A stretch of DNA of 57,627 nt, taken from NCBI RefSeq assembly GCF_020252405.1, contig NZ_JADCDA010000078.1, forward strand, positions 1-57,627, written 5' to 3'. Each line of letters starts with the position of its first letter. Within the stretch, counting starts at the first letter, position 1. A program made the position numbers and the translations under genes. Positions 1 through 57,627 of this stretch are shown in pieces. The notes beneath the pieces are model-generated. The model did no database searches. It was not told where the DNA came from and saw only the letters and a list, made by a program, of their open reading frames with translations. The DNA comes from Aestuariivirga sp. Lineage in GTDB: Bacteria > Pseudomonadota > Alphaproteobacteria > Rhizobiales > Aestuariivirgaceae.

Positions 1-240
1 GCAGGCGCGGCGGAAGACCGAAAACACCGCCTTCTCCCGCCCGAAGTCCATGGCGTAGTCGCGCCATTCGCCCTCGGCCACCCGGGCGCCGTAGAAGCCC
101 AGGATGGTCTGCAGTTCCCTGCGGTCAAAGGCGACGCGCTCGGGCGGTTTCTGCGGGTTTTGCTGGCGCGGTGGCGCCTGTCCGGCCGGGGCATTCGCTC
201 CCCAGGGCCGGAGCGGAATGATGTCGTCCGTCTTGTCCAA
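1..240 (-). CDS. DUF2794 family protein (partial, C-terminus off window)
   Basis: The minus strand reads open from the left edge for 80 codons. The segment VAFDRRELQTILGFYG followed by VAEGEWRDYAMDFGREKAVF and SVFRRA is the conserved core of DUF2794, a small protein family of alphaproteobacteria with no known function. The N-terminal part is a proline- and glutamine-rich linker after a PLRPWG motif. No ATG or GTG lies in frame upstream, so the start given is the TTG at 240-238, which has only a weak ribosome site; the true start is uncertain. The C-terminus lies outside the window. Confidence 0.75.
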   Translation of the reverse strand, partial: MDKTDDIIPLRPWGANAPAGQAPPRQQNPQKPPERVAFDRRELQTILGFYGARVAEGEWRDYAMDFGREKAVFSVFRRAC

Positions 241-299
241 CTGGGTGATCCCGCTGCTCGTGACAGGCTGATGACGACCGGGAGGATGAACCCGTTCCG

Positions 300-557
300 C
301 CGCCTTGGCAAGCGTTGAGCAGAAATCATGTTTTGGCCGCATTGCGGGCAAGCTGCCGCCCATGTCGGGGACCATAAATCCATCGTTGCCTCTAGCGGCC
401 CGGCTGGTGTTGAGCTTCGGAAACTCAGCCCCCCCCAGCCCCCCGGATCTCGCAAAGCCAGCCGGGCCACCCCAAGTTTCAGGTGTGTTCGAGGCGTAAT
501 CTCGAGAGAGTCCAGAAGGCCGGAGCACCCCCCGCTTCGGCCTTTTGTCTTTTGTTT
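300..557 (+). ncRNA. Possible small RNA ending at an orphan terminator
   Basis: The stretch from 241 to 634 has no convincing gene. It ends in a strong intrinsic terminator (516-557) that lies upstream of the likely htpG promoter. The gene on its left (DUF2794) reads the other way, so nothing recognised on the plus strand needs this terminator. A short untranslated RNA from about 300 to 557 is one explanation. The 5' end is a guess, I recognise no known RNA family, and the small overlapping ORFs here look like chance. Confidence 0.25.
516..557 (+). terminator. Rho-independent terminator upstream of htpG
   Basis: An 11-bp stem (516-526 pairing with 534-544, one G-U wobble) closes a short C-rich loop. 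It is followed by a T-rich run from 543 to 557. This is a classic intrinsic terminator for plus-strand transcription. Confidence 0.75.
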
Positions 558-564
558 TGGCCCT

Positions 565-593
565 CTTGACCAGCGGGCAGCGGCATCCGATAT
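565..593 (+). promoter_or_regulatory. Putative htpG promoter, possibly heat-shock sigma factor type
   Basis: CTTGAC at 565-570 and CCGATAT at 587-593 are separated by 16 bp. The CTTG start and C-rich -10 resemble RpoH (sigma-32) promoters, which would suit htpG. TTGACC with GATATC would also pass as a weak housekeeping promoter. This is motif matching only. Confidence 0.35.
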
Positions 594-634
594 CCACCGG
601 CATCAATCAGACACAGGCTCTTGAAGAGGCTGAC

Positions 635-2509
635 ATGGCCAGTGACACCGCGACCGGCAGCGCCACCGCGACTTCCCATCAGTTCCAGGCGGAGGTGGCG
701 AAGCTCCTCCATCTCATGGTGCATTCGGTCTATTCCGACCGGGACGTGTTCCTGCGCGAACTGATTTCGAATGCCGCCGACGCGCTGGACAAGCTGCGCT
801 ACGAGGCGATTGCCCAGCCGGAGCTGCTGGAGGGCCAGCCCGGCCTCACCATCACCATCACGCCGGACAAGGAGGGAAGGACCCTCACCATCGCCGACTC
901 CGGAATCGGCATGAGCGGGCAGGAGCTGATCGACAATCTCGGCACCATCGCCAAGTCCGGCACCCAGGCCTTCGTCGAGCAGGTGAAGGCGAAGCAGGGC
1001 GACGTGCCCCTCATCGGCCAGTTCGGCATCGGCTTCTATTCGGCCTTCATCGTCGCCGGGACGGTGGACGTCATCTCGCGCCGCGCGGGCTCGGAGGAGG
1101 CCTACCGGTGGTCGTCCGGCGGCGCGGGCAGCTTCACCGTCACGCCGGCCGAAAGCGCGCCGCGCGGCGCCTCCATCATCCTGCACCTGCGCGACGATGC
1201 GCTGGAGTTCCTCGAGGACTGGAAGATCGAGAGCGTGGTGCGCACCTATTCGGACCACATCGCGCACCCCATCATGCTGGCGGTGGGCAACGGGACGGCG
1301 AAGCAGATCAACTCCGCCAGCGCCATCTGGACACGGCCGAAATCCGACATCACGCCGGAGCAGCACAAGGAATTTTTCGGCCACATCTCCGGCAGCTATT
1401 CCGATCCGGCGCTGACGCTGCATTACCGCGCGGAGGGCCGCAACGAGTATACCGTGCTGCTCTATGTGCCGGGCGAGCGCCCCTTCGACCTTTATGATCC
1501 GGAGCGCCGCGGCCGCCAGAAGCTTTATGTGAAGCGCGTCTACATCGCCGATGACGTGGAGCTGCTGCCCGCCTACCTGCGCTTCGTGCGCGGCGTCATC
1601 GATTCGGAGGACATGCCGCTCAACATCTCGCGCGAGATGCTGCAGAACAATCCGCAGGTGGCGGCGATCCGCAAGGCCGTGACCGGCAAGGTGCTCTCGG
1701 AGCTGAGGAAGCTCAGCGAGACGGATGATGCGGCCTACGCCAGGCTGTGGGAGATCTACGGCCCGGTGCTCAAGGAAGGACTCTATGAGGATATGGAGCG
1801 CCGCGACCAGCTCCATGAGCTTGTCCGCTTCAGATCGACCAGGAGCGACTGGGTGAGCCTCAAGGATTACATCGCTGGCCTCCAGGAGAACCAGACGGCA
1901 ATTTACTATCTCACCGCCGAGGACATCACCAGGGCCAAGGCCTCGCCGCAGCTCGAGGGCTACAAGGCGCGCGGCGTGGAGGTGCTGCTGCTCACCGATC
2001 CGGTCGACAGTTTCTGGGTGCGCACCGCGCTGGGCTATGACGGCAAGCCCTTCAAGCCGGTGACGCAGGGCTCCGCCGATCTCGATCTCATCAAGCTGAA
2101 GGACGGGGCGAAAGCGGATGCGGCGGATGATGCGGCCACCGCCGTGCTCAACGCCGCGCTGAAACAGGCGCTGGGCGACAAGGTGAAGGACGTTCGTGCA
2201 TCGACGCGCCTTACGACAAGCGCCGTCTGCATCGTCAACGACAGCATGATGGACCGCACGCTGGAGAAGCTGCTGTCGCGCCAGAAGGACTCCGGCATCT
2301 CGGTGTCGGCCCCGGTCCTTGAGGTGAACCCCGGCCACCCGCTGATCAAGGCGCTGGCCGCGCTGGTGAAGGCCAGGGGTGCGGGCGCGGTGGAGGATGC
2401 CGCGCAACTGCTGCTCGACCAGGCCTTCATCATCGAAGGCGAGCAGGTGCCGGACCCCACAGGCTTCGCGAAGCGCCTGACGGATGTGATGACGAAGGCG
2501 CTTGGGTGA
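635..2509 (+). CDS. htpG: Molecular chaperone HtpG (Hsp90 family)
   Basis: This is a 624-residue cytosolic Hsp90, an ATP-driven chaperone dimer that remodels late folding intermediates. The N-terminal GHKL ATPase domain shows ELISNAADAL (ATP/Mg-binding Asn), the DSGIGM glycine motif, and the lid segment GQFGIGFYSAF. The middle domain carries MPLNISREMLQ, and the C-terminal dimerisation domain ends without the eukaryotic MEEVD tail. Length matches the bacterial family. The reading frame is open further upstream to a TTG, but the ATG at 635 has a good ribosome site (GAAGAGG) and starts right before the conserved region. The gene stands alone, converging on efp, with a large inverted repeat between them. 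Confidence 0.95.
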   Translation: MASDTATGSATATSHQFQAEVAKLLHLMVHSVYSDRDVFLRELISNAADALDKLRYEAIAQPELLEGQPGLTITITPDKEGRTLTIADSGIGMSGQELIDNLGTIAKSGTQAFVEQVKAKQGDVPLIGQFGIGFYSAFIVAGTVDVISRRAGSEEAYRWSSGGAGSFTVTPAESAPRGASIILHLRDDALEFLEDWKIESVVRTYSDHIAHPIMLAVGNGTAKQINSASAIWTRPKSDITPEQHKEFFGHISGSYSDPALTLHYRAEGRNEYTVLLYVPGERPFDLYDPERRGRQKLYVKRVYIADDVELLPAYLRFVRGVIDSEDMPLNISREMLQNNPQVAAIRKAVTGKVLSELRKLSETDDAAYARLWEIYGPVLKEGLYEDMERRDQLHELVRFRSTRSDWVSLKDYIAGLQENQTAIYYLTAEDITRAKASPQLEGYKARGVEVLLLTDPVDSFWVRTALGYDGKPFKPVTQGSADLDLIKLKDGAKADAADDAATAVLNAALKQALGDKVKDVRASTRLTTSAVCIVNDSMMDRTLEKLLSRQKDSGISVSAPVLEVNPGHPLIKALAALVKARGAGAVEDAAQLLLDQAFIIEGEQVPDPTGFAKRLTDVMTKALG

Positions 2510-2548
2510 TATGACTTGATGCCGTCACCCCGGCGCCCTTCATTCCAC

Positions 2549-2628
2549 TCACCTTGCCCCGGCTTGACCGGGGCATCCTTTTTCGCGGCCACCAAAAAGG
2601 ATCGCCCGGTCAAGCCGGGCGAAGGTGA
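2549..2628. repeat. 80-bp intergenic inverted repeat between convergent genes
   Basis: The arms begin TCACCTT (2549-2555) and end AAGGTGA (2622-2628). The inner parts also pair: GGATCC-like ends flank T5 on the left and A5 on the right around a short GC-rich centre. The same design recurs at 16566-16644 and, shortened, at 34005-34036. All three copies sit between convergent genes, so a bidirectional terminator or mRNA 3'-end element is plausible. Confidence 0.7.
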
Positions 2629-2682
2629 GATGTTGGTGGTGGTGTCAAACGAGAATGCCCGGGTCAAGCCCGGCCACAAGCC

Positions 2683-3255
2683 TCAGTCCTTCGCGCGCTC
2701 CACATAGGCGCCGTCTTCCGTCTGCACCACGATGCGGGTGCCCGAGACGATGTGCGGCGGCACCATGGTGCGCACGCCGTTGGAGAGGACCGCGGGCTTG
2801 AAGGAGGAAGACGCCGTCTGGTTCTTGATGGCGGGCTCGGTCTCGACGATCTCCAGCGTCACGCGCTGCGGCAGTTCGATGGAAATGGGCGCCCCGTTGA
2901 ACAGGGCGATCTGGCACTCCATGCCTTCCTGCAGGAAGGGGGCCTGCCCGCCCAGCATGTCGCCCGAGACCTGGATCTGCTCGTAGTTTTCGGGGTTCAT
3001 GAAGATGTAACTGTCACCGTCCTGGTAGAGGTAGGAATGCGTGATGGTCTCGACGAAGGCGCGCTCGAGGGGGTCGGTCGTCTTGTAGCGCACCACCGTC
3101 TTCACGCCGTCCGAGATGCGGCGCATGTCGATGGTCGTGGTCGGCGTGCCCTTGCCGGGGTGCATGGATTCGGCCTTCAGCACGACATAGAGCTTGCCGT
3201 CCTCATGCTCGATGACATTGCCCTTGCGGACACCGCTTGCGATTACCTTGACCAC
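2683..3255 (-). CDS. efp: Elongation factor P
   Basis: This 190-residue protein is EF-P, which enters the ribosomal E site and rescues ribosomes stalled at polyproline. It has the KOW-like N-domain ([15 protein letters not shown]), the loop MHPGKGTP with the modifiable lysine at about residue 35, and OB domains ending in the [19 protein letters not shown] tail. The start is the GTG at 3255-3253, giving the family length; GGGAAAC upstream serves as a weak ribosome site. It is divergent from epmA, 93 bp away, whose product attaches beta-lysine to this lysine in enterobacteria. Confidence 0.93.
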
Positions 3256-3348
3256 GTTGTTTCCCGTTTCTCTCGAATTGCCGGAATTGGTTGCGGGGGG
3301 TATTAGCAGCGGCCATTCCGGAAGCCAACCCCCCAGGAGGCCAGGCCC

Positions 3349-4380
3349 TTGGCCACCCCGTCCCGCTGGTTCGACCCTTCCCGCCATGCCGACCGCCGCC
3401 CCTTCCTCATGGCCCGGAACCGCATCGTGGCGGCGATGCGCCAGTGGTTCGCCGAACGCGATTTCGTGGAGGTGGATTGCGCGGCACTTGCCGTTTCGCC
3501 CGGAAACGAGGCCCATCTCCATGCCTTCGCCACCGGGCTGATCCGGCCCGATGGCTCGAGCGAGCCGCGCTATCTCCACACCTCGCCCGAATTTGCCTGC
3601 AAGAAGCTGCTGGCGGCAGGGGAAACCCGCATCTTCAACCTCGGCCATGTCTGGCGGAACCGGGAGCGCACGCCGACCCATTCGCCGGAGTTCACCATGC
3701 TGGAATGGTACCGGGTGCGGGAGGATTACGAGGTTATCATCGCCGACACGATTGCCCTCGTCCGCCTTGCCGCCGAGGTGGCGGGGACCGCGCGCTTCCA
3801 CTGGCGGGGCCGCGAGGCCGATCCCTTCGCCGGGCCTGAGTGGCTGACGGTGAACGACGCCTTCAAGACCCACGCCGGGGTGGACCTGCTGGCCACGCTG
3901 CGGGCTGACGGAACGGCGGATGCGCAAGCGCTGGCCGCCGTCTCGCCCGTGGCCTTCGGCAAGGACGAGAGCTGGTCCGACATCTTCAGCCGCATCCTGT
4001 CGGAGATGGTGGAGCCGCAGCTGGGCAATGGCCGCATCACGGTGCTCCATGAATATCCAGCCGTCGAGGCCGCACTGGCCCGCACCGCGGCCCACGACCG
4101 CCGCGTCGCGGAGCGTTTCGAGCTTTATGCCTGCGGGGTGGAACTCGCCAACGGCTTCGGGGAGCTCACCGACCCCGGCGAACAGCGCCGCCGCTTCATG
4201 GCCGAGATGGATGTCAAGGAACAGGTCTATGGCGAGCGCTATCCGATCGACGAGGAGCTGCTGGAAGCGCTGGCGATGATGCCGCCCGCCTCGGGCGTGG
4301 CGCTGGGGCTCGACCGGCTGGTGATGCTGGCCTCGGGCGCCACGCGCATCGACCAGGTGCTGTGGACGCCGGTGGAGTGA
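3349..4380 (+). CDS. epmA: EF-P--lysine ligase EpmA (GenX/PoxA family)
   Basis: This is a 343-residue class II lysyl-tRNA synthetase paralogue without the anticodon-binding domain. EpmA activates lysine (R-beta-lysine in E. coli) and joins it to the EF-P lysine. Motif 2 ([14 protein letters not shown], then [10 protein letters not shown]) and motif 3 ([12 protein letters not shown]) are intact. The start is a TTG at 3349 preceded by AGGAGG at 3335-3340. It is divergent from efp, which supports the assignment. The aminomutase partner gene epmB is not in this window, so whether the substrate is alpha- or beta-lysine cannot be told here. Confidence 0.92.
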
Positions 4381-4394
4381 CGGACGCAAAAAGA

Positions 4395-5447
4395 CTACCG
4401 CACCATCAGCGCCCAGTAATCGAGCTCGAGGATCACGCCGGGCTTGTCGGGTGCGCCGTCCTCCAGGGGGAACTCCGTACACGGAAGATCGCGCGTCGCC
4501 CGCGTCACGATGCGCAGCGCGCCGACATCGCCGCGCCCCGGCAGCTCCGCCGTCTCGACGATCTCCGACCAGGCGAAGACCGTGCCGCCCGCGAAGAGCG
4601 GGGCCACGTGGCGGCCGCCGTTGATGGCGGCGATGTGGAAGGCGTTGGCCAGTCCGTTGAAGCTCAGGGCGCGGGCGAGCGAGATGACGTGGCCGCCATA
4701 GATGAGCCTGCGGCCGAAGCGGCCCTGCGCTTCCGAATGCCGGTTGAAATGCACCCTGGCGGTGTTCTGGTAAAGGCGCGTGGCGAGCATGTGCTCGGCC
4801 TCCTCCACCGTCATGCCGTCGACGTGATCGATCTTCTCGCCCGCCGCATAATCCTTGAAGCGGTGGGAGGAACCGGCGAGGCCGTTATCCCACTTGCCGG
4901 TGTCGATCGCCGGGCAGGCGCGGCCGAGTTCGGCGAGGTCGACGCGCTTCGGCAGCGTGGGCGCCACGGCTTCTGGCGCAGGGGCCGCCTCATCGCGCTT
5001 GCGCACCATCACCCAGCGCACATAGGAGAGAACCTCTTCGCCCCGCTGGTTCGTTCCCACCGAGCGCACATAGACGGCGCCGGTCTTGCCGCTGGAATTC
5101 TCCCTGAGGCCGATCACCTCGGAGACGGCCGACAGCGTGTCGCCGGGATAGACGGCCTTCAGGAAGCGGCAATCGGCATAGCCGAGGTTCGCCACCGCAT
5201 TGAGCGAGACATCCGGCACGGTCTTGCCGAACACCACATGGAAGGTGAGCAGGTCATCGACCGGAGCCTGCGGGTATCCCACCGCCCTGGCGAAGGCATC
5301 GGAGGACTGCACGGCGAAGCGCGGGCCGTAAAGCGCGGTATAGAGCGCCACGTCGCCAGCCGTCACCGTGCGCGGCGTGGCGTGGCGGATGGTCTGGCCC
5401 AGGCGGAAGTCCTCGAAACAGTTTCCGGGGTTGGTCTTGACGCTCAC
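4395..5447 (-). CDS. mch: Mesaconyl-CoA hydratase / beta-methylmalyl-CoA dehydratase (MaoC family)
   Basis: This 350-residue protein has two tandem MaoC/hot-dog domains. It matches from memory the Mch/Mcd enzymes that interconvert mesaconyl-CoA and beta-methylmalyl-CoA in the ethylmalonyl-CoA pathway for acetyl-CoA assimilation. Characteristic stretches are the N-terminal [50 protein letters not shown] and the C-terminal [20 protein letters not shown]. The start is a GTG at 5447-5445 with GGAGG 7 bp upstream. Its 3' end faces that of epmA 14 bp away. Methylmalonyl-CoA mutase, which acts later in the same pathway, lies near 36-39 kb, but the other pathway genes are not here. Confidence 0.88.
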
Positions 5448-5551
5448 GAATTCGCCTCCGCAATGGCCGTCATGCGCCGGGCCTGCAGAGAGCGCCGGGT
5501 CTGACTCCGCACATCTGGTCTTTTCCGTCCCCTGCCGCGCCGCAGGCTAAA

Positions 5552-5595
5552 GCATGATCCGGAAAAGTGGAACCGGTTTTGCGACAAGATCATGC
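5552..5595. repeat. Rhizobial-type intergenic palindrome (RIME-like)
   Basis: GCATGATCCGG at the left pairs with GATCATGC at the right, and AAAAGTGGAACCGGTTTT forms the inner stem. Palindromes of this design are scattered through Hyphomicrobiales genomes. Related copies here are at 36063-36171 and 41897-41936. Confidence 0.7.
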
Positions 5596-5654
5596 TCAGG
5601 CCGCATGACGTCCGCCCTTGTGGGAGCCTGCCGCTTTGGGCAATGTCCGCCGCC

Positions 5655-6827
5655 ATGAAAACTTATGACGTCGTGATCGTGGGCGGCGGCGTGGTGGGCA
5701 GCGCCAGCGCCCATTACCTGCGGAAAAATGGCCACACGGGCGCCATCGCCCTGATCGAGAAGGACACCAGCTGGGCATTCGGCTGCACCGCCCGCTCGGC
5801 CGGCGGCCTGCGCCAGCAGTTCTCAACGCCGGAAAACATTCATCTTTCGAAGTTCGGCGTGACATTGGTCAAGAACCTGAAACAGGAGTTCGGGCCGGAT
5901 GCCGACATCGGCTTCCGGGAACAGGGCTATCTGATCTGCTCGACGCCCGGGGGCCTGCCCATTCTTGAGGAGAATCACGCCGTCCAGACCGCCAATGGCG
6001 CGGACAATGTGCTGCTGCGCGGCGATGCGCTGGCCCAGCGCTTTCCCTGGCTGGTGACGGAGGGGATTGCAGCCGCCTGCTTCGGCCTGTCGGGCGAGGG
6101 CTGGGTCGACCCCTATATGTTCGCCGCGCTGTTCCGGAAGTCGGCCATCGCCAGGGGCGTGGAGCTGATTCAGGGAGAGGTGACGGGTGTGACGCGCGAG
6201 GACCACCGCATCACAGGCGTGAGGCTGGCATCGGGGGAGGCGGTCTCCTGCGGCGCCCTGGTCAATGCGGCGGGCACGGGTGCGGGCAAGCTCGCGGGCC
6301 TTGCGGGCATCGACCTGCCGGTCGGCCCGCGCAAGCGCTATGTCTATGTGCTCGATTGCCCGGCTGCGACGGACGCGCTGCGCAAGGCGCCGCTCACCGT
6401 CATTCCCGGCGGCGTCTATTTCCGCCCCGAAGGCCGCAACTTCATCGCCGGCCTCTCGCCGGAAGAACATCAGGAGCCGGACACCTTCGACTGGGAGGTG
6501 GATTACAACTGGTTCGAGGAAATGATCTGGCCGGCACTCGCCGGCCGCGTGCCGCTGTTCGAGGCGGTCAAGGTCATCGGCGCCTGGGCGGGGCATTACG
6601 ATTACAATGCGCTGGACCAGAATGCGGTGATCGGCCCGCACCCGGAGATAAGGAATTTTTTCTTTGCCAATGGCTTCTCCGGCCATGGGCTGCAGCAGGG
6701 GCCTGCCGCGGGCAACGCGATTTCGGAGCTGATCATCGATGGCCGCTACAAGACCATCGATCTTGCGCGTTTCGGCTTCGAGCGCATCCGCGGCAACCAG
6801 CCGCTGTTCGAGAGGAACGTGATCTGA
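5655..6827 (+). CDS. FAD-dependent oxidoreductase (DAO family)
   Basis: This 390-residue flavoenzyme of the D-amino-acid oxidase/sarcosine oxidase family should oxidise a C-N bond of an amine or amino acid. The FAD-binding GxGxxG motif is at the N-terminus (VIVGGGVVGSASAHYL), followed by the flavin-contact region TARSAGGLRQQFS, and near the C-terminus GFSGHGLQQGPAAG, which closes the FAD site. The substrate cannot be read from sequence. ATG at 5655 places the dinucleotide motif at the start; ATG at 5643 is also possible, and neither has a strong ribosome site. The stop overlaps the pyridoxal kinase start by one base, so the two are co-translated. Confidence 0.85.
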   Translation: MKTYDVVIVGGGVVGSASAHYLRKNGHTGAIALIEKDTSWAFGCTARSAGGLRQQFSTPENIHLSKFGVTLVKNLKQEFGPDADIGFREQGYLICSTPGGLPILEENHAVQTANGADNVLLRGDALAQRFPWLVTEGIAAACFGLSGEGWVDPYMFAALFRKSAIARGVELIQGEVTGVTREDHRITGVRLASGEAVSCGALVNAAGTGAGKLAGLAGIDLPVGPRKRYVYVLDCPAATDALRKAPLTVIPGGVYFRPEGRNFIAGLSPEEHQEPDTFDWEVDYNWFEEMIWPALAGRVPLFEAVKVIGAWAGHYDYNALDQNAVIGPHPEIRNFFFANGFSGHGLQQGPAAGNAISELIIDGRYKTIDLARFGFERIRGNQPLFERNVI

Positions 6828-7594
6828 TGAAGGTGCTGAGCATCTCCAGCCAGGTCGTCTGGGGCCCCGTCGGCAATTCCGCCGCCGTTCCGGCCCTGCA
6901 GGCGAAGGGGCACGAGGTGCTGGCGCTGCCCACCGTCATGCTGTCGAACCACCCGGGCCATGGCGCGCCCGCGGGCTTGCGCGTGCAGGCGGAGGACATG
7001 GCGCGCATGTTCGCGGCTCTCGAGGCCCTGGGCGCGCTGTCCGGACTCGACGCCCTGCTCACCGGCTATTTTGCAAGCGTGGGGCAGGTTGAAGAGGTGG
7101 CGCGCCTGCTCGACCGCATCCCCGTTCCCTTCCTGCTGGCCGATCCGGTGATGGGCGATCATGGCAGGCTCTACGTCCCGCGGGATGTGGCGGAGGCGAT
7201 CCGCCGCCATCTGCTGCCGCGCGCCAACTGCCTCACGCCCAATGCCTTCGAACTCGCATGGCTCTCTGGCAATGAGGTGACGGACGAGGCGAGCGCCATC
7301 GCCGCCGCGCGTTCTCTGTCGTTGCCGGAAGTGCTCGCCACCTCCGTTCCCGCGCATGACGGCCTCGCCACCTTGCTGGTGACACCCGACGGGGTGCACC
7401 GCATCACCGCGCCGAAGCTCGTGAAGGTGCCGAACGGCACGGGTGACTTCCTCAGCGGACTTTATCTTGCCGCGCGCCTCGAACAGGCGCCGCGGCAGGC
7501 TTTCGCGTCAGCGATGCGGACACTGGCCCGCGCCATCGCGCTCAGTTCCGGCACAACGGTGCTGAACGTGGCGGGCGCGCTGCACGGATCATGA
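6827..7594 (+). CDS. pdxY: Pyridoxal kinase-like protein
   Basis: This 255-residue ribokinase-fold protein of the PdxK/PdxY group phosphorylates pyridoxal to PLP in vitamin B6 salvage. The N-terminal MKVLSISSQVVWGPVGNSAA, the LLADPVMGD segment and the NGTGDFLSGLYLA motif (with the catalytic Asp of the GTGD loop) are typical. It overlaps the upstream oxidoreductase by 1 bp and the downstream DUF429 gene by 4 bp. PLP supply fits the PLP-dependent dehydratase two genes on. Discrimination between PdxY and PdxK is not possible here. Confidence 0.85.
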   Translation: MKVLSISSQVVWGPVGNSAAVPALQAKGHEVLALPTVMLSNHPGHGAPAGLRVQAEDMARMFAALEALGALSGLDALLTGYFASVGQVEEVARLLDRIPVPFLLADPVMGDHGRLYVPRDVAEAIRRHLLPRANCLTPNAFELAWLSGNEVTDEASAIAAARSLSLPEVLATSVPAHDGLATLLVTPDGVHRITAPKLVKVPNGTGDFLSGLYLAARLEQAPRQAFASAMRTLARAIALSSGTTVLNVAGALHGS

Positions 7595-8292
7595 CACCCG
7601 TCATCGGCGTCGATGGCTGCCCCGGCGGCTGGATCGCCGTGCGCTGGGCGGAGGCCGTCTCGCATCATCTCTGCCGCGGCTTTGCCGAGGTGCTGGCGAT
7701 GGATGCGGCGGTGATCGCGGTGGACATGCCGATCGGCTTTCCGCAGGGCTCCGGCCGTGCGGCCGAGCGCGAGGCGCGGGCGAGGCTCGGTGATCGGCAG
7801 TCGAGCGTCTTCTCCGTGCCCTCGCGCGCTGCCGTGATGTGCGCCGACTATCGGGAGGCCTGTGCCGCCAACCTCGCGGCCTCCGATCCGCCGAAAAAAG
7901 TGTCGAAGCAGATCTTCCACATCTTCCCCAAGATGCGCGAGATCGACGCGCTGATCACGCCGGCCTTGCAGTCAGGCCTCGCCGAGGTTCATCCGGAGCT
8001 CGCCTTCTGGGCGATGAACGGTGAGGCTCCCCTGCCGCTGCCCAAGAAGCTGAAGGGCCAGCCGCACGCGCCCGGCCTCGATCTGCGCAAGAGGCTGCTC
8101 GCCAGGGCGGGGTTCCCGATCATCGATCTTCCGCCCTCCGCCTATCGCCGCGCCGATGTGGGTGCGGATGACCTGATCGACGCCTGCGCCTGCGCCTGGA
8201 GCGCCAGGCGGATTCTCGAAGGCCGGGCCGTCACCTTTCCCGCCGATCCGCCGCTGGATGCGAGGGGCTTGCGCATGGCGATCTCGGCGTGA
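7591..8292 (+). CDS. DUF429 family protein (predicted RNase H-like)
   Basis: This 233-residue protein matches DUF429, a family predicted to adopt an RNase H-like fold but with no established role. Conserved features are the N-terminal IGVDGCPGGWIAV, AVDMPIGFP with its acidic residue, SVFSVPSRAAV, the VHPELAFWAMNG motif and the late DDLIDACACAW with acidic residues. The start overlaps the upstream stop as ATGA, indicating one operon. Why it sits among PLP and amine genes is unclear. Confidence 0.8.
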   Translation: MTPVIGVDGCPGGWIAVRWAEAVSHHLCRGFAEVLAMDAAVIAVDMPIGFPQGSGRAAEREARARLGDRQSSVFSVPSRAAVMCADYREACAANLAASDPPKKVSKQIFHIFPKMREIDALITPALQSGLAEVHPELAFWAMNGEAPLPLPKKLKGQPHAPGLDLRKRLLARAGFPIIDLPPSAYRRADVGADDLIDACACAWSARRILEGRAVTFPADPPLDARGLRMAISA

Positions 8293-8326
8293 CAAAGAAA
8301 CGCTCAACCGAGGACAACAACCGCCG

Positions 8327-9286
8327 ATGACCGCCCACACCGCGTCCCGCCCGACGATCACGCGTGACGCCATTACCCGCGCAGCCGCCCGCATTGCGGG
8401 CCATGTGCGGCGCACGCCGGTCATCGACGTGAGGGTTGACGGCGTGGCGCTTCCCGTCACGCTGAAGCTCGAACTCCTCCAGCATGCGGGAAGCTTCAAG
8501 TCCCGCGGCGCCTTCAACACGCTCTTGCAGGCGAGCGTGGGGCCGGGCGGGGTGGCCACCGCCTCGGGCGGCAATCATGGGGCGGCGGTTGCCTATGCCG
8601 CGCGCCAGCTCGGCCACCGCGCGCGCATCTTCGTGCCGGAGATCTCCTCGCCCGCCAAGGTCGCGCGCATCGCTTCCTACGGGGCGGAGGTCGTGCAGCA
8701 GGGCGAGAACTACAATGCGGCACTGGCCCTCTGCGATGCCTATCTCGCGGTCAGCGGGGCGGCGGGCGTCCACGCCTATGACGCGGTCCCCACCCTCGAA
8801 GGCCAGGGCACGCTGGCGCGTGAACTCGAGGAACAGGCCCCCGGCATCGATACGCTGCTCGTGGCCGTGGGTGGCGGCGGGCTGATTGGCGGCATCGCGG
8901 CCTGGTACCAGTCGCGGGTCAAGGTGGTGGGTGTCGAGCCCGTCACCTGCAACACGCTGCACGCAGCCCTTGCGGCGGGAGAGCGCGTGCCGGTGAAGGC
9001 CTCGGGCCTCGCCACGGATTCGCTTGGCGCCACCACGGTCGGAAAGCTGATGTTCGACATCGCCCGCGACCACGTCAGCAGTGTGGCGCTGGTCACGGAT
9101 GACGACATCCGCAACGCCCAGCGCCATCTCTGGCGCGAGACGCAGCTTGTCACCGAACCCGGCGGGGCCGCCGCCTTCGCCGCCCTCCTGTCGGGCGCCT
9201 ACAAGCCGGAGAAGGACGAGCGCGTCGGCGTCGTCATCTGCGGCGCCAACACGCCGATGGACGTGTTCGGCCAGCTGATCGGATGA
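8327..9286 (+). CDS. Threonine/serine dehydratase (PLP-dependent)
   Basis: This 319-residue fold-type II PLP enzyme deaminates L-threonine or L-serine to the 2-oxoacid. The PLP lysine is in AGSFKSRGAF, the phosphate loop precedes it in the ASGGNHGAAVAYAA region, and VAVGGGGLIGG is the glycine-rich phosphate-binding loop. There is no C-terminal ACT domain, so it is the catabolic or broad-specificity type rather than biosynthetic IlvA. The start is ATG 8327 with GAGGA upstream. It follows the DUF429 gene by 34 bp and ends the operon begun by the FAD oxidoreductase. Confidence 0.85.
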   Translation: MTAHTASRPTITRDAITRAAARIAGHVRRTPVIDVRVDGVALPVTLKLELLQHAGSFKSRGAFNTLLQASVGPGGVATASGGNHGAAVAYAARQLGHRARIFVPEISSPAKVARIASYGAEVVQQGENYNAALALCDAYLAVSGAAGVHAYDAVPTLEGQGTLARELEEQAPGIDTLLVAVGGGGLIGGIAAWYQSRVKVVGVEPVTCNTLHAALAAGERVPVKASGLATDSLGATTVGKLMFDIARDHVSSVALVTDDDIRNAQRHLWRETQLVTEPGGAAAFAALLSGAYKPEKDERVGVVICGANTPMDVFGQLIG

Positions 9287-9293
9287 GCCCCGG

Positions 9294-9325
9294 CAAGGCG
9301 CAAGGCATGCAAGGCGCGAGGCATG
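9294..9325. repeat. Two 16-bp direct repeats
   Basis: CAAGGCGCAAGGCATG (9294-9309) is followed directly by a copy with one change (9310-9325). It lies between two convergent genes. No function is suggested. Confidence 0.5.
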
Positions 9326-9373
9326 GAAGTGCGCCGGGCCAAATTGACCACGCTGCTGCGCCGCCGCGGCAGA

Positions 9374-10591
9374 TCAGCGCGTGAACCGGGCCACGACCTC
9401 GACGTGGGATGAGTATTTGAACTGGTCCACCGCCGTCACCTGCTTCAGCGAAAAGCCTCCGCCGATGAGAATCTCCGCATCGCGCGCGAAGGTGACGGGA
9501 TCGCAGGAGACGGCCACCGCCGTCTTCACCTTGCTCCGCGCCAGCTGCCGCGCCTGCGCCTCTGCCCCCGCGCGCGGCGGGTCGAAGACGACCGCATCCA
9601 ATCCCTCCATCTCGCCCGGCGCCAAAGGCTCGCGGAACAGGTCGCGCACGGCGGCCGTCATCGGCTTGAGGCCGGAGGTGGCCTTTATCGCGGCGTTGAG
9701 CGCCGCGATGGCCGGCCTGTCATTGTCATAGGCCGCGACACGGGCGCGCTCGGCAATGCGGAACGCAAAGGGGCCGATGCCGCAGAACAGGTCAGCGGCA
9801 TTCCTCGCCTTGCCGAGCGCATCGACGACAAGCCGCGCCAGCGTCTCCTCGCCTTGTGCTGTCGCCTGCAGGAAGCCGCCGGGCGGAAGAGCGACGGTGG
9901 CCTTGCCGAGTTGAACCCGCGGCGCCGCCGCCGAGGCGATCACCTCGCCATTGACCGAGAGCCGCGCGAGTTTCAGCGCGTTGACGAAGCTTGCGAGACT
10001 GCCGTGCTCGCGCGCCAGAACGTCACGCCCGGCCTTCACGCTCACGTCGGGGCCGGCGCGCGTTGCCGTCACGCCGACGTCGCAATCGCCAAGCGTCGCG
10101 CCCAGCGCGCGGGCGATGTCGAAAGCCCGCTCCAGCGCGGGTTCGAGGACCGGGCAGTGGCCGATGTCAAGCAGCGTGTGGCTGCGCGCCGCCATGTAGC
10201 CCGCCGTCACCACGCCGTTGCGCTTGCGCACATGCAGCGCCACGCGGCGCCGCCCCGCGCCATGGGCATCGATGCAGTCAGCAACGGCGGCTTCAAAGCT
10301 ACGCGCCTTCAGCGCCCCGCTGACGAGCGAGGCCTTCCAGCTGCGATAGGGCTGCTCACGCCAGTGCTGCAGCTGGCAGCCGCCGCAACGGCCGTAATGG
10401 CGGCAGAAGGGCGCCACGCGGTCGGGCGATGCGGTGACGACGGCGGTCAGCGACAGCCGCTCGCCCGCGCCTTCCGCCGTCACCTCTTCATCGGGCAGCG
10501 TGTAAGGCACAAACACCGTGCGTCCCCCGGTGCGCGCCACGCCCTCTCCGCGCCGTCCGACACCTTCGATCGCCAGCGCCACGTCAGCCAT
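9374..10591 (-). CDS. 23S rRNA/tRNA uracil-5-methyltransferase (RlmD/TrmA family)
   Basis: This 405-residue class I SAM-dependent RNA methyltransferase has an N-terminal TRAM-like domain, then a four-cysteine Fe-S site (FCRHYGRCGGCQLQ plus a later GHCPVL). The MTase core shows LFCGIGPFAFRIA (SAM-binding), FDPPRAGAE (motif IV) and VAVSCDPVTFARD with the catalytic cysteine. It should methylate C5 of a uracil in rRNA or tRNA; the exact target is not predictable from sequence. The ATG at 10591 begins at the TRAM domain and overlaps the end of the upstream thiamine diphosphokinase gene by 8 bp. A longer frame exists but lacks conservation. Confidence 0.88.
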   Translation of the reverse strand: MADVALAIEGVGRRGEGVARTGGRTVFVPYTLPDEEVTAEGAGERLSLTAVVTASPDRVAPFCRHYGRCGGCQLQHWREQPYRSWKASLVSGALKARSFEAAVADCIDAHGAGRRRVALHVRKRNGVVTAGYMAARSHTLLDIGHCPVLEPALERAFDIARALGATLGDCDVGVTATRAGPDVSVKAGRDVLAREHGSLASFVNALKLARLSVNGEVIASAAAPRVQLGKATVALPPGGFLQATAQGEETLARLVVDALGKARNAADLFCGIGPFAFRIAERARVAAYDNDRPAIAALNAAIKATSGLKPMTAAVRDLFREPLAPGEMEGLDAVVFDPPRAGAEAQARQLARSKVKTAVAVSCDPVTFARDAEILIGGGFSLKQVTAVDQFKYSSHVEVVARFTR

Positions 10592-11225
10592 CGATGTGCT
10601 GCGGCGGATAAGCGATGGCCACGCCATGGCCCTCGACAAGTCGGATCGCCACAGGCCCCAGCGCGACGTTGGAGAGCGTAAGGGTCGATCCCACCGGCAC
10701 GTCGCGCTTGCTCAGCGGCCATTTCACGCCCTCGAGATCGAGGCCGAGAAGATCCGTGAACGGAATGATGCTGAGGCGCGTCTCCGGCGGCAGGTCCACG
10801 ACCATGCGGCCGCCGATCAGCGGCCAGGCCTCCTCCGTGCCGCTGGTCAGCATGCAGGCGACGCCCCGCCGCGCGATGGCGACGCTCTGGCCGAGGAGGC
10901 CTGCCGTGTGGTCCGTCTGGCCGCCCAGGCCGCCGAGCAGCATGATCTGGCTGGCGCCGCGGCGGATCGCCTCTTCCACCGCGATGGCGCCGTCGGTCGC
11001 GTCCTTCTCCGCGGGAAAGGTCTCGCGCGGCACGTCGCGGTACTGCATGGTGAGTTCGGAGCCTGCGGAATCGAAATCCCCCACCCAGAGTTCCGGCACC
11101 ACGCCCAGCGTTGACGCATGCATCATGCCGCTGTCGGCGGCAATCACGCGGGCCCCCCTGATCTGGCCCTTCAGCCGCGGCGTCGCCGTCAGGTCGCCGC
11201 CCAGCAAGATTGCAAATCGTGTCAT
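10584..11225 (-). CDS. Thiamine diphosphokinase
   Basis: This 213-residue enzyme transfers pyrophosphate from ATP to thiamine to give TPP. It has FAILLGGDL at the N-terminus, AADSGMMHA, the WVGDFDSAG motif, EKDATDGAIAVEEAI and GGLGGQTDH, all typical of the TPK family. It lies back to back with the thiBPQ thiamine importer, so import and activation of thiamine are linked. No riboswitch faces this strand in the intergenic region. Its 3' end overlaps the RNA methyltransferase gene. Confidence 0.9.
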   Translation of the reverse strand: MTRFAILLGGDLTATPRLKGQIRGARVIAADSGMMHASTLGVVPELWVGDFDSAGSELTMQYRDVPRETFPAEKDATDGAIAVEEAIRRGASQIMLLGGLGGQTDHTAGLLGQSVAIARRGVACMLTSGTEEAWPLIGGRMVVDLPPETRLSIIPFTDLLGLDLEGVKWPLSKRDVPVGSTLTLSNVALGPVAIRLVEGHGVAIAYPPQHIDG

Positions 11226-11283
11226 GCGCCGCTTGTAGCAAAAGCCGCTTGCCAGCGCACGCGGGAAGCCTTAGTTCTGATTT

Positions 11284-11383
11284 CGCTCTCAACGGGGTGC
11301 CGCGCCCAAGCGGCTGAGACGGGGCTTATGCCCCAAACCCGCTGAACCTGATCCGGATCATGCCGGCGGAGGGATTGCGAGCG
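11284..11383 (+). promoter_or_regulatory. TPP riboswitch (THI element)
   Basis: The conserved THI-box parts are present in order: GGGGTGC, GGCTGAGA, ACCCGCTGAACCTGATC, GGATCATGCCGGCGGAGGGA. CGCTC at 11284 pairs with GAGCG at 11379-11383 to close helix P1. It sits 52 bp upstream of thiB, so thiBPQ should be switched off when TPP is abundant. Confidence 0.95.
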
Positions 11384-11434
11384 GGCGTTCTCACCCAATG
11401 CCCAATCCTCCATCCAACGGCCAATGGAGGTATT

Positions 11435-12430
11435 ATGAAGAAGACACTCACAGCTCTGTTCGCGCTCCTCACGCTCACCGCCCCCGCGATGGCGAAGGAC
11501 ACGCTCACCGTCTACACCTATGACAGTTTCGTCGCCGAATGGGGCCCCGGCCCCAAGGTGAAGGAAGCCTTCGAGAAGACCTGCGACTGCACCGTCGAAT
11601 GGGTCGCCCCCGGCGACGGCGTGGCACTCCTCAACCGCCTGAAGCTCGAAGGCAAGAACACCAAGGCCGACGTGGTGCTGGGCCTCGACACCAACCTGAC
11701 GGCTGAGGCCGCCAAGACCGGCCTCTTCGGCAAGCACGGCATGGACGTGAAGGAGGCGAAGACACCCCTTCCGTGGACGGATGAATATTTCATGCCCTTC
11801 GACTACGGCTATTTCGCCGTGGTCTATGACAGTGAGACCATGAAGGACCCGCCGAAGTCGCTGGACGAACTGGTCAACGGCGACCCCAGGCAGAAGATCG
11901 TGCTGCAGGACCCGCGCTCCTCCACCCCGGGTCTCGGCTTCCTTCTCTGGATGAAGCAGGTCTATGGCGGCAGGGCGGCCGAGGCCTGGAGGAAGCTCGA
12001 GCCGCGCATCCTCACCGTGGCGCCCGGCTGGTCCGAGGCCTATGCGCTGTTCACCAAGGGCGAGGCGCCGATGGTGCTGTCCTACACCACCTCGCCCGCC
12101 TATCACATGATCGCCGAGAACACCGACCGCTACAAGGCGGCCTCCTTCGCCGAGGGCCACTACCTGCAGGTCGAGGTCGGCGGCATCATCGAGGGCAGCA
12201 AGCACAAGGAGCTGGCGCAGAAGTTCCTCGCCTTCATGATGCAGCCGGGCTTCCAGGACCAGATCCCCACCAACAACTGGATGTTCCCGGCGGGCGCCAC
12301 CTCGGCGCCATTGCCGCCGGCCTTCGACCGGCTGGTGAAGCCCGCAAAGACGCTGCTCTATTCGCCCGACGAGGTGGACCAGAACCGCCGCGCCTGGATC
12401 GACGAGTGGCTGAACGCCACGGCGAAGTAA
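11435..12430 (+). CDS. thiB: Thiamine-binding periplasmic protein
   Basis: This 331-residue protein is the periplasmic receptor of the ThiBPQ importer for thiamine and its phosphates. The first 20 residues ([20 protein letters not shown]) are a classic Sec signal peptide ending in AMA. The mature part begins [20 protein letters not shown], typical of ThiB, and has the SYTTSPAYH segment near the ligand site. The start is ATG 11435 with TGGAGG just upstream; the longer frame runs into the riboswitch and is rejected. It is the first gene of the riboswitch operon. Confidence 0.94.
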
Positions 12431-12440
12431 CGCGCGCGGG

Positions 12441-13970
12441 GTGATCGCCTACCGACCATCGCGGGCGCCGGGTTATGCGGCGCTCGCCCTTCTGGCCCTC
12501 GCACTCGCGGCGGGCTTCCTGCCGGTGCTGCGCATGGGGCTGGAGCAGGGCTTCTCCGGCCTCGATCCTTATGTGTTCCGTGTGCTGCGCTTCACGCTCC
12601 TTCAGGCGGGGCTGTCCACCGTTCTCTCGCTCGCCCTCGGCCTGCCGCTGGCCCGGGCCCTCGCGCGGCAATCCTCTTTCCCCGGGCGGGCGCTGCTGCT
12701 CAGGCTCCTCAATCTGCCGCTGGCGCTGCCGGCCATCGTGGTCGTCATCGGCATCATCGAAGTCTATGGCGCCGGGGGCTGGCTCGGCGGGGTGTTCGAC
12801 ATTTACGGCCTGCAAGGCATCCTGCTGGCGCATGTGTTCTTCAACGCGCCGCTCGCCGCGCGGCTGATCCTTGCTGATCTCGAGCGCATCCCGGCGGAGA
12901 GCTGGAAGCTCGCCGCGCAGCTGGGCCTCCAGCCCACCGCCATCTGGCGGCTCGTCGAATGGCCCGCGGTGAGGAGCGGCGTCGCGGGCGCCGCACTTCT
13001 CATCTTCCTGCTCTGCGCGTCGAGCTTTGCCGTGGTGCTCACGCTTGGCGGCGGCCCGCGCGCCACCACGCTGGAGGTGGCGATCTACCAGTCGCTGCGC
13101 GCCGACTTCGACCCGCAGCGCGCTTCCATGCTGGCTTTGGTGCAGCTCGCCCTGTGCGCGACGCTGGCCCTGACCGCCCAGGCCTGGGGCGGCCTCGCCG
13201 TCGGCTGGCCCATGCTGCGGCTGCAGCCCAGGCGCCATGATGGCCGTTCGGCAAGCGCCCGCCTGTTCGATGGCGGGGTGGTGGTGCTCGCCCTTCTGTT
13301 GCTCGTGCCGCCGCTGATGGCGCTCGTCGCGGCGGGGCTCCTCCACATCCGTCCCTCGGCCCTCCTTGCGCGCGCGCTTGCGACGAGCCTCGGCCTCGGC
13401 GCCGCGAGCGCCGCGCTGGCCTTCGCCGTGGTCTGGCCGCTCGCCGTGCTGGCTGTGCGCAGTGATGCGTGGCGGAAGGCCGCCGCCATTGCGGTGCTCG
13501 CCTCGTGGATCGTTCCGCCGGCGGCGCTCGCCACCGGCTGGTTCGTCAGCCTCATCGCCCATGCCGGCATGACGGGGCTTGCGGCTTTCCTCGTGATCGC
13601 CATGAATGCGCTGATGTCGCTGCCCTTCGCCGCCCGCGTGCTGACGCCCGCCCTCGCGCAGTCCGCGGAGGCGCATGACCGGCTGTGCATGAGCCTCGGC
13701 CTCTCCGGCTGGAGCCGTTTCCGGCTGGTGGAGCTGCCCGTGATGAAGCGCGCCATCGGCCTCTCCCTTGTCATGGCGCTCATCCTGTCCCTGGGCGACC
13801 TCACCGCCATCTCGCTCTTCGGCACGCAGGACTTCGTGACGCTTCCCGCCCTCATCCACCGCCAGATGGGCAGCTACCGCTTTGACGAGGCCATCGGCAC
13901 GGCGCTGGTGCTGGGCGCGCTCGTGCTCGCCTTCTCCTCGCTCGCGGAACGCTGGAGCGGCCAGCGATGA
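12441..13970 (+). CDS. thiP: Thiamine ABC transporter permease
   Basis: This 509-residue inner-membrane protein is a fused double permease with about 12 hydrophobic segments. Each half carries an EAA-type loop for docking the ATPase (ESWKLAAQLGLQPTAIWRLVEWP split at about residue 155, and EAHDRLCMSLGLSG at about 415). This duplicated architecture is usual for ThiP. It starts at GTG 12441, 10 bp after thiB, with a GC-rich ribosome site, and its end overlaps thiQ as ATGA. Confidence 0.92.
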   Translation: MIAYRPSRAPGYAALALLALALAAGFLPVLRMGLEQGFSGLDPYVFRVLRFTLLQAGLSTVLSLALGLPLARALARQSSFPGRALLLRLLNLPLALPAIVVVIGIIEVYGAGGWLGGVFDIYGLQGILLAHVFFNAPLAARLILADLERIPAESWKLAAQLGLQPTAIWRLVEWPAVRSGVAGAALLIFLLCASSFAVVLTLGGGPRATTLEVAIYQSLRADFDPQRASMLALVQLALCATLALTAQAWGGLAVGWPMLRLQPRRHDGRSASARLFDGGVVVLALLLLVPPLMALVAAGLLHIRPSALLARALATSLGLGAASAALAFAVVWPLAVLAVRSDAWRKAAAIAVLASWIVPPAALATGWFVSLIAHAGMTGLAAFLVIAMNALMSLPFAARVLTPALAQSAEAHDRLCMSLGLSGWSRFRLVELPVMKRAIGLSLVMALILSLGDLTAISLFGTQDFVTLPALIHRQMGSYRFDEAIGTALVLGALVLAFSSLAERWSGQR

Positions 13971-14683
13971 TCCGTCTCGATGACGTAACATTCCGCCACG
14001 AAGACATGCGGATGCGCTTCGATGCGGAGTTCCCCGCCGCCTCCCTCACCGCGGTGATCGGCCCCTCGGGCGGCGGCAAGTCGACGCTCCTCAACCTCAT
14101 CGCCGGCTTCGAGATGCCGGAGAGTGGCCGTGTGCTCATCGGCGGGCGGGACGTCACGGCGCTGCCGCCGGACCAGCGCCCGGTCAGCATGATCTTCCAG
14201 GACAACAACGTCTTCGCCCATCTCGACCTGTGGCAGAACGTGGCGCTGGGCATTTCGCCCTCGCTGAAGCCCGATGCGGAGCAGAGGTCGCGCGTCGATG
14301 CCGCGCTGACCGAAGTCGGCCTCGGCGCGCTGATGCACAGGAAGCCCGGCGAGGTTTCCGGTGGCGAGCGCCAGCGCGTCGCGGTGGCCCGCGCCCTGGT
14401 GCGCGACAGGCCGGCGCTGCTGCTGGACGAGCCCTTCGCAGCACTCGGCCCCGCCATGCGCAAGGACATGCTGGAGCTGGTGAAGACCATGCAGCGGTCG
14501 CGGAAACTCACCGTGGTGATGGTCACGCACCAGCCGGAAGACGCACTTACCGCCGCCACGCACACGGCCTATCTCGAAAGCGGTCGCGTCCTCGCGCTGC
14601 GCCCCACGGCGGAGCTCTTCGCGGCTCGGGACCTGCCCGGGCTCCGCGCCTATCTGGGAGACTGGAGAAGCTCCGGGCTTTAG
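13967..14683 (+). CDS. thiQ: Thiamine ABC transporter ATP-binding protein
   Basis: This 238-residue ABC ATPase powers thiamine import. Walker A is GPSGGGKST, the Q-loop is SMIFQDNNVF, the signature is VSGGERQR, Walker B is LLLDEPFAAL and the switch histidine is in MVTHQPEDA. All motifs are complete, unlike the unusual ATPase pair near 48-54 kb. It overlaps thiP by 4 bp. There is no C-terminal regulatory domain, as expected for ThiQ. Confidence 0.92.
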   Translation: MIRLDDVTFRHEDMRMRFDAEFPAASLTAVIGPSGGGKSTLLNLIAGFEMPESGRVLIGGRDVTALPPDQRPVSMIFQDNNVFAHLDLWQNVALGISPSLKPDAEQRSRVDAALTEVGLGALMHRKPGEVSGGERQRVAVARALVRDRPALLLDEPFAALGPAMRKDMLELVKTMQRSRKLTVVMVTHQPEDALTAATHTAYLESGRVLALRPTAELFAARDLPGLRAYLGDWRSSGL

Positions 14684-14701
14684 GCTACAGCCTTGGGCCT
14701 G

Positions 14702-16540
14702 ATGAGCAGGATTCTCCTTCACCTCCGCGGCATCGGCCTCACCTTTGGCGGACGTCCCATCCTCGGGAATGCCGAGCTCGCGGTGGCCGAGGGCGAGCGC
14801 GTGGCGCTTGTCGGGCGCAACGGCTCGGGCAAGTCGACGCTGTTGAAGATCGCCGCCGGCATGGTCGAGGCCGACATGGTCGAGGCCGACATGGTCGAGG
14901 CCGACAAGGGCGAGCGCTGGGTGCAGCCCGGCGTCACGATCCGCTATTTGCCGCAGGAGCCTGACCTCTCTGCCCATGCGACCGTTCTGGACTATGTCGC
15001 GGCGGGGCTTGGCCCGGCCGATGATCCGCACCGCTGCACCTATCTGCTGCGCGAACTGGGCCTCACCGGCGATGAAAATCCGCAGCGCCTGTCGGGCGGC
15101 GAAATCCGCCGGGCCGCCATCGCCCGCACGCTGGCGCCGCAGCCGGACGTGCTGCTGCTCGACGAGCCGACGAACCACCTGGACCTATCCGCCATCGAAT
15201 GGCTGGAAGCGGAGCTCAAGTCGCTGCGCTCAGCCTTCGTGCTGATCAGCCATGACCGGCGCTTCCTGCAATCGCTCACCAACCGCACGGTCTGGCTCGA
15301 CCGCGGCGCCTCGCGACGCCTCGACCGCGGCTTCGCCGATTTCGAAACCTGGCGCGACGAGGTGCTGGCGAAGGAAGAGGCCGAGCAGGCGCTGCTCGCC
15401 AGGCGCATCGAGGCGGAGGAGCACTGGATGCGCTATGGCGTCACCGCGCGAAGGAAGCGCAACATGCGCCGCGTCGGCCTGCTGGCGTCGCTCCGCAAGG
15501 AGCGCAGGGAACATGTGGGCCAGCAGGGTGCGGTGCGCATGGCCGCCACCTCGGGCGACATGTCCGGCAAGCTGGTGGCGCAAGCCAAGGCCGTGTCGAA
15601 GACCTTCGGCGAAAGGCCGATCGTCGCGGACCTCGATCTCCTCGTCATGCGCGGCGACAGGCTGGGCATCGCCGGCCCCAATGGCGCGGGCAAGACGACG
15701 CTCATCAAGCTGCTGACCGGCGCGCTGGACCCCGACAGCGGCACGATCCGCCTCGGCGCCAATCTTCAGACCGTGACGCTGGACCAGAGCCGCCAGAGCC
15801 TTGATCCCGGTGCGACTCTGGCGGACGTCATCACCGATGGCCGCGGCAATTCGGTCACGGTCAATGGCGAGACCAGGCATGTGGTCAGCTACATGAAGGA
15901 CTTCCTCTTCCCGCCGGACAAGGCGCGCACACCCGTGCGTGTCCTTTCGGGCGGCGAGCGCGGCCGGCTGATCCTGGCGCGCGAACTCGCCAAGCCCTCG
16001 AACCTCCTGATCCTCGACGAGCCCACCAATGACCTCGACCTCGAAACGCTCGACATGCTGCAGGAGATGCTGGCGGACTATGCCGGCACCATTCTTCTGG
16101 TGAGCCACGACCGCGACTTCCTCGACCGCGTGGCCACCTCGGTGCTGATGGCCGAGGGCGATGGCAGGTGGACCGAATATGCCGGCGGCTATTCGGACAT
16201 GGTGGCCCAGCGCGGGGCCGGCGTGGAAGCAGGCAAGTTCAAGGCGGAGGCCGCCAGGCCATCATCCTCATCCGCGCCGAAGACCGAGGCCCCGCAGGCG
16301 CGGCGCAAGCTCTCCTTCAAGGAGAAACACGCGCTGGAAACATTGCCCGCGACGATGAAGAAGCTGGAGAACGAGATCGGCACACTCGAAGCGAAGCTCG
16401 CCGATGCGGCGCTGTTCGCACGCGACGCGAAGGCCTTCGATCAGGCCGCGTCACGCCTCACGGCGGCGCGCGGGGATTTGGCCAGGGCGGAAGAGCAGTG
16501 GCTCGAACTCGAAATGAAACGCGAGATGCTGGAGGGGTGA
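14702..16540 (+). CDS. uup: ABC-F family ATPase (Uup type)
   Basis: This 612-residue protein has two ABC cassettes and no membrane domain, as in ABC-F translation/genome-stability factors. Walker A motifs are GRNGSGKST and GPNGAGKTT; signatures are LSGGEIRRAA and LSGGERGRL; both Walker B motifs read LLDEPTNHLDL or ILDEPTNDLDL. The charged C-terminal coiled coil (ALETLPATMKKLENEI onward) is the Uup-type DNA-binding region rather than EttA. A VEAD-type segment just after the first Walker A is triplicated (residues 54-68). The ATG at 14702 is preferred over the TTG 9 bp upstream. It follows thiQ closely but has an unrelated role. Confidence 0.88.
   Translation: MSRILLHLRGIGLTFGGRPILGNAELAVAEGERVALVGRNGSGKSTLLKIAAGMVEADMVEADMVEADKGERWVQPGVTIRYLPQEPDLSAHATVLDYVAAGLGPADDPHRCTYLLRELGLTGDENPQRLSGGEIRRAAIARTLAPQPDVLLLDEPTNHLDLSAIEWLEAELKSLRSAFVLISHDRRFLQSLTNRTVWLDRGASRRLDRGFADFETWRDEVLAKEEAEQALLARRIEAEEHWMRYGVTARRKRNMRRVGLLASLRKERREHVGQQGAVRMAATSGDMSGKLVAQAKAVSKTFGERPIVADLDLLVMRGDRLGIAGPNGAGKTTLIKLLTGALDPDSGTIRLGANLQTVTLDQSRQSLDPGATLADVITDGRGNSVTVNGETRHVVSYMKDFLFPPDKARTPVRVLSGGERGRLILARELAKPSNLLILDEPTNDLDLETLDMLQEMLADYAGTILLVSHDRDFLDRVATSVLMAEGDGRWTEYAGGYSDMVAQRGAGVEAGKFKAEAARPSSSSAPKTEAPQARRKLSFKEKHALETLPATMKKLENEIGTLEAKLADAALFARDAKAFDQAASRLTAARGDLARAEEQWLELEMKREMLEG
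14861..14905 (+). repeat. In-frame 15-bp tandem triplication inside uup
   Basis: ATGGTCGAGGCCGAC occurs three times in a row without a mismatch (14861-14875, 14876-14890, 14891-14905), encoding MVEAD three times. Perfect identity suggests a recent slippage expansion. Confidence 0.9.
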
Positions 16541-16565
16541 CGCCTTCGCCGTGCCCGCCCAACCT

Positions 16566-16644
16566 TCACCTTGCCCGGGCCAGACCCGGGCATCCTTTTC
16601 CCGGCCGCCAAAAAGGATACGCGGGTCAAGCCCGCGCAAGGTGA
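16566..16644. repeat. 79-bp intergenic inverted repeat between convergent genes
   Basis: This has the same design as 2549-2628: TCACCTT and AAGGTGA ends, inner GC-rich arms, GCATCC-TTTT on the left and AAAAAGGAT on the right. It separates the convergent uup and lysR genes. Confidence 0.7.
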
Positions 16645-16716
16645 ATTGGGAGACGTGAGGTGGATGGAAGGCGCCGAGGCCGCGCGCGAGGCCGCGGCCA
16701 GTGGCGGCGCCGGCGC

Positions 16717-17574
16717 TCAAGATGGTTCGGCCGTGAAGAAGGAGCGGATGACGTGGAGCGAGCTGCGCGATTTTAGGCAGATCATCCACTCCTCCATCTC
16801 CGTCGTCCAGTCCGGAATGGCGAGCGCCGCCAGCCGCCCGTCGGGCACGAGTTCGCCTTGCGACATGATGGCAAGCCCCAGCCCCTGTGCCGCGGCCTCG
16901 CGCGCGGCCTCGCGGCTTTCGATCTCGATCGCGCCGGACAGCGCCAGCCCGCGCCTGCGCGCCTCCTCCAGCAGCAGGCTGCGCGTCATGGAGCCTTCCT
17001 CGCGCAGGATGAGCGGCAGCTTCACAAGCTGCGCGAAGGGCATCTCCCTCAGCTTCGCCAGCCGCGAGGAACGCTGCACCACCGCCACCAGCCGGTCGCT
17101 CCTGAGTTTCTTCGCCAGGAACCCCGGTTCCGCCGGCCGCCCGGCGGTGATGGCGATGTCGATGGAAAAATCCTCGAGCCGCCTGACCAGCTGCGCGGAG
17201 TTTCCCGTCACCAGCCGCACCGAGAGCCTGGGGTGCCTCAACCGGAAGCGGGCAAGTTCCGGCAGGATGTGCACGGCGGCATCCGCCCCGATGGTCAGCT
17301 GGCCTTCCTCCAGGGTCTTGCCGCGGGAGAGGAGTTCGAGCGCCTGCGCCTCCGCCTCGAACTGGCGCTCGGCGATGGCGAAGAGCTTGCGCCCCATGCC
17401 GGTCAGCGCCACGCCGGAGGGCGCGCGGGTGAAGAGCTGCACGCCATAGGTCTCCTCCAGCTTTCGCACATGGTCGGACACGGCCGGCTGGGTGAGGCCC
17501 AGGGCCTCCGCCGCGCGGGAAAATCCGCCGTGCACGGCAACGGCGTGGAAGGCCTTCAGCTGGGCGTGTCGCAT
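16717..17574 (-). CDS. LysR-family regulator, probably of the phnWAY genes
   Basis: This 285-residue protein has an N-terminal winged helix-turn-helix (GGFSRAAEALGLTQPAVSDHVRKLEE, split here as two motifs) and a periplasmic-binding-like effector domain. It is divergent from phnW with 93 bp between the starts, the standard arrangement for a LysR regulator and its target. The effector could be 2-aminoethylphosphonate or a pathway intermediate. The frame opens 8 codons earlier, but that start would place coding sequence through two nested palindromes, so ATG 17574 is chosen. Confidence 0.85.
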   Translation of the reverse strand: MRHAQLKAFHAVAVHGGFSRAAEALGLTQPAVSDHVRKLEETYGVQLFTRAPSGVALTGMGRKLFAIAERQFEAEAQALELLSRGKTLEEGQLTIGADAAVHILPELARFRLRHPRLSVRLVTGNSAQLVRRLEDFSIDIAITAGRPAEPGFLAKKLRSDRLVAVVQRSSRLAKLREMPFAQLVKLPLILREEGSMTRSLLLEEARRRGLALSGAIEIESREAAREAAAQGLGLAIMSQGELVPDGRLAALAIPDWTTEMEEWMICLKSRSSLHVIRSFFTAEPS

Positions 17575-17621
17575 ATCAGTCACACTTATGTGGCACATAA
17601 GAACATACGATTTGACTGATA
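17574..17621. promoter_or_regulatory. Nested palindromes in the lysR-phnW divergent promoter
   Basis: The inner palindrome CTTATGTG-G-CACATAAG (17585-17601) is perfect. The outer pair TATCAGTC (17574-17581) and GACTGATA (17614-17621) is also perfect and symmetric about nearly the same centre. TTGACT at 17612-17617 could be the phnW -35 box, with CATTTT at 17635-17640 as a weak -10. These are likely binding sites of the LysR protein. Confidence 0.6.
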
Positions 17622-17667
17622 GGGGTCAAGCGCCCATTTTCCGGTTCGCATCCGGGAGGTCACCGAC

Positions 17668-18828
17668 ATGGACAAGCAGCCCCACCGCTTTGCCGGCCCG
17701 CCCGGCCAGGAAGACATGCCCTATCTCCTGACGCCTGGCCCCCTCACCACCTCGCGCGGCGTGAAGGCGGCGATGCTGGCCGACTGGGGCTCGCGCGATG
17801 TCGAGTTCCGCCGCCTGGTCTCGGATATCCGCAAGGGCCTGCTCGGCCTCGCCGGCTGCAACGACTCTTATGAATGCGTCATCATGCAGGGCTCGGGCAC
17901 CTTCGCCATCGAGGCTGCCCTCGGCGCCTTCTGCCCCAAAGCCGGGACGAGGACGCTGGTCGTCGCCAATGGCGCCTATGGCGACCGCGCCGCCGCCATT
18001 CTCTCGCACCTCGGCCGCCCGGTGGTGACGATCGACAAGGGCGACAGCGCCGCGCCCAGCGCCGATGAGGTGGGCGCGGCGCTCGACGCCGACGCGTCGA
18101 TCAGCCACGTGTGGATCGTCCACTGCGAAACGACCTCGGGGATCGTCAACCCGATCGAGGAGATCGCGCGGGAGGCGAAGGCGCGCGGCAAGTTCTGCAT
18201 GGTCGATGCCATGTCGTCCTTCGGCGCCATCGCGCTCAACATGGGCGCGGGCATGGACGTGATGGTGTCGTCCTCCAATAAGTGCATCGAGGGCGTGCCT
18301 GGCTTCTCCTATGTGCTGGCCAGGCGCGACATGCTCCAGGCCTCCAGGGGCATGAGCCATTCGGTCGTGCTCGATCTCCACGAACAGTGGAAGGGGCTGG
18401 AGACCAACGGCCAGTTCCGCTTCACGCCGCCCACCCATGCGCTCGCCGCCTTCCACCAGGCGATGAAGGAACACGCCGCCGAAGGCGGTGTTCCGGCGCG
18501 CGGCGCCCGCTACCGGAGGAATGCGCGGATTCTCATCGAGGGCATGCGCGGCATGGGATTCTCGACGCTGCTGCCCGACGACCAGGCGGGTCCCATCATC
18601 CAGACCTTCCTCACGCCCCGCGACATGAACTTCCATTTCGAGACTTTCTACGAGGAGCTCCGCCGCCGCGGCTTCGCCATCTACCCCGGCAAGCTGACAA
18701 AGCGTCCGTCCTTCCGCATCGGCACCATCGGCAAGGTGGACGAGACGGTGATGATGAATGTCCTGTCGGCGATCAAGGAGGTGCTGGCCAACATGAAGGT
18801 CACCGACCTGGCGCCGATTGAAGCGTGA
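17668..18828 (+). CDS. phnW: 2-aminoethylphosphonate--pyruvate transaminase
   Basis: This 386-residue fold-type I PLP enzyme converts 2-aminoethylphosphonate plus pyruvate into phosphonoacetaldehyde plus alanine. It shows YLLTPGPLTTS at the N-terminus, MQGSGTFAIEA (PLP phosphate region), the VDAMSSFGA aspartate motif and the PLP lysine in SSSNKCIEGVPGF. These match PhnW. The start at 17668 has GGGAGG 9 bp upstream. It heads the phnWAY set; phosphonoacetaldehyde is passed to PhnY rather than to a PhnX hydrolase, which is absent. Confidence 0.94.
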   Translation: MDKQPHRFAGPPGQEDMPYLLTPGPLTTSRGVKAAMLADWGSRDVEFRRLVSDIRKGLLGLAGCNDSYECVIMQGSGTFAIEAALGAFCPKAGTRTLVVANGAYGDRAAAILSHLGRPVVTIDKGDSAAPSADEVGAALDADASISHVWIVHCETTSGIVNPIEEIAREAKARGKFCMVDAMSSFGAIALNMGAGMDVMVSSSNKCIEGVPGFSYVLARRDMLQASRGMSHSVVLDLHEQWKGLETNGQFRFTPPTHALAAFHQAMKEHAAEGGVPARGARYRRNARILIEGMRGMGFSTLLPDDQAGPIIQTFLTPRDMNFHFETFYEELRRRGFAIYPGKLTKRPSFRIGTIGKVDETVMMNVLSAIKEVLANMKVTDLAPIEA

Positions 18829-18840
18829 CTGTCTCTTGTC

Positions 18841-18919
18841 GTCATCCCGGCGAAAGCCGGGAACCAGCTTTCCGCTGGGACGACGCCCGAAGCTGGGCCC
18901 CGGCTTTCGCCGGGGCGAC
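18841..18919. repeat. REP-like inverted repeat between phnW and phnA
   Basis: GTCATCCCGGCGAAAGCCGG on the left pairs with CCGGCTTTCGCCGGGGCGAC on the right around a second inner pair (CCAGCTTTC and GAAGCTGG). GTCATCCCGGCGAAAGCCGGG elements are widespread in alphaproteobacterial intergenic DNA. Lying inside the operon, it may modulate or stabilise the mRNA. Confidence 0.7.
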
Positions 18920-18951
18920 GCCAAATGAGAAAAGAAGTGGACTCGACACGC

Positions 18952-20190
18952 ATGAAAACCGTCACCGTCAATGGCCGCAGCTACAACTGGCCCTCCGCCC
19001 CGCTCGTCGTCATCTGCTGCGACGGCTCCGAGCCCGCCTATATGGAAATCGCCATGGAACGGGGGCTGATGCCGAATCTCAGGCGCATCATCGCCAGGGG
19101 CGAGAACCGCCGCGGCCTCTCGGTGATCCCGAGCTTCACCAACCCGAACAACCTGTCCATCGTCACCGGCCGCCCGCCGGAGGTGCACGGCATCTGCGGC
19201 AACTATCTCATCGACCCGGCCACCGGCCTGGAAACGATGATGAACGACCCCAAATGGCTGCGCGCACCCACGATTTTCGAGGCCTTCCAGAAGGCCGGTG
19301 CGAAGATCGCCGTGGTGACGGCAAAGGACAAGCTGCGCCTGCTCCTCGGCAAGGGCCTCGTCTTCGACGGCACGGCCGTCGCCTTCTCCTCGGAAAAGGC
19401 CGGCGAGGCGAACCTCAGGGACAACGGCATCGAAGACGCCTGCTCCCTCGCCGGAATGGGGGTGCCCGATGTCTATTCCGCCGAGCTCTCGGAATTCGTC
19501 TTCGCCGCCGGCGTCCAGCTGCTTCGCCGAATGAAGCCGGACCTGATGTATCTCTCCACCACCGATTATGTGCAGCACAAATATGCGCCGGGCTCGGAGG
19601 GGGCGAACCGCTTCTATGCAATGATGGACAAATACCTGGGCGAACTCGATGCGGGCGGCGCCATCATCGTCATCGTCGCCGACCACGGCATGAAGGACAA
19701 GCACCTGGGCAACGGCGAGCCGGACGTGCTCTATCTTCAGGACGTGCTCGATGCGAAGTTCGGCGCCGGGATGACAAAGGTCATCCTGCCGATCACCGAT
19801 CCCTATGTGGTCCACCACGGCGCGCTCGGCAGTTTCGCCACCGTCTATGCCCATGGCCCGGACGTGAGCGGGATCATGGCTGCCATCGCCCTTCAGCCCG
19901 GCATCGACGCCGTGCTCGACCGGCAAACCGCCTGCGCCCGCTTCGGGCTTCCCGAGGACCGCATGGGCGACGTCATCGTCATCTCCGGCGGCCCCACGGG
20001 CTCCAAGGTCATCGGCACGTCGCGCGGCAAGCATGATCTTTCGGGGCTGACCGAGCCGCTGCGCTCCCATGGCGGCCTCACCGAGCAGGAGATCCCCGTC
20101 ATCGCCAACCGCAGGTTCAGGAATGCGCCGGAGCAGCTGCGCAATTTCGATGCCTTTGCGCTGGGCTGCAATCATCTCGTGGAGGCCTGA
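18952..20190 (+). CDS. phnA: Phosphonoacetate hydrolase
   Basis: This 412-residue member of the alkaline phosphatase superfamily cleaves phosphonoacetate to acetate and phosphate. The two-zinc site is visible: CDGSEP (Asp), the nucleophile Thr in [21 protein letters not shown] (Asp and His), VADHGM (Asp, His) and a late GKHDLSG (His). The order of motifs and the length fit PhnA of Sinorhizobium type. ATG 18952 aligns with the family N-terminus ([13 protein letters not shown]); ATG 18925 is an alternative. Together with PhnW and PhnY it completes aminoethylphosphonate breakdown. Confidence 0.93.
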
Positions 20191-20192
20191 AC

Positions 20193-21653
20193 ATGAACAT
20201 CGCCGCAGCAAAGCGCCCGGTCATCAGGGAAATGATGCGTATCGGCGGCAGACATGTCGATGCCGAGGGCGTTATTCCCGTTCATTATCCGTATACGAAT
20301 GAAATCATCGGCACCGTGCCCGCGGGCACGGCCGGTCATGCCGCGAAGGCCTTCGAAATCGCCCGCAACCACAAGCCGAAGCTCACCCGCTACGAGCGCC
20401 AGCAAATCCTGTTCCGCACGGCGGAGCTCATCAGGTCGAGAGCGGACCAGCTCTCGGACCTCATCACGCTGGAACTTGGCCTTTCCAAGAAGGATTCGCT
20501 CTACGAGGTGGGCCGCGCCTGTGACGTCTATTCGCTGGCGGGTCAGCTCTGCATCCTCGACGATGGCCAGATCTTCTCCTGCGATGTCACGCCTCAGGGC
20601 AAGCCGCGCAAGATCTTCACCAAGCGCGAGCCGGTGGGCGTCATCTCCGCCATCACACCCTTCAACCATCCGCTCAACATGGTCTCCCACAAGGTGGCGC
20701 CCGCCATTGCCACCAACAATTGCGTGGTGGCCAAGCCCACGGAGCTGACGCCGCTCACCTGCATCGCGCTGGCGGACATCCTCTACGAGGCCGGCCTGCC
20801 GCCCGAGATGTTCCAGGTCGTCACGGGCTGGCCCGGCGACATCGGCGACGAGATGGTGACGAACGCCAACATCGGCATCATCACCTTCACCGGCGGGGTG
20901 CGCGTCGGCAAGATCATCGCCGCCAAGGCGGGCTACAGGCGCGCCGCGCTGGAACTCGGCGGCAACGACCCGCTGATCGTCCTCGACGATCTCTCCGATC
21001 AGGACCTCGACAGGGCGGCGGAACTCGCCGCCGCCGGCGCCACGCGCAACTCGGGCCAGCGCTGCACGGCGGTGAAGCGTATCCTGGTGCAGGAGCGCGT
21101 GGCCGACAGCTTCGTCGAGAAGGTGTTGGCCAGGGCCAGGGCCATCAAGTTCGGCGACCCGATGGACCCCGCCACCGACCTCGGCACCGTGGTGCACGAA
21201 CTGGCGGCCAAGACCTTCGAGGACCGCGTCCACAAGGCCGCCGAGCAGGGGGCGAAGATCCTCTACAACCCCGGCCGCCAGGGCGCGCTGCTGCCGCCCA
21301 TCACGCTCGATTTCGTGCCGCATCAGTCCGAGCTCGTCTTCGAGGAAACCTTCGGACCCATCGTGCCCATCGTGCGCGTGCCGAATGATGATGCGGAGGT
21401 GATCAGGATCTCCAACTCCACGCCATTCGGGCTCTCATCGGGTGTCTGCACCAACAGTCTTTCGCGCATCACGAAATTCGTCGACGGGCTGGACGTCGGC
21501 ACGGTGAACATCTGGGAGGCGCCGGGTTACCGCATCGAGATGTCGCCCTTCGGCGGCATCAAGGACTCCGGCAACGGCGTGAAGGAAGGCGTCATGGAGG
21601 CCATGAAGTTCTTCACCAATGTGAAGACGTGGTCGCTCCCCTGGCCGCAGTGA
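20193..21653 (+). CDS. phnY: Phosphonoacetaldehyde dehydrogenase
   Basis: This 486-residue aldehyde dehydrogenase oxidises phosphonoacetaldehyde to phosphonoacetate with NAD. The NAD region is [18 protein letters not shown], the base glutamate is in [10 protein letters not shown] and the catalytic cysteine is in [15 protein letters not shown] family membership is clear; the specific substrate is inferred from its place directly after phnA (2 bp gap) and phnW. It is the last gene of the operon and converges on a class III aminotransferase. Confidence 0.9.
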
Positions 21654-21768
21654 CCGCGGGCCGGAAGCGGCATGCCGCCGTCAGCCTATTGCCCCCTCGC
21701 GGCGGCCAGCCGCCCCGCCGCCCTCCGTTCATGAAGGGGAAGCCGGTGAAGCTGGTGAAGACCCGGCC

Positions 21769-23109
21769 TCAGGCCACTCCTTCCGCCCTCAGCACCTGGC
21801 GCACCGAGGCTGCGGTCTTCTCCACGATCTCGGCCAGTTCGGCATCCGTCGCATTGTAGGGTGGGGCGAGGATCACCACGTCGCCGTTGACGCCGTCAAC
21901 GTTGCCGCCCACCGGATAGCAGATCAGCCCATTGTCGAAGGCCTGCTGGCGGATTTTCATGAACAGCCTCTTCCCGGCGTCGAAGGGCTTCCTGGTCTTG
22001 CGGTCCGCCACCAGCTCGATCGCCTGGAAAAACCCCCGCCCGCGAATGTCGCCCACCGCCTCCATGTCCTTCGTCGCGTCCGCCAGCATGGCGCGGAACT
22101 GCGGGGCCCTGGCCTTCACGCGCTCGACCAGCTTTTCGCGTTCGACGATCTTCTGCACGGCGACGCCCGCAGCACAGCAGGCGGTGTGGGCGGTGAAGGT
22201 GTGGCCGGTCATCGGTGCGCCATGGAGCCCATGGATCGCATCCGCCACCTTGTCATTGTAGATCGCGGCGCCCAGCGGCAGGTAGCCGGCGGCAAGGCCC
22301 TTGGCGACCGACATGATGTCGGGCTCCACGCCATCCTGCTCCAGCGCGCGCCAGGAACCGGTGCGGCCCGCGCCGCACATCACCTCGTCGGAGATCAGGA
22401 TGACGCCGTACTTGTCGCAGATCTCGCGCACGCGCTTCGCGTAACCCCCGGGTGCCGGCACGCAGCCGCCGGCGGCGCCCACCACGGGCTCGAAGATGAA
22501 GGCGCAGACCGTGCCGGGGCCGACGCGCAGGATCTCGTCTTCAAGTTCCCTGGCGCAGGCCTCGCCCACGGTCCCGGCATCAGCACCGGCAACCGGGCGA
22601 TAGGCATTGGCGGGCGAGAGATGCGAGACGTCGAGCAGCGAGCCCTCGAAGGCGCGCTTCCTCTCGAGGAAGCCCGAGACCGAAAGCGCGCCCAGCGTAT
22701 TTCCGTGCCAGGAACGCTCGCGGGCGATGAAGCGGCGGCGGCTCATGTCGCCGCGCGCCGCGTGATATTGCAGTGCGAGCTTGAGGCAGGATTCGACGGC
22801 CTCGGAGCCCCCCGTGACATAGACCATGTTGTTCAGCGTGCCGCCGCAGCGGGCGCGAATGATCCCGGTCAGCTCCTCCAGCGCATCGGAGGAGAAGTTG
22901 TAACGATAGCCATGGGCGATGCGGTCGAGCTGGCTGGCGATTGCGGCATTCACCTCCTCGTTGGAGTGGCCGATGCAGTAGACGGCGGGGCCGCCGGAGC
23001 CGTCGATATATTGCTTGCCGTCCACGTCATAAACATAGGCGCCCCTGGCCCAGGCGACTTTCGGCAGGTCACCGGTGGAGTGGATATGCTTGGGGAGTGC
23101 GGAGGACAT
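21769..23109 (-). CDS. Class III PLP-dependent aminotransferase-like enzyme
   Basis: This 446-residue enzyme has the full class III fold: YVTGGSEAVESCLKLA (phosphate region), SDEVMCGAGRTG, and the PLP lysine in SVAKGLAAGYLPLGA. The natural substrate is not evident. Two contexts compete. It converges on phnWAY, and PbfA, a lyase acting on 1-hydroxy-2-aminoethylphosphonate that belongs to this family, often accompanies phnW. It is also divergent, with 73 bp between starts, from an acetylpolyamine amidohydrolase-like gene, which would suit a diamine or omega-amino acid transaminase. The ATG at 23109 is chosen over a TTG 9 bp upstream. Confidence 0.8.
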   Translation of the reverse strand: MSSALPKHIHSTGDLPKVAWARGAYVYDVDGKQYIDGSGGPAVYCIGHSNEEVNAAIASQLDRIAHGYRYNFSSDALEELTGIIRARCGGTLNNMVYVTGGSEAVESCLKLALQYHAARGDMSRRRFIARERSWHGNTLGALSVSGFLERKRAFEGSLLDVSHLSPANAYRPVAGADAGTVGEACARELEDEILRVGPGTVCAFIFEPVVGAAGGCVPAPGGYAKRVREICDKYGVILISDEVMCGAGRTGSWRALEQDGVEPDIMSVAKGLAAGYLPLGAAIYNDKVADAIHGLHGAPMTGHTFTAHTACCAAGVAVQKIVEREKLVERVKARAPQFRAMLADATKDMEAVGDIRGRGFFQAIELVADRKTRKPFDAGKRLFMKIRQQAFDNGLICYPVGGNVDGVNGDVVILAPPYNATDAELAEIVEKTAASVRQVLRAEGVA

Positions 23110-23182
23110 GGTGGCCAAGCCTTGCTTTGCTGTGAATGCTCGCCCAAAATCCTAGCAGCAAAACAGAGGCCTCGGCAAACCG

Positions 23183-24214
23183 GTGATCACCGTCTTCGAC
23201 GACACGCAACGCTCCCATGCACCGCGCGAATTCATCGTCGCGGGCAAGCCCCAGCCGATACCGGAGCGTCCCCAGCGCATCGACATGCTGATGGAAGGCG
23301 TGCGCCGCCTGGGCGGACCGGTTGTGCCGCCGCCCGAAATCTCCGGCGACACCATCGCACTCGTCCATGACCGCCGCTACATCCAGTTCCTCTCCACCGT
23401 CTGGGAGCGCTGGCAGCGCCTCGCCGACGCGGCGGAAACGCCCGCCGCCAATGTGTTCGCGCTCGGCCGCCCCGGCTTGCCGCCGGCGCATTACCCGGAC
23501 AGCGTGGTGGGCCAGTGCGGCTGGCACCTGGGAGACGGCTCCGCGCCCATCACGGCGCAGACCTGGGCGGCGGCGCGGGCCAGTGCGGCGACAGCCGCGC
23601 ATGGCGCGAAACTGGTGCTCGAAGGCGAGCGCATCGCCTATGCGCTGTGCCGCCCGCCGGGCCACCATGCCGCAGCCGACGTGGCGGCGGGCTTCTGCTA
23701 CCTCAACAACGCGGCCCTGGCCGCGGCTCTGTTTGCCGGGGCCGGCAGGCGCACGGCGGTGCTCGACATCGACGTCCACCACGGCAATGGCACGGAGGCG
23801 ATATTCTATGACCGCGCCGACGTGCTCACCATATCGCTCCACGTCCACCCCGGGCGCTTCTACCCGTTCTTCTGGGGCTATGCGGAGGAGACGGGGCGCG
23901 ATGCGGGCGAAGGCTTCAACCTCAACCTGCCGATGGAGCGCGGCACGACGATCAGGCCCTATCTCGCCTCGCTCGAAGCGGCCCTGCAGCGCATTGCCGG
24001 TTTCGGCGCGGAGGTCGTTGTGGTTGCCGCGGGTCTCGACATCGCGGTCGACGATCCTTTCCGGGGCTTCGCCATCCAGACGGCGGAGTTCGCCGAGATC
24101 GGCCGTCACATCGGGATGCTGCAACTCCCCATGCTGGTGGTGCAGGAGGGTGGCTATCCCTCGCCCAATCTCGGCCTCAACCTCGAACAGCTGCTGAGGG
24201 GACTCTCCGCATGA
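23183..24214 (+). CDS. Histone deacetylase-family protein (acetylpolyamine amidohydrolase-like)
   Basis: This 343-residue zinc hydrolase of the arginase/deacetylase fold should remove acetyl groups from amines, probably acetylpolyamines. The paired histidines are in CRPPGHHAAADV, the zinc ligands are in LDIDVHHGNGTEAIF, and the third ligand aspartate is in AAGLDIAVDDPF. The N-terminal PERPQRID motif is typical of the bacterial class. The start is GTG 23183. The downstream GNAT gene overlaps by 4 bp, so an acetylase and a deacetylase are co-translated. Confidence 0.85.
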   Translation: MITVFDDTQRSHAPREFIVAGKPQPIPERPQRIDMLMEGVRRLGGPVVPPPEISGDTIALVHDRRYIQFLSTVWERWQRLADAAETPAANVFALGRPGLPPAHYPDSVVGQCGWHLGDGSAPITAQTWAAARASAATAAHGAKLVLEGERIAYALCRPPGHHAAADVAAGFCYLNNAALAAALFAGAGRRTAVLDIDVHHGNGTEAIFYDRADVLTISLHVHPGRFYPFFWGYAEETGRDAGEGFNLNLPMERGTTIRPYLASLEAALQRIAGFGAEVVVVAAGLDIAVDDPFRGFAIQTAEFAEIGRHIGMLQLPMLVVQEGGYPSPNLGLNLEQLLRGLSA

Positions 24215-24684
24215 GTCTTGCCGTGCGGCCGATGCACGCGGATGAGGCGGACGCCGTGGCTGGCATGGTGCGCGGCCTCGCGGAGCACATCGGCTCGGAT
24301 TTCGTGCCCGCGCTGACCGGCGAAAAGCTGCGCAAGGCGTCCGATCTCATTGACGTGGTTGTCGCCGAAGACGGCGGCCGCCTGATCGGCGCCTGCCTCG
24401 GCCTCATGACCTTCTCCACCTGGCGCGGCGCGCCGGGGCTCTATGTCGTCGATCTCTTCGTGCTGCCGGAGGCGCGCGGGCGCAATGCCGGGCTCGACCT
24501 GCTGCGCTGCTCCGCGCGGCGCTTTGCCGCGCGCGGAGCGCGTTTCGTCAAGCTTGAGGTGGACGAATCCAACAGCGGAGCCGGGCGCTTCTATGCCCGG
24601 CTCGGTTTCAACAAGAAGGCGGAAGACAGGCTCCACATTCTGGAGCAGGATAAGTTCATGGAATTTGTGGGAGGGCAGTCATGA
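24211..24684 (+). CDS. GNAT family N-acetyltransferase
   Basis: This 157-residue protein has the GNAT fold: the beta-4/motif A region VVDLFVLPEARGRNAGLDLLRCSARR contains the acetyl-CoA pyrophosphate loop RGRNAG, and GAGRFYARLGFNKK is the usual C-terminal motif B. The substrate is unknown. Start and stop overlap both neighbours (ATGA at each end), placing it between a deacetylase-like enzyme and a hydroxyacid dehydrogenase in one operon. Confidence 0.85.
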   Translation: MSLAVRPMHADEADAVAGMVRGLAEHIGSDFVPALTGEKLRKASDLIDVVVAEDGGRLIGACLGLMTFSTWRGAPGLYVVDLFVLPEARGRNAGLDLLRCSARRFAARGARFVKLEVDESNSGAGRFYARLGFNKKAEDRLHILEQDKFMEFVGGQS

Positions 24685-25589
24685 CCATCAAGCGCGTCGG
24701 CCTTATCGGCGCCGGCCTCATGGGCCACGGTATCGGCAAGAACATTCTGGAGAAGGGCTACGGGCTCACCGTGATGGCGCACCGGAACCGCGCGCCCATC
24801 GACGATCTCGTGGCCAGGGGCGCGCATGAGCGCAACAATCCCCTCGCGGTGGCGAAGGAGTCGGACCTCGTGATCCTCTGCGTCACCGGCACGCCGCAGG
24901 TGGAGCACATCGTGCATGGCGAATATGGGCTGATCAATGCCGTCCGCCCCGGCCTCGTCATCGCCGACTGCTCGACGGCGGAGCCGGAGTCGACCAAGCG
25001 CCTCGCCGCCGATGTGGAGGCCAAAGGCGGCCATTTCGTTGACACGCCGATGACGCGCACTCCGAAGGAGGCCGAGGCCGGCAAGCTGGGGCTGATGACC
25101 GGCGGCCCGCAGGAGGTTATGGCGAGGATCCGCCCGGTGCTGGACTGTTTTGCCGACACCATCGTCCATGCCGGCCCCGTGGGCTCGGCGCACCAGCTGA
25201 AACTCATCAATAATTTCCTGTCGATCTGCCATGCGGCGGTGGCGGCGGAGGCGATCACGGTTGCCGCCAAGGCGGGCGTTGACATGCAGGCGCTCAAGGA
25301 CATCGTCATGTCGGGGGGCGCCAATTCGGTGATGTTCGGCCGCCTCATCAACGTGCCGCTGGCCGATGACGACAGCCATGCCAGGTTCGCCATCCGCAAC
25401 GCGAGGAAGGACCTGCGCTACTACACCAACATGACGGAGGAGCTGCCCGTCGCCTCCTTCCTCGCCGAGACGGCGCACCAGATCACCGTGATGGCCGACA
25501 ACATGGGCTATGGGGAGCGCTTCATCCCCCGCCTCATCGATGTGCTGATGAAGGTGAACGGTGTGAAGAAGCAGTCGGCGTCAGGGTGA
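24681..25589 (+). CDS. NAD(P)-dependent beta-hydroxyacid dehydrogenase family protein
   Basis: This 302-residue protein resembles 3-hydroxyisobutyrate and tartronate-semialdehyde dehydrogenases. The Rossmann motif is VGLIGAGLMGHGIGKNIL, the substrate loop is DCSTAEPESTK, the second motif is VDTPMTRTPKEAEAGKL and the catalytic lysine is in HQLKLINNFLS. The substrate is probably a beta-hydroxyacid but cannot be named. It is the last gene of the operon with the deacetylase and GNAT, and its end overlaps the convergent dehydratase gene by 9 bp. Confidence 0.85.
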   Translation: MTIKRVGLIGAGLMGHGIGKNILEKGYGLTVMAHRNRAPIDDLVARGAHERNNPLAVAKESDLVILCVTGTPQVEHIVHGEYGLINAVRPGLVIADCSTAEPESTKRLAADVEAKGGHFVDTPMTRTPKEAEAGKLGLMTGGPQEVMARIRPVLDCFADTIVHAGPVGSAHQLKLINNFLSICHAAVAAEAITVAAKAGVDMQALKDIVMSGGANSVMFGRLINVPLADDDSHARFAIRNARKDLRYYTNMTEELPVASFLAETAHQITVMADNMGYGERFIPRLIDVLMKVNGVKKQSASG

Positions 25590-26546
25590 GGGCGTCCTGC
25601 CCTCCAGCACTTCGGCAAACTTCGGCATGTCGATGTTGCCGCCGGAAAGGATGACGCTCACGCGCTGGCCCCTCATCCTGTCGCGCTCCTGCATCAACGC
25701 GGCGAGCGGCGCGGCGCCCGCGCCTTCGGCGATGGTGTGGCAGCAGCGGAAATAGAGCCGCACCGCTTCCGCGATCTCCTCGTCGCTCACCGTGACGATG
25801 CGGTCGGCACCCTTCTTGATGCGCGCGAAGGCCTCCCCGTTGACGACGCGCACGGCCATGCCGTCAGCGAAGGTCGAAGCCGTGTTGGTGGAGACGGGCG
25901 TGCCCGCCGCGAAGGACAGGGCCACCGCATTGGCGCCTTCCGCCACCACGCCGATCACCCGGGTCCTGAGACCCAGCATGTCGCGCGCCGCGATGGTGCC
26001 GACGATGCCGGAGCCCATGCCGATGGGAACGTAGACGGCGTCGAGTTCGCCTGCCGCGCGGAACAGCTCATGGGCATAGGTGGTCACGCCCATGACGAGC
26101 TCCTTGCCGAAGGAGGGGATGAAGTCGAGGCCGCGTTCCCTGGCGATCTCCATCGCCGTCTCGCGCGCCGCGTCGAAGTCGTGGCCGGTCTCGATCAGTT
26201 CGGCGCCGAGCGCGCGCATGGCGGCGTTCTTCTCGGGCGAGTTGCCGACGGGGCAGACGATGGTGGAGCGGATGCCGGCGCGGGCCGCGGCGAAGGGGAT
26301 GGACTGGCCATGGTTGCCGCGCGTGGCGGTGATGACGCCACCGAGCTCGCCGCGGTCTTTCCGCATCATCATGTGGACGAGGCCGCCGCGCAGCTTGAAG
26401 GCGCCGGTGGGCGTGTGGTTCTCATGCTTCACCCAGGTTTCGCAGCCGGTGGCCTCCTTCAGCAGGGGCCAGGCATATTGCGGGGTGGGCGGCATGGCGG
26501 AATAAACGATCCGGCTGGCCTGTTCGAGCTCGTCGGCGGTGTACAT
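25581..26546 (-). CDS. Threonine dehydratase-like PLP enzyme
   Basis: This 321-residue fold-type II PLP enzyme shows the lysine motif TGAFKLRGG, ATRGNHGQSIPFAAA, and the phosphate loop VPIGMGSGIVG. It is a second, distinct member of this family in the window (compare 8327-9286) and differs in its loop (GMGSGIVG instead of GGGGLIGG). It may act on threonine, serine or a hydroxy-aspartate type substrate. The reading frame extends far upstream but only the region from ATG 26546 is conserved; the remainder is a shadow of fabD. Confidence 0.8.
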   Translation of the reverse strand: MYTADELEQASRIVYSAMPPTPQYAWPLLKEATGCETWVKHENHTPTGAFKLRGGLVHMMMRKDRGELGGVITATRGNHGQSIPFAAARAGIRSTIVCPVGNSPEKNAAMRALGAELIETGHDFDAARETAMEIARERGLDFIPSFGKELVMGVTTYAHELFRAAGELDAVYVPIGMGSGIVGTIAARDMLGLRTRVIGVVAEGANAVALSFAAGTPVSTNTASTFADGMAVRVVNGEAFARIKKGADRIVTVSDEEIAEAVRLYFRCCHTIAEGAGAAPLAALMQERDRMRGQRVSVILSGGNIDMPKFAEVLEGRTPSP

Positions 26547-26646
26547 GGGACGAGTAAGGCCGATCCGCCCGCGGCGGTCAACCTTGACTCGGACCCCGCC
26601 GCATGTTTCGTGCGCCTGAAATGCAGGAATCACCCGAGGTTTCAGG

Positions 26647-27594
26647 ATGACAACGGCCTTCATCTTCCCCGGCCAGGGCAGCCAGGCGGTCGGCATGGGC
26701 AAGAGCCTTGCCGAAACTTTCGCCTCCGCCCGCGCCGTTTTCGGGGAGGTCGATGCGGCGCTGGGCCAGAATCTTTCGGCGCTGATGTGGGAAGGCCCGG
26801 ATGCCGAGCTGACGCTGACCGAGAACGCCCAGCCGGCGCTGATGGCGGTGTCCATGGCGGCGATCCGCGTGCTTGAGTCCGAGTACGGCATCACGGTTGC
26901 GAACACAGCGAGGTTTGTGGCGGGGCATTCGCTGGGCGAATATTCCGCGCTGGCTGCCGCGGGCGCCTTCACGCTGGCTGATGCGGCGCGCCTCCTCCGG
27001 ATTCGCGGCCAGGCGATGCAGAGTGCAACCCCCCTCGGCACCGGCGCCATGGCGGCGTTGCTGGATCTCGACTTCGCCACTGCCGCCGCGGCCGCAGCCG
27101 AGGCCGCGCAGGGCGACGTGTGCCAGGCGGCCAATGACAACAGCGACGGGCAGGTCGTCGTCTCCGGTTCCAGGGCCGCCGTCGAACGCTGTGCCGAGAT
27201 CGCCAGGGCGAAGGGTGCCAAGCGCGCCGTGATGCTGGCCGTCTCCGCCCCCTTCCACTGCGCGCTGATGCAGCCCGCGGCGGATGTGATGGCGCAGGCA
27301 TTGTCGAGCGTTGCGATGAAAGCCCCTGTTGCGCCGGTGGTGGCCAATGCCGGCGCAGCGCCGCTGACCGAGCCTGCCGCGATCCGGGAGAGTCTCGTCG
27401 CCCAGGTCACCGGAACCGTGCGCTGGCGCGAGTGCGTTGCCTACATGGTGGCCCACGGGGTCACCCGCTTCTACGAGATCGGCGCGGGCAAGGTGCTGAC
27501 GGGCCTGTCGAAGAAGAACGCGCCCGAGGCCACGGCCTTCGCCGTCAACACGCCCGAAGACATCGCCGCGGCGGCGGCCCAGATCAAAGGATAA
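26647..27594 (+). CDS. fabD: Malonyl-CoA--ACP transacylase
   Basis: This 315-residue cytosolic enzyme loads malonyl groups onto acyl carrier protein for fatty acid synthesis. The oxyanion/N-terminal motif FIFPGQGSQAVGMG, the nucleophile serine in AGHSLGEYSALAAAG, and the histidine in SAPFHCALM are all in place. Start ATG 26647 follows TTTCAGG. fabG follows after 5 bp, as in the usual fab operon. Confidence 0.95.
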   Translation: MTTAFIFPGQGSQAVGMGKSLAETFASARAVFGEVDAALGQNLSALMWEGPDAELTLTENAQPALMAVSMAAIRVLESEYGITVANTARFVAGHSLGEYSALAAAGAFTLADAARLLRIRGQAMQSATPLGTGAMAALLDLDFATAAAAAAEAAQGDVCQAANDNSDGQVVVSGSRAAVERCAEIARAKGAKRAVMLAVSAPFHCALMQPAADVMAQALSSVAMKAPVAPVVANAGAAPLTEPAAIRESLVAQVTGTVRWRECVAYMVAHGVTRFYEIGAGKVLTGLSKKNAPEATAFAVNTPEDIAAAAAQIKG

Positions 27595-27599
27595 GCGCC

Positions 27600-28340
27600 A
27601 TGTTCGATTTGACCGGAAAGACCGCCGTCGTCACCGGCGCCACGGGCGGCATCGGCGCGGCCATCGCAAGGGCGCTGCACAAGGCGGGCGCCGCCGTCGC
27701 CATCTCCGGCACGCGCGCGGCTGTGCTGGAAGAGCTGAAGGCGGAGCTCGGCGGCGGCCGCGTGGTCGTGCTGCCGTGCGACCTGTCCGATGCCGCCGCG
27801 GTGGAGAAGCTCGTGCCGGAGGCCGAAGCCGCGATGGGCCCGCTTGACATTCTCGTCAACAATGCCGGCATCACCAGGGACGGGCTTGCGATGCGCATGA
27901 AGGATGAGGACTGGTCCGCGGTGATCGACGTGAACCTTACCGCTTCCTTCCGCCTCGCCCGCGCCGCGATGCGCGGCATGATGCGGAAGCGCTGGGGCCG
28001 CATCGTCAACATCACCTCGGTGGTGGGCGTGACCGGCAATCCGGGCCAGGCCAATTACGTGGCCTCCAAGGCCGGCGTCATCGGTCTCACCAAGTCGCTG
28101 GCGCAGGAACTCGCGGCGCGCAACGTCACCGTCAATGCGGTGGCGCCGGGCTTCATCGCCACGCCGATGACGGATGTGCTGAACGACAGGCAGAAGGAAG
28201 CGATCCTCGGCCGCGTGCCGGCGGGCAGGCTGGGCACGCCGGATGACGTTGCCGCGGCGGTGCTCTATCTCGCGTCCAACGAGGCGGGCTACGTGACCGG
28301 TCAGACGCTGCACGTCAATGGCGGCATGGCGATGATCTGA
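27600..28340 (+). CDS. fabG: 3-oxoacyl-ACP reductase
   Basis: This 246-residue short-chain dehydrogenase reduces 3-oxoacyl-ACP with NADPH. It has the cofactor motif TGATGGIG, NNAGITRD, the catalytic Ser in NITSVVG, YVASK with Tyr and Lys, and VAPGFIATPM. Adjacency to fabD supports the FabG assignment. The usual next genes acpP and fabF are not here; sodB follows instead after a 180-bp gap. Confidence 0.92.
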   Translation: MFDLTGKTAVVTGATGGIGAAIARALHKAGAAVAISGTRAAVLEELKAELGGGRVVVLPCDLSDAAAVEKLVPEAEAAMGPLDILVNNAGITRDGLAMRMKDEDWSAVIDVNLTASFRLARAAMRGMMRKRWGRIVNITSVVGVTGNPGQANYVASKAGVIGLTKSLAQELAARNVTVNAVAPGFIATPMTDVLNDRQKEAILGRVPAGRLGTPDDVAAAVLYLASNEAGYVTGQTLHVNGGMAMI

Positions 28341-28519
28341 GGCGTAACGTCTCCCTCCGGGCCCCCGCCAGGGCCCAAATGTCAAGTCCGATGCAAGGCA
28401 AAAACAACAATTGCGGCGTTCGGCGCATGCCTGGACGTTGTCAGGCTGTTGGCGGTGTTCCTTGCGCGTCCAGTCTGCACGGACTAGATAGGTCCGACAG
28501 CTTTCATGGAGGAACGACA

Positions 28520-29119
28520 ATGGCTCTCGAACTGCCCGCCCTGCCCTATGCCTATGATGCACTTGGCCCCTATATGTCCAGGGAGACTCTCGAGTATCAT
28601 CATGACAAGCACCACATGGCCTATGTGACCAATGGCAACAACGCGCTGAAGGACAGCCCGCTCGCCTCAAAGTCCGTCGAGGAGATCTGCAAGACCGCCT
28701 TCGCCGAGAAGAACGCCCCCCTCATCAATAATGTCGGCCAGCACTACAACCACGTCCACTTCTGGAACTGGATGAAGCCCAATGGCGGCGGCAAGAAGAT
28801 TCCGGCCAGGCTGCAGGCCGCGATCGATGCGGACCTTGGCGGCTATGACAAGATGCGCACCGACTTCATCCAGGCCGGCGTGACGCAGTTCGGTTCCGGC
28901 TGGGCCTGGATCGCCAGGAAGGACGGCAAGCTCGCCATCATGAAGACGCCGAATGGCGAGAACCCGCTGATGCACGGCGCCTCGCCCATCCTCGGCGTTG
29001 ACGTGTGGGAGCACAGCTACTACATCGACTATCGCAACCTCCGCCCCAAATATCTCGAGGCCTTTGTCGATAACCTCGTCAACTGGGACTATGTCGACGA
29101 GATGTTCTCCGGGGCGTGA
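28520..29119 (+). CDS. sodB: Superoxide dismutase, iron type
   Basis: This 199-residue Fe/Mn superoxide dismutase converts superoxide to hydrogen peroxide and oxygen. Metal ligands are in LEYHHDKHH, QHYNHVHFW and the DVWEHSYYIDY signature. The glutamine in the NNVGQHYNH segment is at the position typical of iron enzymes. No signal peptide precedes it, so it is cytosolic. Start ATG 28520 has GGAGGA 7 bp upstream; the frame runs further back but without conservation. Confidence 0.93.
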   Translation: MALELPALPYAYDALGPYMSRETLEYHHDKHHMAYVTNGNNALKDSPLASKSVEEICKTAFAEKNAPLINNVGQHYNHVHFWNWMKPNGGGKKIPARLQAAIDADLGGYDKMRTDFIQAGVTQFGSGWAWIARKDGKLAIMKTPNGENPLMHGASPILGVDVWEHSYYIDYRNLRPKYLEAFVDNLVNWDYVDEMFSGA

Positions 29120-29149
29120 CCGCCCGCCGGACAAGAAACGCAATGAACG

Positions 29150-29171
29150 GCCGGGTTTTGCCCGGCTGTTT
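29150..29171 (+). terminator. Hairpin terminator after sodB
   Basis: GCCGGG (29150-29155) and CCCGGC (29161-29166) form a 6-bp GC stem with a TTTTG loop, followed by TGTTT. It is a modest intrinsic terminator. Confidence 0.5.
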
Positions 29172-29191
29172 GCCTGACGGGGGATGAGATC

Positions 29192-30235
29192 TTGGTTGCA
29201 GTCTTCGATGGCCACAACGACGTGCTGCTCCGCCTGTGGAGCAAGAAGCAGGGCGACCCCGTCGCTGACTTTCTGAATGGCGACAATCAGGGCCATCTCG
29301 ACCTGCCCCGCATGATCAGGGGCGGTTTCCAGGGCGGCTTCTTCGCCATTTTCGCGCCGAGCCCCGATGACGCGTCACTCGTCGACGACGAGGACATGAA
29401 CCCGCCGCCCGCCAACCACGTGGGCCAGGCGGGCGCGCTCAACGCCACCATCGGCATGGCCTCGATCCTCCACCGCATCGAAGAACGCTCCGGGGGCCGC
29501 TTCAAGCTGTGCCGCACCGCCGCGGAGATTCGCGATGCAGTGGCCCAGGGCAAGATCGCCGCGATATTCCATATCGAGGGTGCGGAGGCGATAGACCCGG
29601 ACCTGAAGTCGCTCGACGTGCTGCACATGGCAGGCCTGCGCTCTCTCGGCCTGGTGTGGAGCCGCAACAATGCCTTCGGCGAGGGCGTGCCCTTCCGCTT
29701 CCCCTCCTCGCCCGACACCGGCTCTGGCCTCACCGGGGCCGGCAAGGCGCTGGTGCGGCGCTGCAACGAACTCAAGATCATGCTCGACGTCTCGCACCTC
29801 AACGAGAAGGGTTTCTGGGACGTGGCGCGCCACTCCACCGCCCCCATCGTCGCCACCCACTCCAACGCGCACGCGCTGTGCCAATCCTCACGCAACCTGA
29901 CCGACGACCAGTTGAAGATCATCGGCCAGACAGGCGGCATGGTGGGGCTGAACTTCGCCAATGGCTTCCTGCGCGCCGATGGCCGCTGGCAGAGCGAGAA
30001 CGGGCTGGACACCATGCTCCGCCACCTCGACCACATGATGAAGCTGGCGGGCGAGGACCATGTGGGGCTGGGCTCCGACTTCGACGGCGCCCGCATCCCC
30101 TCCCAGATCGGCGACGTGACGGGCCTCCCCCGGCTGGTCGAAGCCATGGCCGCGCATGGTTATGGCGCGGACCTCAGCCGCAAGCTGTGCTCCGGAAACT
30201 GGATGCGGGTGCTGGAACGCAGCTGGGGCGAATAA
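29192..30235 (+). CDS. Membrane dipeptidase family hydrolase (peptidase M19)
   Basis: This 347-residue zinc peptidase resembles renal dipeptidase. The binuclear zinc ligands are visible as FDGHNDVLLRLW (His, Asp), IFHIEGAEAI (Glu), VATHSNAHAL (His region) and GLGSDFDGA (Asp). It should hydrolyse dipeptides, possibly including D-residues. No signal peptide is seen. The start is TTG 29192 behind GGGGGATGAGA; an ATG at 29184 is in another frame. It stands alone between sodB and the ribB-like gene. Confidence 0.85.
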   Translation: MVAVFDGHNDVLLRLWSKKQGDPVADFLNGDNQGHLDLPRMIRGGFQGGFFAIFAPSPDDASLVDDEDMNPPPANHVGQAGALNATIGMASILHRIEERSGGRFKLCRTAAEIRDAVAQGKIAAIFHIEGAEAIDPDLKSLDVLHMAGLRSLGLVWSRNNAFGEGVPFRFPSSPDTGSGLTGAGKALVRRCNELKIMLDVSHLNEKGFWDVARHSTAPIVATHSNAHALCQSSRNLTDDQLKIIGQTGGMVGLNFANGFLRADGRWQSENGLDTMLRHLDHMMKLAGEDHVGLGSDFDGARIPSQIGDVTGLPRLVEAMAAHGYGADLSRKLCSGNWMRVLERSWGE

Positions 30236-30249
30236 GCCGCAGAGGGGCT

Positions 30250-30278
30250 TTGCACAGAACTATTAGCGGTGCTAATAG
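30250..30278 (+). promoter_or_regulatory. Promoter with palindromic operator for the HTH-RibB gene
   Basis: TTGCAC (30250-30255) and TAATAG (30273-30278) have exactly 17 bp between them. The perfect palindrome CTATTAGC-GGT-GCTAATAG (30260-30278) covers the spacer and the -10 box. The ATG is only 7 bp beyond the -10, with no ribosome site between, which predicts a leaderless mRNA. Since the gene itself encodes an N-terminal helix-turn-helix, this is a good candidate for an autoregulatory operator. Confidence 0.6.
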
Positions 30279-30285
30279 CACCCTC

Positions 30286-31566
30286 ATGAAGCTTTCCGAG
30301 TGGCTCATTAATAGCGGTATGTCGCAATCCGAACTGGCGCGGCGGCTGGGGGTCACCCAGGGCCGGGTCTCGCAGCTCGTGGCGGGGGCGCAGCCCTCCC
30401 TTGATCTCGCCAACAAGATTGCCGCCGCCACGGGCAACAAGGTGCGCGCGCAGGATTTTGGAGACCAGACCATGCCGAACCAACACAAGCCCGACCCTGT
30501 CGAGGACGCGATCAAGGCGATTGCCGCGGGCGAGATGGTGGTCGTCATCGACGACGACGACCGCGAAAACGAGGGCGACCTGATCGCCGCGGCCGCCAAG
30601 ATCACGGCTGAGCAGATGGCCTTCATGGTGCGCCACACCTCCGGCATCGTGTGCACGCCGATCACCGCCGAGGACGCCAGGCGCCTGAAGCTCGACCCCA
30701 TGGTGGCGCTGAACGATGCGCCCATGGGCACCGCCTTCACCGTGACGATCGACTACAAGGAGGGCCTCACCACCGGCATCTCGGCCAGGGAACGTGCCGC
30801 GACCTGCCATGCGCTGGCCAACCGCAATGTGGTGGCGGATGATTTCGTGCGTCCCGGCCACATCTTCCCGCTGGTCGCCAAGTCCGGCGGGGTGCTGATG
30901 CGCTCGGGCCACACGGAAGCGGCCGTGGACCTCGTGAAGCTCGCCGGCCTCCACCCCGCCGGCGTCATCTGCGAGCTCGTCAATGATGACGGCTCGGTGA
31001 AGCGCGGGCAGCAGGTCATGGCCTTCGCGCGCGAGCATGGCTTCAAGATCATCTCGGTCGCCGACCTCATCGCCTATCGCCAGCGCCTGGAGCGCCTGGT
31101 CGAGCAGACCGCGCAGTTCGACGTCGAGACAGTGATCGGCAAGGCCAGGGGTTATTCCTTCGTCACCCCCTTCGACCAGGTGGCACAACTGGCGCTGGTG
31201 TTCGGCGATGTCTCGCCGGGCAAGGCGGTACCGGTGCGTCTCCACCGCGAGAACGTGCTGGAAGACGTGTTCGGCACGCGCGGCACGCTCAACAAGGTGT
31301 TCGAGGTGTTCAGGCGCGAGGGTTCGGGCATTCTGGTCTACCTGCAGGAAGGGGCCGCCGGCGTTCCGGCAGGCCAGCTGGCGGGTGCGGAGAAGACCGG
31401 CAGCGCCGCCCGGCGCCAGCAGTCGTGGCGTGACGTGGGCCTCGGCGCGCAAATCCTGCGCGACCTCAACGTCAGCTCCATCCGCCTCGTCTCCTCCTCC
31501 AACCGCCACTATGTCGGCCTTTCAGGCTTCGGCATCGTGATCGCCGAAACGATCAAGCTCGACTAA
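30286..31566 (+). CDS. ribB: HTH-domain fused 3,4-dihydroxy-2-butanone-4-phosphate synthase (RibBX type)
   Basis: This 426-residue protein has three parts. Residues 1-60 are a Cro/XRE-like helix-turn-helix (GMSQSELARRLGVTQGRVSQL). Residues about 65-265 are RibB, which makes the four-carbon unit of riboflavin from ribulose 5-phosphate; DDDDRENEGDL, RHTSGIVCTP and MRSGHTEAAVDL are intact. Residues about 270-426 resemble GTP cyclohydrolase II, but the zinc cysteines are gone (RENVLEDVFG and TRGTLNK stand where Cys-bearing motifs belong), as in the RibBX variant. The HTH addition is unusual. An internal ATG at 30472 with a GGAG site could make RibBX alone. No FMN riboswitch precedes it. Confidence 0.88.
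   Translation: MKLSEWLINSGMSQSELARRLGVTQGRVSQLVAGAQPSLDLANKIAAATGNKVRAQDFGDQTMPNQHKPDPVEDAIKAIAAGEMVVVIDDDDRENEGDLIAAAAKITAEQMAFMVRHTSGIVCTPITAEDARRLKLDPMVALNDAPMGTAFTVTIDYKEGLTTGISARERAATCHALANRNVVADDFVRPGHIFPLVAKSGGVLMRSGHTEAAVDLVKLAGLHPAGVICELVNDDGSVKRGQQVMAFAREHGFKIISVADLIAYRQRLERLVEQTAQFDVETVIGKARGYSFVTPFDQVAQLALVFGDVSPGKAVPVRLHRENVLEDVFGTRGTLNKVFEVFRREGSGILVYLQEGAAGVPAGQLAGAEKTGSAARRQQSWRDVGLGAQILRDLNVSSIRLVSSSNRHYVGLSGFGIVIAETIKLD
30460..30474 (+). promoter_or_regulatory. Internal ribosome site and second start in the HTH-RibB gene
   Basis: GGAG at 30460-30463 precedes the in-frame ATG at 30472-30474 by 8 bp. Translation from here would give a 364-residue RibBX lacking the helix-turn-helix, the length and start usual for the family. 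Confidence 0.4.
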
Positions 31567-31594
31567 AGCCGCGCGCCCGGCCTAAACTGGACTC

Positions 31595-32047
31595 ATGCGG
31601 ACGGCGCGAACCAGACAGCCGGGGGACGGCCAGCCGGTGATCATCGGCTGGCGCGAAAAGGTCAGCCTGCCGCAGCTGGGTGTGGGCGCCTTCTCCGCCA
31701 AGATCGACACCGGGGCGCGCCTGGCCGCGCTGCACGCCACCAACATCGAGCGCGACGACCATCACGTGAACTTCGTGCTGCCGCTGCCAAAGCGCCGCCA
31801 CCGCTGCCGCCTGCCGCTCAAGGGCATGCGGCGCGTCAAAAGCTCCAACGGCCAGACCGAGACGCGCGCCGTGGTCGAGACCGATGTGAAGATCGGCAAG
31901 ATCATGCTGCGCATCGACGTGACGCTGACTGACCGCACCGACATGGGCGTCGCCATGCTGCTGGGCCGCGGCTCCATCGGTCATGACTTCCTCGTGCACC
32001 CGGCGAAGACCAACCTGCTTTCGGCGAAGAAACGCAAGACGCCATGA
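31595..32047 (+). CDS. RimB-like retropepsin-type protease (ATP-dependent zinc protease family)
   Basis: This 150-residue protein matches the family annotated as putative ATP-dependent zinc protease, structurally retropepsin-like. The aspartic protease-type motif [13 protein letters not shown] is present, with a later [13 protein letters not shown]. In pseudomonads RimB of this family removes glutamates that RimK adds to ribosomal protein S6. The next gene is rimK, overlapping by 4 bp, which supports the same role. The C-terminus is rich in Lys and Arg. Confidence 0.82.
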
Positions 32048-32949
32048 AGATCGCGCTGCTGACAAGAAACCAGAAACTCTATTCCCACCGGCGCCTGATC
32101 GAGACGGCGGCCAGGCGCGGACACGAGATGGTGCCGGTCGACTATCTCAAATGCTATATGAACATCACGTCCAGGAAGCCGGAGCTGCGCTTTCAGGGCG
32201 AGAAGCTCGAGGGCTTCGACGCGGTGATCCCGCGCATCGGCGCGTCGCACACCTTCTATGGCATGGCCGTGCTGCGCCAGTTCGAGATGATGGGCGTCTA
32301 TCCGCTGAATGAATCGGTGGCCATCGGCCGCTCGCGCGACAAGCTGCGCTCGCTGCAATTGCTGGCGCGTGACGGCGTGGGGCTTCCCGTCACCGCCTTC
32401 GCGCATGACTCCAAGCGCACCGATGACCTGCTGGACATCGTCGGCGGCGCCCCCGTCGTCATCAAGCTGCTGGAGGGCACGCAGGGCATCGGCGTGGTGC
32501 TGAGCGAAACGCACAAGTCGGCAAAGTCGGTGGTTGAGGCCTTCCACGGCGCCAATGTGGCCATCCTTGTGCAGGAATTCATCAAGGAGGCGGAGGGCAG
32601 CGACATCCGCGCCTTCATCGTGGGCCGCTCGCTGGTGGCGGCCATGGAGCGCAAGGGCGCGAAGGGCGACTTCCGCTCCAACCTGCACCGCGGCGGCACC
32701 GCCAGCATGATCGAACTCACGCCGCTGGAGAAAGCCACGGCGCTGAAGGCGGCGCGCTCGATGGGCCTCAACGTGGCGGGCGTCGACATGCTGCGCTCTT
32801 CGCATGGGCCGGTGGTGATCGAGGTCAATTCCTCGCCCGGCCTCGAGGGCATCGAGACGGCGACGGGCGTGGACGTGGCCAGCACCATCATCCGTTTCGT
32901 CGAGCGCCATGCCAAACCCGGCCACACGCGCACGCGGGGCAAGGGATGA
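32044..32949 (+). CDS. rimK: Ribosomal protein S6--L-glutamate ligase
   Basis: This 301-residue ATP-grasp ligase is close to E. coli RimK in length and motifs: [78 protein letters not shown] and the metal site [14 protein letters not shown]. It adds glutamates to the C-terminus of S6 and in E. coli also makes poly-glutamate. It is the middle gene of a three-gene overlapping operon with a RimB-like protease and an aspartoacylase-like hydrolase. Confidence 0.93.
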
Positions 32950-33956
32950 GCAGCTTTATCCTTGGCGAGGCCAGCGTCGGGCCGGGCCAGCGCGCCACGG
33001 TGAACCTGCCGGTCAGCACGCTGTCGAACCACACCCACGTGATGCTGCCCGTCCACGTGGTGCATGGCGAGGAGCCGGGGCCCGCCATGTTCCTCTCGGG
33101 CGCCATCCACGGCGACGAGATCCAGGGTGTGGAGATCATCCGCCGCATCCTGAACCATCCCGCGCTGCAAGGCCTCCGCGGCACGCTGCTGGCCGTGCCG
33201 ATCGTCAACAGCTTCGGCTTCCTCAACCACACCCGCTACATGCCGGACCGGCGCGACCTGAACCGCTGCTTTCCCGGCACCGACCGCGGCTCGCTGGCGA
33301 GTCTCGTGGCCGACATCTTCTTCCGCGAAGTGGTGCTGAAGAGCCAGTATGGCGTCGATTTCCACACCGCGGCGTTGCACCGCTCCAACCTGCCGCAGGT
33401 GCGCCTCGCACCCGACGAGCCAGAACTGCTGAGACTGGCGCAGGCCTTCGCGCCGCCGGTGATCCTGATCTCCAGGCTGCGCGAGGGCTCGCTTCGCCTG
33501 TCCGCCCGCGGGGCCGGCGTGAAGGTGCTGCTCTATGAAGGCGGCGAGGCGTTGCGCTTCGACGAGCCCGCCATCGACGCCGCGGTGCGCGGCACGCTGC
33601 GCGTGATGGCGCATCTCGGCATGGTGGAGCCACACCCGCGGCCGGTGGGCCAAACAGTGTTGTCGGATGCAAGTTCGTGGGTGCGCGCGCCCGAAAGCGG
33701 CATCCTGCACACCACGCGGCGCACCGGCGACCGCGTGGGCAAGGGCGAGGTGGTGGGCGTGGTGGCGGATCCATGGGGCCAGTCATCCCTGCCGCTGTTC
33801 GCCGAATGGGACGGCATCATCGTGGGCCGCACCAACCTGCCGCTGGTGAACCGCGGCGACGCCGTGTTCCACATCGCCAGGGCCACGCCGCTGGCGGCAA
33901 TTCGTCAGCACCCGGATGAAGCGGCGGCGCTGGCGGACGAGGATGAGATCATCTGA
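32946..33956 (+). CDS. Succinylglutamate desuccinylase/aspartoacylase-family protein
   Basis: This 336-residue zinc hydrolase belongs to the M14-like AstE/aspartoacylase group. Zinc ligands are in [13 protein letters not shown] (His, Glu) and DFHTAALHR (His); [13 protein letters not shown] and RDLNRCFPG bind the substrate carboxylate. The C-terminal third is a beta-rich biotinyl-like domain. It hydrolyses an N-acyl amino acid or related bond; given translational overlap with rimK, removal or trimming of glutamate tails is a reasonable guess but unproven. Confidence 0.85.
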
Positions 33957-34004
33957 GGGGAAGGACTGCCCCTGACCGCCGTCACGTCCGCACCGCGCCA
34001 CATC

Positions 34005-34036
34005 TCACCTTCGCCGGGCATGACCCGGCGAGGTGA
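34005..34036. repeat. Short copy of the convergent-junction inverted repeat
   Basis: TCACCTTCGCCGGG (34005-34018) is followed by a short loop and CCCGGCGAGGTGA ending at 34036. It shares the TCACCTT/AGGTGA ends of the repeats at 2549 and 16566, and again lies between convergent genes. Confidence 0.6.
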
Positions 34037-34055
34037 ACGTGTGGGTGAAGCGGAC

Positions 34056-35552
34056 TCACCATTTCTTCAAACTGCCCAGAATCCCCCGAATCAGCATGTT
34101 GCCGATCTGGCGGCCGGCGGTGCCCGCCATGTTCTTGACGAAACGGTCGGTGGCGGTTTCGCGCCCGCTCGTGCGGGACTGGACCTTCGCCTGCTGGTCC
34201 GCTTCCTTCTGCGCGGCCTTGTTGGCCTTCTCCTGCTCGCTCGCGGCACTGCGCTCGCTGGCCCGCTTGGTCAGTATCTCGTAGGCGGACTCGCGGTCTT
34301 CCGCCTGTTCGTAGTTTCCGTAAACCGGCGAATTCCTGACGATCCTCTGGCGCTCCTCCGGCGTGACCGGCCCCATGCGCGAGGACGGCGGGCGGATCAT
34401 GGTGCGCTCCACCATGGTGGGCACTCCCTTGAGGTCGAGAACCGAAACCAGCGCCTCGCCCTTGCCAAGCTGGGTGATTGCCTCTTCCGTCCTGAAGGCG
34501 GGGTTGGGCCGGAAGGTGGAGGCGGCTGTGGCCACGGCCTTCTGCTCGCGCGGGGTATAGGCGCGGAGCGCATGCTGGATGCGGTTGCCCATCTGGGCCA
34601 GCACGCTTTCGGGCACGTCGAGCGGGTTCTGCGTCACGAAATAGATGCCGATGCCCTTGGAGCGGATCAGCTTCACCGTCTGCTCGATCTTCTGAACGAG
34701 GCCTGCGGGCGCATCCGAGAACAGAAGATGCGCCTCGTCGAAGAAGAACACCATCTTCGGCTTTTCGGGGTCACCCACTTCGGGCATCTGCTCGAAGAGT
34801 TCGGACATCAGCCAGAGCAGGAAGGTGGCGTAGAGCTGCGGCGAATTGATGAGCGTGCCGGCGGCGAGCACGTTCATATAGCCCTTGCCGGCCGCGGTGG
34901 TGCGCATGAAGTCATGGATGTCCAACGCAGGTTCGCCGAAGAACTGGTCGCCGCCCTGTTCCTCCAGCACCACCAGGCGACGCTGGATGGCGCCGATGGT
35001 GGGAGCGGAGAGATTGCCATACTCGGTGGCGAGGTCCCTGCCGCGGCCGCCCAGGTCCTTCAGGAGCGCGCGCAGGTCCTTCAGGTCGAGAAGGGCGAGG
35101 CCCTCCTTGTCGGCCAGCCTGAAGGCGATGTTGAGGGCGCCCTCCTGCGCATCCGTCAGTCCCATGAGACGCGACAGCATCAGGGGGCCCATGTCGGAAA
35201 TCGTGGTGCGGATCGGGTGGCCCTGCTCGCCGAAGAGGTCCCAGAAGATTGTGGGAATGGCCGCGAAGCCATAATCGTCGAAGCCCATGGACCTGGCACG
35301 CTCGACGAGGGCCTCCCTGGGCTCGCCTTCCATGGCGATGCCCGAGAGGTCGCCCTTCACGTCCGCCGCGAAGACCGGCACGCCCGCGTTGCAGAAGCCC
35401 TCCGCCATGATCTGCAGCGTCACCGTCTTGCCGGTACCGGTGGCGCCGGTGACGAGGCCGTGGCGGTTGGCCATGGCGAGGAACAGGTCCACCCGCTTGG
35501 TGCTGTGGCCGATGAAGACCGTCGAACCGGACATGGACAGTTTTTCCCCCAT
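34056..35552 (-). CDS. DUF853 family HerA-like ATPase (YjgR type)
   Basis: This 498-residue P-loop ATPase belongs to the FtsK/HerA superfamily. Walker A is TGATGTGKTVTLQ, Walker B is KPKMVFFFDEAHLLF and the downstream sensor region is YFVTQNPLDVPESVL. A charged Ala/Lys/Glu-rich segment (residues about 420-465) looks coiled-coil. The cellular role of the family is not established. ATG 35552 has GGAAG upstream; ATG 35534 is an alternative. It is divergent from a small DUF2267-like gene. Confidence 0.85.
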   Translation of the reverse strand: MGEKLSMSGSTVFIGHSTKRVDLFLAMANRHGLVTGATGTGKTVTLQIMAEGFCNAGVPVFAADVKGDLSGIAMEGEPREALVERARSMGFDDYGFAAIPTIFWDLFGEQGHPIRTTISDMGPLMLSRLMGLTDAQEGALNIAFRLADKEGLALLDLKDLRALLKDLGGRGRDLATEYGNLSAPTIGAIQRRLVVLEEQGGDQFFGEPALDIHDFMRTTAAGKGYMNVLAAGTLINSPQLYATFLLWLMSELFEQMPEVGDPEKPKMVFFFDEAHLLFSDAPAGLVQKIEQTVKLIRSKGIGIYFVTQNPLDVPESVLAQMGNRIQHALRAYTPREQKAVATAASTFRPNPAFRTEEAITQLGKGEALVSVLDLKGVPTMVERTMIRPPSSRMGPVTPEERQRIVRNSPVYGNYEQAEDRESAYEILTKRASERSAASEQEKANKAAQKEADQQAKVQSRTSGRETATDRFVKNMAGTAGRQIGNMLIRGILGSLKKW

Positions 35553-35617
35553 AATTCGCTTCCAACAAGCCTTTCTTGCTATAAGCATCCGGGTTTCGCA
35601 ATGAGCAGGACGAAAGC

Positions 35618-36010
35618 ATGCAGGAACTGATCGGCCGGATCGTGATGGCCAGCGGGCTTTCGCCGGAGAAGGCCCAAAAGGGGCTCGGCATTCTGCTGAA
35701 CCTGATCCAGACGCAGGGAAACCGGAACAAGGTGCAGGAGCTGTTCGACAGGCTGCCGGGTGCTGCGGACCTCGCCCGCGTTCAGGGCGGCGACGGGGCC
35801 GGCAGGAGCGGCGGCCTCCTCGGAATGCTGGCCGGCGGAATGATGGGCGGCCCCCTCGCCGCCATCTCGAAACTCTCCGCCGCGGGCCTGTCCATGGACC
35901 AGATCAAGGCGCTGAACACGACGGCGCTCGACTATGCGAAAGAGAGGGCAGGCGCACCCCTCGTCAAGGAGGTGGCAGGCTCCATTCCGGGGCTTTCCGG
36001 CTACGTCTGA
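35618..36010 (+). CDS. Small DUF2267-like protein
   Basis: This 130-residue protein has a helical N-terminus (MQELIGRIVMASGLSPEKAQ), a glycine- and methionine-rich middle and a helical C-terminus ending in AGSIPGLSGYV. The helix pattern resembles small DUF2267 or DUF2780-type proteins, whose function is unknown. Composition matches the neighbours. It starts 65 bp from the divergent DUF853 gene. Confidence 0.6.
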   Translation: MQELIGRIVMASGLSPEKAQKGLGILLNLIQTQGNRNKVQELFDRLPGAADLARVQGGDGAGRSGGLLGMLAGGMMGGPLAAISKLSAAGLSMDQIKALNTTALDYAKERAGAPLVKEVAGSIPGLSGYV

Positions 36011-36062
36011 CAGCGCCCGATCGGACCATGGGAGGTTCGCGGCGGTGCTCTGTCTTCGCTGG

Positions 36063-36171
36063 AGCATGATCCGCAAAAGTGAAACCCGCTTTTGCGATAA
36101 GATTACGCCCCAGCATGTGATCCGGCGCATGTTCCGGCCAGGCGGTTCCGCCTGAACTGAAACTGCTTTAG
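36063..36171. repeat. Composite rhizobial-type intergenic repeat
   Basis: A GCATGATCCGCAAAAGTG palindrome copy (36063-36108) is followed by a second block ending GGCGGTTCCGCCTGAACTG and ACTGCTTTA. The two-block mosaic is typical of Hyphomicrobiales intergenic elements. It fills most of the 200-bp gap before the mutase genes. Confidence 0.65.
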
Positions 36172-36210
36172 TGTTTTCGTATTCGCAAGAGACTGGGTTG
36201 TCGCGGGACC

Positions 36211-37406
36211 ATGGGTGATCTGAAACTGGCCTCCGAATTTCCGGCCATGAGCCGGGCCGGGTGGATGAAGCGCGTCGAGGCGGTGCTGAAGGGCGCCAGT
36301 TTCGAGGAGAAGCTGGTCCACACCTCCGCCGACGGCATCCGGCTGGAACCGATATACGGCCAGCTTGCCGGCCCGCGCGCGGCCCGCGCAATGCAGGCGC
36401 CGTGGACGTTGTTCCAGCGCGCCGACCACCCCGATGCGGCCCGCGCCAATGAACTGGCGCTCGACGACCTGTCCAATGGCGCCACCGGCCTCGTACTGGT
36501 GAGCAGCGATTCGGCCACCGCGCGCGGTTATGGGCTCGATCCGGCCCGCCTCGCCCGCGTGCTGCAGGGCGTGCACCTGCATGCCGTGGCGTTGCGCGTC
36601 GAGGGCAGCGGCTCCATGGCGATCGCCGAGTTGATCGCCAGGGAACCCATCGACCCCGAACGCCTCAGCGTCTCCTTCGCGGTCACCTCGCCGGCCGAGG
36701 CGGCGGAACTCGCCCGGCGCGGCTATACCGGCCCCTACATGGAGGCTGACGGCCGCATCTGGCATGAGCAGGGCGCAACCGGCGCGCATGAACTGGGCGC
36801 CACGCTCGCCACCGCCGTGGCCACGCTGCGCTCGCTCGAAGGCCTCAACGACCTGCGCCTTGTGCGCTCGACCGGCATCACGCTGGCTGCAAACCAGGAC
36901 ATGTTCGCCACACTCGCCAAGTTCCGCGCCATGCGGCTGCTCTGGCGGCGCGTGCTGCAGGCGGCTGGGCTGCCCGATGCCCCGCTCAGGCTTCACGCCG
37001 AAACCTCCTGGCGCATGATGGCGGTGAAGGACCCGCACACCAACATCCTGCGCGCCACGGCGGCGGTGTTCGGCGCAGGGCTGGGCGGCGCGGATTCGAT
37101 CGCCGTTCTTCCCCTCTCTCTGGCGCAAGGCCTGCCCAACGCCTTCGCCCGCCGCGTGGCGCGCAATGTGCAGAACGTGCTGACGGAGGAATCGAACCTG
37201 TGGCGCGTCGCCGATCCGGCGCTGGGTGCGGGCTACATCGAAACCCGCACGCAGGGCCTGTGCGAGGCCGCGTGGAAGGTCTTCCAGTCGGCGGAGGCCG
37301 GCGACTGGCCCGCGCCCAATCCGGACTCGAAGGCGAGCCTGCCCATCATCGGCGCCGCTGCCTATCCCCTGGGCCAGGAATATGCCCCCGAAACGGAGGC
37401 CCCGCG

Positions 37407-37410
<4 letters not shown>
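36211..37410 (+). CDS. mutA: Methylmalonyl-CoA mutase small (non-catalytic) subunit
   Basis: This 399-residue protein is the beta subunit of the two-subunit methylmalonyl-CoA mutase. It resembles the TIM-barrel half of the large subunit ([17 protein letters not shown], then [18 protein letters not shown]) but lacks the B12-binding C-terminal domain. It probably stabilises the heterodimer. Its stop overlaps the large-subunit start as ATGA, as in other two-subunit systems. The upstream gap holds only the repeat block. Confidence 0.9.
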
Positions 37411-39557
<2,147 letters not shown>

Positions 39558-39558
39558 A

Positions 39559-40506
39559 TCAGAACTTCACCTTCGCCATGGTGGCGCGGTGGTCGCTGGG
39601 CCACGGCGTCACCACGATATCGGCTTCAGGCGCCTTCTCGCCGACGATGCCGGCCTCGATCACCTGCAAGTCCCTGGCGCGGGCCAGTGCGAAGTCGATG
39701 CGGTCGTGGTGGTCGTCCTTGGCGGAAGGCTCCGTGGTGGGCGTCCAGGTCATTCCCGGCTTCACGCCGGCATCGGGGTAGACCGCACGGAAGGTGTCGA
39801 CAAAGCCCTTGTCCTCAATGGCCTTCACTGTGGGGAACTGCACCGCCATCGGCTGGTTTCCGGCCTTCACGGCAGACTCAGTCCAGTCACGGTGCGAAGG
39901 CTCGTTGAAGTCGCCGAACACGAAGGCGGCGTCCGCCTCGCCCGCCGCGGCCATGTCGTCGAACAAGATCTTGAGGCCGGGACCGCGCGTTGCTGCCGCG
40001 GCCTTCACCGCCTCCCCGGCCGTCTTCAGGAAAGGCGTATCGCCGTAGGCAATGCCGAGCAGCTGGTAGGGCTGGTAGGGCGAGTCATCAAGATGGATAT
40101 TGAAGGCGTGCACCCTGCGCCCGTCGATCATGATCTCGACGCCGGTGTCGTTGGGCGTCGCCTTGCCGATGGGATAGCGGCTGAGGATGGCATTGGACCA
40201 GAGCGCGTCGTTCTGCCTGGTCTGGTCATAGTAATGGTAGCCAAGCGCCGCAGCCAACTTGGGCGCCACGCTGTCGCCGGCAGGCGGGCAGGAATCGGCG
40301 GTGCAGGGGTCGCTCTCGAGGCGCGTCTCCTGGATGCCGATGATGTCCGCGTTCACCGCCTTGATGACGGCCACGGTTTCGTCCACCGGTTTTTTGGCGT
40401 TGCCGCCCCCGCCCCAGATGTTGAAGCTCATGATGGTGAGTTCGGTGGCCTGGGCGGAGGCGGCCAGCGCGGCAAGAACTGCCGTGGCGAGAAGCATCTG
40501 TCGCAT
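39559..40506 (-). CDS. Secreted endonuclease/exonuclease/phosphatase-family protein
   Basis: This 315-residue protein has a 20-residue signal peptide (MRQMLLATAVLAALAASAQA) and a DNase I-like fold. Active-site parts are TIMSFNIWGG, IIGIQETRLES (Glu), FGDFNEPSH (Asp, Asn), HHDRIDFAL and WPSDHRAT (Asp-His). It probably acts in the periplasm or outside on phosphodiesters or phosphomonoesters; the substrate is open. Its stop lies 1 bp after the mutase stop on the other strand. Confidence 0.85.
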   Translation of the reverse strand: MRQMLLATAVLAALAASAQATELTIMSFNIWGGGGNAKKPVDETVAVIKAVNADIIGIQETRLESDPCTADSCPPAGDSVAPKLAAALGYHYYDQTRQNDALWSNAILSRYPIGKATPNDTGVEIMIDGRRVHAFNIHLDDSPYQPYQLLGIAYGDTPFLKTAGEAVKAAAATRGPGLKILFDDMAAAGEADAAFVFGDFNEPSHRDWTESAVKAGNQPMAVQFPTVKAIEDKGFVDTFRAVYPDAGVKPGMTWTPTTEPSAKDDHHDRIDFALARARDLQVIEAGIVGEKAPEADIVVTPWPSDHRATMAKVKF

Positions 40507-40558
40507 GCGGGTTTCCGGATTGGTCAGACAAGCATTGCGCGGCGATGTGACGGGCGCG

Positions 40559-41536
40559 TTACAGCCGCAGCCCCCGCACTTCGCCCACCCCGATCTTGCG
40601 CCAGTTGGCGAGGTCATGGCGGCGGAAGCGTTCGAGCGTGGCCTTCTCCCCGGGCGTCCACACGTCGAGCCCGGAGAGCACCGCCGCGATGCCCACTTCG
40701 GCGGCGCGCGCCGCGCCGTCGTCAATCTTGAGGGCGATGCCGAGGCCTGCATGTGGAATGCAGGCGCAATAGACGCCCTCTGCCCCGGTCTTGATGAAGA
40801 GGCGCGGCGCCGCCTCCATGATGAGCGTGTCGAAGTCGCCCGTGCCCGCCACCATGAAGGGATGCTTGCGCACCGCATCGATGATGCGGCGGGCGGCCTT
40901 GTTCTCAGGGTCCGCGAAACGGGCGAAGCCCATGGCAAGGTTCTGGAGGGGAATGGCCCAGGTCGGCGCAGAGCAGCCATCGATGCCGACGGGCTGTTGC
41001 GAAAGCCCGATGCCGCAGAGTTCGCCGATGCGCCTGGCGATGGCCTGCTGCACCGGGTGGTCCGGCTTCACATAGCCATGCGGGGAGACCTCCAGCTGCC
41101 GCGCCAGCGCCAGCATGCCGGCATGCTTGCCGGAGCAGTTGTTGTGGACGGCGCCACAGGGCTCGCCGTTGCGGATGAGATCGAAGCGCGCCTCCTCGAA
41201 GGACGGCCAGTGGGCGCCGCATTCATAAAGGCTCTCGGCATTGCCGGCCTTGGCCAGCATGGCGCGGGCCACGCGCACATGGTCCGGTTCGCCATTGTGC
41301 GAGGAGCAGCACAGCGCGATCTCCTCCTCGGTGAAGCCAAAGCGGCCGGCCGCGCCAGCCTCGATGACGGGGAGGCACTGGAAAGCCTTTACGCCTGATC
41401 GCGGATAGACGGCGGCGGCGATGCCGCCCCCGGCGGCCACCACCTGGCCCGCCCGGTCCACAACGGCATAGGCGCCGCGGTGGCGGCTTTCCACGATGCC
41501 GCCGCGGGTGACTTCGGCGATGACAGGATTGCTCAT
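40559..41536 (-). CDS. L-asparaginase, rhizobial type (AnsA/class 3)
   Basis: This 325-residue enzyme hydrolyses asparagine to aspartate and ammonia. It belongs to the rhizobial class unrelated to E. coli asparaginases. The Ser-x-x-Lys pair is in YPRSGVKAFQ, the second serine region is CCSSHNGEPDH, and the zinc-binding Cys/Lys are in NNCSGKHAG and GIDGCSAPT. There is no signal peptide. ATG 41536 overlaps the stop of a decayed upstream gene, evidence that it was the second gene of a coupled pair. Confidence 0.9.
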   Translation of the reverse strand: MSNPVIAEVTRGGIVESRHRGAYAVVDRAGQVVAAGGGIAAAVYPRSGVKAFQCLPVIEAGAAGRFGFTEEEIALCCSSHNGEPDHVRVARAMLAKAGNAESLYECGAHWPSFEEARFDLIRNGEPCGAVHNNCSGKHAGMLALARQLEVSPHGYVKPDHPVQQAIARRIGELCGIGLSQQPVGIDGCSAPTWAIPLQNLAMGFARFADPENKAARRIIDAVRKHPFMVAGTGDFDTLIMEAAPRLFIKTGAEGVYCACIPHAGLGIALKIDDGAARAAEVGIAAVLSGLDVWTPGEKATLERFRRHDLANWRKIGVGEVRGLRL

Positions 41537-41880
41537 TGGCGCGTCTCCTTGTGCGGCGGGGCCGCGAGATACCAGCCATAGGCGGAAAACGGGGCCAGCA
41601 GGAAGATGCCGATCGCGCAGCTTTAACCCTCAAGGCTGTAGCGGGTCGCGCCCGCGGGGAAAAGCCCGATCCTGACGCCCGCCAGTTATTGCGCGGCGAA
41701 GGCGCAGACGAAGAGGGTGACGTTGATGGCGGCATCGGCCCGGCCTGCCGCGTCGCGCCCCGGACGGGCCTTAATCCACGGATAGGCCAGCACCGCCACC
41801 ACGTCCGCGGACGGAATTCCGACCATGAGGGCGATGGCAAGATAATGCCGATCTGTACGCCGGATGTCGTGGCGGGATGA
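41533..41880 (-). pseudogene. Decayed small membrane protein gene upstream of asparaginase
   Basis: One minus-strand frame reads hydrophobic, protein-like sequence interrupted by two stops: AINVTLFVCAFAAQ-stop-LAGVRIGLFPAGATRYSLEG-stop-SCAIGIFLLAPFSAYGWYLAA, ending PPHKETRQ-stop. The final TGA overlaps the asparaginase ATG as ATGA, as in a working operon. The 5' end runs into a repeat at 41897-41936. I do not recognise the family; at least three membrane-like segments remain. Confidence 0.6.
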
Positions 41881-41896
41881 GGCGCCAGTTGCCAGG

Positions 41897-41936
41897 GCAT
41901 GATCCGCGAGAGCGGAACCGCTTTTGCCCATCATGC
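41897..41936. repeat. Rhizobial-type intergenic palindrome
   Basis: GCATGATCCGCGAGAGCGGAA on the left and TTTTGCCCATCATGC on the right form a variant of the palindrome at 5552-5595. It abuts the decayed gene; the rest of 41937-42157 holds no gene, only GTGACGG/GTCAC-type repeat fragments. Confidence 0.6.
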
Positions 41937-42157
41937 TCAAGCGATTGACTTGGCCCCGGTCCTGGGGTGACGGCAGCGTTGGAATGACGCTTGATCATCA
42001 TGAGAGCCGCTTCTGACCCTGAAGATACCCAAGACCGCTCCCAGACGATCAACCCAACCATCCGGGACGTCACACGAAGGCCGGGGTGACGGTGCCGAGA
42101 GGAAACCCGCCGCAAACAATCCTCGCGCCGCGGCGATGCGCGGTCTATAGCTTTCCG

Positions 42158-42865
42158 ATGATCGCCTGGGTTCTCTTCGGCTTCATCCTCGGCCTTCAGC
42201 ACGCGCTGGAGCCCGATCACATCGCCGCCGTCTCCACCATCTCGGTGGAAAAGCGCGGCATCGGCCAGATCGTGCGGCATGGCGCTGTCTGGGGCATGGG
42301 GCATGCGCTGATGCTCGGCGCCTTCGGCGGCGCGGTCTATGCTCTCGAACTGACCCTCAGCGAGAGGCTGGCCAGCGGGCTTGAATTCGCCGTCGGCATC
42401 ATGATGGTGCTGCTCGGCGCGCGGCTGCTCTACATTCTGGTGCGGGACCGCATTCACTTCCACACCCACCGCCATGGCGGGGATGCTCACTTCCATGCCC
42501 ACAGCCATGCCGGGGATGTGAAAAACCACGCGCTGAGCCGCCATGCCCATCCACATCCTGCCGGCGGCTGGAAGCGCAGCCTCGCCATCGGCATGATGCA
42601 CGGGCTTGCCGGTTCGGCGGCACTGGTGGCGCTTGCCGCCTCGACGGCGCCCTCGGCGCCGCTCGGCCTCGCCTTCATGCTGCTGTTCGCCATCGGCTCG
42701 ATCGCCGGCATGGTGATCTTCTCCACCGTGATCGCCGTGCCGCTGTCATACACCGCCATGACGCTCACCTGGGCCACCCGCGGCTTTCAGGCGCTGGCCG
42801 GCGTCTTCGCCATCGGCATCGGCCTGCGCACGCTGGTGGAAACCGGCGCGGTGCTGTTCGGCTGA
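42158..42865 (+). CDS. NicO/UreH-type nickel or cobalt permease-like protein
   Basis: This 235-residue inner-membrane protein has about six hydrophobic segments. The first helix carries HALEPDH, the H-x4-D-H signature of nickel/cobalt transporters. Between helices 3 and 4 lies a loop with many histidines (HFHTHRHGGDAHFHAH, then SRHAHPHP), likely a metal-binding reservoir. GMMHGLAGSAAL is the second conserved motif. No urease, hydrogenase or cobalamin genes are adjacent, although the B12-dependent mutase is 3 kb away. ATG 42158 is preferred over an earlier start without conservation. Confidence 0.82.
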   Translation: MIAWVLFGFILGLQHALEPDHIAAVSTISVEKRGIGQIVRHGAVWGMGHALMLGAFGGAVYALELTLSERLASGLEFAVGIMMVLLGARLLYILVRDRIHFHTHRHGGDAHFHAHSHAGDVKNHALSRHAHPHPAGGWKRSLAIGMMHGLAGSAALVALAASTAPSAPLGLAFMLLFAIGSIAGMVIFSTVIAVPLSYTAMTLTWATRGFQALAGVFAIGIGLRTLVETGAVLFG

Positions 42866-42956
42866 GCCCGCCGTATCTGCTTGTTCGGTCGCAGTTCCGC
42901 CGGTCAACCGGTGTCCAGTTGGCGTGAAAATACTCTATCGATCAGACGCGTGCGCC

Positions 42957-42988
42957 GACCAGGCGATTCCACCTGATCTGAACATGCG
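42957..42988. repeat. Fragment of a rhizobial-type repeat
   Basis: GACCAGGCGATTCCACCTGATC and the following GAACATGC match the second block of rhizobial mosaic repeats (compare 36130-36171). It lies in the roughly 300-bp gap 42866-43162, in which I see no gene. Confidence 0.4.
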
Positions 42989-43162
42989 CGATGTCACCGG
43001 CTGCTTCACCAGCGCATGAACCATGCGCGGCAGATCATGGGGGAAGCGGGCCCGTGCGGCCTGTTCATTCGGGGCTCCTCCCCAAGGCGGGACGCATATC
43101 GGGAATTGACAAGAGGCGCGGGACGGTTTGTCCTGCGGCCCGTGCTTGGGAGGGCACGTCGG

Positions 43163-44005
43163 ATGAAGCTGGGATTCAATCTTCTGCTGTGGACGCCGCA
43201 TGTCACCGCGGCGCATGAGCCGATCCTCAGGGCGCTGAAGAAGACGGGCTATGACGGGGTCGAGATCCCGATGTTCGAGGGAACGCCCGATCACTACGCG
43301 AGGCTGGGCGAGCTGCTCGACAAGATCGGGCTGGAACGCACCGTGGTGAGCGTTATCCAGGGCAAGAACCCGCTGTCGCCCGACAAGGCCAGCCAGGCCG
43401 CCGCGCTGGACCATGCCAGATGGACGGTGGACTGTTCCGCCGCGCTCGGCGCCACCATTCTTGGCGGGCCGATGCATTCGGAGCTCGGCTTCTTCTCCGG
43501 CAACCCCGCCACTGCGGCGGAGCGCAAGCGTGCGCTGAGCTTCCACAAGAAGGCGGGCGATTATGCCGGCAGGAAAAACGTGACCTTCGCACTCGAGGCG
43601 CTGAACCGTTTCGAATGCTATTTCCTGAATACCATGCAGCAGCTCCGCGACTATCTGGACGAGGCGAACCACCCGCATATCCGGGGCATGTATGACACCT
43701 TCCATTCCAACATCGAGGAGAAGGACCCGGTTGGCGCGATCAAGACCATCGCGAAGCACATGGCGCATGTGCACATCTCCGAGAATGACCGCGGCACGCC
43801 CGGCAAGGGCCATGTGCCGTGGGCTGAAACCTACAAGGCGCTGAAGAAAGCGAAGTATGACGGCTTCCTCACCGTCGAGGCCTTTGGGCGCTCCATGCCC
43901 GCACTCGCCGCGGCGACGCGCGTGTGGCGCGACTTCGCGCCCTCGCCTGAGGAGGTCTACAAGCTCGGCTTCCGCAACATGAAGCAGGGCTGGGCCGGGG
44001 CGTGA
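43163..44005 (+). CDS. Sugar epimerase/isomerase, D-tagatose 3-epimerase-like TIM barrel
   Basis: This 280-residue TIM-barrel protein resembles ketose 3-epimerases. The metal and catalytic residues appear in LEALNRFECYFLNT (Glu), MYDTFHSNIEEKD (Asp), HVHISENDRGTPGKGH (His) and LTVEAFG (Glu). The N-terminus MKLGFNLLLWT and the RGTPGKGHVPW motif are typical. The substrate ketose is unknown. GGGAGG precedes ATG 43163. The end overlaps the UPF0261 gene as GTGA. Confidence 0.85.
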   Translation: MKLGFNLLLWTPHVTAAHEPILRALKKTGYDGVEIPMFEGTPDHYARLGELLDKIGLERTVVSVIQGKNPLSPDKASQAAALDHARWTVDCSAALGATILGGPMHSELGFFSGNPATAAERKRALSFHKKAGDYAGRKNVTFALEALNRFECYFLNTMQQLRDYLDEANHPHIRGMYDTFHSNIEEKDPVGAIKTIAKHMAHVHISENDRGTPGKGHVPWAETYKALKKAKYDGFLTVEAFGRSMPALAAATRVWRDFAPSPEEVYKLGFRNMKQGWAGA

Positions 44006-45252
44006 AGCCGGTCTACGTCATCGGCACCTGCGACACCAAGGAGGCGGAGCTGCGCTACGCCATGGAGCGTGTGCAGGCTGCCGGCGCCCCGGCCTTGCTG
44101 GTTGACATCTCGACGGCACGGAGCCATGCGCAGGCCGACGTGACGCCGGAGACGGTGGCGAAACACCACCCCTCCGGCGCCGCGGCCGTTATGGGCCATG
44201 CCGACCGCGGCAAGGCCATCGCCGCCATGGCGGAGGCGCTCGGGAACTACCTTGTCTCGCGCGGGGACATCGGCGCGGTGCTGGGGCTGGGCGGCGGCGG
44301 CAACACGTCCATGGTGACGGAGGCGATGCGCCAGCTGCCCATCGGCGTGCCGAAGCTGATGGTCTCCACCATGGCATCGGGCAATGTGGCCCCTTACGTC
44401 GGCCCCACCGACATCATGATGATGCATGCGGTGGCGGATGTGGCAGGCCTCAACGCCATCACGCGGCGGGTGATCGGCAATGCCGCGCATGCCGCAGCCG
44501 GCATGGCGATAAATGCCGCGGCCGGCATGGCGATAAATGCCGCGGCCGGCATGGCGATGAATGCCGTTCCCGCAGGCCATGAGGCCGGGCGCGCCGTCGG
44601 CCTCACCATGTTCGGCGTGACCACCCCCTGCATCACGCAGATCCGGCGCCTGATCGGGGGCGGCTGCGAATGCTTCGTCTTCCACGCCACCGGCGCCGGC
44701 GGGCAGTGCCTGGAGAAGCTGATCGACTCGGGGCTCATCACGGCGGCCCTCGACATCACGACGACGGAGGTGGCGGACCGTCTGTCCGGCGGCGTTCTGC
44801 CGTGTACGGAGGACCGCTTCGGCGCCGTCATCCGCACGCGCATCCCCTGGGTGGGTTCGGTGGGGGCCTGCGACATGGTGAATTTCGGCGGCCGCGACAC
44901 GGTTCCGGCGCGGTTCGCGGGCCGCAACCTCCATGTCCACAATGCGCAGGTGACGCTGATGCGCACCACGGCGGAAGAGAATGCCGCCATCGGCCGCTGG
45001 ATCGTGGAGCGCGTCAACCGCATGGAGGGTCCGGTGCGTTTCCTGCTGCCGCTCCACGGCGTCTCCGCCATCGACGCGCCGGGCAAACCTTTCCACGATC
45101 CGGCGGCGGATGCCGCATTGTTTGCAGCGATCCGCGCGGCATGGACGCCCGCGCCCAACCGCCAGCTCATCGAGATCGGCGCCCACATCAACGAGAAGGC
45201 CTTCGCCGAAGCCGCGGTCCACGCCTTCCGCGACATTACCGGAGGACAGTAG
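44002..45252 (+). CDS. UPF0261 / Tm-1-like ATP-binding protein
   Basis: This 416-residue protein belongs to UPF0261, the family that includes the N-terminal domain of the plant Tm-1 virus-resistance protein. Features are VYVIGTCDTKEAEL, the glycine-rich LGLGGGGNTSMVTEAM, MVSTMASGNVAPYVG and FHATGAGGQCLEKL. The bacterial function is unsettled. Residues 164-187 are a threefold repeat of AAAGMAIN. The start is GTG 44002, overlapping the epimerase, and the SRPBCC gene follows after 1 bp. Confidence 0.85.
   Translation: MKPVYVIGTCDTKEAELRYAMERVQAAGAPALLVDISTARSHAQADVTPETVAKHHPSGAAAVMGHADRGKAIAAMAEALGNYLVSRGDIGAVLGLGGGGNTSMVTEAMRQLPIGVPKLMVSTMASGNVAPYVGPTDIMMMHAVADVAGLNAITRRVIGNAAHAAAGMAINAAAGMAINAAAGMAMNAVPAGHEAGRAVGLTMFGVTTPCITQIRRLIGGGCECFVFHATGAGGQCLEKLIDSGLITAALDITTTEVADRLSGGVLPCTEDRFGAVIRTRIPWVGSVGACDMVNFGGRDTVPARFAGRNLHVHNAQVTLMRTTAEENAAIGRWIVERVNRMEGPVRFLLPLHGVSAIDAPGKPFHDPAADAALFAAIRAAWTPAPNRQLIEIGAHINEKAFAEAAVHAFRDITGGQ
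44491..44562 (+). repeat. In-frame 24-bp tandem triplication in the UPF0261 gene
   Basis: Three 24-bp units (44491-44514, 44515-44538, 44539-44562) differ from each other at only one base each. Each encodes an AAAGMAIN-like octapeptide. It keeps the frame and lies between two conserved parts of the domain. Confidence 0.9.
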
Positions 45253-45253
45253 A

Positions 45254-46189
45254 ATGGCCCGCGCCTATGCATCGATCATCCTGAAGGCCCCCGTCGAAAC
45301 CGTGTGGTCCATCGTGCGCGACTTCAACGGCTTGCCGAACTGGACGGGCGGCGGCGTCACCAGCTCGAAGATCGAGAAGGGCCTCGACGCGGACGTGGTG
45401 GGCTGCATCCGCTCCTTCCACCTCGCCAATGGCGCGCATGTGCGCGAGCGCCTGCTGATGCTGGACGATGCGAAGCGCCGCTTCAGCTATAATTTCGAGA
45501 CGCCGGCTTTTCCGGTGAGGAACTATCTCGCGACACTGGGGCTCCACCCCGTCACCCACACCGACCAGACCTTCGCCGAATGGGAGGCCACATTCGACGA
45601 AGCGCCGGAAGACGAAGGCAAGTATCGGAAGATCGTCTCCGACGGCGTCTTCGCCGCCAATTTCAGATCGCTTGCGGCGCTGCTTGCCAGGACGAAGCCG
45701 GAGAAGCCCGCAGGCGCCGAGCGCTGGAAGGGATTTCAGCCCAACAAGGTGTGGACCTCGCGCGCCATCAAGGCGCCGGTCGATGATGTGTGGAAGGCGA
45801 TGCGCGACTTCGCCGGCATGGGCGGCTGGCACGGGGAGATCACCAGGATGCGCATGCTGAAGCGCCAGCGCTCCGACAAGGTCTCCGGCATCCGCGACTT
45901 CTATTTCGGCGAGGGGCGCCTGAACGAGGAACTCCTGCACCTCGACGACCGGGAGCGCAGCTTCTCCTACCGCATCACCAAGTGCGAGATCCCGTGGATG
46001 AACTATGTCTCCGGCCCGCGGTTATGGCCGGTGACGGCGGACAACACCACATTCGGCGTCTGGACCGGCGACTGGGTGGCGAGCCCGCAGGACGACGTGG
46101 TGCTGATCCCGCGCACCGAGCAGAACGTCTATCAGCGCGCCTTTGCGGAGCTGGAGCGGAATTTCCTTGGCAGGAAGCGGAAGCGGTAG
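45254..46189 (+). CDS. Tandem SRPBCC-domain protein
   Basis: This 311-residue protein holds two START/SRPBCC-type domains. Each begins with the same pattern: ASIILKAPVETVWSIVRDFNGLPNWTG near residue 5 and SRAIKAPVDDVWKAMRDFAGMGGWHG near residue 170; both continue with a FSY strand. Such folds bind hydrophobic small molecules or act as cyclases. Two copies in one chain is uncommon. GGAGG 8 bp before ATG 45254 and the 1-bp gap tie it to the UPF0261 gene. Confidence 0.8.
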   Translation: MARAYASIILKAPVETVWSIVRDFNGLPNWTGGGVTSSKIEKGLDADVVGCIRSFHLANGAHVRERLLMLDDAKRRFSYNFETPAFPVRNYLATLGLHPVTHTDQTFAEWEATFDEAPEDEGKYRKIVSDGVFAANFRSLAALLARTKPEKPAGAERWKGFQPNKVWTSRAIKAPVDDVWKAMRDFAGMGGWHGEITRMRMLKRQRSDKVSGIRDFYFGEGRLNEELLHLDDRERSFSYRITKCEIPWMNYVSGPRLWPVTADNTTFGVWTGDWVASPQDDVVLIPRTEQNVYQRAFAELERNFLGRKRKR

Positions 46190-46196
46190 TCCTCAC

Positions 46197-46233
46197 TTCC
46201 CTTCTCCCGTTGCGAAGCAATGGGAGAAGGGAA
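46197..46233. terminator. Long hairpin between convergent genes
   Basis: TTCCCTTCTCCC (46197-46208) pairs perfectly with GGGAGAAGGGAA (46222-46233), and the loop pairs further (GTTGC with GCAAT, one wobble). It lies between the ends of the SRPBCC and mutarotase genes and could terminate both. Confidence 0.6.
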
Positions 46234-46242
46234 ATCTTCCGA

Positions 46243-46572
46243 TCAATCCGTGTGGAACACGTTCTCCATCTCCGCCCACCATTCGCCCTCCTTCCTGGTC
46301 TCGAAGGGCGTCTGCATGGGGTCGGTGATCTTCCACCACTCCTGCATGCGCGGGACGTCCGCCATCTTCCTCATGTCGGCCCCGAAATCGCTGCCGTGAT
46401 ATTCCCAGTAGGCGAAGAGCATGTTCTCCGGCTCCTTGAGGAAGATCGTATAATTCCGGATGTTCGAGTCAGCGATGGCCTTCAGCACCTCGGGCCAGAC
46501 GGCGGCGTGGATGCGCCTGTATTCCGGGATGACCTCCGGCTTCAGCTTGATGACGCGTCCCATTCTCTGCAT
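46243..46572 (-). CDS. rhaM: L-rhamnose mutarotase (DUF718 family)
   Basis: This 109-residue protein matches RhaM, which interconverts alpha and beta anomers of L-rhamnose. It has MGRVIKLKPEVIPEYRRIHAAVWPEVL with the conserved His and Trp, NYTIFLKEPENMLFAYWEY and WWKITDPMQTP. Family length is about 105. No rhamnose isomerase, kinase or aldolase is nearby, so the sugar could be another deoxy sugar. It is divergent from an SDR gene 75 bp away. Confidence 0.88.
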   Translation of the reverse strand: MQRMGRVIKLKPEVIPEYRRIHAAVWPEVLKAIADSNIRNYTIFLKEPENMLFAYWEYHGSDFGADMRKMADVPRMQEWWKITDPMQTPFETRKEGEWWAEMENVFHTD

Positions 46573-46647
46573 ATGCGGCTGTCCTCTCCCTGCCATTGAC
46601 CGCTGGCGTTCGGCACGGGAAGATCGCCAAAAACGGGAGGCGAGACA

Positions 46648-47418
46648 ATGGGTGACTGGACGAAAAGATTTGGCCTCAAGGGCAAGCATGCGCTGGTGAC
46701 AGGCGCCAGCAAGGGCATCGGGCTTGAGACCGCCAGGGTGCTGGCGGATGCGGGTGCGGACATCGCCGCCGTGGGCCGCGACCGCGGGGGACTGGCGGAA
46801 GCGAAGGCAGCCGTGGAGGCGCTGGGCCGGCGCTGCGTGGCGATTTCCGCCGACATGGCCACGGCCGATGGCCCGGTGAAGGCGGCGCATGATGCGCTGG
46901 CGGCTTTCGGGCACATCGACATTCTGGTGAACAATGCCGGCATCGCGCTGATCGACCGGCTGGAGGATGCCAAGGTCGCCGACTGGGACGCCACCATGGC
47001 GGTGAACCTGCGCGCGCCCTTCCTGCTGGCGCGCGAGCTCGTTCCCGGCATGATCGGACACAAGGGCGGCAAGATCATCAACGTCTCCTCCCAGGCGGGC
47101 GTCGTGGGGCTGGAGGGGCACGCGGCCTATTGCGCTTCCAAGGGCGGCCTCAACATGCTCACCAAGGTGATGACGGTGGAGTGGGCAAAGCACAACATCC
47201 AGATCAACACGGTGTGCCCCACCGTGATCCTCACCCCCATGGGCGAGCAGGTGTGGGGAAAGCCGGAGAAGGGCGACCCGATGAAGGCCAAGATCCCCGG
47301 CGGCCGCTTCGGCAAGCCGATGGAAGTGGCGGATGCGATCCTGTTCCTGGCGTCCTCGGCCTCGGACATGATCTGCGGGCATGACCTGCTGGTGGATGGG
47401 GGCTACACCGCCATCTGA
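46648..47418 (+). CDS. Short-chain dehydrogenase/reductase
   Basis: This 256-residue classical SDR has TGASKGIG (cofactor loop), NNAGIAL, the catalytic Ser in NVSSQAG, YCASK with Tyr and Lys, and a C-terminal GHDLLVDGGYTAI. It resembles sugar and polyol dehydrogenases. Divergence from rhaM suggests a role on a sugar. GGGAGG lies upstream of ATG 46648. Its 3' end faces another SDR 22 bp away. Confidence 0.82.
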   Translation: MGDWTKRFGLKGKHALVTGASKGIGLETARVLADAGADIAAVGRDRGGLAEAKAAVEALGRRCVAISADMATADGPVKAAHDALAAFGHIDILVNNAGIALIDRLEDAKVADWDATMAVNLRAPFLLARELVPGMIGHKGGKIINVSSQAGVVGLEGHAAYCASKGGLNMLTKVMTVEWAKHNIQINTVCPTVILTPMGEQVWGKPEKGDPMKAKIPGGRFGKPMEVADAILFLASSASDMICGHDLLVDGGYTAI

Positions 47419-47440
47419 CGGCGCGGCGCGGTCGCCTGCC

Positions 47441-48133
47441 TCAATAGGTGGCGCGGCCGCCGGAGACGTCGAACACCGCACCCGTCGAGAAGGAGCATTC
47501 CTCGCTCGCGAGCCAGCAGACGAGGCTTGCCACCTCGTCCACCTTGCCGAGCCGGCCCATGGGGATTTTCGACAGCATGAAGTCGATGTGGCTCTGCGGC
47601 AGCTGGTCGAAAATCGGTGTCCGCACGGCGGCGGGCGTCACGCTGTTCACCGTGATGTTGGTCTTCGCCAGTTCCTTGGCCAGCGACTTGGTGAAGCCGA
47701 TCACGGCGGCCTTGGAGGCCGAATAGGCGGACGCGTTGGGGTTTCCCTCCTTGCCGGCGATCGAGGCGATGTTGACGATGCGGCCATAATCATTGGCCAG
47801 CATATGCGGGACAACCGCGCGGTTGGTGAAGAAGGCGCCATCGAGATTGATGGCGATGGTCTTGTGCCAGTCCTCGATCCTGACGTCGAGCACGGTGGCG
47901 GTGGGCCCGGCGATGCCGGCGCTGTTCACCAGCACGTCGATGCCGCCCAGCTGCCTCACGGTTTCCGCAGCGGCGGCCTCGACCGAATCCCAGTTCGAGA
48001 TGTCGGTTTTTATGCCGCCTTGCATGTCCCAGACAACGACCTTGCCGCCCTCGGCTGTGATGCGCCTGGCCACCGCCTCGCCGATACCCGAGAGACCGCC
48101 GGTGACGACGGCACGCCTGCCTTGAAATCTCAT
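47441..48133 (-). CDS. Short-chain dehydrogenase/reductase, possible sugar-acid dehydrogenase
   Basis: This 230-residue SDR has VVTGGLSGIGEAVARR, NSAGIAGP, NIASIAGKEG with the catalytic Ser, YSASK and TGAVFDVSGGRATY. It resembles 2-keto-3-deoxy-L-fuconate or galactitol-type dehydrogenases. It is the last gene of the minus-strand ABC transporter operon, 34 bp after a small membrane protein gene, so it probably oxidises an intermediate of the imported sugar. Confidence 0.8.
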   Translation of the reverse strand: MRFQGRRAVVTGGLSGIGEAVARRITAEGGKVVVWDMQGGIKTDISNWDSVEAAAAETVRQLGGIDVLVNSAGIAGPTATVLDVRIEDWHKTIAINLDGAFFTNRAVVPHMLANDYGRIVNIASIAGKEGNPNASAYSASKAAVIGFTKSLAKELAKTNITVNSVTPAAVRTPIFDQLPQSHIDFMLSKIPMGRLGKVDEVASLVCWLASEECSFSTGAVFDVSGGRATY

Positions 48134-48167
48134 GTCCCGATTTTCCCGTTCTTCATCTTGCGCCGAT

Positions 48168-48620
48168 TCAGGTCCGCGTCCTGTTCATCGCGGTGATGGC
48201 GAGCGCCAGCACGGCCGCCGCGGCGGCGATGCCCCAGACCAGCGGCTGGCGCCAGAAGGGCGGCGTCGCCAGCTGCGCCTTCCCCGCCAGCGTGTTGGGA
48301 TCAGGCGGCCTGAGAAAGAAGGCGCCATAGAGATGCGCCGCACCGATCGCAATCAGCAGCACGATCAGGAAGATCATCGCCACCACCATGGCGACGGTGA
48401 CGACGCTGCGGACCTTCACGCCCGGCTGGGCCATGGGCAGCAGATTGTTGATGAGACCGGCGATCACCACCAGCACGCTGCCCACCGCGAAGAGCTGCAG
48501 GCTGAAGGGCTGGAAGATCAGCAGCAGCGCGAAGATGCCGAGGCCTATGATGACAAATTCGAGGCGCAGCGCCTGCTGGCGCGCCATGCCCGGATCCTGT
48601 CGGTGCTCTTGGCTGCTCAT
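48168..48620 (-). CDS. Small integral membrane protein of the ABC transporter operon
   Basis: This 150-residue protein has about four hydrophobic helices (LEFVIIGLGIFALLLIF, LFAVGSVLVVIAGLIN, VVTVAMVVAMIFLIVLLIAI, LVWGIAAAAAVLALAI). I do not recognise the family. It overlaps the upstream ATPase gene by 4 bp. The position, small size and membrane nature recall GlpU in the rhizobial glycerol transporter operon, though I see no sequence match to it. Confidence 0.7.
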   Translation of the reverse strand: MSSQEHRQDPGMARQQALRLEFVIIGLGIFALLLIFQPFSLQLFAVGSVLVVIAGLINNLLPMAQPGVKVRSVVTVAMVVAMIFLIVLLIAIGAAHLYGAFFLRPPDPNTLAGKAQLATPPFWRQPLVWGIAAAAAVLALAITAMNRTRT

Positions 48621-49705
48621 GCGCGCACCGCCTTGCCGTCCTCGCCGAAGAAATGCGTCTGCCGCGGGTCGGGGCGCAGATGCAGCGCCTCGCCTACCTT
48701 CACCCGCTTGTCGCGCGGCACAACCACGCGGATGTCGCCGCCCGACGCGGTGCGGGCATGGATCAATGTCTCCGCTCCCATCGGTTCGATCAGCTCGGCC
48801 TGGGCCGCGATGGTGTCGCCCGCCCTGTCCTGCGCCGCGGTGAAGGCGCGCGGCCGGATGCCGACGGTGATTTTCGACGGCCTCAGCCGCGACACGGCAG
48901 GGTCGGCCGCGATGCTGAGCGGCTGGCCGGCCAGCATCACATCCGCCTTGCCGCCGCCGAAGCTTATGAGATCGGCCTCCACCAGGTTCATCTGCGGCGT
49001 GCCGATAAAGCTTGCGACGAAGACATTGACGGGTTTGGCGAAGACCTCGTGCGGCGTGCCCACCTGCTCGATCACGCCATCCTTCATGATGGCGATGCGG
49101 CTCGCCATGGTGAGGGCCTCGAGCTGGTCATGCGTGACGATGACGGTGGCCTTGGAGAGGCCGGTCAGCACCTCCTTGATCTGGCCGCGCATCGAGTGGC
49201 GCAGCTCCACGTCAAGCCGCGACAGCGGCTCGTCGAAAAGGAAGCAGTTGGGATCGCGCACGATGGCGCGCGCCACCGCGAGGCGCTGCTTCTCGCCCTC
49301 CGAAATCTGGTTCGGCATGCGGTCCAGCACCCCGGTGAGGTGCATGATCTGCGCAACCTTCATGACGCGGGCATCGGACTGGGCCTTGGACAGGCCCTCA
49401 TAATGCAGCGGCATGGCGATGTTCTGGCCCACGTTGAGCGCCGGATAGAGCGCGTAGAACTGGAACACCATGGCGATGTCGCGCCGCTGCGGCGGCAGAT
49501 CGTTCATGCGCTGGCCGGCGATGATGACGTCTCCGCCGGTGGCGCGTTCGAGCCCGGCGATCATGCGCAGCGTCGTCGTCTTGCCGCAGCCCGAAGGGCC
49601 GAGCAGGCAGACCACCTCGCCGGCCTCGACCTTCAGGTCCGCATCCTTCACCGCGGTGAAGGCGCCGAACTGCTTGGTGACTTTGCGGATTTCGATCGTC
49701 GGCAT
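48617..49705 (-). CDS. Sugar ABC transporter ATPase with degenerate signature motif
   Basis: This 362-residue MalK/UgpC-like ATPase has Walker A GPSGCGKT (residues 36-43), Q-loop MVFQFYALYP, Walker B FLFDEP and switch histidine in VTHDQLEAL (residue 192). Its signature reads ISEGEKQR (from residue 134) instead of LSGGQ. A C-terminal TOBE-type domain follows. The partner ATPase at 53274-54365 has the opposite defect, so the pair probably forms a heterodimer with one competent ATP site. It is 1 bp from the upstream permease gene. Confidence 0.88.
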   Translation of the reverse strand: MPTIEIRKVTKQFGAFTAVKDADLKVEAGEVVCLLGPSGCGKTTTLRMIAGLERATGGDVIIAGQRMNDLPPQRRDIAMVFQFYALYPALNVGQNIAMPLHYEGLSKAQSDARVMKVAQIMHLTGVLDRMPNQISEGEKQRLAVARAIVRDPNCFLFDEPLSRLDVELRHSMRGQIKEVLTGLSKATVIVTHDQLEALTMASRIAIMKDGVIEQVGTPHEVFAKPVNVFVASFIGTPQMNLVEADLISFGGGKADVMLAGQPLSIAADPAVSRLRPSKITVGIRPRAFTAAQDRAGDTIAAQAELIEPMGAETLIHARTASGGDIRVVVPRDKRVKVGEALHLRPDPRQTHFFGEDGKAVRA

Positions 49706-49706
49706 G

Positions 49707-50651
49707 TCAGCGCTTCACGGTTCCGAAGGTCACGCCCCGCAGCAGGTGGTTCTGCAGGAAAAAGGTGACGAGGAAGACGGGTATGAGGAACAGGGTTTCG
49801 ATGGCCGCCAGCAGCGTCCAGTCGGTGCCGCGGCCGCCGGACGAGACGGCCTGGTTCATGGCGACGGGCACGGTGCGCGTGTCAGGACCCGACAGAAGCA
49901 GCGCGAAGAGAAACTCGTTCCAGGTGAGAATGAGACCGAAGACGAAGGTGGCGGCAAGACCCGCGATAACCTGCGGCAGGGCGATCTTGAAGAACACCCC
50001 GGTGTCAGACGAACCGTCGATGCGCGCGGCATCCTCCACGTCGAGCGAGAGCTCGTCGAAGAAGCTCTTCATCATCCAGATGGTGAAGGCCAGGTTGAAA
50101 GCGGTGTAGAGCAGGATGATCCCGGTATATGAGCCGGAGAGGCCCACCACGCGGAACATCAGGATGACCGGGATGATGACAACGATGGCCGGCAGCATGC
50201 GCGTCGTCAGGATGATGAAAAGATAGGTGTCATTGCCCTTCAGCGGATAGCGCGAGAAGCCGAAGGCGGCGAGTGTGCCGATCACCAGCGCCAGCAGCAC
50301 GGAAGACGAGGCGATGACGATGGAGTTGAAGAAATAGCGGTCGAAGCCCGTGGGCTCCGGCGCGCCCCCCGCCGTCATGGAGCGCATGAACACCGAGCCG
50401 AAATTCTCCAGCGTGGGCGTGAATACGAACTGCTCCGGGATGAGGCCGAAAAGCGAGGTGGGCGACAGAGTCGGCGGCACGGACAGGGCCGCGTCCTGCG
50501 GTTTGAAGGCGGTGAAGATGATGAACAGCACGGGCAGGAAGTAGATGAAGGACACGATGGCGACGGCCAGCGTCCGGCCCCAGCCCGCCTCGCCCACGCC
50601 GCTCGCCTTGCGGAAGCCAAGCGTCTCCCAGATGGAGTTGTGTTCGGCCAT
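49707..50651 (-). CDS. Sugar ABC transporter permease (MalG type)
   Basis: This 314-residue inner-membrane protein has about six helices and the EAA loop EDAARIDGSSDTGVFFKIALP for docking an ATPase. A large periplasmic loop after helix 1 (about residues 50-105) is longer than usual in MalG. It follows the other permease by 3 bp. Together they form the channel for the substrate brought by the binding protein at 51792-53225. Confidence 0.9.
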   Translation of the reverse strand: MAEHNSIWETLGFRKASGVGEAGWGRTLAVAIVSFIYFLPVLFIIFTAFKPQDAALSVPPTLSPTSLFGLIPEQFVFTPTLENFGSVFMRSMTAGGAPEPTGFDRYFFNSIVIASSSVLLALVIGTLAAFGFSRYPLKGNDTYLFIILTTRMLPAIVVIIPVILMFRVVGLSGSYTGIILLYTAFNLAFTIWMMKSFFDELSLDVEDAARIDGSSDTGVFFKIALPQVIAGLAATFVFGLILTWNEFLFALLLSGPDTRTVPVAMNQAVSSGGRGTDWTLLAAIETLFLIPVFLVTFFLQNHLLRGVTFGTVKR

Positions 50652-50654
50652 GGC

Positions 50655-51713
50655 TCAGGCTCCCTGGCTGCGGCGGTTGGCGATGTAGAGGTAGAGATTG
50701 GTGAGCACGATCACCATGAACAGCATGAGATAGGACAGCGCAGCGCCTTCCGATGTCTTGTTCTGTTCGTTGGCGATGCGGATCAGGTGGTAGGAGATCG
50801 TCATGGTGTCATTGCCGCCCTTGGTGAGCAGGATGACGAGGTCTGCGAGCTTGAAGGCCTCGATGGTGCGGAACAGCAGCGCCAGCATCAGCAGGCCGCG
50901 GATATAGGGGAAGGTGATGGTCCAGAACTGCCGCCACTTGGACACGCGGTCGATGGCGGCCGCCTCATAGAGGTATTTCGGCACCGAGACGAGACCCGCC
51001 AGCACAAGCAGCATGACGAAGGGCGACCACATCCAGGCATCGGCGAAGACGATGCCGGTGACCGCGCCCACCTTGGAGCTCATCAGGATGAACTGGCCGC
51101 CAGTGATGGAATTGACCACGTAGGAGAGGATGCCGAAGGTCGGGTCGTAGTAGTAGGTGAAGAACACGCCGGACGCGACGACGGAGAGCATCATCGGCGT
51201 CAGCACGAGAATGAGAAGGTACTTGCGCAGCGGGAATTGCTTGGCAAACAGCATGGCCAGCAGGAAGCCGACGATCATCTGCGCCGTGACGGTGAGGACC
51301 ACGAACATCGCCGTGTTGATCAGTGCATCCCAGTTAGCGGGCGCCGCGATTTCGTTTGTTAGAACCTTGATGTAGTTGTTGAGGCCGATGAAGCGGATCG
51401 ACTGCTGGTTTGACTGATAGGCGAAGAAGGATAGGCCCAGCGACCACAGCAGCGGAAAGATGTTCATGACGAAGAGCACGGCGATGGCCGGCGCCACGAG
51501 CAGGCCGCCATAATACTTGCGGCGGTAGGCATTGACCACGAAGGCGGCGGCGATCATGGCCGCCATGGCGCCGACGATCCAGAAGGCGATGCCTGCGGGC
51601 AGCGCCAGCACGGCCACGACCGAGACGACGAGCCCTACCAGGATGGCGAGCTTCCAGTTGTCCAGCGTCACGCTGAACAGGGCCGGAGGGGCGGCTGTGG
51701 CAGTCATGGACAT
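50655..51713 (-). CDS. Sugar ABC transporter permease (MalF type)
   Basis: This 352-residue inner-membrane protein has extra N-terminal helices (LAILVGLVVSVVAVLAL and IAFWIVGAMAAMIAAAFVV) before the six-helix permease core. Its EAA loop is EAAAIDRVSKWRQFWTITFP. ATG 51713 is chosen; an ATG two codons on is equally possible. It lies 78 bp after the binding-protein gene. Confidence 0.9.
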   Translation of the reverse strand: MSMTATAAPPALFSVTLDNWKLAILVGLVVSVVAVLALPAGIAFWIVGAMAAMIAAAFVVNAYRRKYYGGLLVAPAIAVLFVMNIFPLLWSLGLSFFAYQSNQQSIRFIGLNNYIKVLTNEIAAPANWDALINTAMFVVLTVTAQMIVGFLLAMLFAKQFPLRKYLLILVLTPMMLSVVASGVFFTYYYDPTFGILSYVVNSITGGQFILMSSKVGAVTGIVFADAWMWSPFVMLLVLAGLVSVPKYLYEAAAIDRVSKWRQFWTITFPYIRGLLMLALLFRTIEAFKLADLVILLTKGGNDTMTISYHLIRIANEQNKTSEGAALSYLMLFMVIVLTNLYLYIANRRSQGA

Positions 51714-51791
51714 CGTTGCATGGATTCCGGGTGGGAGAAGCAAAGAGGGCGCGGGGTTGGCCAGGCCACCCCGCGCCCCGGTTCAGTCACG

Positions 51792-53225
51792 TTACTGGAT
51801 CAGGCCCGCTTCGGTCAGCAGGTTCTGCTGGAACTTGGCGATGTTGTCGAGCGTGGTCTTGGCGTCCTGCTTGCCGGTGATGGCAAGGTCGAACTGGTCC
51901 TGCTGCTGGGTAAGCAGTTCATAGAACTGCGGCACGTGCCAGACGTCCTTCTGCCAGTCGAGCTGCGGGGCCCAGGCGCGGTTCCACGGACGGTAGGTCA
52001 CGTATTTGGGATCCTCATAGACCGACTTGATGGCCGACTGGCCGCCGCTTGCTGCGAACTGGTGCTGGATATCGGGGCTGAGCCACCACTTCACGAATTC
52101 CACGGCTTCCTTGATCTGCGCGTCGGTCGTCCAGGTGGTCAGCACGAAGGGCTGGCCGCCGATGTTGGACCAGCGCACCATCTTGCCGTCAGCACCCATG
52201 GTGCCCGGCATCTGGCCGAAGACCAGCTTGTCCGAGACCTTGGAGGTCTTGGGATCGAGCGAGGCCTCGCCAAGCCCGATCCAGTTGATGTTCATGGCCA
52301 CCTTGCCTTCACGGAACAGTTCGTCCGTCTTGAAGATGTCCATTGTGCCGGTTTTCGCAACAGGCGGCATGAACTCAAGCATGCTGAGATACTTCTCGAA
52401 CGCGGCCACGGCCTCCGGAGAGTTCACGACACCTTCGGCCTGGCCCTTGGGTGCTTGGGTTTCATCCCAGACGTTTCCACCCATCTGCCAGATGAACCCG
52501 TTGATTTGCATCGACGAGAAATCGTAGACTTTGCCCGCTTGGTAGGCGATGCCGTAGAAGTCGTCATCGGCAGGCTTTCCGGCCAGCATTTCGCCCTTCT
52601 TGCGGCGGAAGAATTCGCCGACGTTACGGAAGTCGTCCCACGTCATCGCGTCGAGTTCTTCACCCGTGCAGGGGAGTTTCTTGTTGTACTTGGCCTGGAA
52701 GTTCTTCTGCTCTTCCTCGTGGCAGAGGATGTCGGAGCGCGCGAAGTTCACAAGCACATCTGGAAACTGCGGGAAGCCATAGAAATTCGGCGTCTTGTGC
52801 GGGTACGTCGAGTATGCATCACGAGGATTCGGATGCATGCTCTCCATCACCGCCTTGAACTCAGGGTCGGCGTCAAGAAGGTCATTGACCTTCCGGAAGT
52901 AACCGCCCTCGACAAACGCGCCGAGCCACTGCGAGTCAGAGACAACAAAGTTGTACTTCTGCTCTCCGGACGTCAGCGACGCGTTGACCCGCGTGTAGAA
53001 ATCTCCCCACGGAATGAAGTCGACATCGAGCTTCACGGTGTTGCCGGACTTCGGCTTGTACTGCTCATCGAAGAATTTCTTCATGATGCGGGTTGGCGGC
53101 CAATCCGGCACCGCCATGGTCAGCGTCACTTCTTCCGCAAGGGCTTGAGCCGCCCCTCCGGTCAGCAGGGTCGCGGCGAGGCCTGCGGCGGCCGCGAACC
53201 CTTTCATCTTCGTCATTACGGTCAT
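51792..53225 (-). CDS. Extracellular sugar-binding protein
   Basis: This 477-residue periplasmic binding protein has a signal peptide (MTVMTKMKGFAAAAGLAATL and on to AQALA) and mature start EEVTLTMAVPDWPPTRIMKKFF. The two-lobed type 1 sugar-binding fold is indicated by GEQKYNFVVSDSQWLG, VAMNINWIGLGEAS and PWNRAWAPQLDW. Aromatic residues are frequent, as expected for stacking on sugars. Two cysteines (LCHEE and LPCTGE) may pair. The ligand is unknown. Confidence 0.9.
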   Translation of the reverse strand: MTVMTKMKGFAAAAGLAATLLTGGAAQALAEEVTLTMAVPDWPPTRIMKKFFDEQYKPKSGNTVKLDVDFIPWGDFYTRVNASLTSGEQKYNFVVSDSQWLGAFVEGGYFRKVNDLLDADPEFKAVMESMHPNPRDAYSTYPHKTPNFYGFPQFPDVLVNFARSDILCHEEEQKNFQAKYNKKLPCTGEELDAMTWDDFRNVGEFFRRKKGEMLAGKPADDDFYGIAYQAGKVYDFSSMQINGFIWQMGGNVWDETQAPKGQAEGVVNSPEAVAAFEKYLSMLEFMPPVAKTGTMDIFKTDELFREGKVAMNINWIGLGEASLDPKTSKVSDKLVFGQMPGTMGADGKMVRWSNIGGQPFVLTTWTTDAQIKEAVEFVKWWLSPDIQHQFAASGGQSAIKSVYEDPKYVTYRPWNRAWAPQLDWQKDVWHVPQFYELLTQQQDQFDLAITGKQDAKTTLDNIAKFQQNLLTEAGLIQ

Positions 53226-53273
53226 GTCAGGTTTCCTCCCATGGTTAACCGTTAGGCTTCTGGCCGCTTGGCG

Positions 53274-54365
53274 TTAGGTCATTGCCTGTCCGCTGGCGGC
53301 ACGGAAGATGTGGATCTTGCTCAGGTCTATGGCGATCGGAACAGCGTCGCCGGGCTTGAGGCCCGAGGCGCTCTGTTCGGGAAGCACCATGCGCAGCGTC
53401 TCGCCCCCGGCCTCCACCGAGACGACGGTCACGTCGCCCAGGGGCTCGATGAGGTGAACGCGGGATGGAACGGCGGCCTCGCCTTCGATGGCGGGGCGAA
53501 GGTCGCTGGGGCGGATGCCCACAAGAGCGGCCTCGCCCGCGGCGCCGGAATGAAACTTGCGGCCGGACAGCAGCTTGCCGAGCGGCGTGTCGAGGCTGGA
53601 AAGATCGGCGCTGAGCGTTGCCCTGACCATGTTCATATGCGGCGAGCCGATCTTGCCCGCCACATATGTATCGACCGGCCGCTCGTAGAGTTCGTCCGGC
53701 GTGCCGCGCTGCACCACCGCGCCGTTGCGCATCACGGCGATCTCCTCGCCCATCGACAGGGCTTCGAGTTCGTCGGGTGTCGCATAGACGATGGTCATGC
53801 CGAACTGGCGGTGCAGCCGCTTCAACTCGGCGCGCATGTCATGGCGCAGCTTGGCGTCGAGATTGGTCAACGGCTCGTCGAGCAGCAGGATCTTCGGCCG
53901 GCGGATCAGCGAGCGGCCCAGCGCCACGCGCTGCTGCTCGCCACCCGACAATGTGTTGGGCTTGCGCTCCAGGCGATGCGAGAGCTTGAGCATCGCCGCG
54001 GTCTCCTTGACGCGCGTGTCGATCTCTTCCCGGCCAACGCCCTCTTCCTTCAGGGGATAGGCGAAGTTCTCATGGACCGTGAGATGCGGATAGAGCGCGA
54101 AGGACTGGAACACCATGGAGACGCCGCGGCCCGCGATCGGCGCGGTCGTCACGTCATGCCCGTTGATCTCGAGCCGGCCCGCATCGGTGGCAACGAGGCC
54201 TGCGATCGTCCGCAGCGTCGTCGTCTTGCCGACGGCGCTGGGCCCGAACAGCACGAAGAAGCGTCCCTCCGCCACGTCGAAGGAGAGATCGTCGAGCGCG
54301 CGCACCTTGCCGTAGGACTTCGAAATCCCCGACAAACGCAGCGCTGGAACCTTGCTTCCTGCCAT
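53274..54365 (-). CDS. Sugar ABC transporter ATPase lacking the switch histidine
   Basis: This 363-residue MalK-like ATPase has Walker A GPSAVGKT (residues 41-48), signature LSGGEQQR (139-146), Walker B LLLDEP and a C-terminal TOBE-type domain. Where the switch histidine belongs (V-T-H-D-Q) it reads YATPDELEAL, with Pro about residue 197. It is first among the transporter genes, ahead of the binding protein, while the second ATPase is five genes on. From memory, GlpS and GlpT of the rhizobial glycerol transporter share this split of defects. ATG 54365 has AGGGA upstream. Confidence 0.88.
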   Translation of the reverse strand: MAGSKVPALRLSGISKSYGKVRALDDLSFDVAEGRFFVLFGPSAVGKTTTLRTIAGLVATDAGRLEINGHDVTTAPIAGRGVSMVFQSFALYPHLTVHENFAYPLKEEGVGREEIDTRVKETAAMLKLSHRLERKPNTLSGGEQQRVALGRSLIRRPKILLLDEPLTNLDAKLRHDMRAELKRLHRQFGMTIVYATPDELEALSMGEEIAVMRNGAVVQRGTPDELYERPVDTYVAGKIGSPHMNMVRATLSADLSSLDTPLGKLLSGRKFHSGAAGEAALVGIRPSDLRPAIEGEAAVPSRVHLIEPLGDVTVVSVEAGGETLRMVLPEQSASGLKPGDAVPIAIDLSKIHIFRAASGQAMT

Positions 54366-54507
54366 TCCCATTCCCTGTTCAGCGGCCCTGAGGGCTCTTC
54401 TTAGGCGAGAGACTAACCTGTCCCGGACGATTTGCAAGACGCCTTTCAGCGCTTGCAAAAGCTGTCGCGCTTGCAGTTGCTGCCTAAACTTAGTGCAAGT
54501 TGAGGCG

Positions 54508-55650
54508 TCAGCCCTTGGCGCTCTCCCACTGGCCGGTTTTGGCCGACCTCAGCACCGCATCGGTGACGAGATCGGTGGCCAGCGCATCGCGGAAGGTGGG
54601 TGCGGCAGGCTTGCCTAACGTCAACCCGTCGATAAAGTCGGCGGCCTGATGAATGAAGGTGTGCTCATAGCCGATCTGCAGGCCGGGCACCCACCATTTG
54701 TTCATATAGGGGTGATCGCCGTCGGTGATGTGCACCGAGCGCCAGCCGCGGGTGCGGCCCTCGTCGCGATGGTCGAAATACTGCAACCTGTGCAGGTCAT
54801 GAAGGTCCCAGAAGATCGAGGCATGCTCGCCGTTGATCTCCAGCGTATAGAGCGCCTTGTGGCCGCGGGCATAGCGCGTCGCCTCGAAGCTGCCGAGCGA
54901 ACCGTTATCGAAACGCGACAGGAACAGGCTCGCGTCGTCGATCCCCACCTTCTCCGTCTTGCCGGTGATGTTGTGGTGGCGCTCCTTGATGAAGGTCTCG
55001 GTCATGCCGGTGACCGAGGAGATGCCGCCGTTGAGCCACATGGCCGTGTCGATGCAATGGGCGAGGAGATCGCCCGTGACCCCCGAACCCGCGACCCCCA
55101 CGTCAAGCCGCCACAGGCCCTGGCCGCCCTGCGGCAGGTCCTTGGAGATGGTCCAGTCCTGCAGGAACTTGGCGCGGTAGTGGAATATCTTGCCCAGCCG
55201 CCCTTCGTCGATGAGCTGCTTCGCCAGCGTCACGGCCGGCACGCGGCGGTAATTGTACCACACCATGTTGGCAACGCCCGCGCGCTCCACGGCCTCCACC
55301 ATCTTGGCGGATTCGGCGGCTGAGCGGCCGAGCGGCTTCTCGCACATCACCATTTTGCCTGACTGTGCCGCCGCGATGGCGATTTCCATATGCGTGTCGT
55401 TGGGGCTGGCGATGTCGATCAGGTCGACCGATTTGTCATCGACCAGCCTGCGCCAGTCTGTAACGCTTGATTCATAGCCCCATTGCTCCGCGAAATCCTT
55501 GGCCTTCTCGGCGTTGCGGGCGCAGATCGTCTTGAGCACCGGCGTGCAGCCGAGATCGAAAAAACGCGGCGCCTGCGCGAAGGCGTTGGAATGGGTGCGG
55601 CCCATGAAGCCATAGCCCACCATGCCGATGTTGAGGGTTTTCTTCGCCAT
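54508..55650 (-). CDS. Gfo/Idh/MocA family oxidoreductase
   Basis: This 380-residue NAD(P)-dependent dehydrogenase has the Rossmann motif [17 protein letters not shown], the catalytic EKP motif in [15 protein letters not shown] and a C-terminal alpha/beta substrate domain with [11 protein letters not shown]. Members act on sugars, inositols and their derivatives. GGAGGG precedes ATG 55650. It overlaps the upstream TIM-barrel stop slightly and is separated by 142 bp from the ATPase gene, so a second promoter may lie there. Confidence 0.88.
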
Positions 55651-55654
55651 CCGG

Positions 55655-56704
55655 TCAGCCCTCCCAGCCATGCGCGTCGCGGACCTTGATCATCACTGCG
55701 AGGATGTCGTTCCAGGTCTGCTGCTTCAGCATCACCTCATTGGGGAACATGCAGCCATCCCAGCAGATGTGCTTCATCGCCTTGGTAAGGCTGCCGTCTT
55801 TATTCCTGAGCCACAGCCCCGCATGCTTCACGATGTCGAGGCGGCCGTTGGGGTCGGTCACCATGCAGTGGCGGCCTGTCTTGTCATGATAACCCATGCC
55901 CTTCACCGTGCCGTCGTTCTGGGCGACGTGGAAATCGATGGTCCAGGGGCGGAGCAGGTCCGTCATCCTGACGAGTGCGGCATCGAGCTTGGCCTGGTCC
56001 TTCCAGTCGAAGCCTTCGGGCAGCAGCGCCGCTTCGGGCGCGTTGTAGCCCATGGTGTAGAGCAGCGTGTGGGCCATGTCGGCCTGGAAGCCGATGATGC
56101 CGGGACGGTCGGTCTGTTCGAGGGTGTCGATCATCGCCTTCCAGCTGTGCATGCCGCCCCAGCAGATCTCGCCCTCCGCCGCCAGACGCTCGCCATAGTC
56201 CCTGGCGACGTCGCAGGCCTCGCGCCAGGTCTGGGCGATGAGCTTGGTGCTGGCGGCCGGGTCCTTGGCCCAGTCGGCCGGGCTCGAAGCCGAATCGATG
56301 CGGATGACGCCATATTTGCGGACCCCCAGGTCCCGCAGCGCCTTGCCCAGCTCGCAGGACTTGCGAACATTGGCCACGAATTTCTTGCGGTCCTCGGCTG
56401 AGCCCATGGCCGAACCGCCGCCGACGGGTGGCCAGACGGGAGCGACGATGGAGCCGATGGCGAGATTGTGCCCCGCCGCCTTCTCCGCCAGCGCCTTGGC
56501 CTCATCCGCCGTGAAGTCGATGCTGGTGTGGGGCGCGGCATGGAAGATGTCGATGCCGTCGAACCTCACGCCATCCACCTCCGCCGCGGCGGTGAGCGCG
56601 ATCATCGCATCAAGGCCGATGGGCGGCTCCGACTCCGGCCCCTTGCCGACGAGGCCAGGCCACATCGCATTGTGAAGCTTGGGAAAATCATTCTTGCCCG
56701 CCAT
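55655..56704 (-). CDS. Xylose isomerase-like TIM-barrel sugar isomerase/epimerase
   Basis: This 349-residue protein belongs to the AP endonuclease 2/xylose isomerase-like TIM-barrel group. It has [17 protein letters not shown] near residue 50, [26 protein letters not shown] and [14 protein letters not shown] with acidic and His residues suited to metal binding. The substrate is unknown. GGGGAGG precedes ATG 56704. It opens the minus-strand catabolic set and sits 4 bp before the Gfo/Idh gene. Confidence 0.82.
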
Positions 56705-56891
56705 GGTTCCTCCCCTGCGGTTTGCATTTTTTGGTGATGCTAGACTCAACTCCGGCTTGCTGTCCAGAATTGCTGTGTGGGTATCCCGGCCATGCCGTTG
56801 ACCTTTCCGCCCTCCGCCTGGCCGGCGCGCGGCAGCATCATGTGGCGGTGCCGGCCGGGCCGGGGCTGGGGTAGGAGTGTTTCGCCGAGGC

Positions 56892-56984
56892 TAAAGCATT
56901 TTCAGGTCAAGTGGACACCGGTTGACCGTCGAAAATGCGACCAAACAAAGAGATGGAGCAGGTTTCGAGTCCACTGAACCGAAA
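56892..56984. repeat. Rhizobial-type composite repeat
   Basis: TAAAGCATTTTCAGGTCAAG with GGTTGACCGTCGAAAATGC forms a palindrome, followed by a GACCAAACAAAGAGATGGAGC tail ending near TGAACCGAAACC. It lies in the 385-bp gene-free region 56705-57089, where I see nothing else beyond possible promoters. Confidence 0.65.
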
Positions 56985-57089
56985 CCAGCTCTGGCTCCCA
57001 AATGGCGTCACCCCGGCCTTCGCCTGGATGCCGACAATGAGGCGGGAGACTTGCAACGTCCATACAAAGACTTTCGACGTATCTGAGGC

Positions 57090-57491
57090 ATGTCCATTTT
57101 TCCGCACAAGGCCCGCCGCATGCTGACCTTCCTCGCCCTGGCGCTTCTGGCCATCGTCATCGGCCTCGTCGGCGTCTGGTATGTCCAGACGCGCAACGTC
57201 GAGGTGGCGCGCTATGAGGTGGTCAAGGCCGACGGGCCCATCGAAATGCGCTCATACCCGGCGCTGACCGTGGCCGAGGTCATCCGCACCGGAACCCGCG
57301 ACCAGGCCGTGCGGGCGGGCTTCGGACCTCTGGCGCGCTACATTTTCGCCAGCGATCGCGGCGGCGACAAGATTGCCATGACCGCCCCCGTGACCCAGAG
57401 CGAAAAGGACAATTCCTGGACCATCCGCTTCATCATGCCCGCGGGCTACACGCTTGCCAGCCTGCCGCAACCGTCCGGCACGGATGGATAA
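57090..57491 (+). pseudogene. SOUL heme-binding family protein truncated by an insertion element
   Basis: The 133-codon frame begins with a membrane anchor (MLTFLALALLAIVIGLVGVWY) and continues with SOUL family sequence: RYEVVKADGPIEMRSYPALTVAEV, GFGPLARYIF, KIAMTAPVTQ, WTIRFIMPAGYTLASLP. Family members run on for roughly 60 more residues, but here the stop TAA falls inside the start of an IS256-like element. The product may be made but should lack the C-terminal part of the barrel. ATG 57120 is an alternative start. Confidence 0.75.
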
Positions 57492-57627
57492 CGTACACAA
57501 TCTTTCGCACTTTTCAAAGACGGCGGCATCTTTCACATTGAAGAAGGAAAGAGGCCATGAAGGAAGAGAACGAAGGCAGATCGATGGGGCAAGTTATCAA
57601 GATCGACGAGGCCCGGATCCGCGACCA
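57487..57627 (+). mobile_element. Left end of an IS256-family insertion sequence (partial)
   Basis: GGATAACGTACACAATC at 57487 looks like the terminal repeat of an IS256-type element: it coincides with the point where the SOUL similarity stops, and a transposase start follows 70 bp later. The right end and the target duplication lie beyond the window. Confidence 0.65.
57557..57627 (+). CDS. IS256-family transposase (partial, N-terminus only)
   Basis: Only 23 residues are inside the window: MKEENEGRSMGQVIKIDEAR then IRD. GQVIKIDEARIRD is, from memory, the conserved start of a group of IS256-type (Mutator-like, DDE) transposases common in rhizobia. GAAGGAAAGAGG precedes ATG 57557. The catalytic residues lie beyond the edge. 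Confidence 0.75.
   Translation, partial: MKEENEGRSMGQVIKIDEARIRD

Follow-up and report, generated by a model that had tools for sequence, protein, structure and literature searches.

Bacterial riboflavin genes are usually thought to be controlled by riboswitches, with the FMN riboswitch acting on rib genes in response to FMN. One enzyme of riboflavin synthesis is RibBX, for which the original paper is that of Brutinel et al. from 2013. In the portion of a RibBX description compared here (PMC10012899), RibB and a GTP cyclohydrolase II-like domain lacking the zinc cysteines form one protein, an arrangement shared by the fusion protein analyzed in this study. Trigger enzymes with a DNA-binding domain, exemplified by PutA, BirA, and NadR, unite an enzyme and a DNA-binding domain in one polypeptide, and PutA has a single target at its own locus, according to the sections of PMC8249747 that were available for comparison. 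The archaeal protein RbkR, an N-terminal HTH joined to a CTP-dependent riboflavin kinase, is riboflavin enzyme and regulator at once in the excerpt of its description used here (PMC8305020).

The gene described here lies in a 57,627-nt stretch of DNA from an Aestuariivirga sp., all of which is referred to as the window, and it encodes a Cro-like HTH followed by RibBX. Neither the N-terminal HTH nor an operator at its own promoter appears in the RibBX descriptions compared, in the parts that these provide. The fusion shares with PutA, BirA, and NadR the union of enzyme and DNA-binding domain, and with PutA a single target at its own locus, which is a predicted one here; comparative evidence points to a candidate cognate operator at its own promoter, as in PutA-like autorepressors. 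It differs from all three in enzyme and pathway, in the Cro-like HTH placed before RibBX, in a probably leaderless mRNA, and in a predicted second product without the HTH, and its DNA binding is predicted only. RbkR regulates a set of genes, whereas one promoter is concerned here; both are riboflavin enzyme-regulators with an N-terminal HTH, but the fusion has DHBP synthase and RibX behind the HTH, lacks a riboflavin kinase domain, and belongs to another domain of life. The FMN riboswitch is RNA based, whereas the HTH-RibBX switch would be protein based. Small stand-alone Cro-like proteins contain a MKLxxWL...VTxNDF-like domain of the same HTH family but have no enzyme attached and have another type of operator, in several of them a CC-N5-GG palindrome. 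RibBX, Cro-like HTH domains, trigger enzymes, and RbkR are known parts, and the combination of HTH and RibBX appears new: we noticed no description of an HTH fused to RibB in open-access PubMed Central text, a scope outside which most subscription papers lie, and the term "helix-turn-helix" is absent from those passages of a 2026 riboflavin review that were accessible (PMC13028884).

The source genome comprises 2.87 Mb in 107 contigs and is 93.7% complete, and the window is one of these contigs (C84). ORF reading, Pfam, and a structure model place catalytic domains and an HTH domain of the DNA-binding type in one polypeptide (Table 1).

Table 1. Features of the HTH-RibBX locus, with positions in the window
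Feature	Position	Strand	Remarks
-35-like TTGCAC	30250..30255	+	TTG at same distance in relatives
Operator (candidate), perfect palindrome CTATTAGC-GGT-GCTAATAG	30260..30278	.	conserved with the fusion; single genome copy
-10-like TAATAG, in right arm of operator	30273..30278	+	predicted transcription start at or next to ATG
HTH-RibBX CDS	30286..31566	+	426 aa plus stop; sits inside a longer open frame
Cro/C1-type HTH domain	30286..30462	+	residues ~1-59; recognition helix region VTQGRVSQL
Internal Shine-Dalgarno-like GGAGA	30460..30464	+	duplex energy -6.4 kcal/mol
ATG at the junction (Met63), candidate alternative start for HTH-less RibBX	30472..30474	+	junction start and Shine-Dalgarno in relatives
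DHBP synthase (RibB) domain	30502..31077	+	residues 73-264; PF00926, 279.9 bits
GTP cyclohydrolase II-like (RibX) domain without zinc cysteines	31105..31554	+	residues 274-423; PF00925, 97.2 bits

Pfam and an alignment with 4i14 bear out the domain order proposed in an earlier note on this DNA, in which a Cro-like HTH is followed by RibB and a zinc-less GTP cyclohydrolase II-like domain. HTH_3 (PF01381) matches residues 5-50 with 38.5 bits against a Pfam cut-off of 23, which is not reached by some relatives (19.9 in locus L203 and 21.0 in L229). The stretches DDDRE-EGD, RPGH, and SGHTE, which we take to be the active-site motifs of DHBP synthase, are invariant across 32 aligned fusions save for N95, which is G in L137, and the DHBP synthase domain of the fusion is intact-looking at this level. 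In RibX, other residues take the place of the GTP cyclohydrolase II cysteine stretch, both in the alignment with 4i14 and in the 32-row alignment of fusions, and RibX would, judged by sequence, be inactive as a cyclohydrolase; the domain is nevertheless retained in all 32 rows. The structure model served for domain layout only (mean pLDDT of 70.6, pTM of 0.50, weak stretches in RibB and RibX) and places HTH helices at residues 3-10, 14-21, 25-32, and 39-48, with block means of pLDDT of 81-90 over HTH residues 1-50, followed by a weak linker at residues 60-66 and then by RibB and RibX. Its first fold matches are two chains of the mycobacterial RibBA 4i14, and the third is 6mnz, titled RibBX, the structure of the Acinetobacter baumannii protein; the 50 PDB matches listed include no HTH chain.

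Relatives were examined for a stop or frameshift that would separate HTH from RibB. The fused loci are open frames by selection. Four matches (G055, G059, G064, and G076) cross a TGA towards the HTH region, and these run through the TGA with no HTH relic, the region before the RibB match being in-frame upstream sequence only. In a plasmid search for named fused genes, 13 of the 15 matches listed (of 309 records) start at query residue 57 or later, and those 13 therefore have no HTH.

The perfect palindrome claimed earlier for the region upstream of the gene is read directly from the DNA and ends 7 nt before the ATG. It has one exact copy in the genome, the next best match having 3 mismatches, and no other target was found in this genome within 2 mismatches of the palindrome arms. 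Because it is a single genomic copy and is conserved in relatives, the palindrome is, on this comparison, real and beyond chance.

This conservation was analyzed together with the HTH. The HTH profile matched 49 of 199 genomes of the order, stand-alone proteins included, and at least 28 of 80 genomes (with our own counted) have an HTH joined to RibBX, 25 of them of type 1, two of type 2, and one with another HTH. A further 25 HTH-RibBX fusions were present among the loci read, with a recognition region that is mostly of the SPA type instead of TQGRVSQL. The type-1 set consists of 27 loci (the 25 genomes plus L043 of Thermopetrobacter and L044 of Hyphomicrobiales), and the type-2 set also of 27 (the 25 fusions of the SPA-type subtype plus L028 and L029). 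Within 80 nt upstream of the start, the pattern TTA[GA][CT]-N3-[GA][CT]TAA occurs in 26 of 27 type-1 loci, the palindrome being conserved with the fusion, and in one of 27 type-2 loci (L148), whereas a TTCAGT-N3-ACTGAA-like pattern, with the sequence form TTTCAGTNNNACTGAAA, occurs in 25 of 27 type-2 loci (not in L137 and L151) and in none of the 27 type-1 loci; both patterns are degenerate and were drawn up after inspection of the data, and the relatives are not independent. With this reservation, HTH subtype and palindrome co-vary in the loci compared.

The two sites also differ in position. In 24 of 27 type-1 loci, 6-12 nt separate the end of the site from the ATG, and the site lies over the -10 region; L018 and L024 show the pattern solely at about 42 nt upstream, and L043 carries a variant that differs by a single base. 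For type 2, the distance from the end of the site to the ATG is 24-26 nt in 17 loci, where the site lies over the -35 region, and six loci have two matches. Another eight of the 27 type-2 loci have the pattern solely 52-53 nt from the ATG, further upstream than the -35 region, and simple occlusion of the promoter is less obvious there. With at most one mismatch allowed, 19 of 25 fused genomes have a single match to the type-1 core site, which lies at ribB, and the remaining six have none; of the 20 unfused congeners, 15 were tested, and none of these has the site anywhere in its genome. Similarly, the type-2 site is present at the ribB promoter in 20 of 24 type-2 genomes, with extra sites in G160 only, and in none of four unfused genomes.

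A wider HTH profile gave matches in 31 of 385 genomes drawn from the class. Two HTH-RibBX loci of another order (L203 and L204), placed inside type 2 by the tree, have a third palindrome variant, which is perfect in L203 (TTTTAAGTTTGACTTAAAA) and weak in L204. In L030 a different HTH_3 domain is fused to RibBX, with a perfect palindrome of its own (GTTGCCAAAATGGCAAC) and the TTG-17-TA-6-ATG spacing kept, and this locus apparently represents an independent HTH capture.

Relatives without the HTH give the converse comparison. The only HTH-less locus of the type-1 clade, L027, is the sister of the fused L025 and has neither HTH nor operator. TTAGC is absent within 80 nt of the assumed start from all 12 HTH-less RibBX loci, three of which have no ATG near the match and hence an uncertain start; L166 has CAGT within this distance, and the G+C-rich inverted repeat of L026 resembles a terminator. 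As HTH-less rows sit at several places of the tree (11 of the 12 were included, some on long branches), the HTH has, on this tree, been gained or lost several times.

The promoter claim draws on comparison across relatives and not on the scoring of a single sequence. TTGCAC and TAATAG are separated by 17 nt, with a further 7 nt to the ATG at 30286. The first position of a TTG is -35 or -36 relative to the ATG in 18 of 27 type-1 and 25 of 27 type-2 fusions. Of the 54 fusions, 38 show the complete geometry, in which the TTG is followed after 16-18 nt by a hexamer that begins with TA and whose end lies 5-8 nt from the ATG, compared with 20 of the 3339 other ATGs of the same loci that served as the control. 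The promoter described earlier thus keeps its 17-nt spacing but is not borne out by the sigma-70 consensus, with which the two hexamers agree at only six of 12 positions; a sigma-70 consensus scan detected no promoter site at the locus. The HTH start is without a Shine-Dalgarno sequence (mean of -0.27 kcal/mol over the fusions, with -4 or stronger in three of 54). Because of this lack and of the promoter geometry, the mRNA is probably leaderless, as had been proposed.

An internal ribosome site at the HTH/RibB junction, also suggested in the earlier note, gains support from the relatives, since a junction ATG or GTG with a Shine-Dalgarno sequence of -4 kcal/mol or stronger is found in 48 of 54 fusions, compared with 189 of 824 control stretches. 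It is missing in L009 (where the sequence is masked), L017, L018, L020, L021, and L138, and seven of 16 loci inspected have a GTG at the junction with Shine-Dalgarno energies of -6.6 to -8.0. These data suggest a second, HTH-less product from the junction start. With the encoded amino acids fixed, random synonymous codons often match the strength of the junction Shine-Dalgarno sequence (a fraction of 0.02-1.0, depending on the locus), and the internal start may therefore in part be a relic of an ancestral RibBX start.

When these results are placed into the context of riboflavin control, a further relationship becomes apparent. That the gene lacks an FMN riboswitch, as stated earlier, holds for the window, where Rfam at gathering score finds no RF00050 and gives a TPP riboswitch at 11283-11391 as the only match, and for the genome, which has none under stricter filters that lose some weak matches. 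Across the genus, none of 16 fused congeners has RF00050, compared with 15 of the 20 unfused ones (Fisher p of 3.2e-6, with kinship ignored), the remaining five of the 20 lacking it as well; G009, which has only a RibBX fragment, was left out of the count. Nine other type-1 genomes of the family are also without it, giving 0 of 25 for type 1 in total. Absence of the riboswitch alone is common, since neither riboswitch nor fusion was seen in 20 of the 32 genomes that represent other families of the order. Within the genus, as far as these genomes represent it, the fusion and the FMN riboswitch are alternative states, through shared descent or repeated replacement.

The remaining pathway genes differ between the two groups of congeners. 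A strong canonical cyclohydrolase match is present in all seven unfused congeners with a RibB match, whereas the 16 fused congeners have the degenerate RibX match as their only one; the type-2 fused genome G066 has a canonical match in addition. A BrbF-like creatininase was considered as a partner of the missing RibA, and its distribution (17 of 26 genomes, with 12 of 20 fused and five of six unfused) does not settle how GTP is opened. To regard RibX itself as the missing GTP-opening enzyme would be speculation. RibH was not found in our own genome and is present in three fused congeners, and the genome is accordingly incomplete or different at this point.

Because a matching site stands before its start and almost nowhere else in the genome, HTH-RibBX very probably switches its own gene off, and we regard the gene with considerable confidence as encoding an autorepressing trigger enzyme. 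The autorepression proposed in the earlier note is in keeping with the co-variation of HTH and operator, with the single site, and with the joint absence of both in L027. A dimer formed through RibB and RibX would hold two HTH domains, which could bind the palindrome and block RNA polymerase, such that negative feedback at one promoter would control the supply of DHBP synthase, and hence of riboflavin. The mRNA could be read twice, with the 5' ATG giving HTH-RibBX as repressor and enzyme and the internal ATG or GTG giving RibBX as enzyme only, and in this genus the HTH switch would occupy the place of the FMN riboswitch of its congeners. The least certain step is that a ligand on RibX or RibB, such as a flavin, GTP, or ribulose 5-phosphate, might tune DNA binding. 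By analogy, RibX is a natural candidate for the sensor, because the X domain of Shewanella oneidensis is reported to regulate the RibB domain in the portion of PMC10012899 compared. A further point against autorepression is that, as there are no other sites, only one step of the pathway would be controlled.

It is also possible, and we put this forward tentatively, that HTH-RibBX represses its promoter through its own concentration only, without modulation by a metabolite. A homeostat of this type would fit with one target site in most genomes, with the circumstance that no ligand site can be pointed to, and with the CC-N5-GG sites that several stand-alone members of the same HTH family have before their own ATG. 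It would not readily account for the persistence of a sequence-inactive RibX throughout the 32 rows, for the regulatory role reported for the X domain of S. oneidensis (in the same portion of PMC10012899), or for the position of the fusion where congeners use an FMN riboswitch.

Activation by HTH-RibBX instead of repression, or use of the palindrome by another regulator, is unlikely. The eight type-2 loci with the pattern only at 52-53 nt before the ATG would offer a possible activator position, and five more type-2 loci have the pattern both there and near 24 nt, but the sites over the -10 region in type 1 and over the -35 region in type 2 occupy typical repressor positions, and the identity of the operator follows the HTH subtype of the fused protein, both being lost together in L027.

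We reject the view, to which we give very little credence, that the upstream frame is fortuitous, that the HTH is untranslated, and that the true start is the ATG at 30472. The good Shine-Dalgarno sequence at the internal ATG and the absence of one at the upstream ATG would agree with such a start, as would several HTH-less RibBX relatives that begin near the junction, but the HTH frame is under purifying selection (dN/dS of about 0.14-0.32 in six pairs with the gene of the window), the HTH match is significant, and its subtype co-varies with the palindrome. Least credible of all, and likewise rejected, is an RNA hairpin acting as attenuator or as terminator of the upstream dipeptidase gene. 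The perfect inverted repeat does lie shortly 3' of the upstream stop codon, but its arms are short and A/T-rich with no T run behind them, a terminator scan of the + strand from 29900 to 31800 found none, the motif family tracks the HTH subtype, and the palindrome would lie outside a leaderless mRNA.

The preferred reading, an enzyme that represses its own gene, may extend to other proteins that carry the same HTH family. At least six proteins have the grafted HTH: RibBX, CoaBC (profile matches to both halves in L046 and L135, whereas L045 runs into the contig end behind its first half), a glutamine-synthetase-like ligase (L211 and L220 by profile, L215 and L224 by eye), MeaB (L214 and L223 by profile, L226 by eye), an aspartate/ornithine carbamoyltransferase (L229), and a nitrate-reductase-delta/TorD-like chaperone (L206). 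A perfect palindrome abuts the ATG at the MeaB loci L223 and L226, and the general palindrome score is not significant at L211, L215, L220, L224, L229, L135, L045, and L046 (p of 0.08-1.0). Of 18 loci, 16 (all but L224 and L219) have CC-N5-GG no more than 80 nt from the start, compared with 2.9 expected on shuffles; these 18 comprise fused and stand-alone loci chosen by eye for an HTH of the RY..G.R.P type or near it, the pattern is post hoc, and the count leaves out other stand-alone loci as well as L206 and L208. The same pattern is found in five of 27 type-1 and three of 27 type-2 loci. With slightly better than even confidence, we propose that Alphaproteobacteria have a modular class of enzymes that govern themselves, in which one small Cro-like HTH family is placed at the N-terminus of at least six unrelated proteins, most with a private palindrome close to the start codon that is coded by the HTH subtype, and in which the RibBX gene gives two products, one from a leaderless start and one from an internal start, and its switch has replaced the FMN riboswitch.

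If this is true, HTH-RibBX would be a protein-based substitute for a riboswitch, in which the enzyme itself is the regulator, with one target in most genomes. The locus could form a clean test system, as HTH and operator would be swappable between two natural specificities with hardly any overlap. RibX, a domain that is poorly understood, may on this view act as the sensor of an enzyme that binds DNA, and alphaproteobacterial enzymes may have a general route by which they acquire their own repressor.

The HTH-RibBX protein of locus L030 (genome G075) apparently represents an independent capture of an HTH. Its RibBX portion is joined to an HTH_3 domain unrelated to the HTH family of the window, and the locus carries its own perfect palindrome, GTTGCCAAAATGGCAAC, together with the same spacing of predicted promoter hexamers and start codon (TTG-17-TA-6-ATG). 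The HTH family of the window is itself found on other enzymes, as N-terminal HTHs of the same small family are present in CoaBC, TorD-like, glutamine-synthetase-like, MeaB, and carbamoyltransferase proteins (L045, L046, L135, L206, L211, L214, L215, L220, L223, L224, L226, and L229), and many of these 12 loci have a palindrome or a CC-N5-GG site close to the ATG.

Two operator-like sites lie ~27-33 bp apart in L018, L149, L152, L153, L154, and L155, and this paired arrangement suggests cooperative binding. Within the clade carrying the second HTH subtype (type 2), the recognition region TALCN is changed to TQLCN or TQFCN in L203, L204, L148, and L150, accompanied by the operator variants TTAAGT and TTTAGT; it is possible that this joint change represents a step in a change of specificity.

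An HTH-less ribBX in L172 (G064) overlaps by 4 nt the end of an ORF (1548-2675) labeled by eye as chorismate-synthase-like; this overlap suggests that the gene is transcribed there as part of an operon and not from its own promoter. In the window, the three overlapping ORFs spanning 31595-33956 are likewise a probable operon on the basis of their successive 4-nt overlaps.

Other features of the window
Feature	Position	Score	Remark
TPP riboswitch	11283-11391	80.2 bits	
Zn_protease/retropepsin-like ORF	31595-32047		downstream of HTH-RibBX
ORF	32044-32949		4-nt overlap with preceding Zn_protease/retropepsin-like ORF
ORF	32946-33956		4-nt overlap with preceding ORF

Beyond the zinc-less RibX domain, no canonical GTP cyclohydrolase II (RibA) was found in the window's own genome or in 15 fused congeners (G001, G002, G005, G011, G014, G015, G017-G019, G024, G026, G029-G031, and G034), and a BrbF-like creatininase occurs only patchily. 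PMC9478397 reports a similar gap in GTP opening for riboflavin in Sinorhizobium and Brucella.

Four further congeners (G013, G016, G020, and G036) yielded no match to RibB or GTP cyclohydrolase II, and RibH was not found in G013 and G036, the two of the four covered by that search. All four possess an FMN riboswitch, and these organisms may be riboflavin auxotrophs in which the riboswitch controls uptake.
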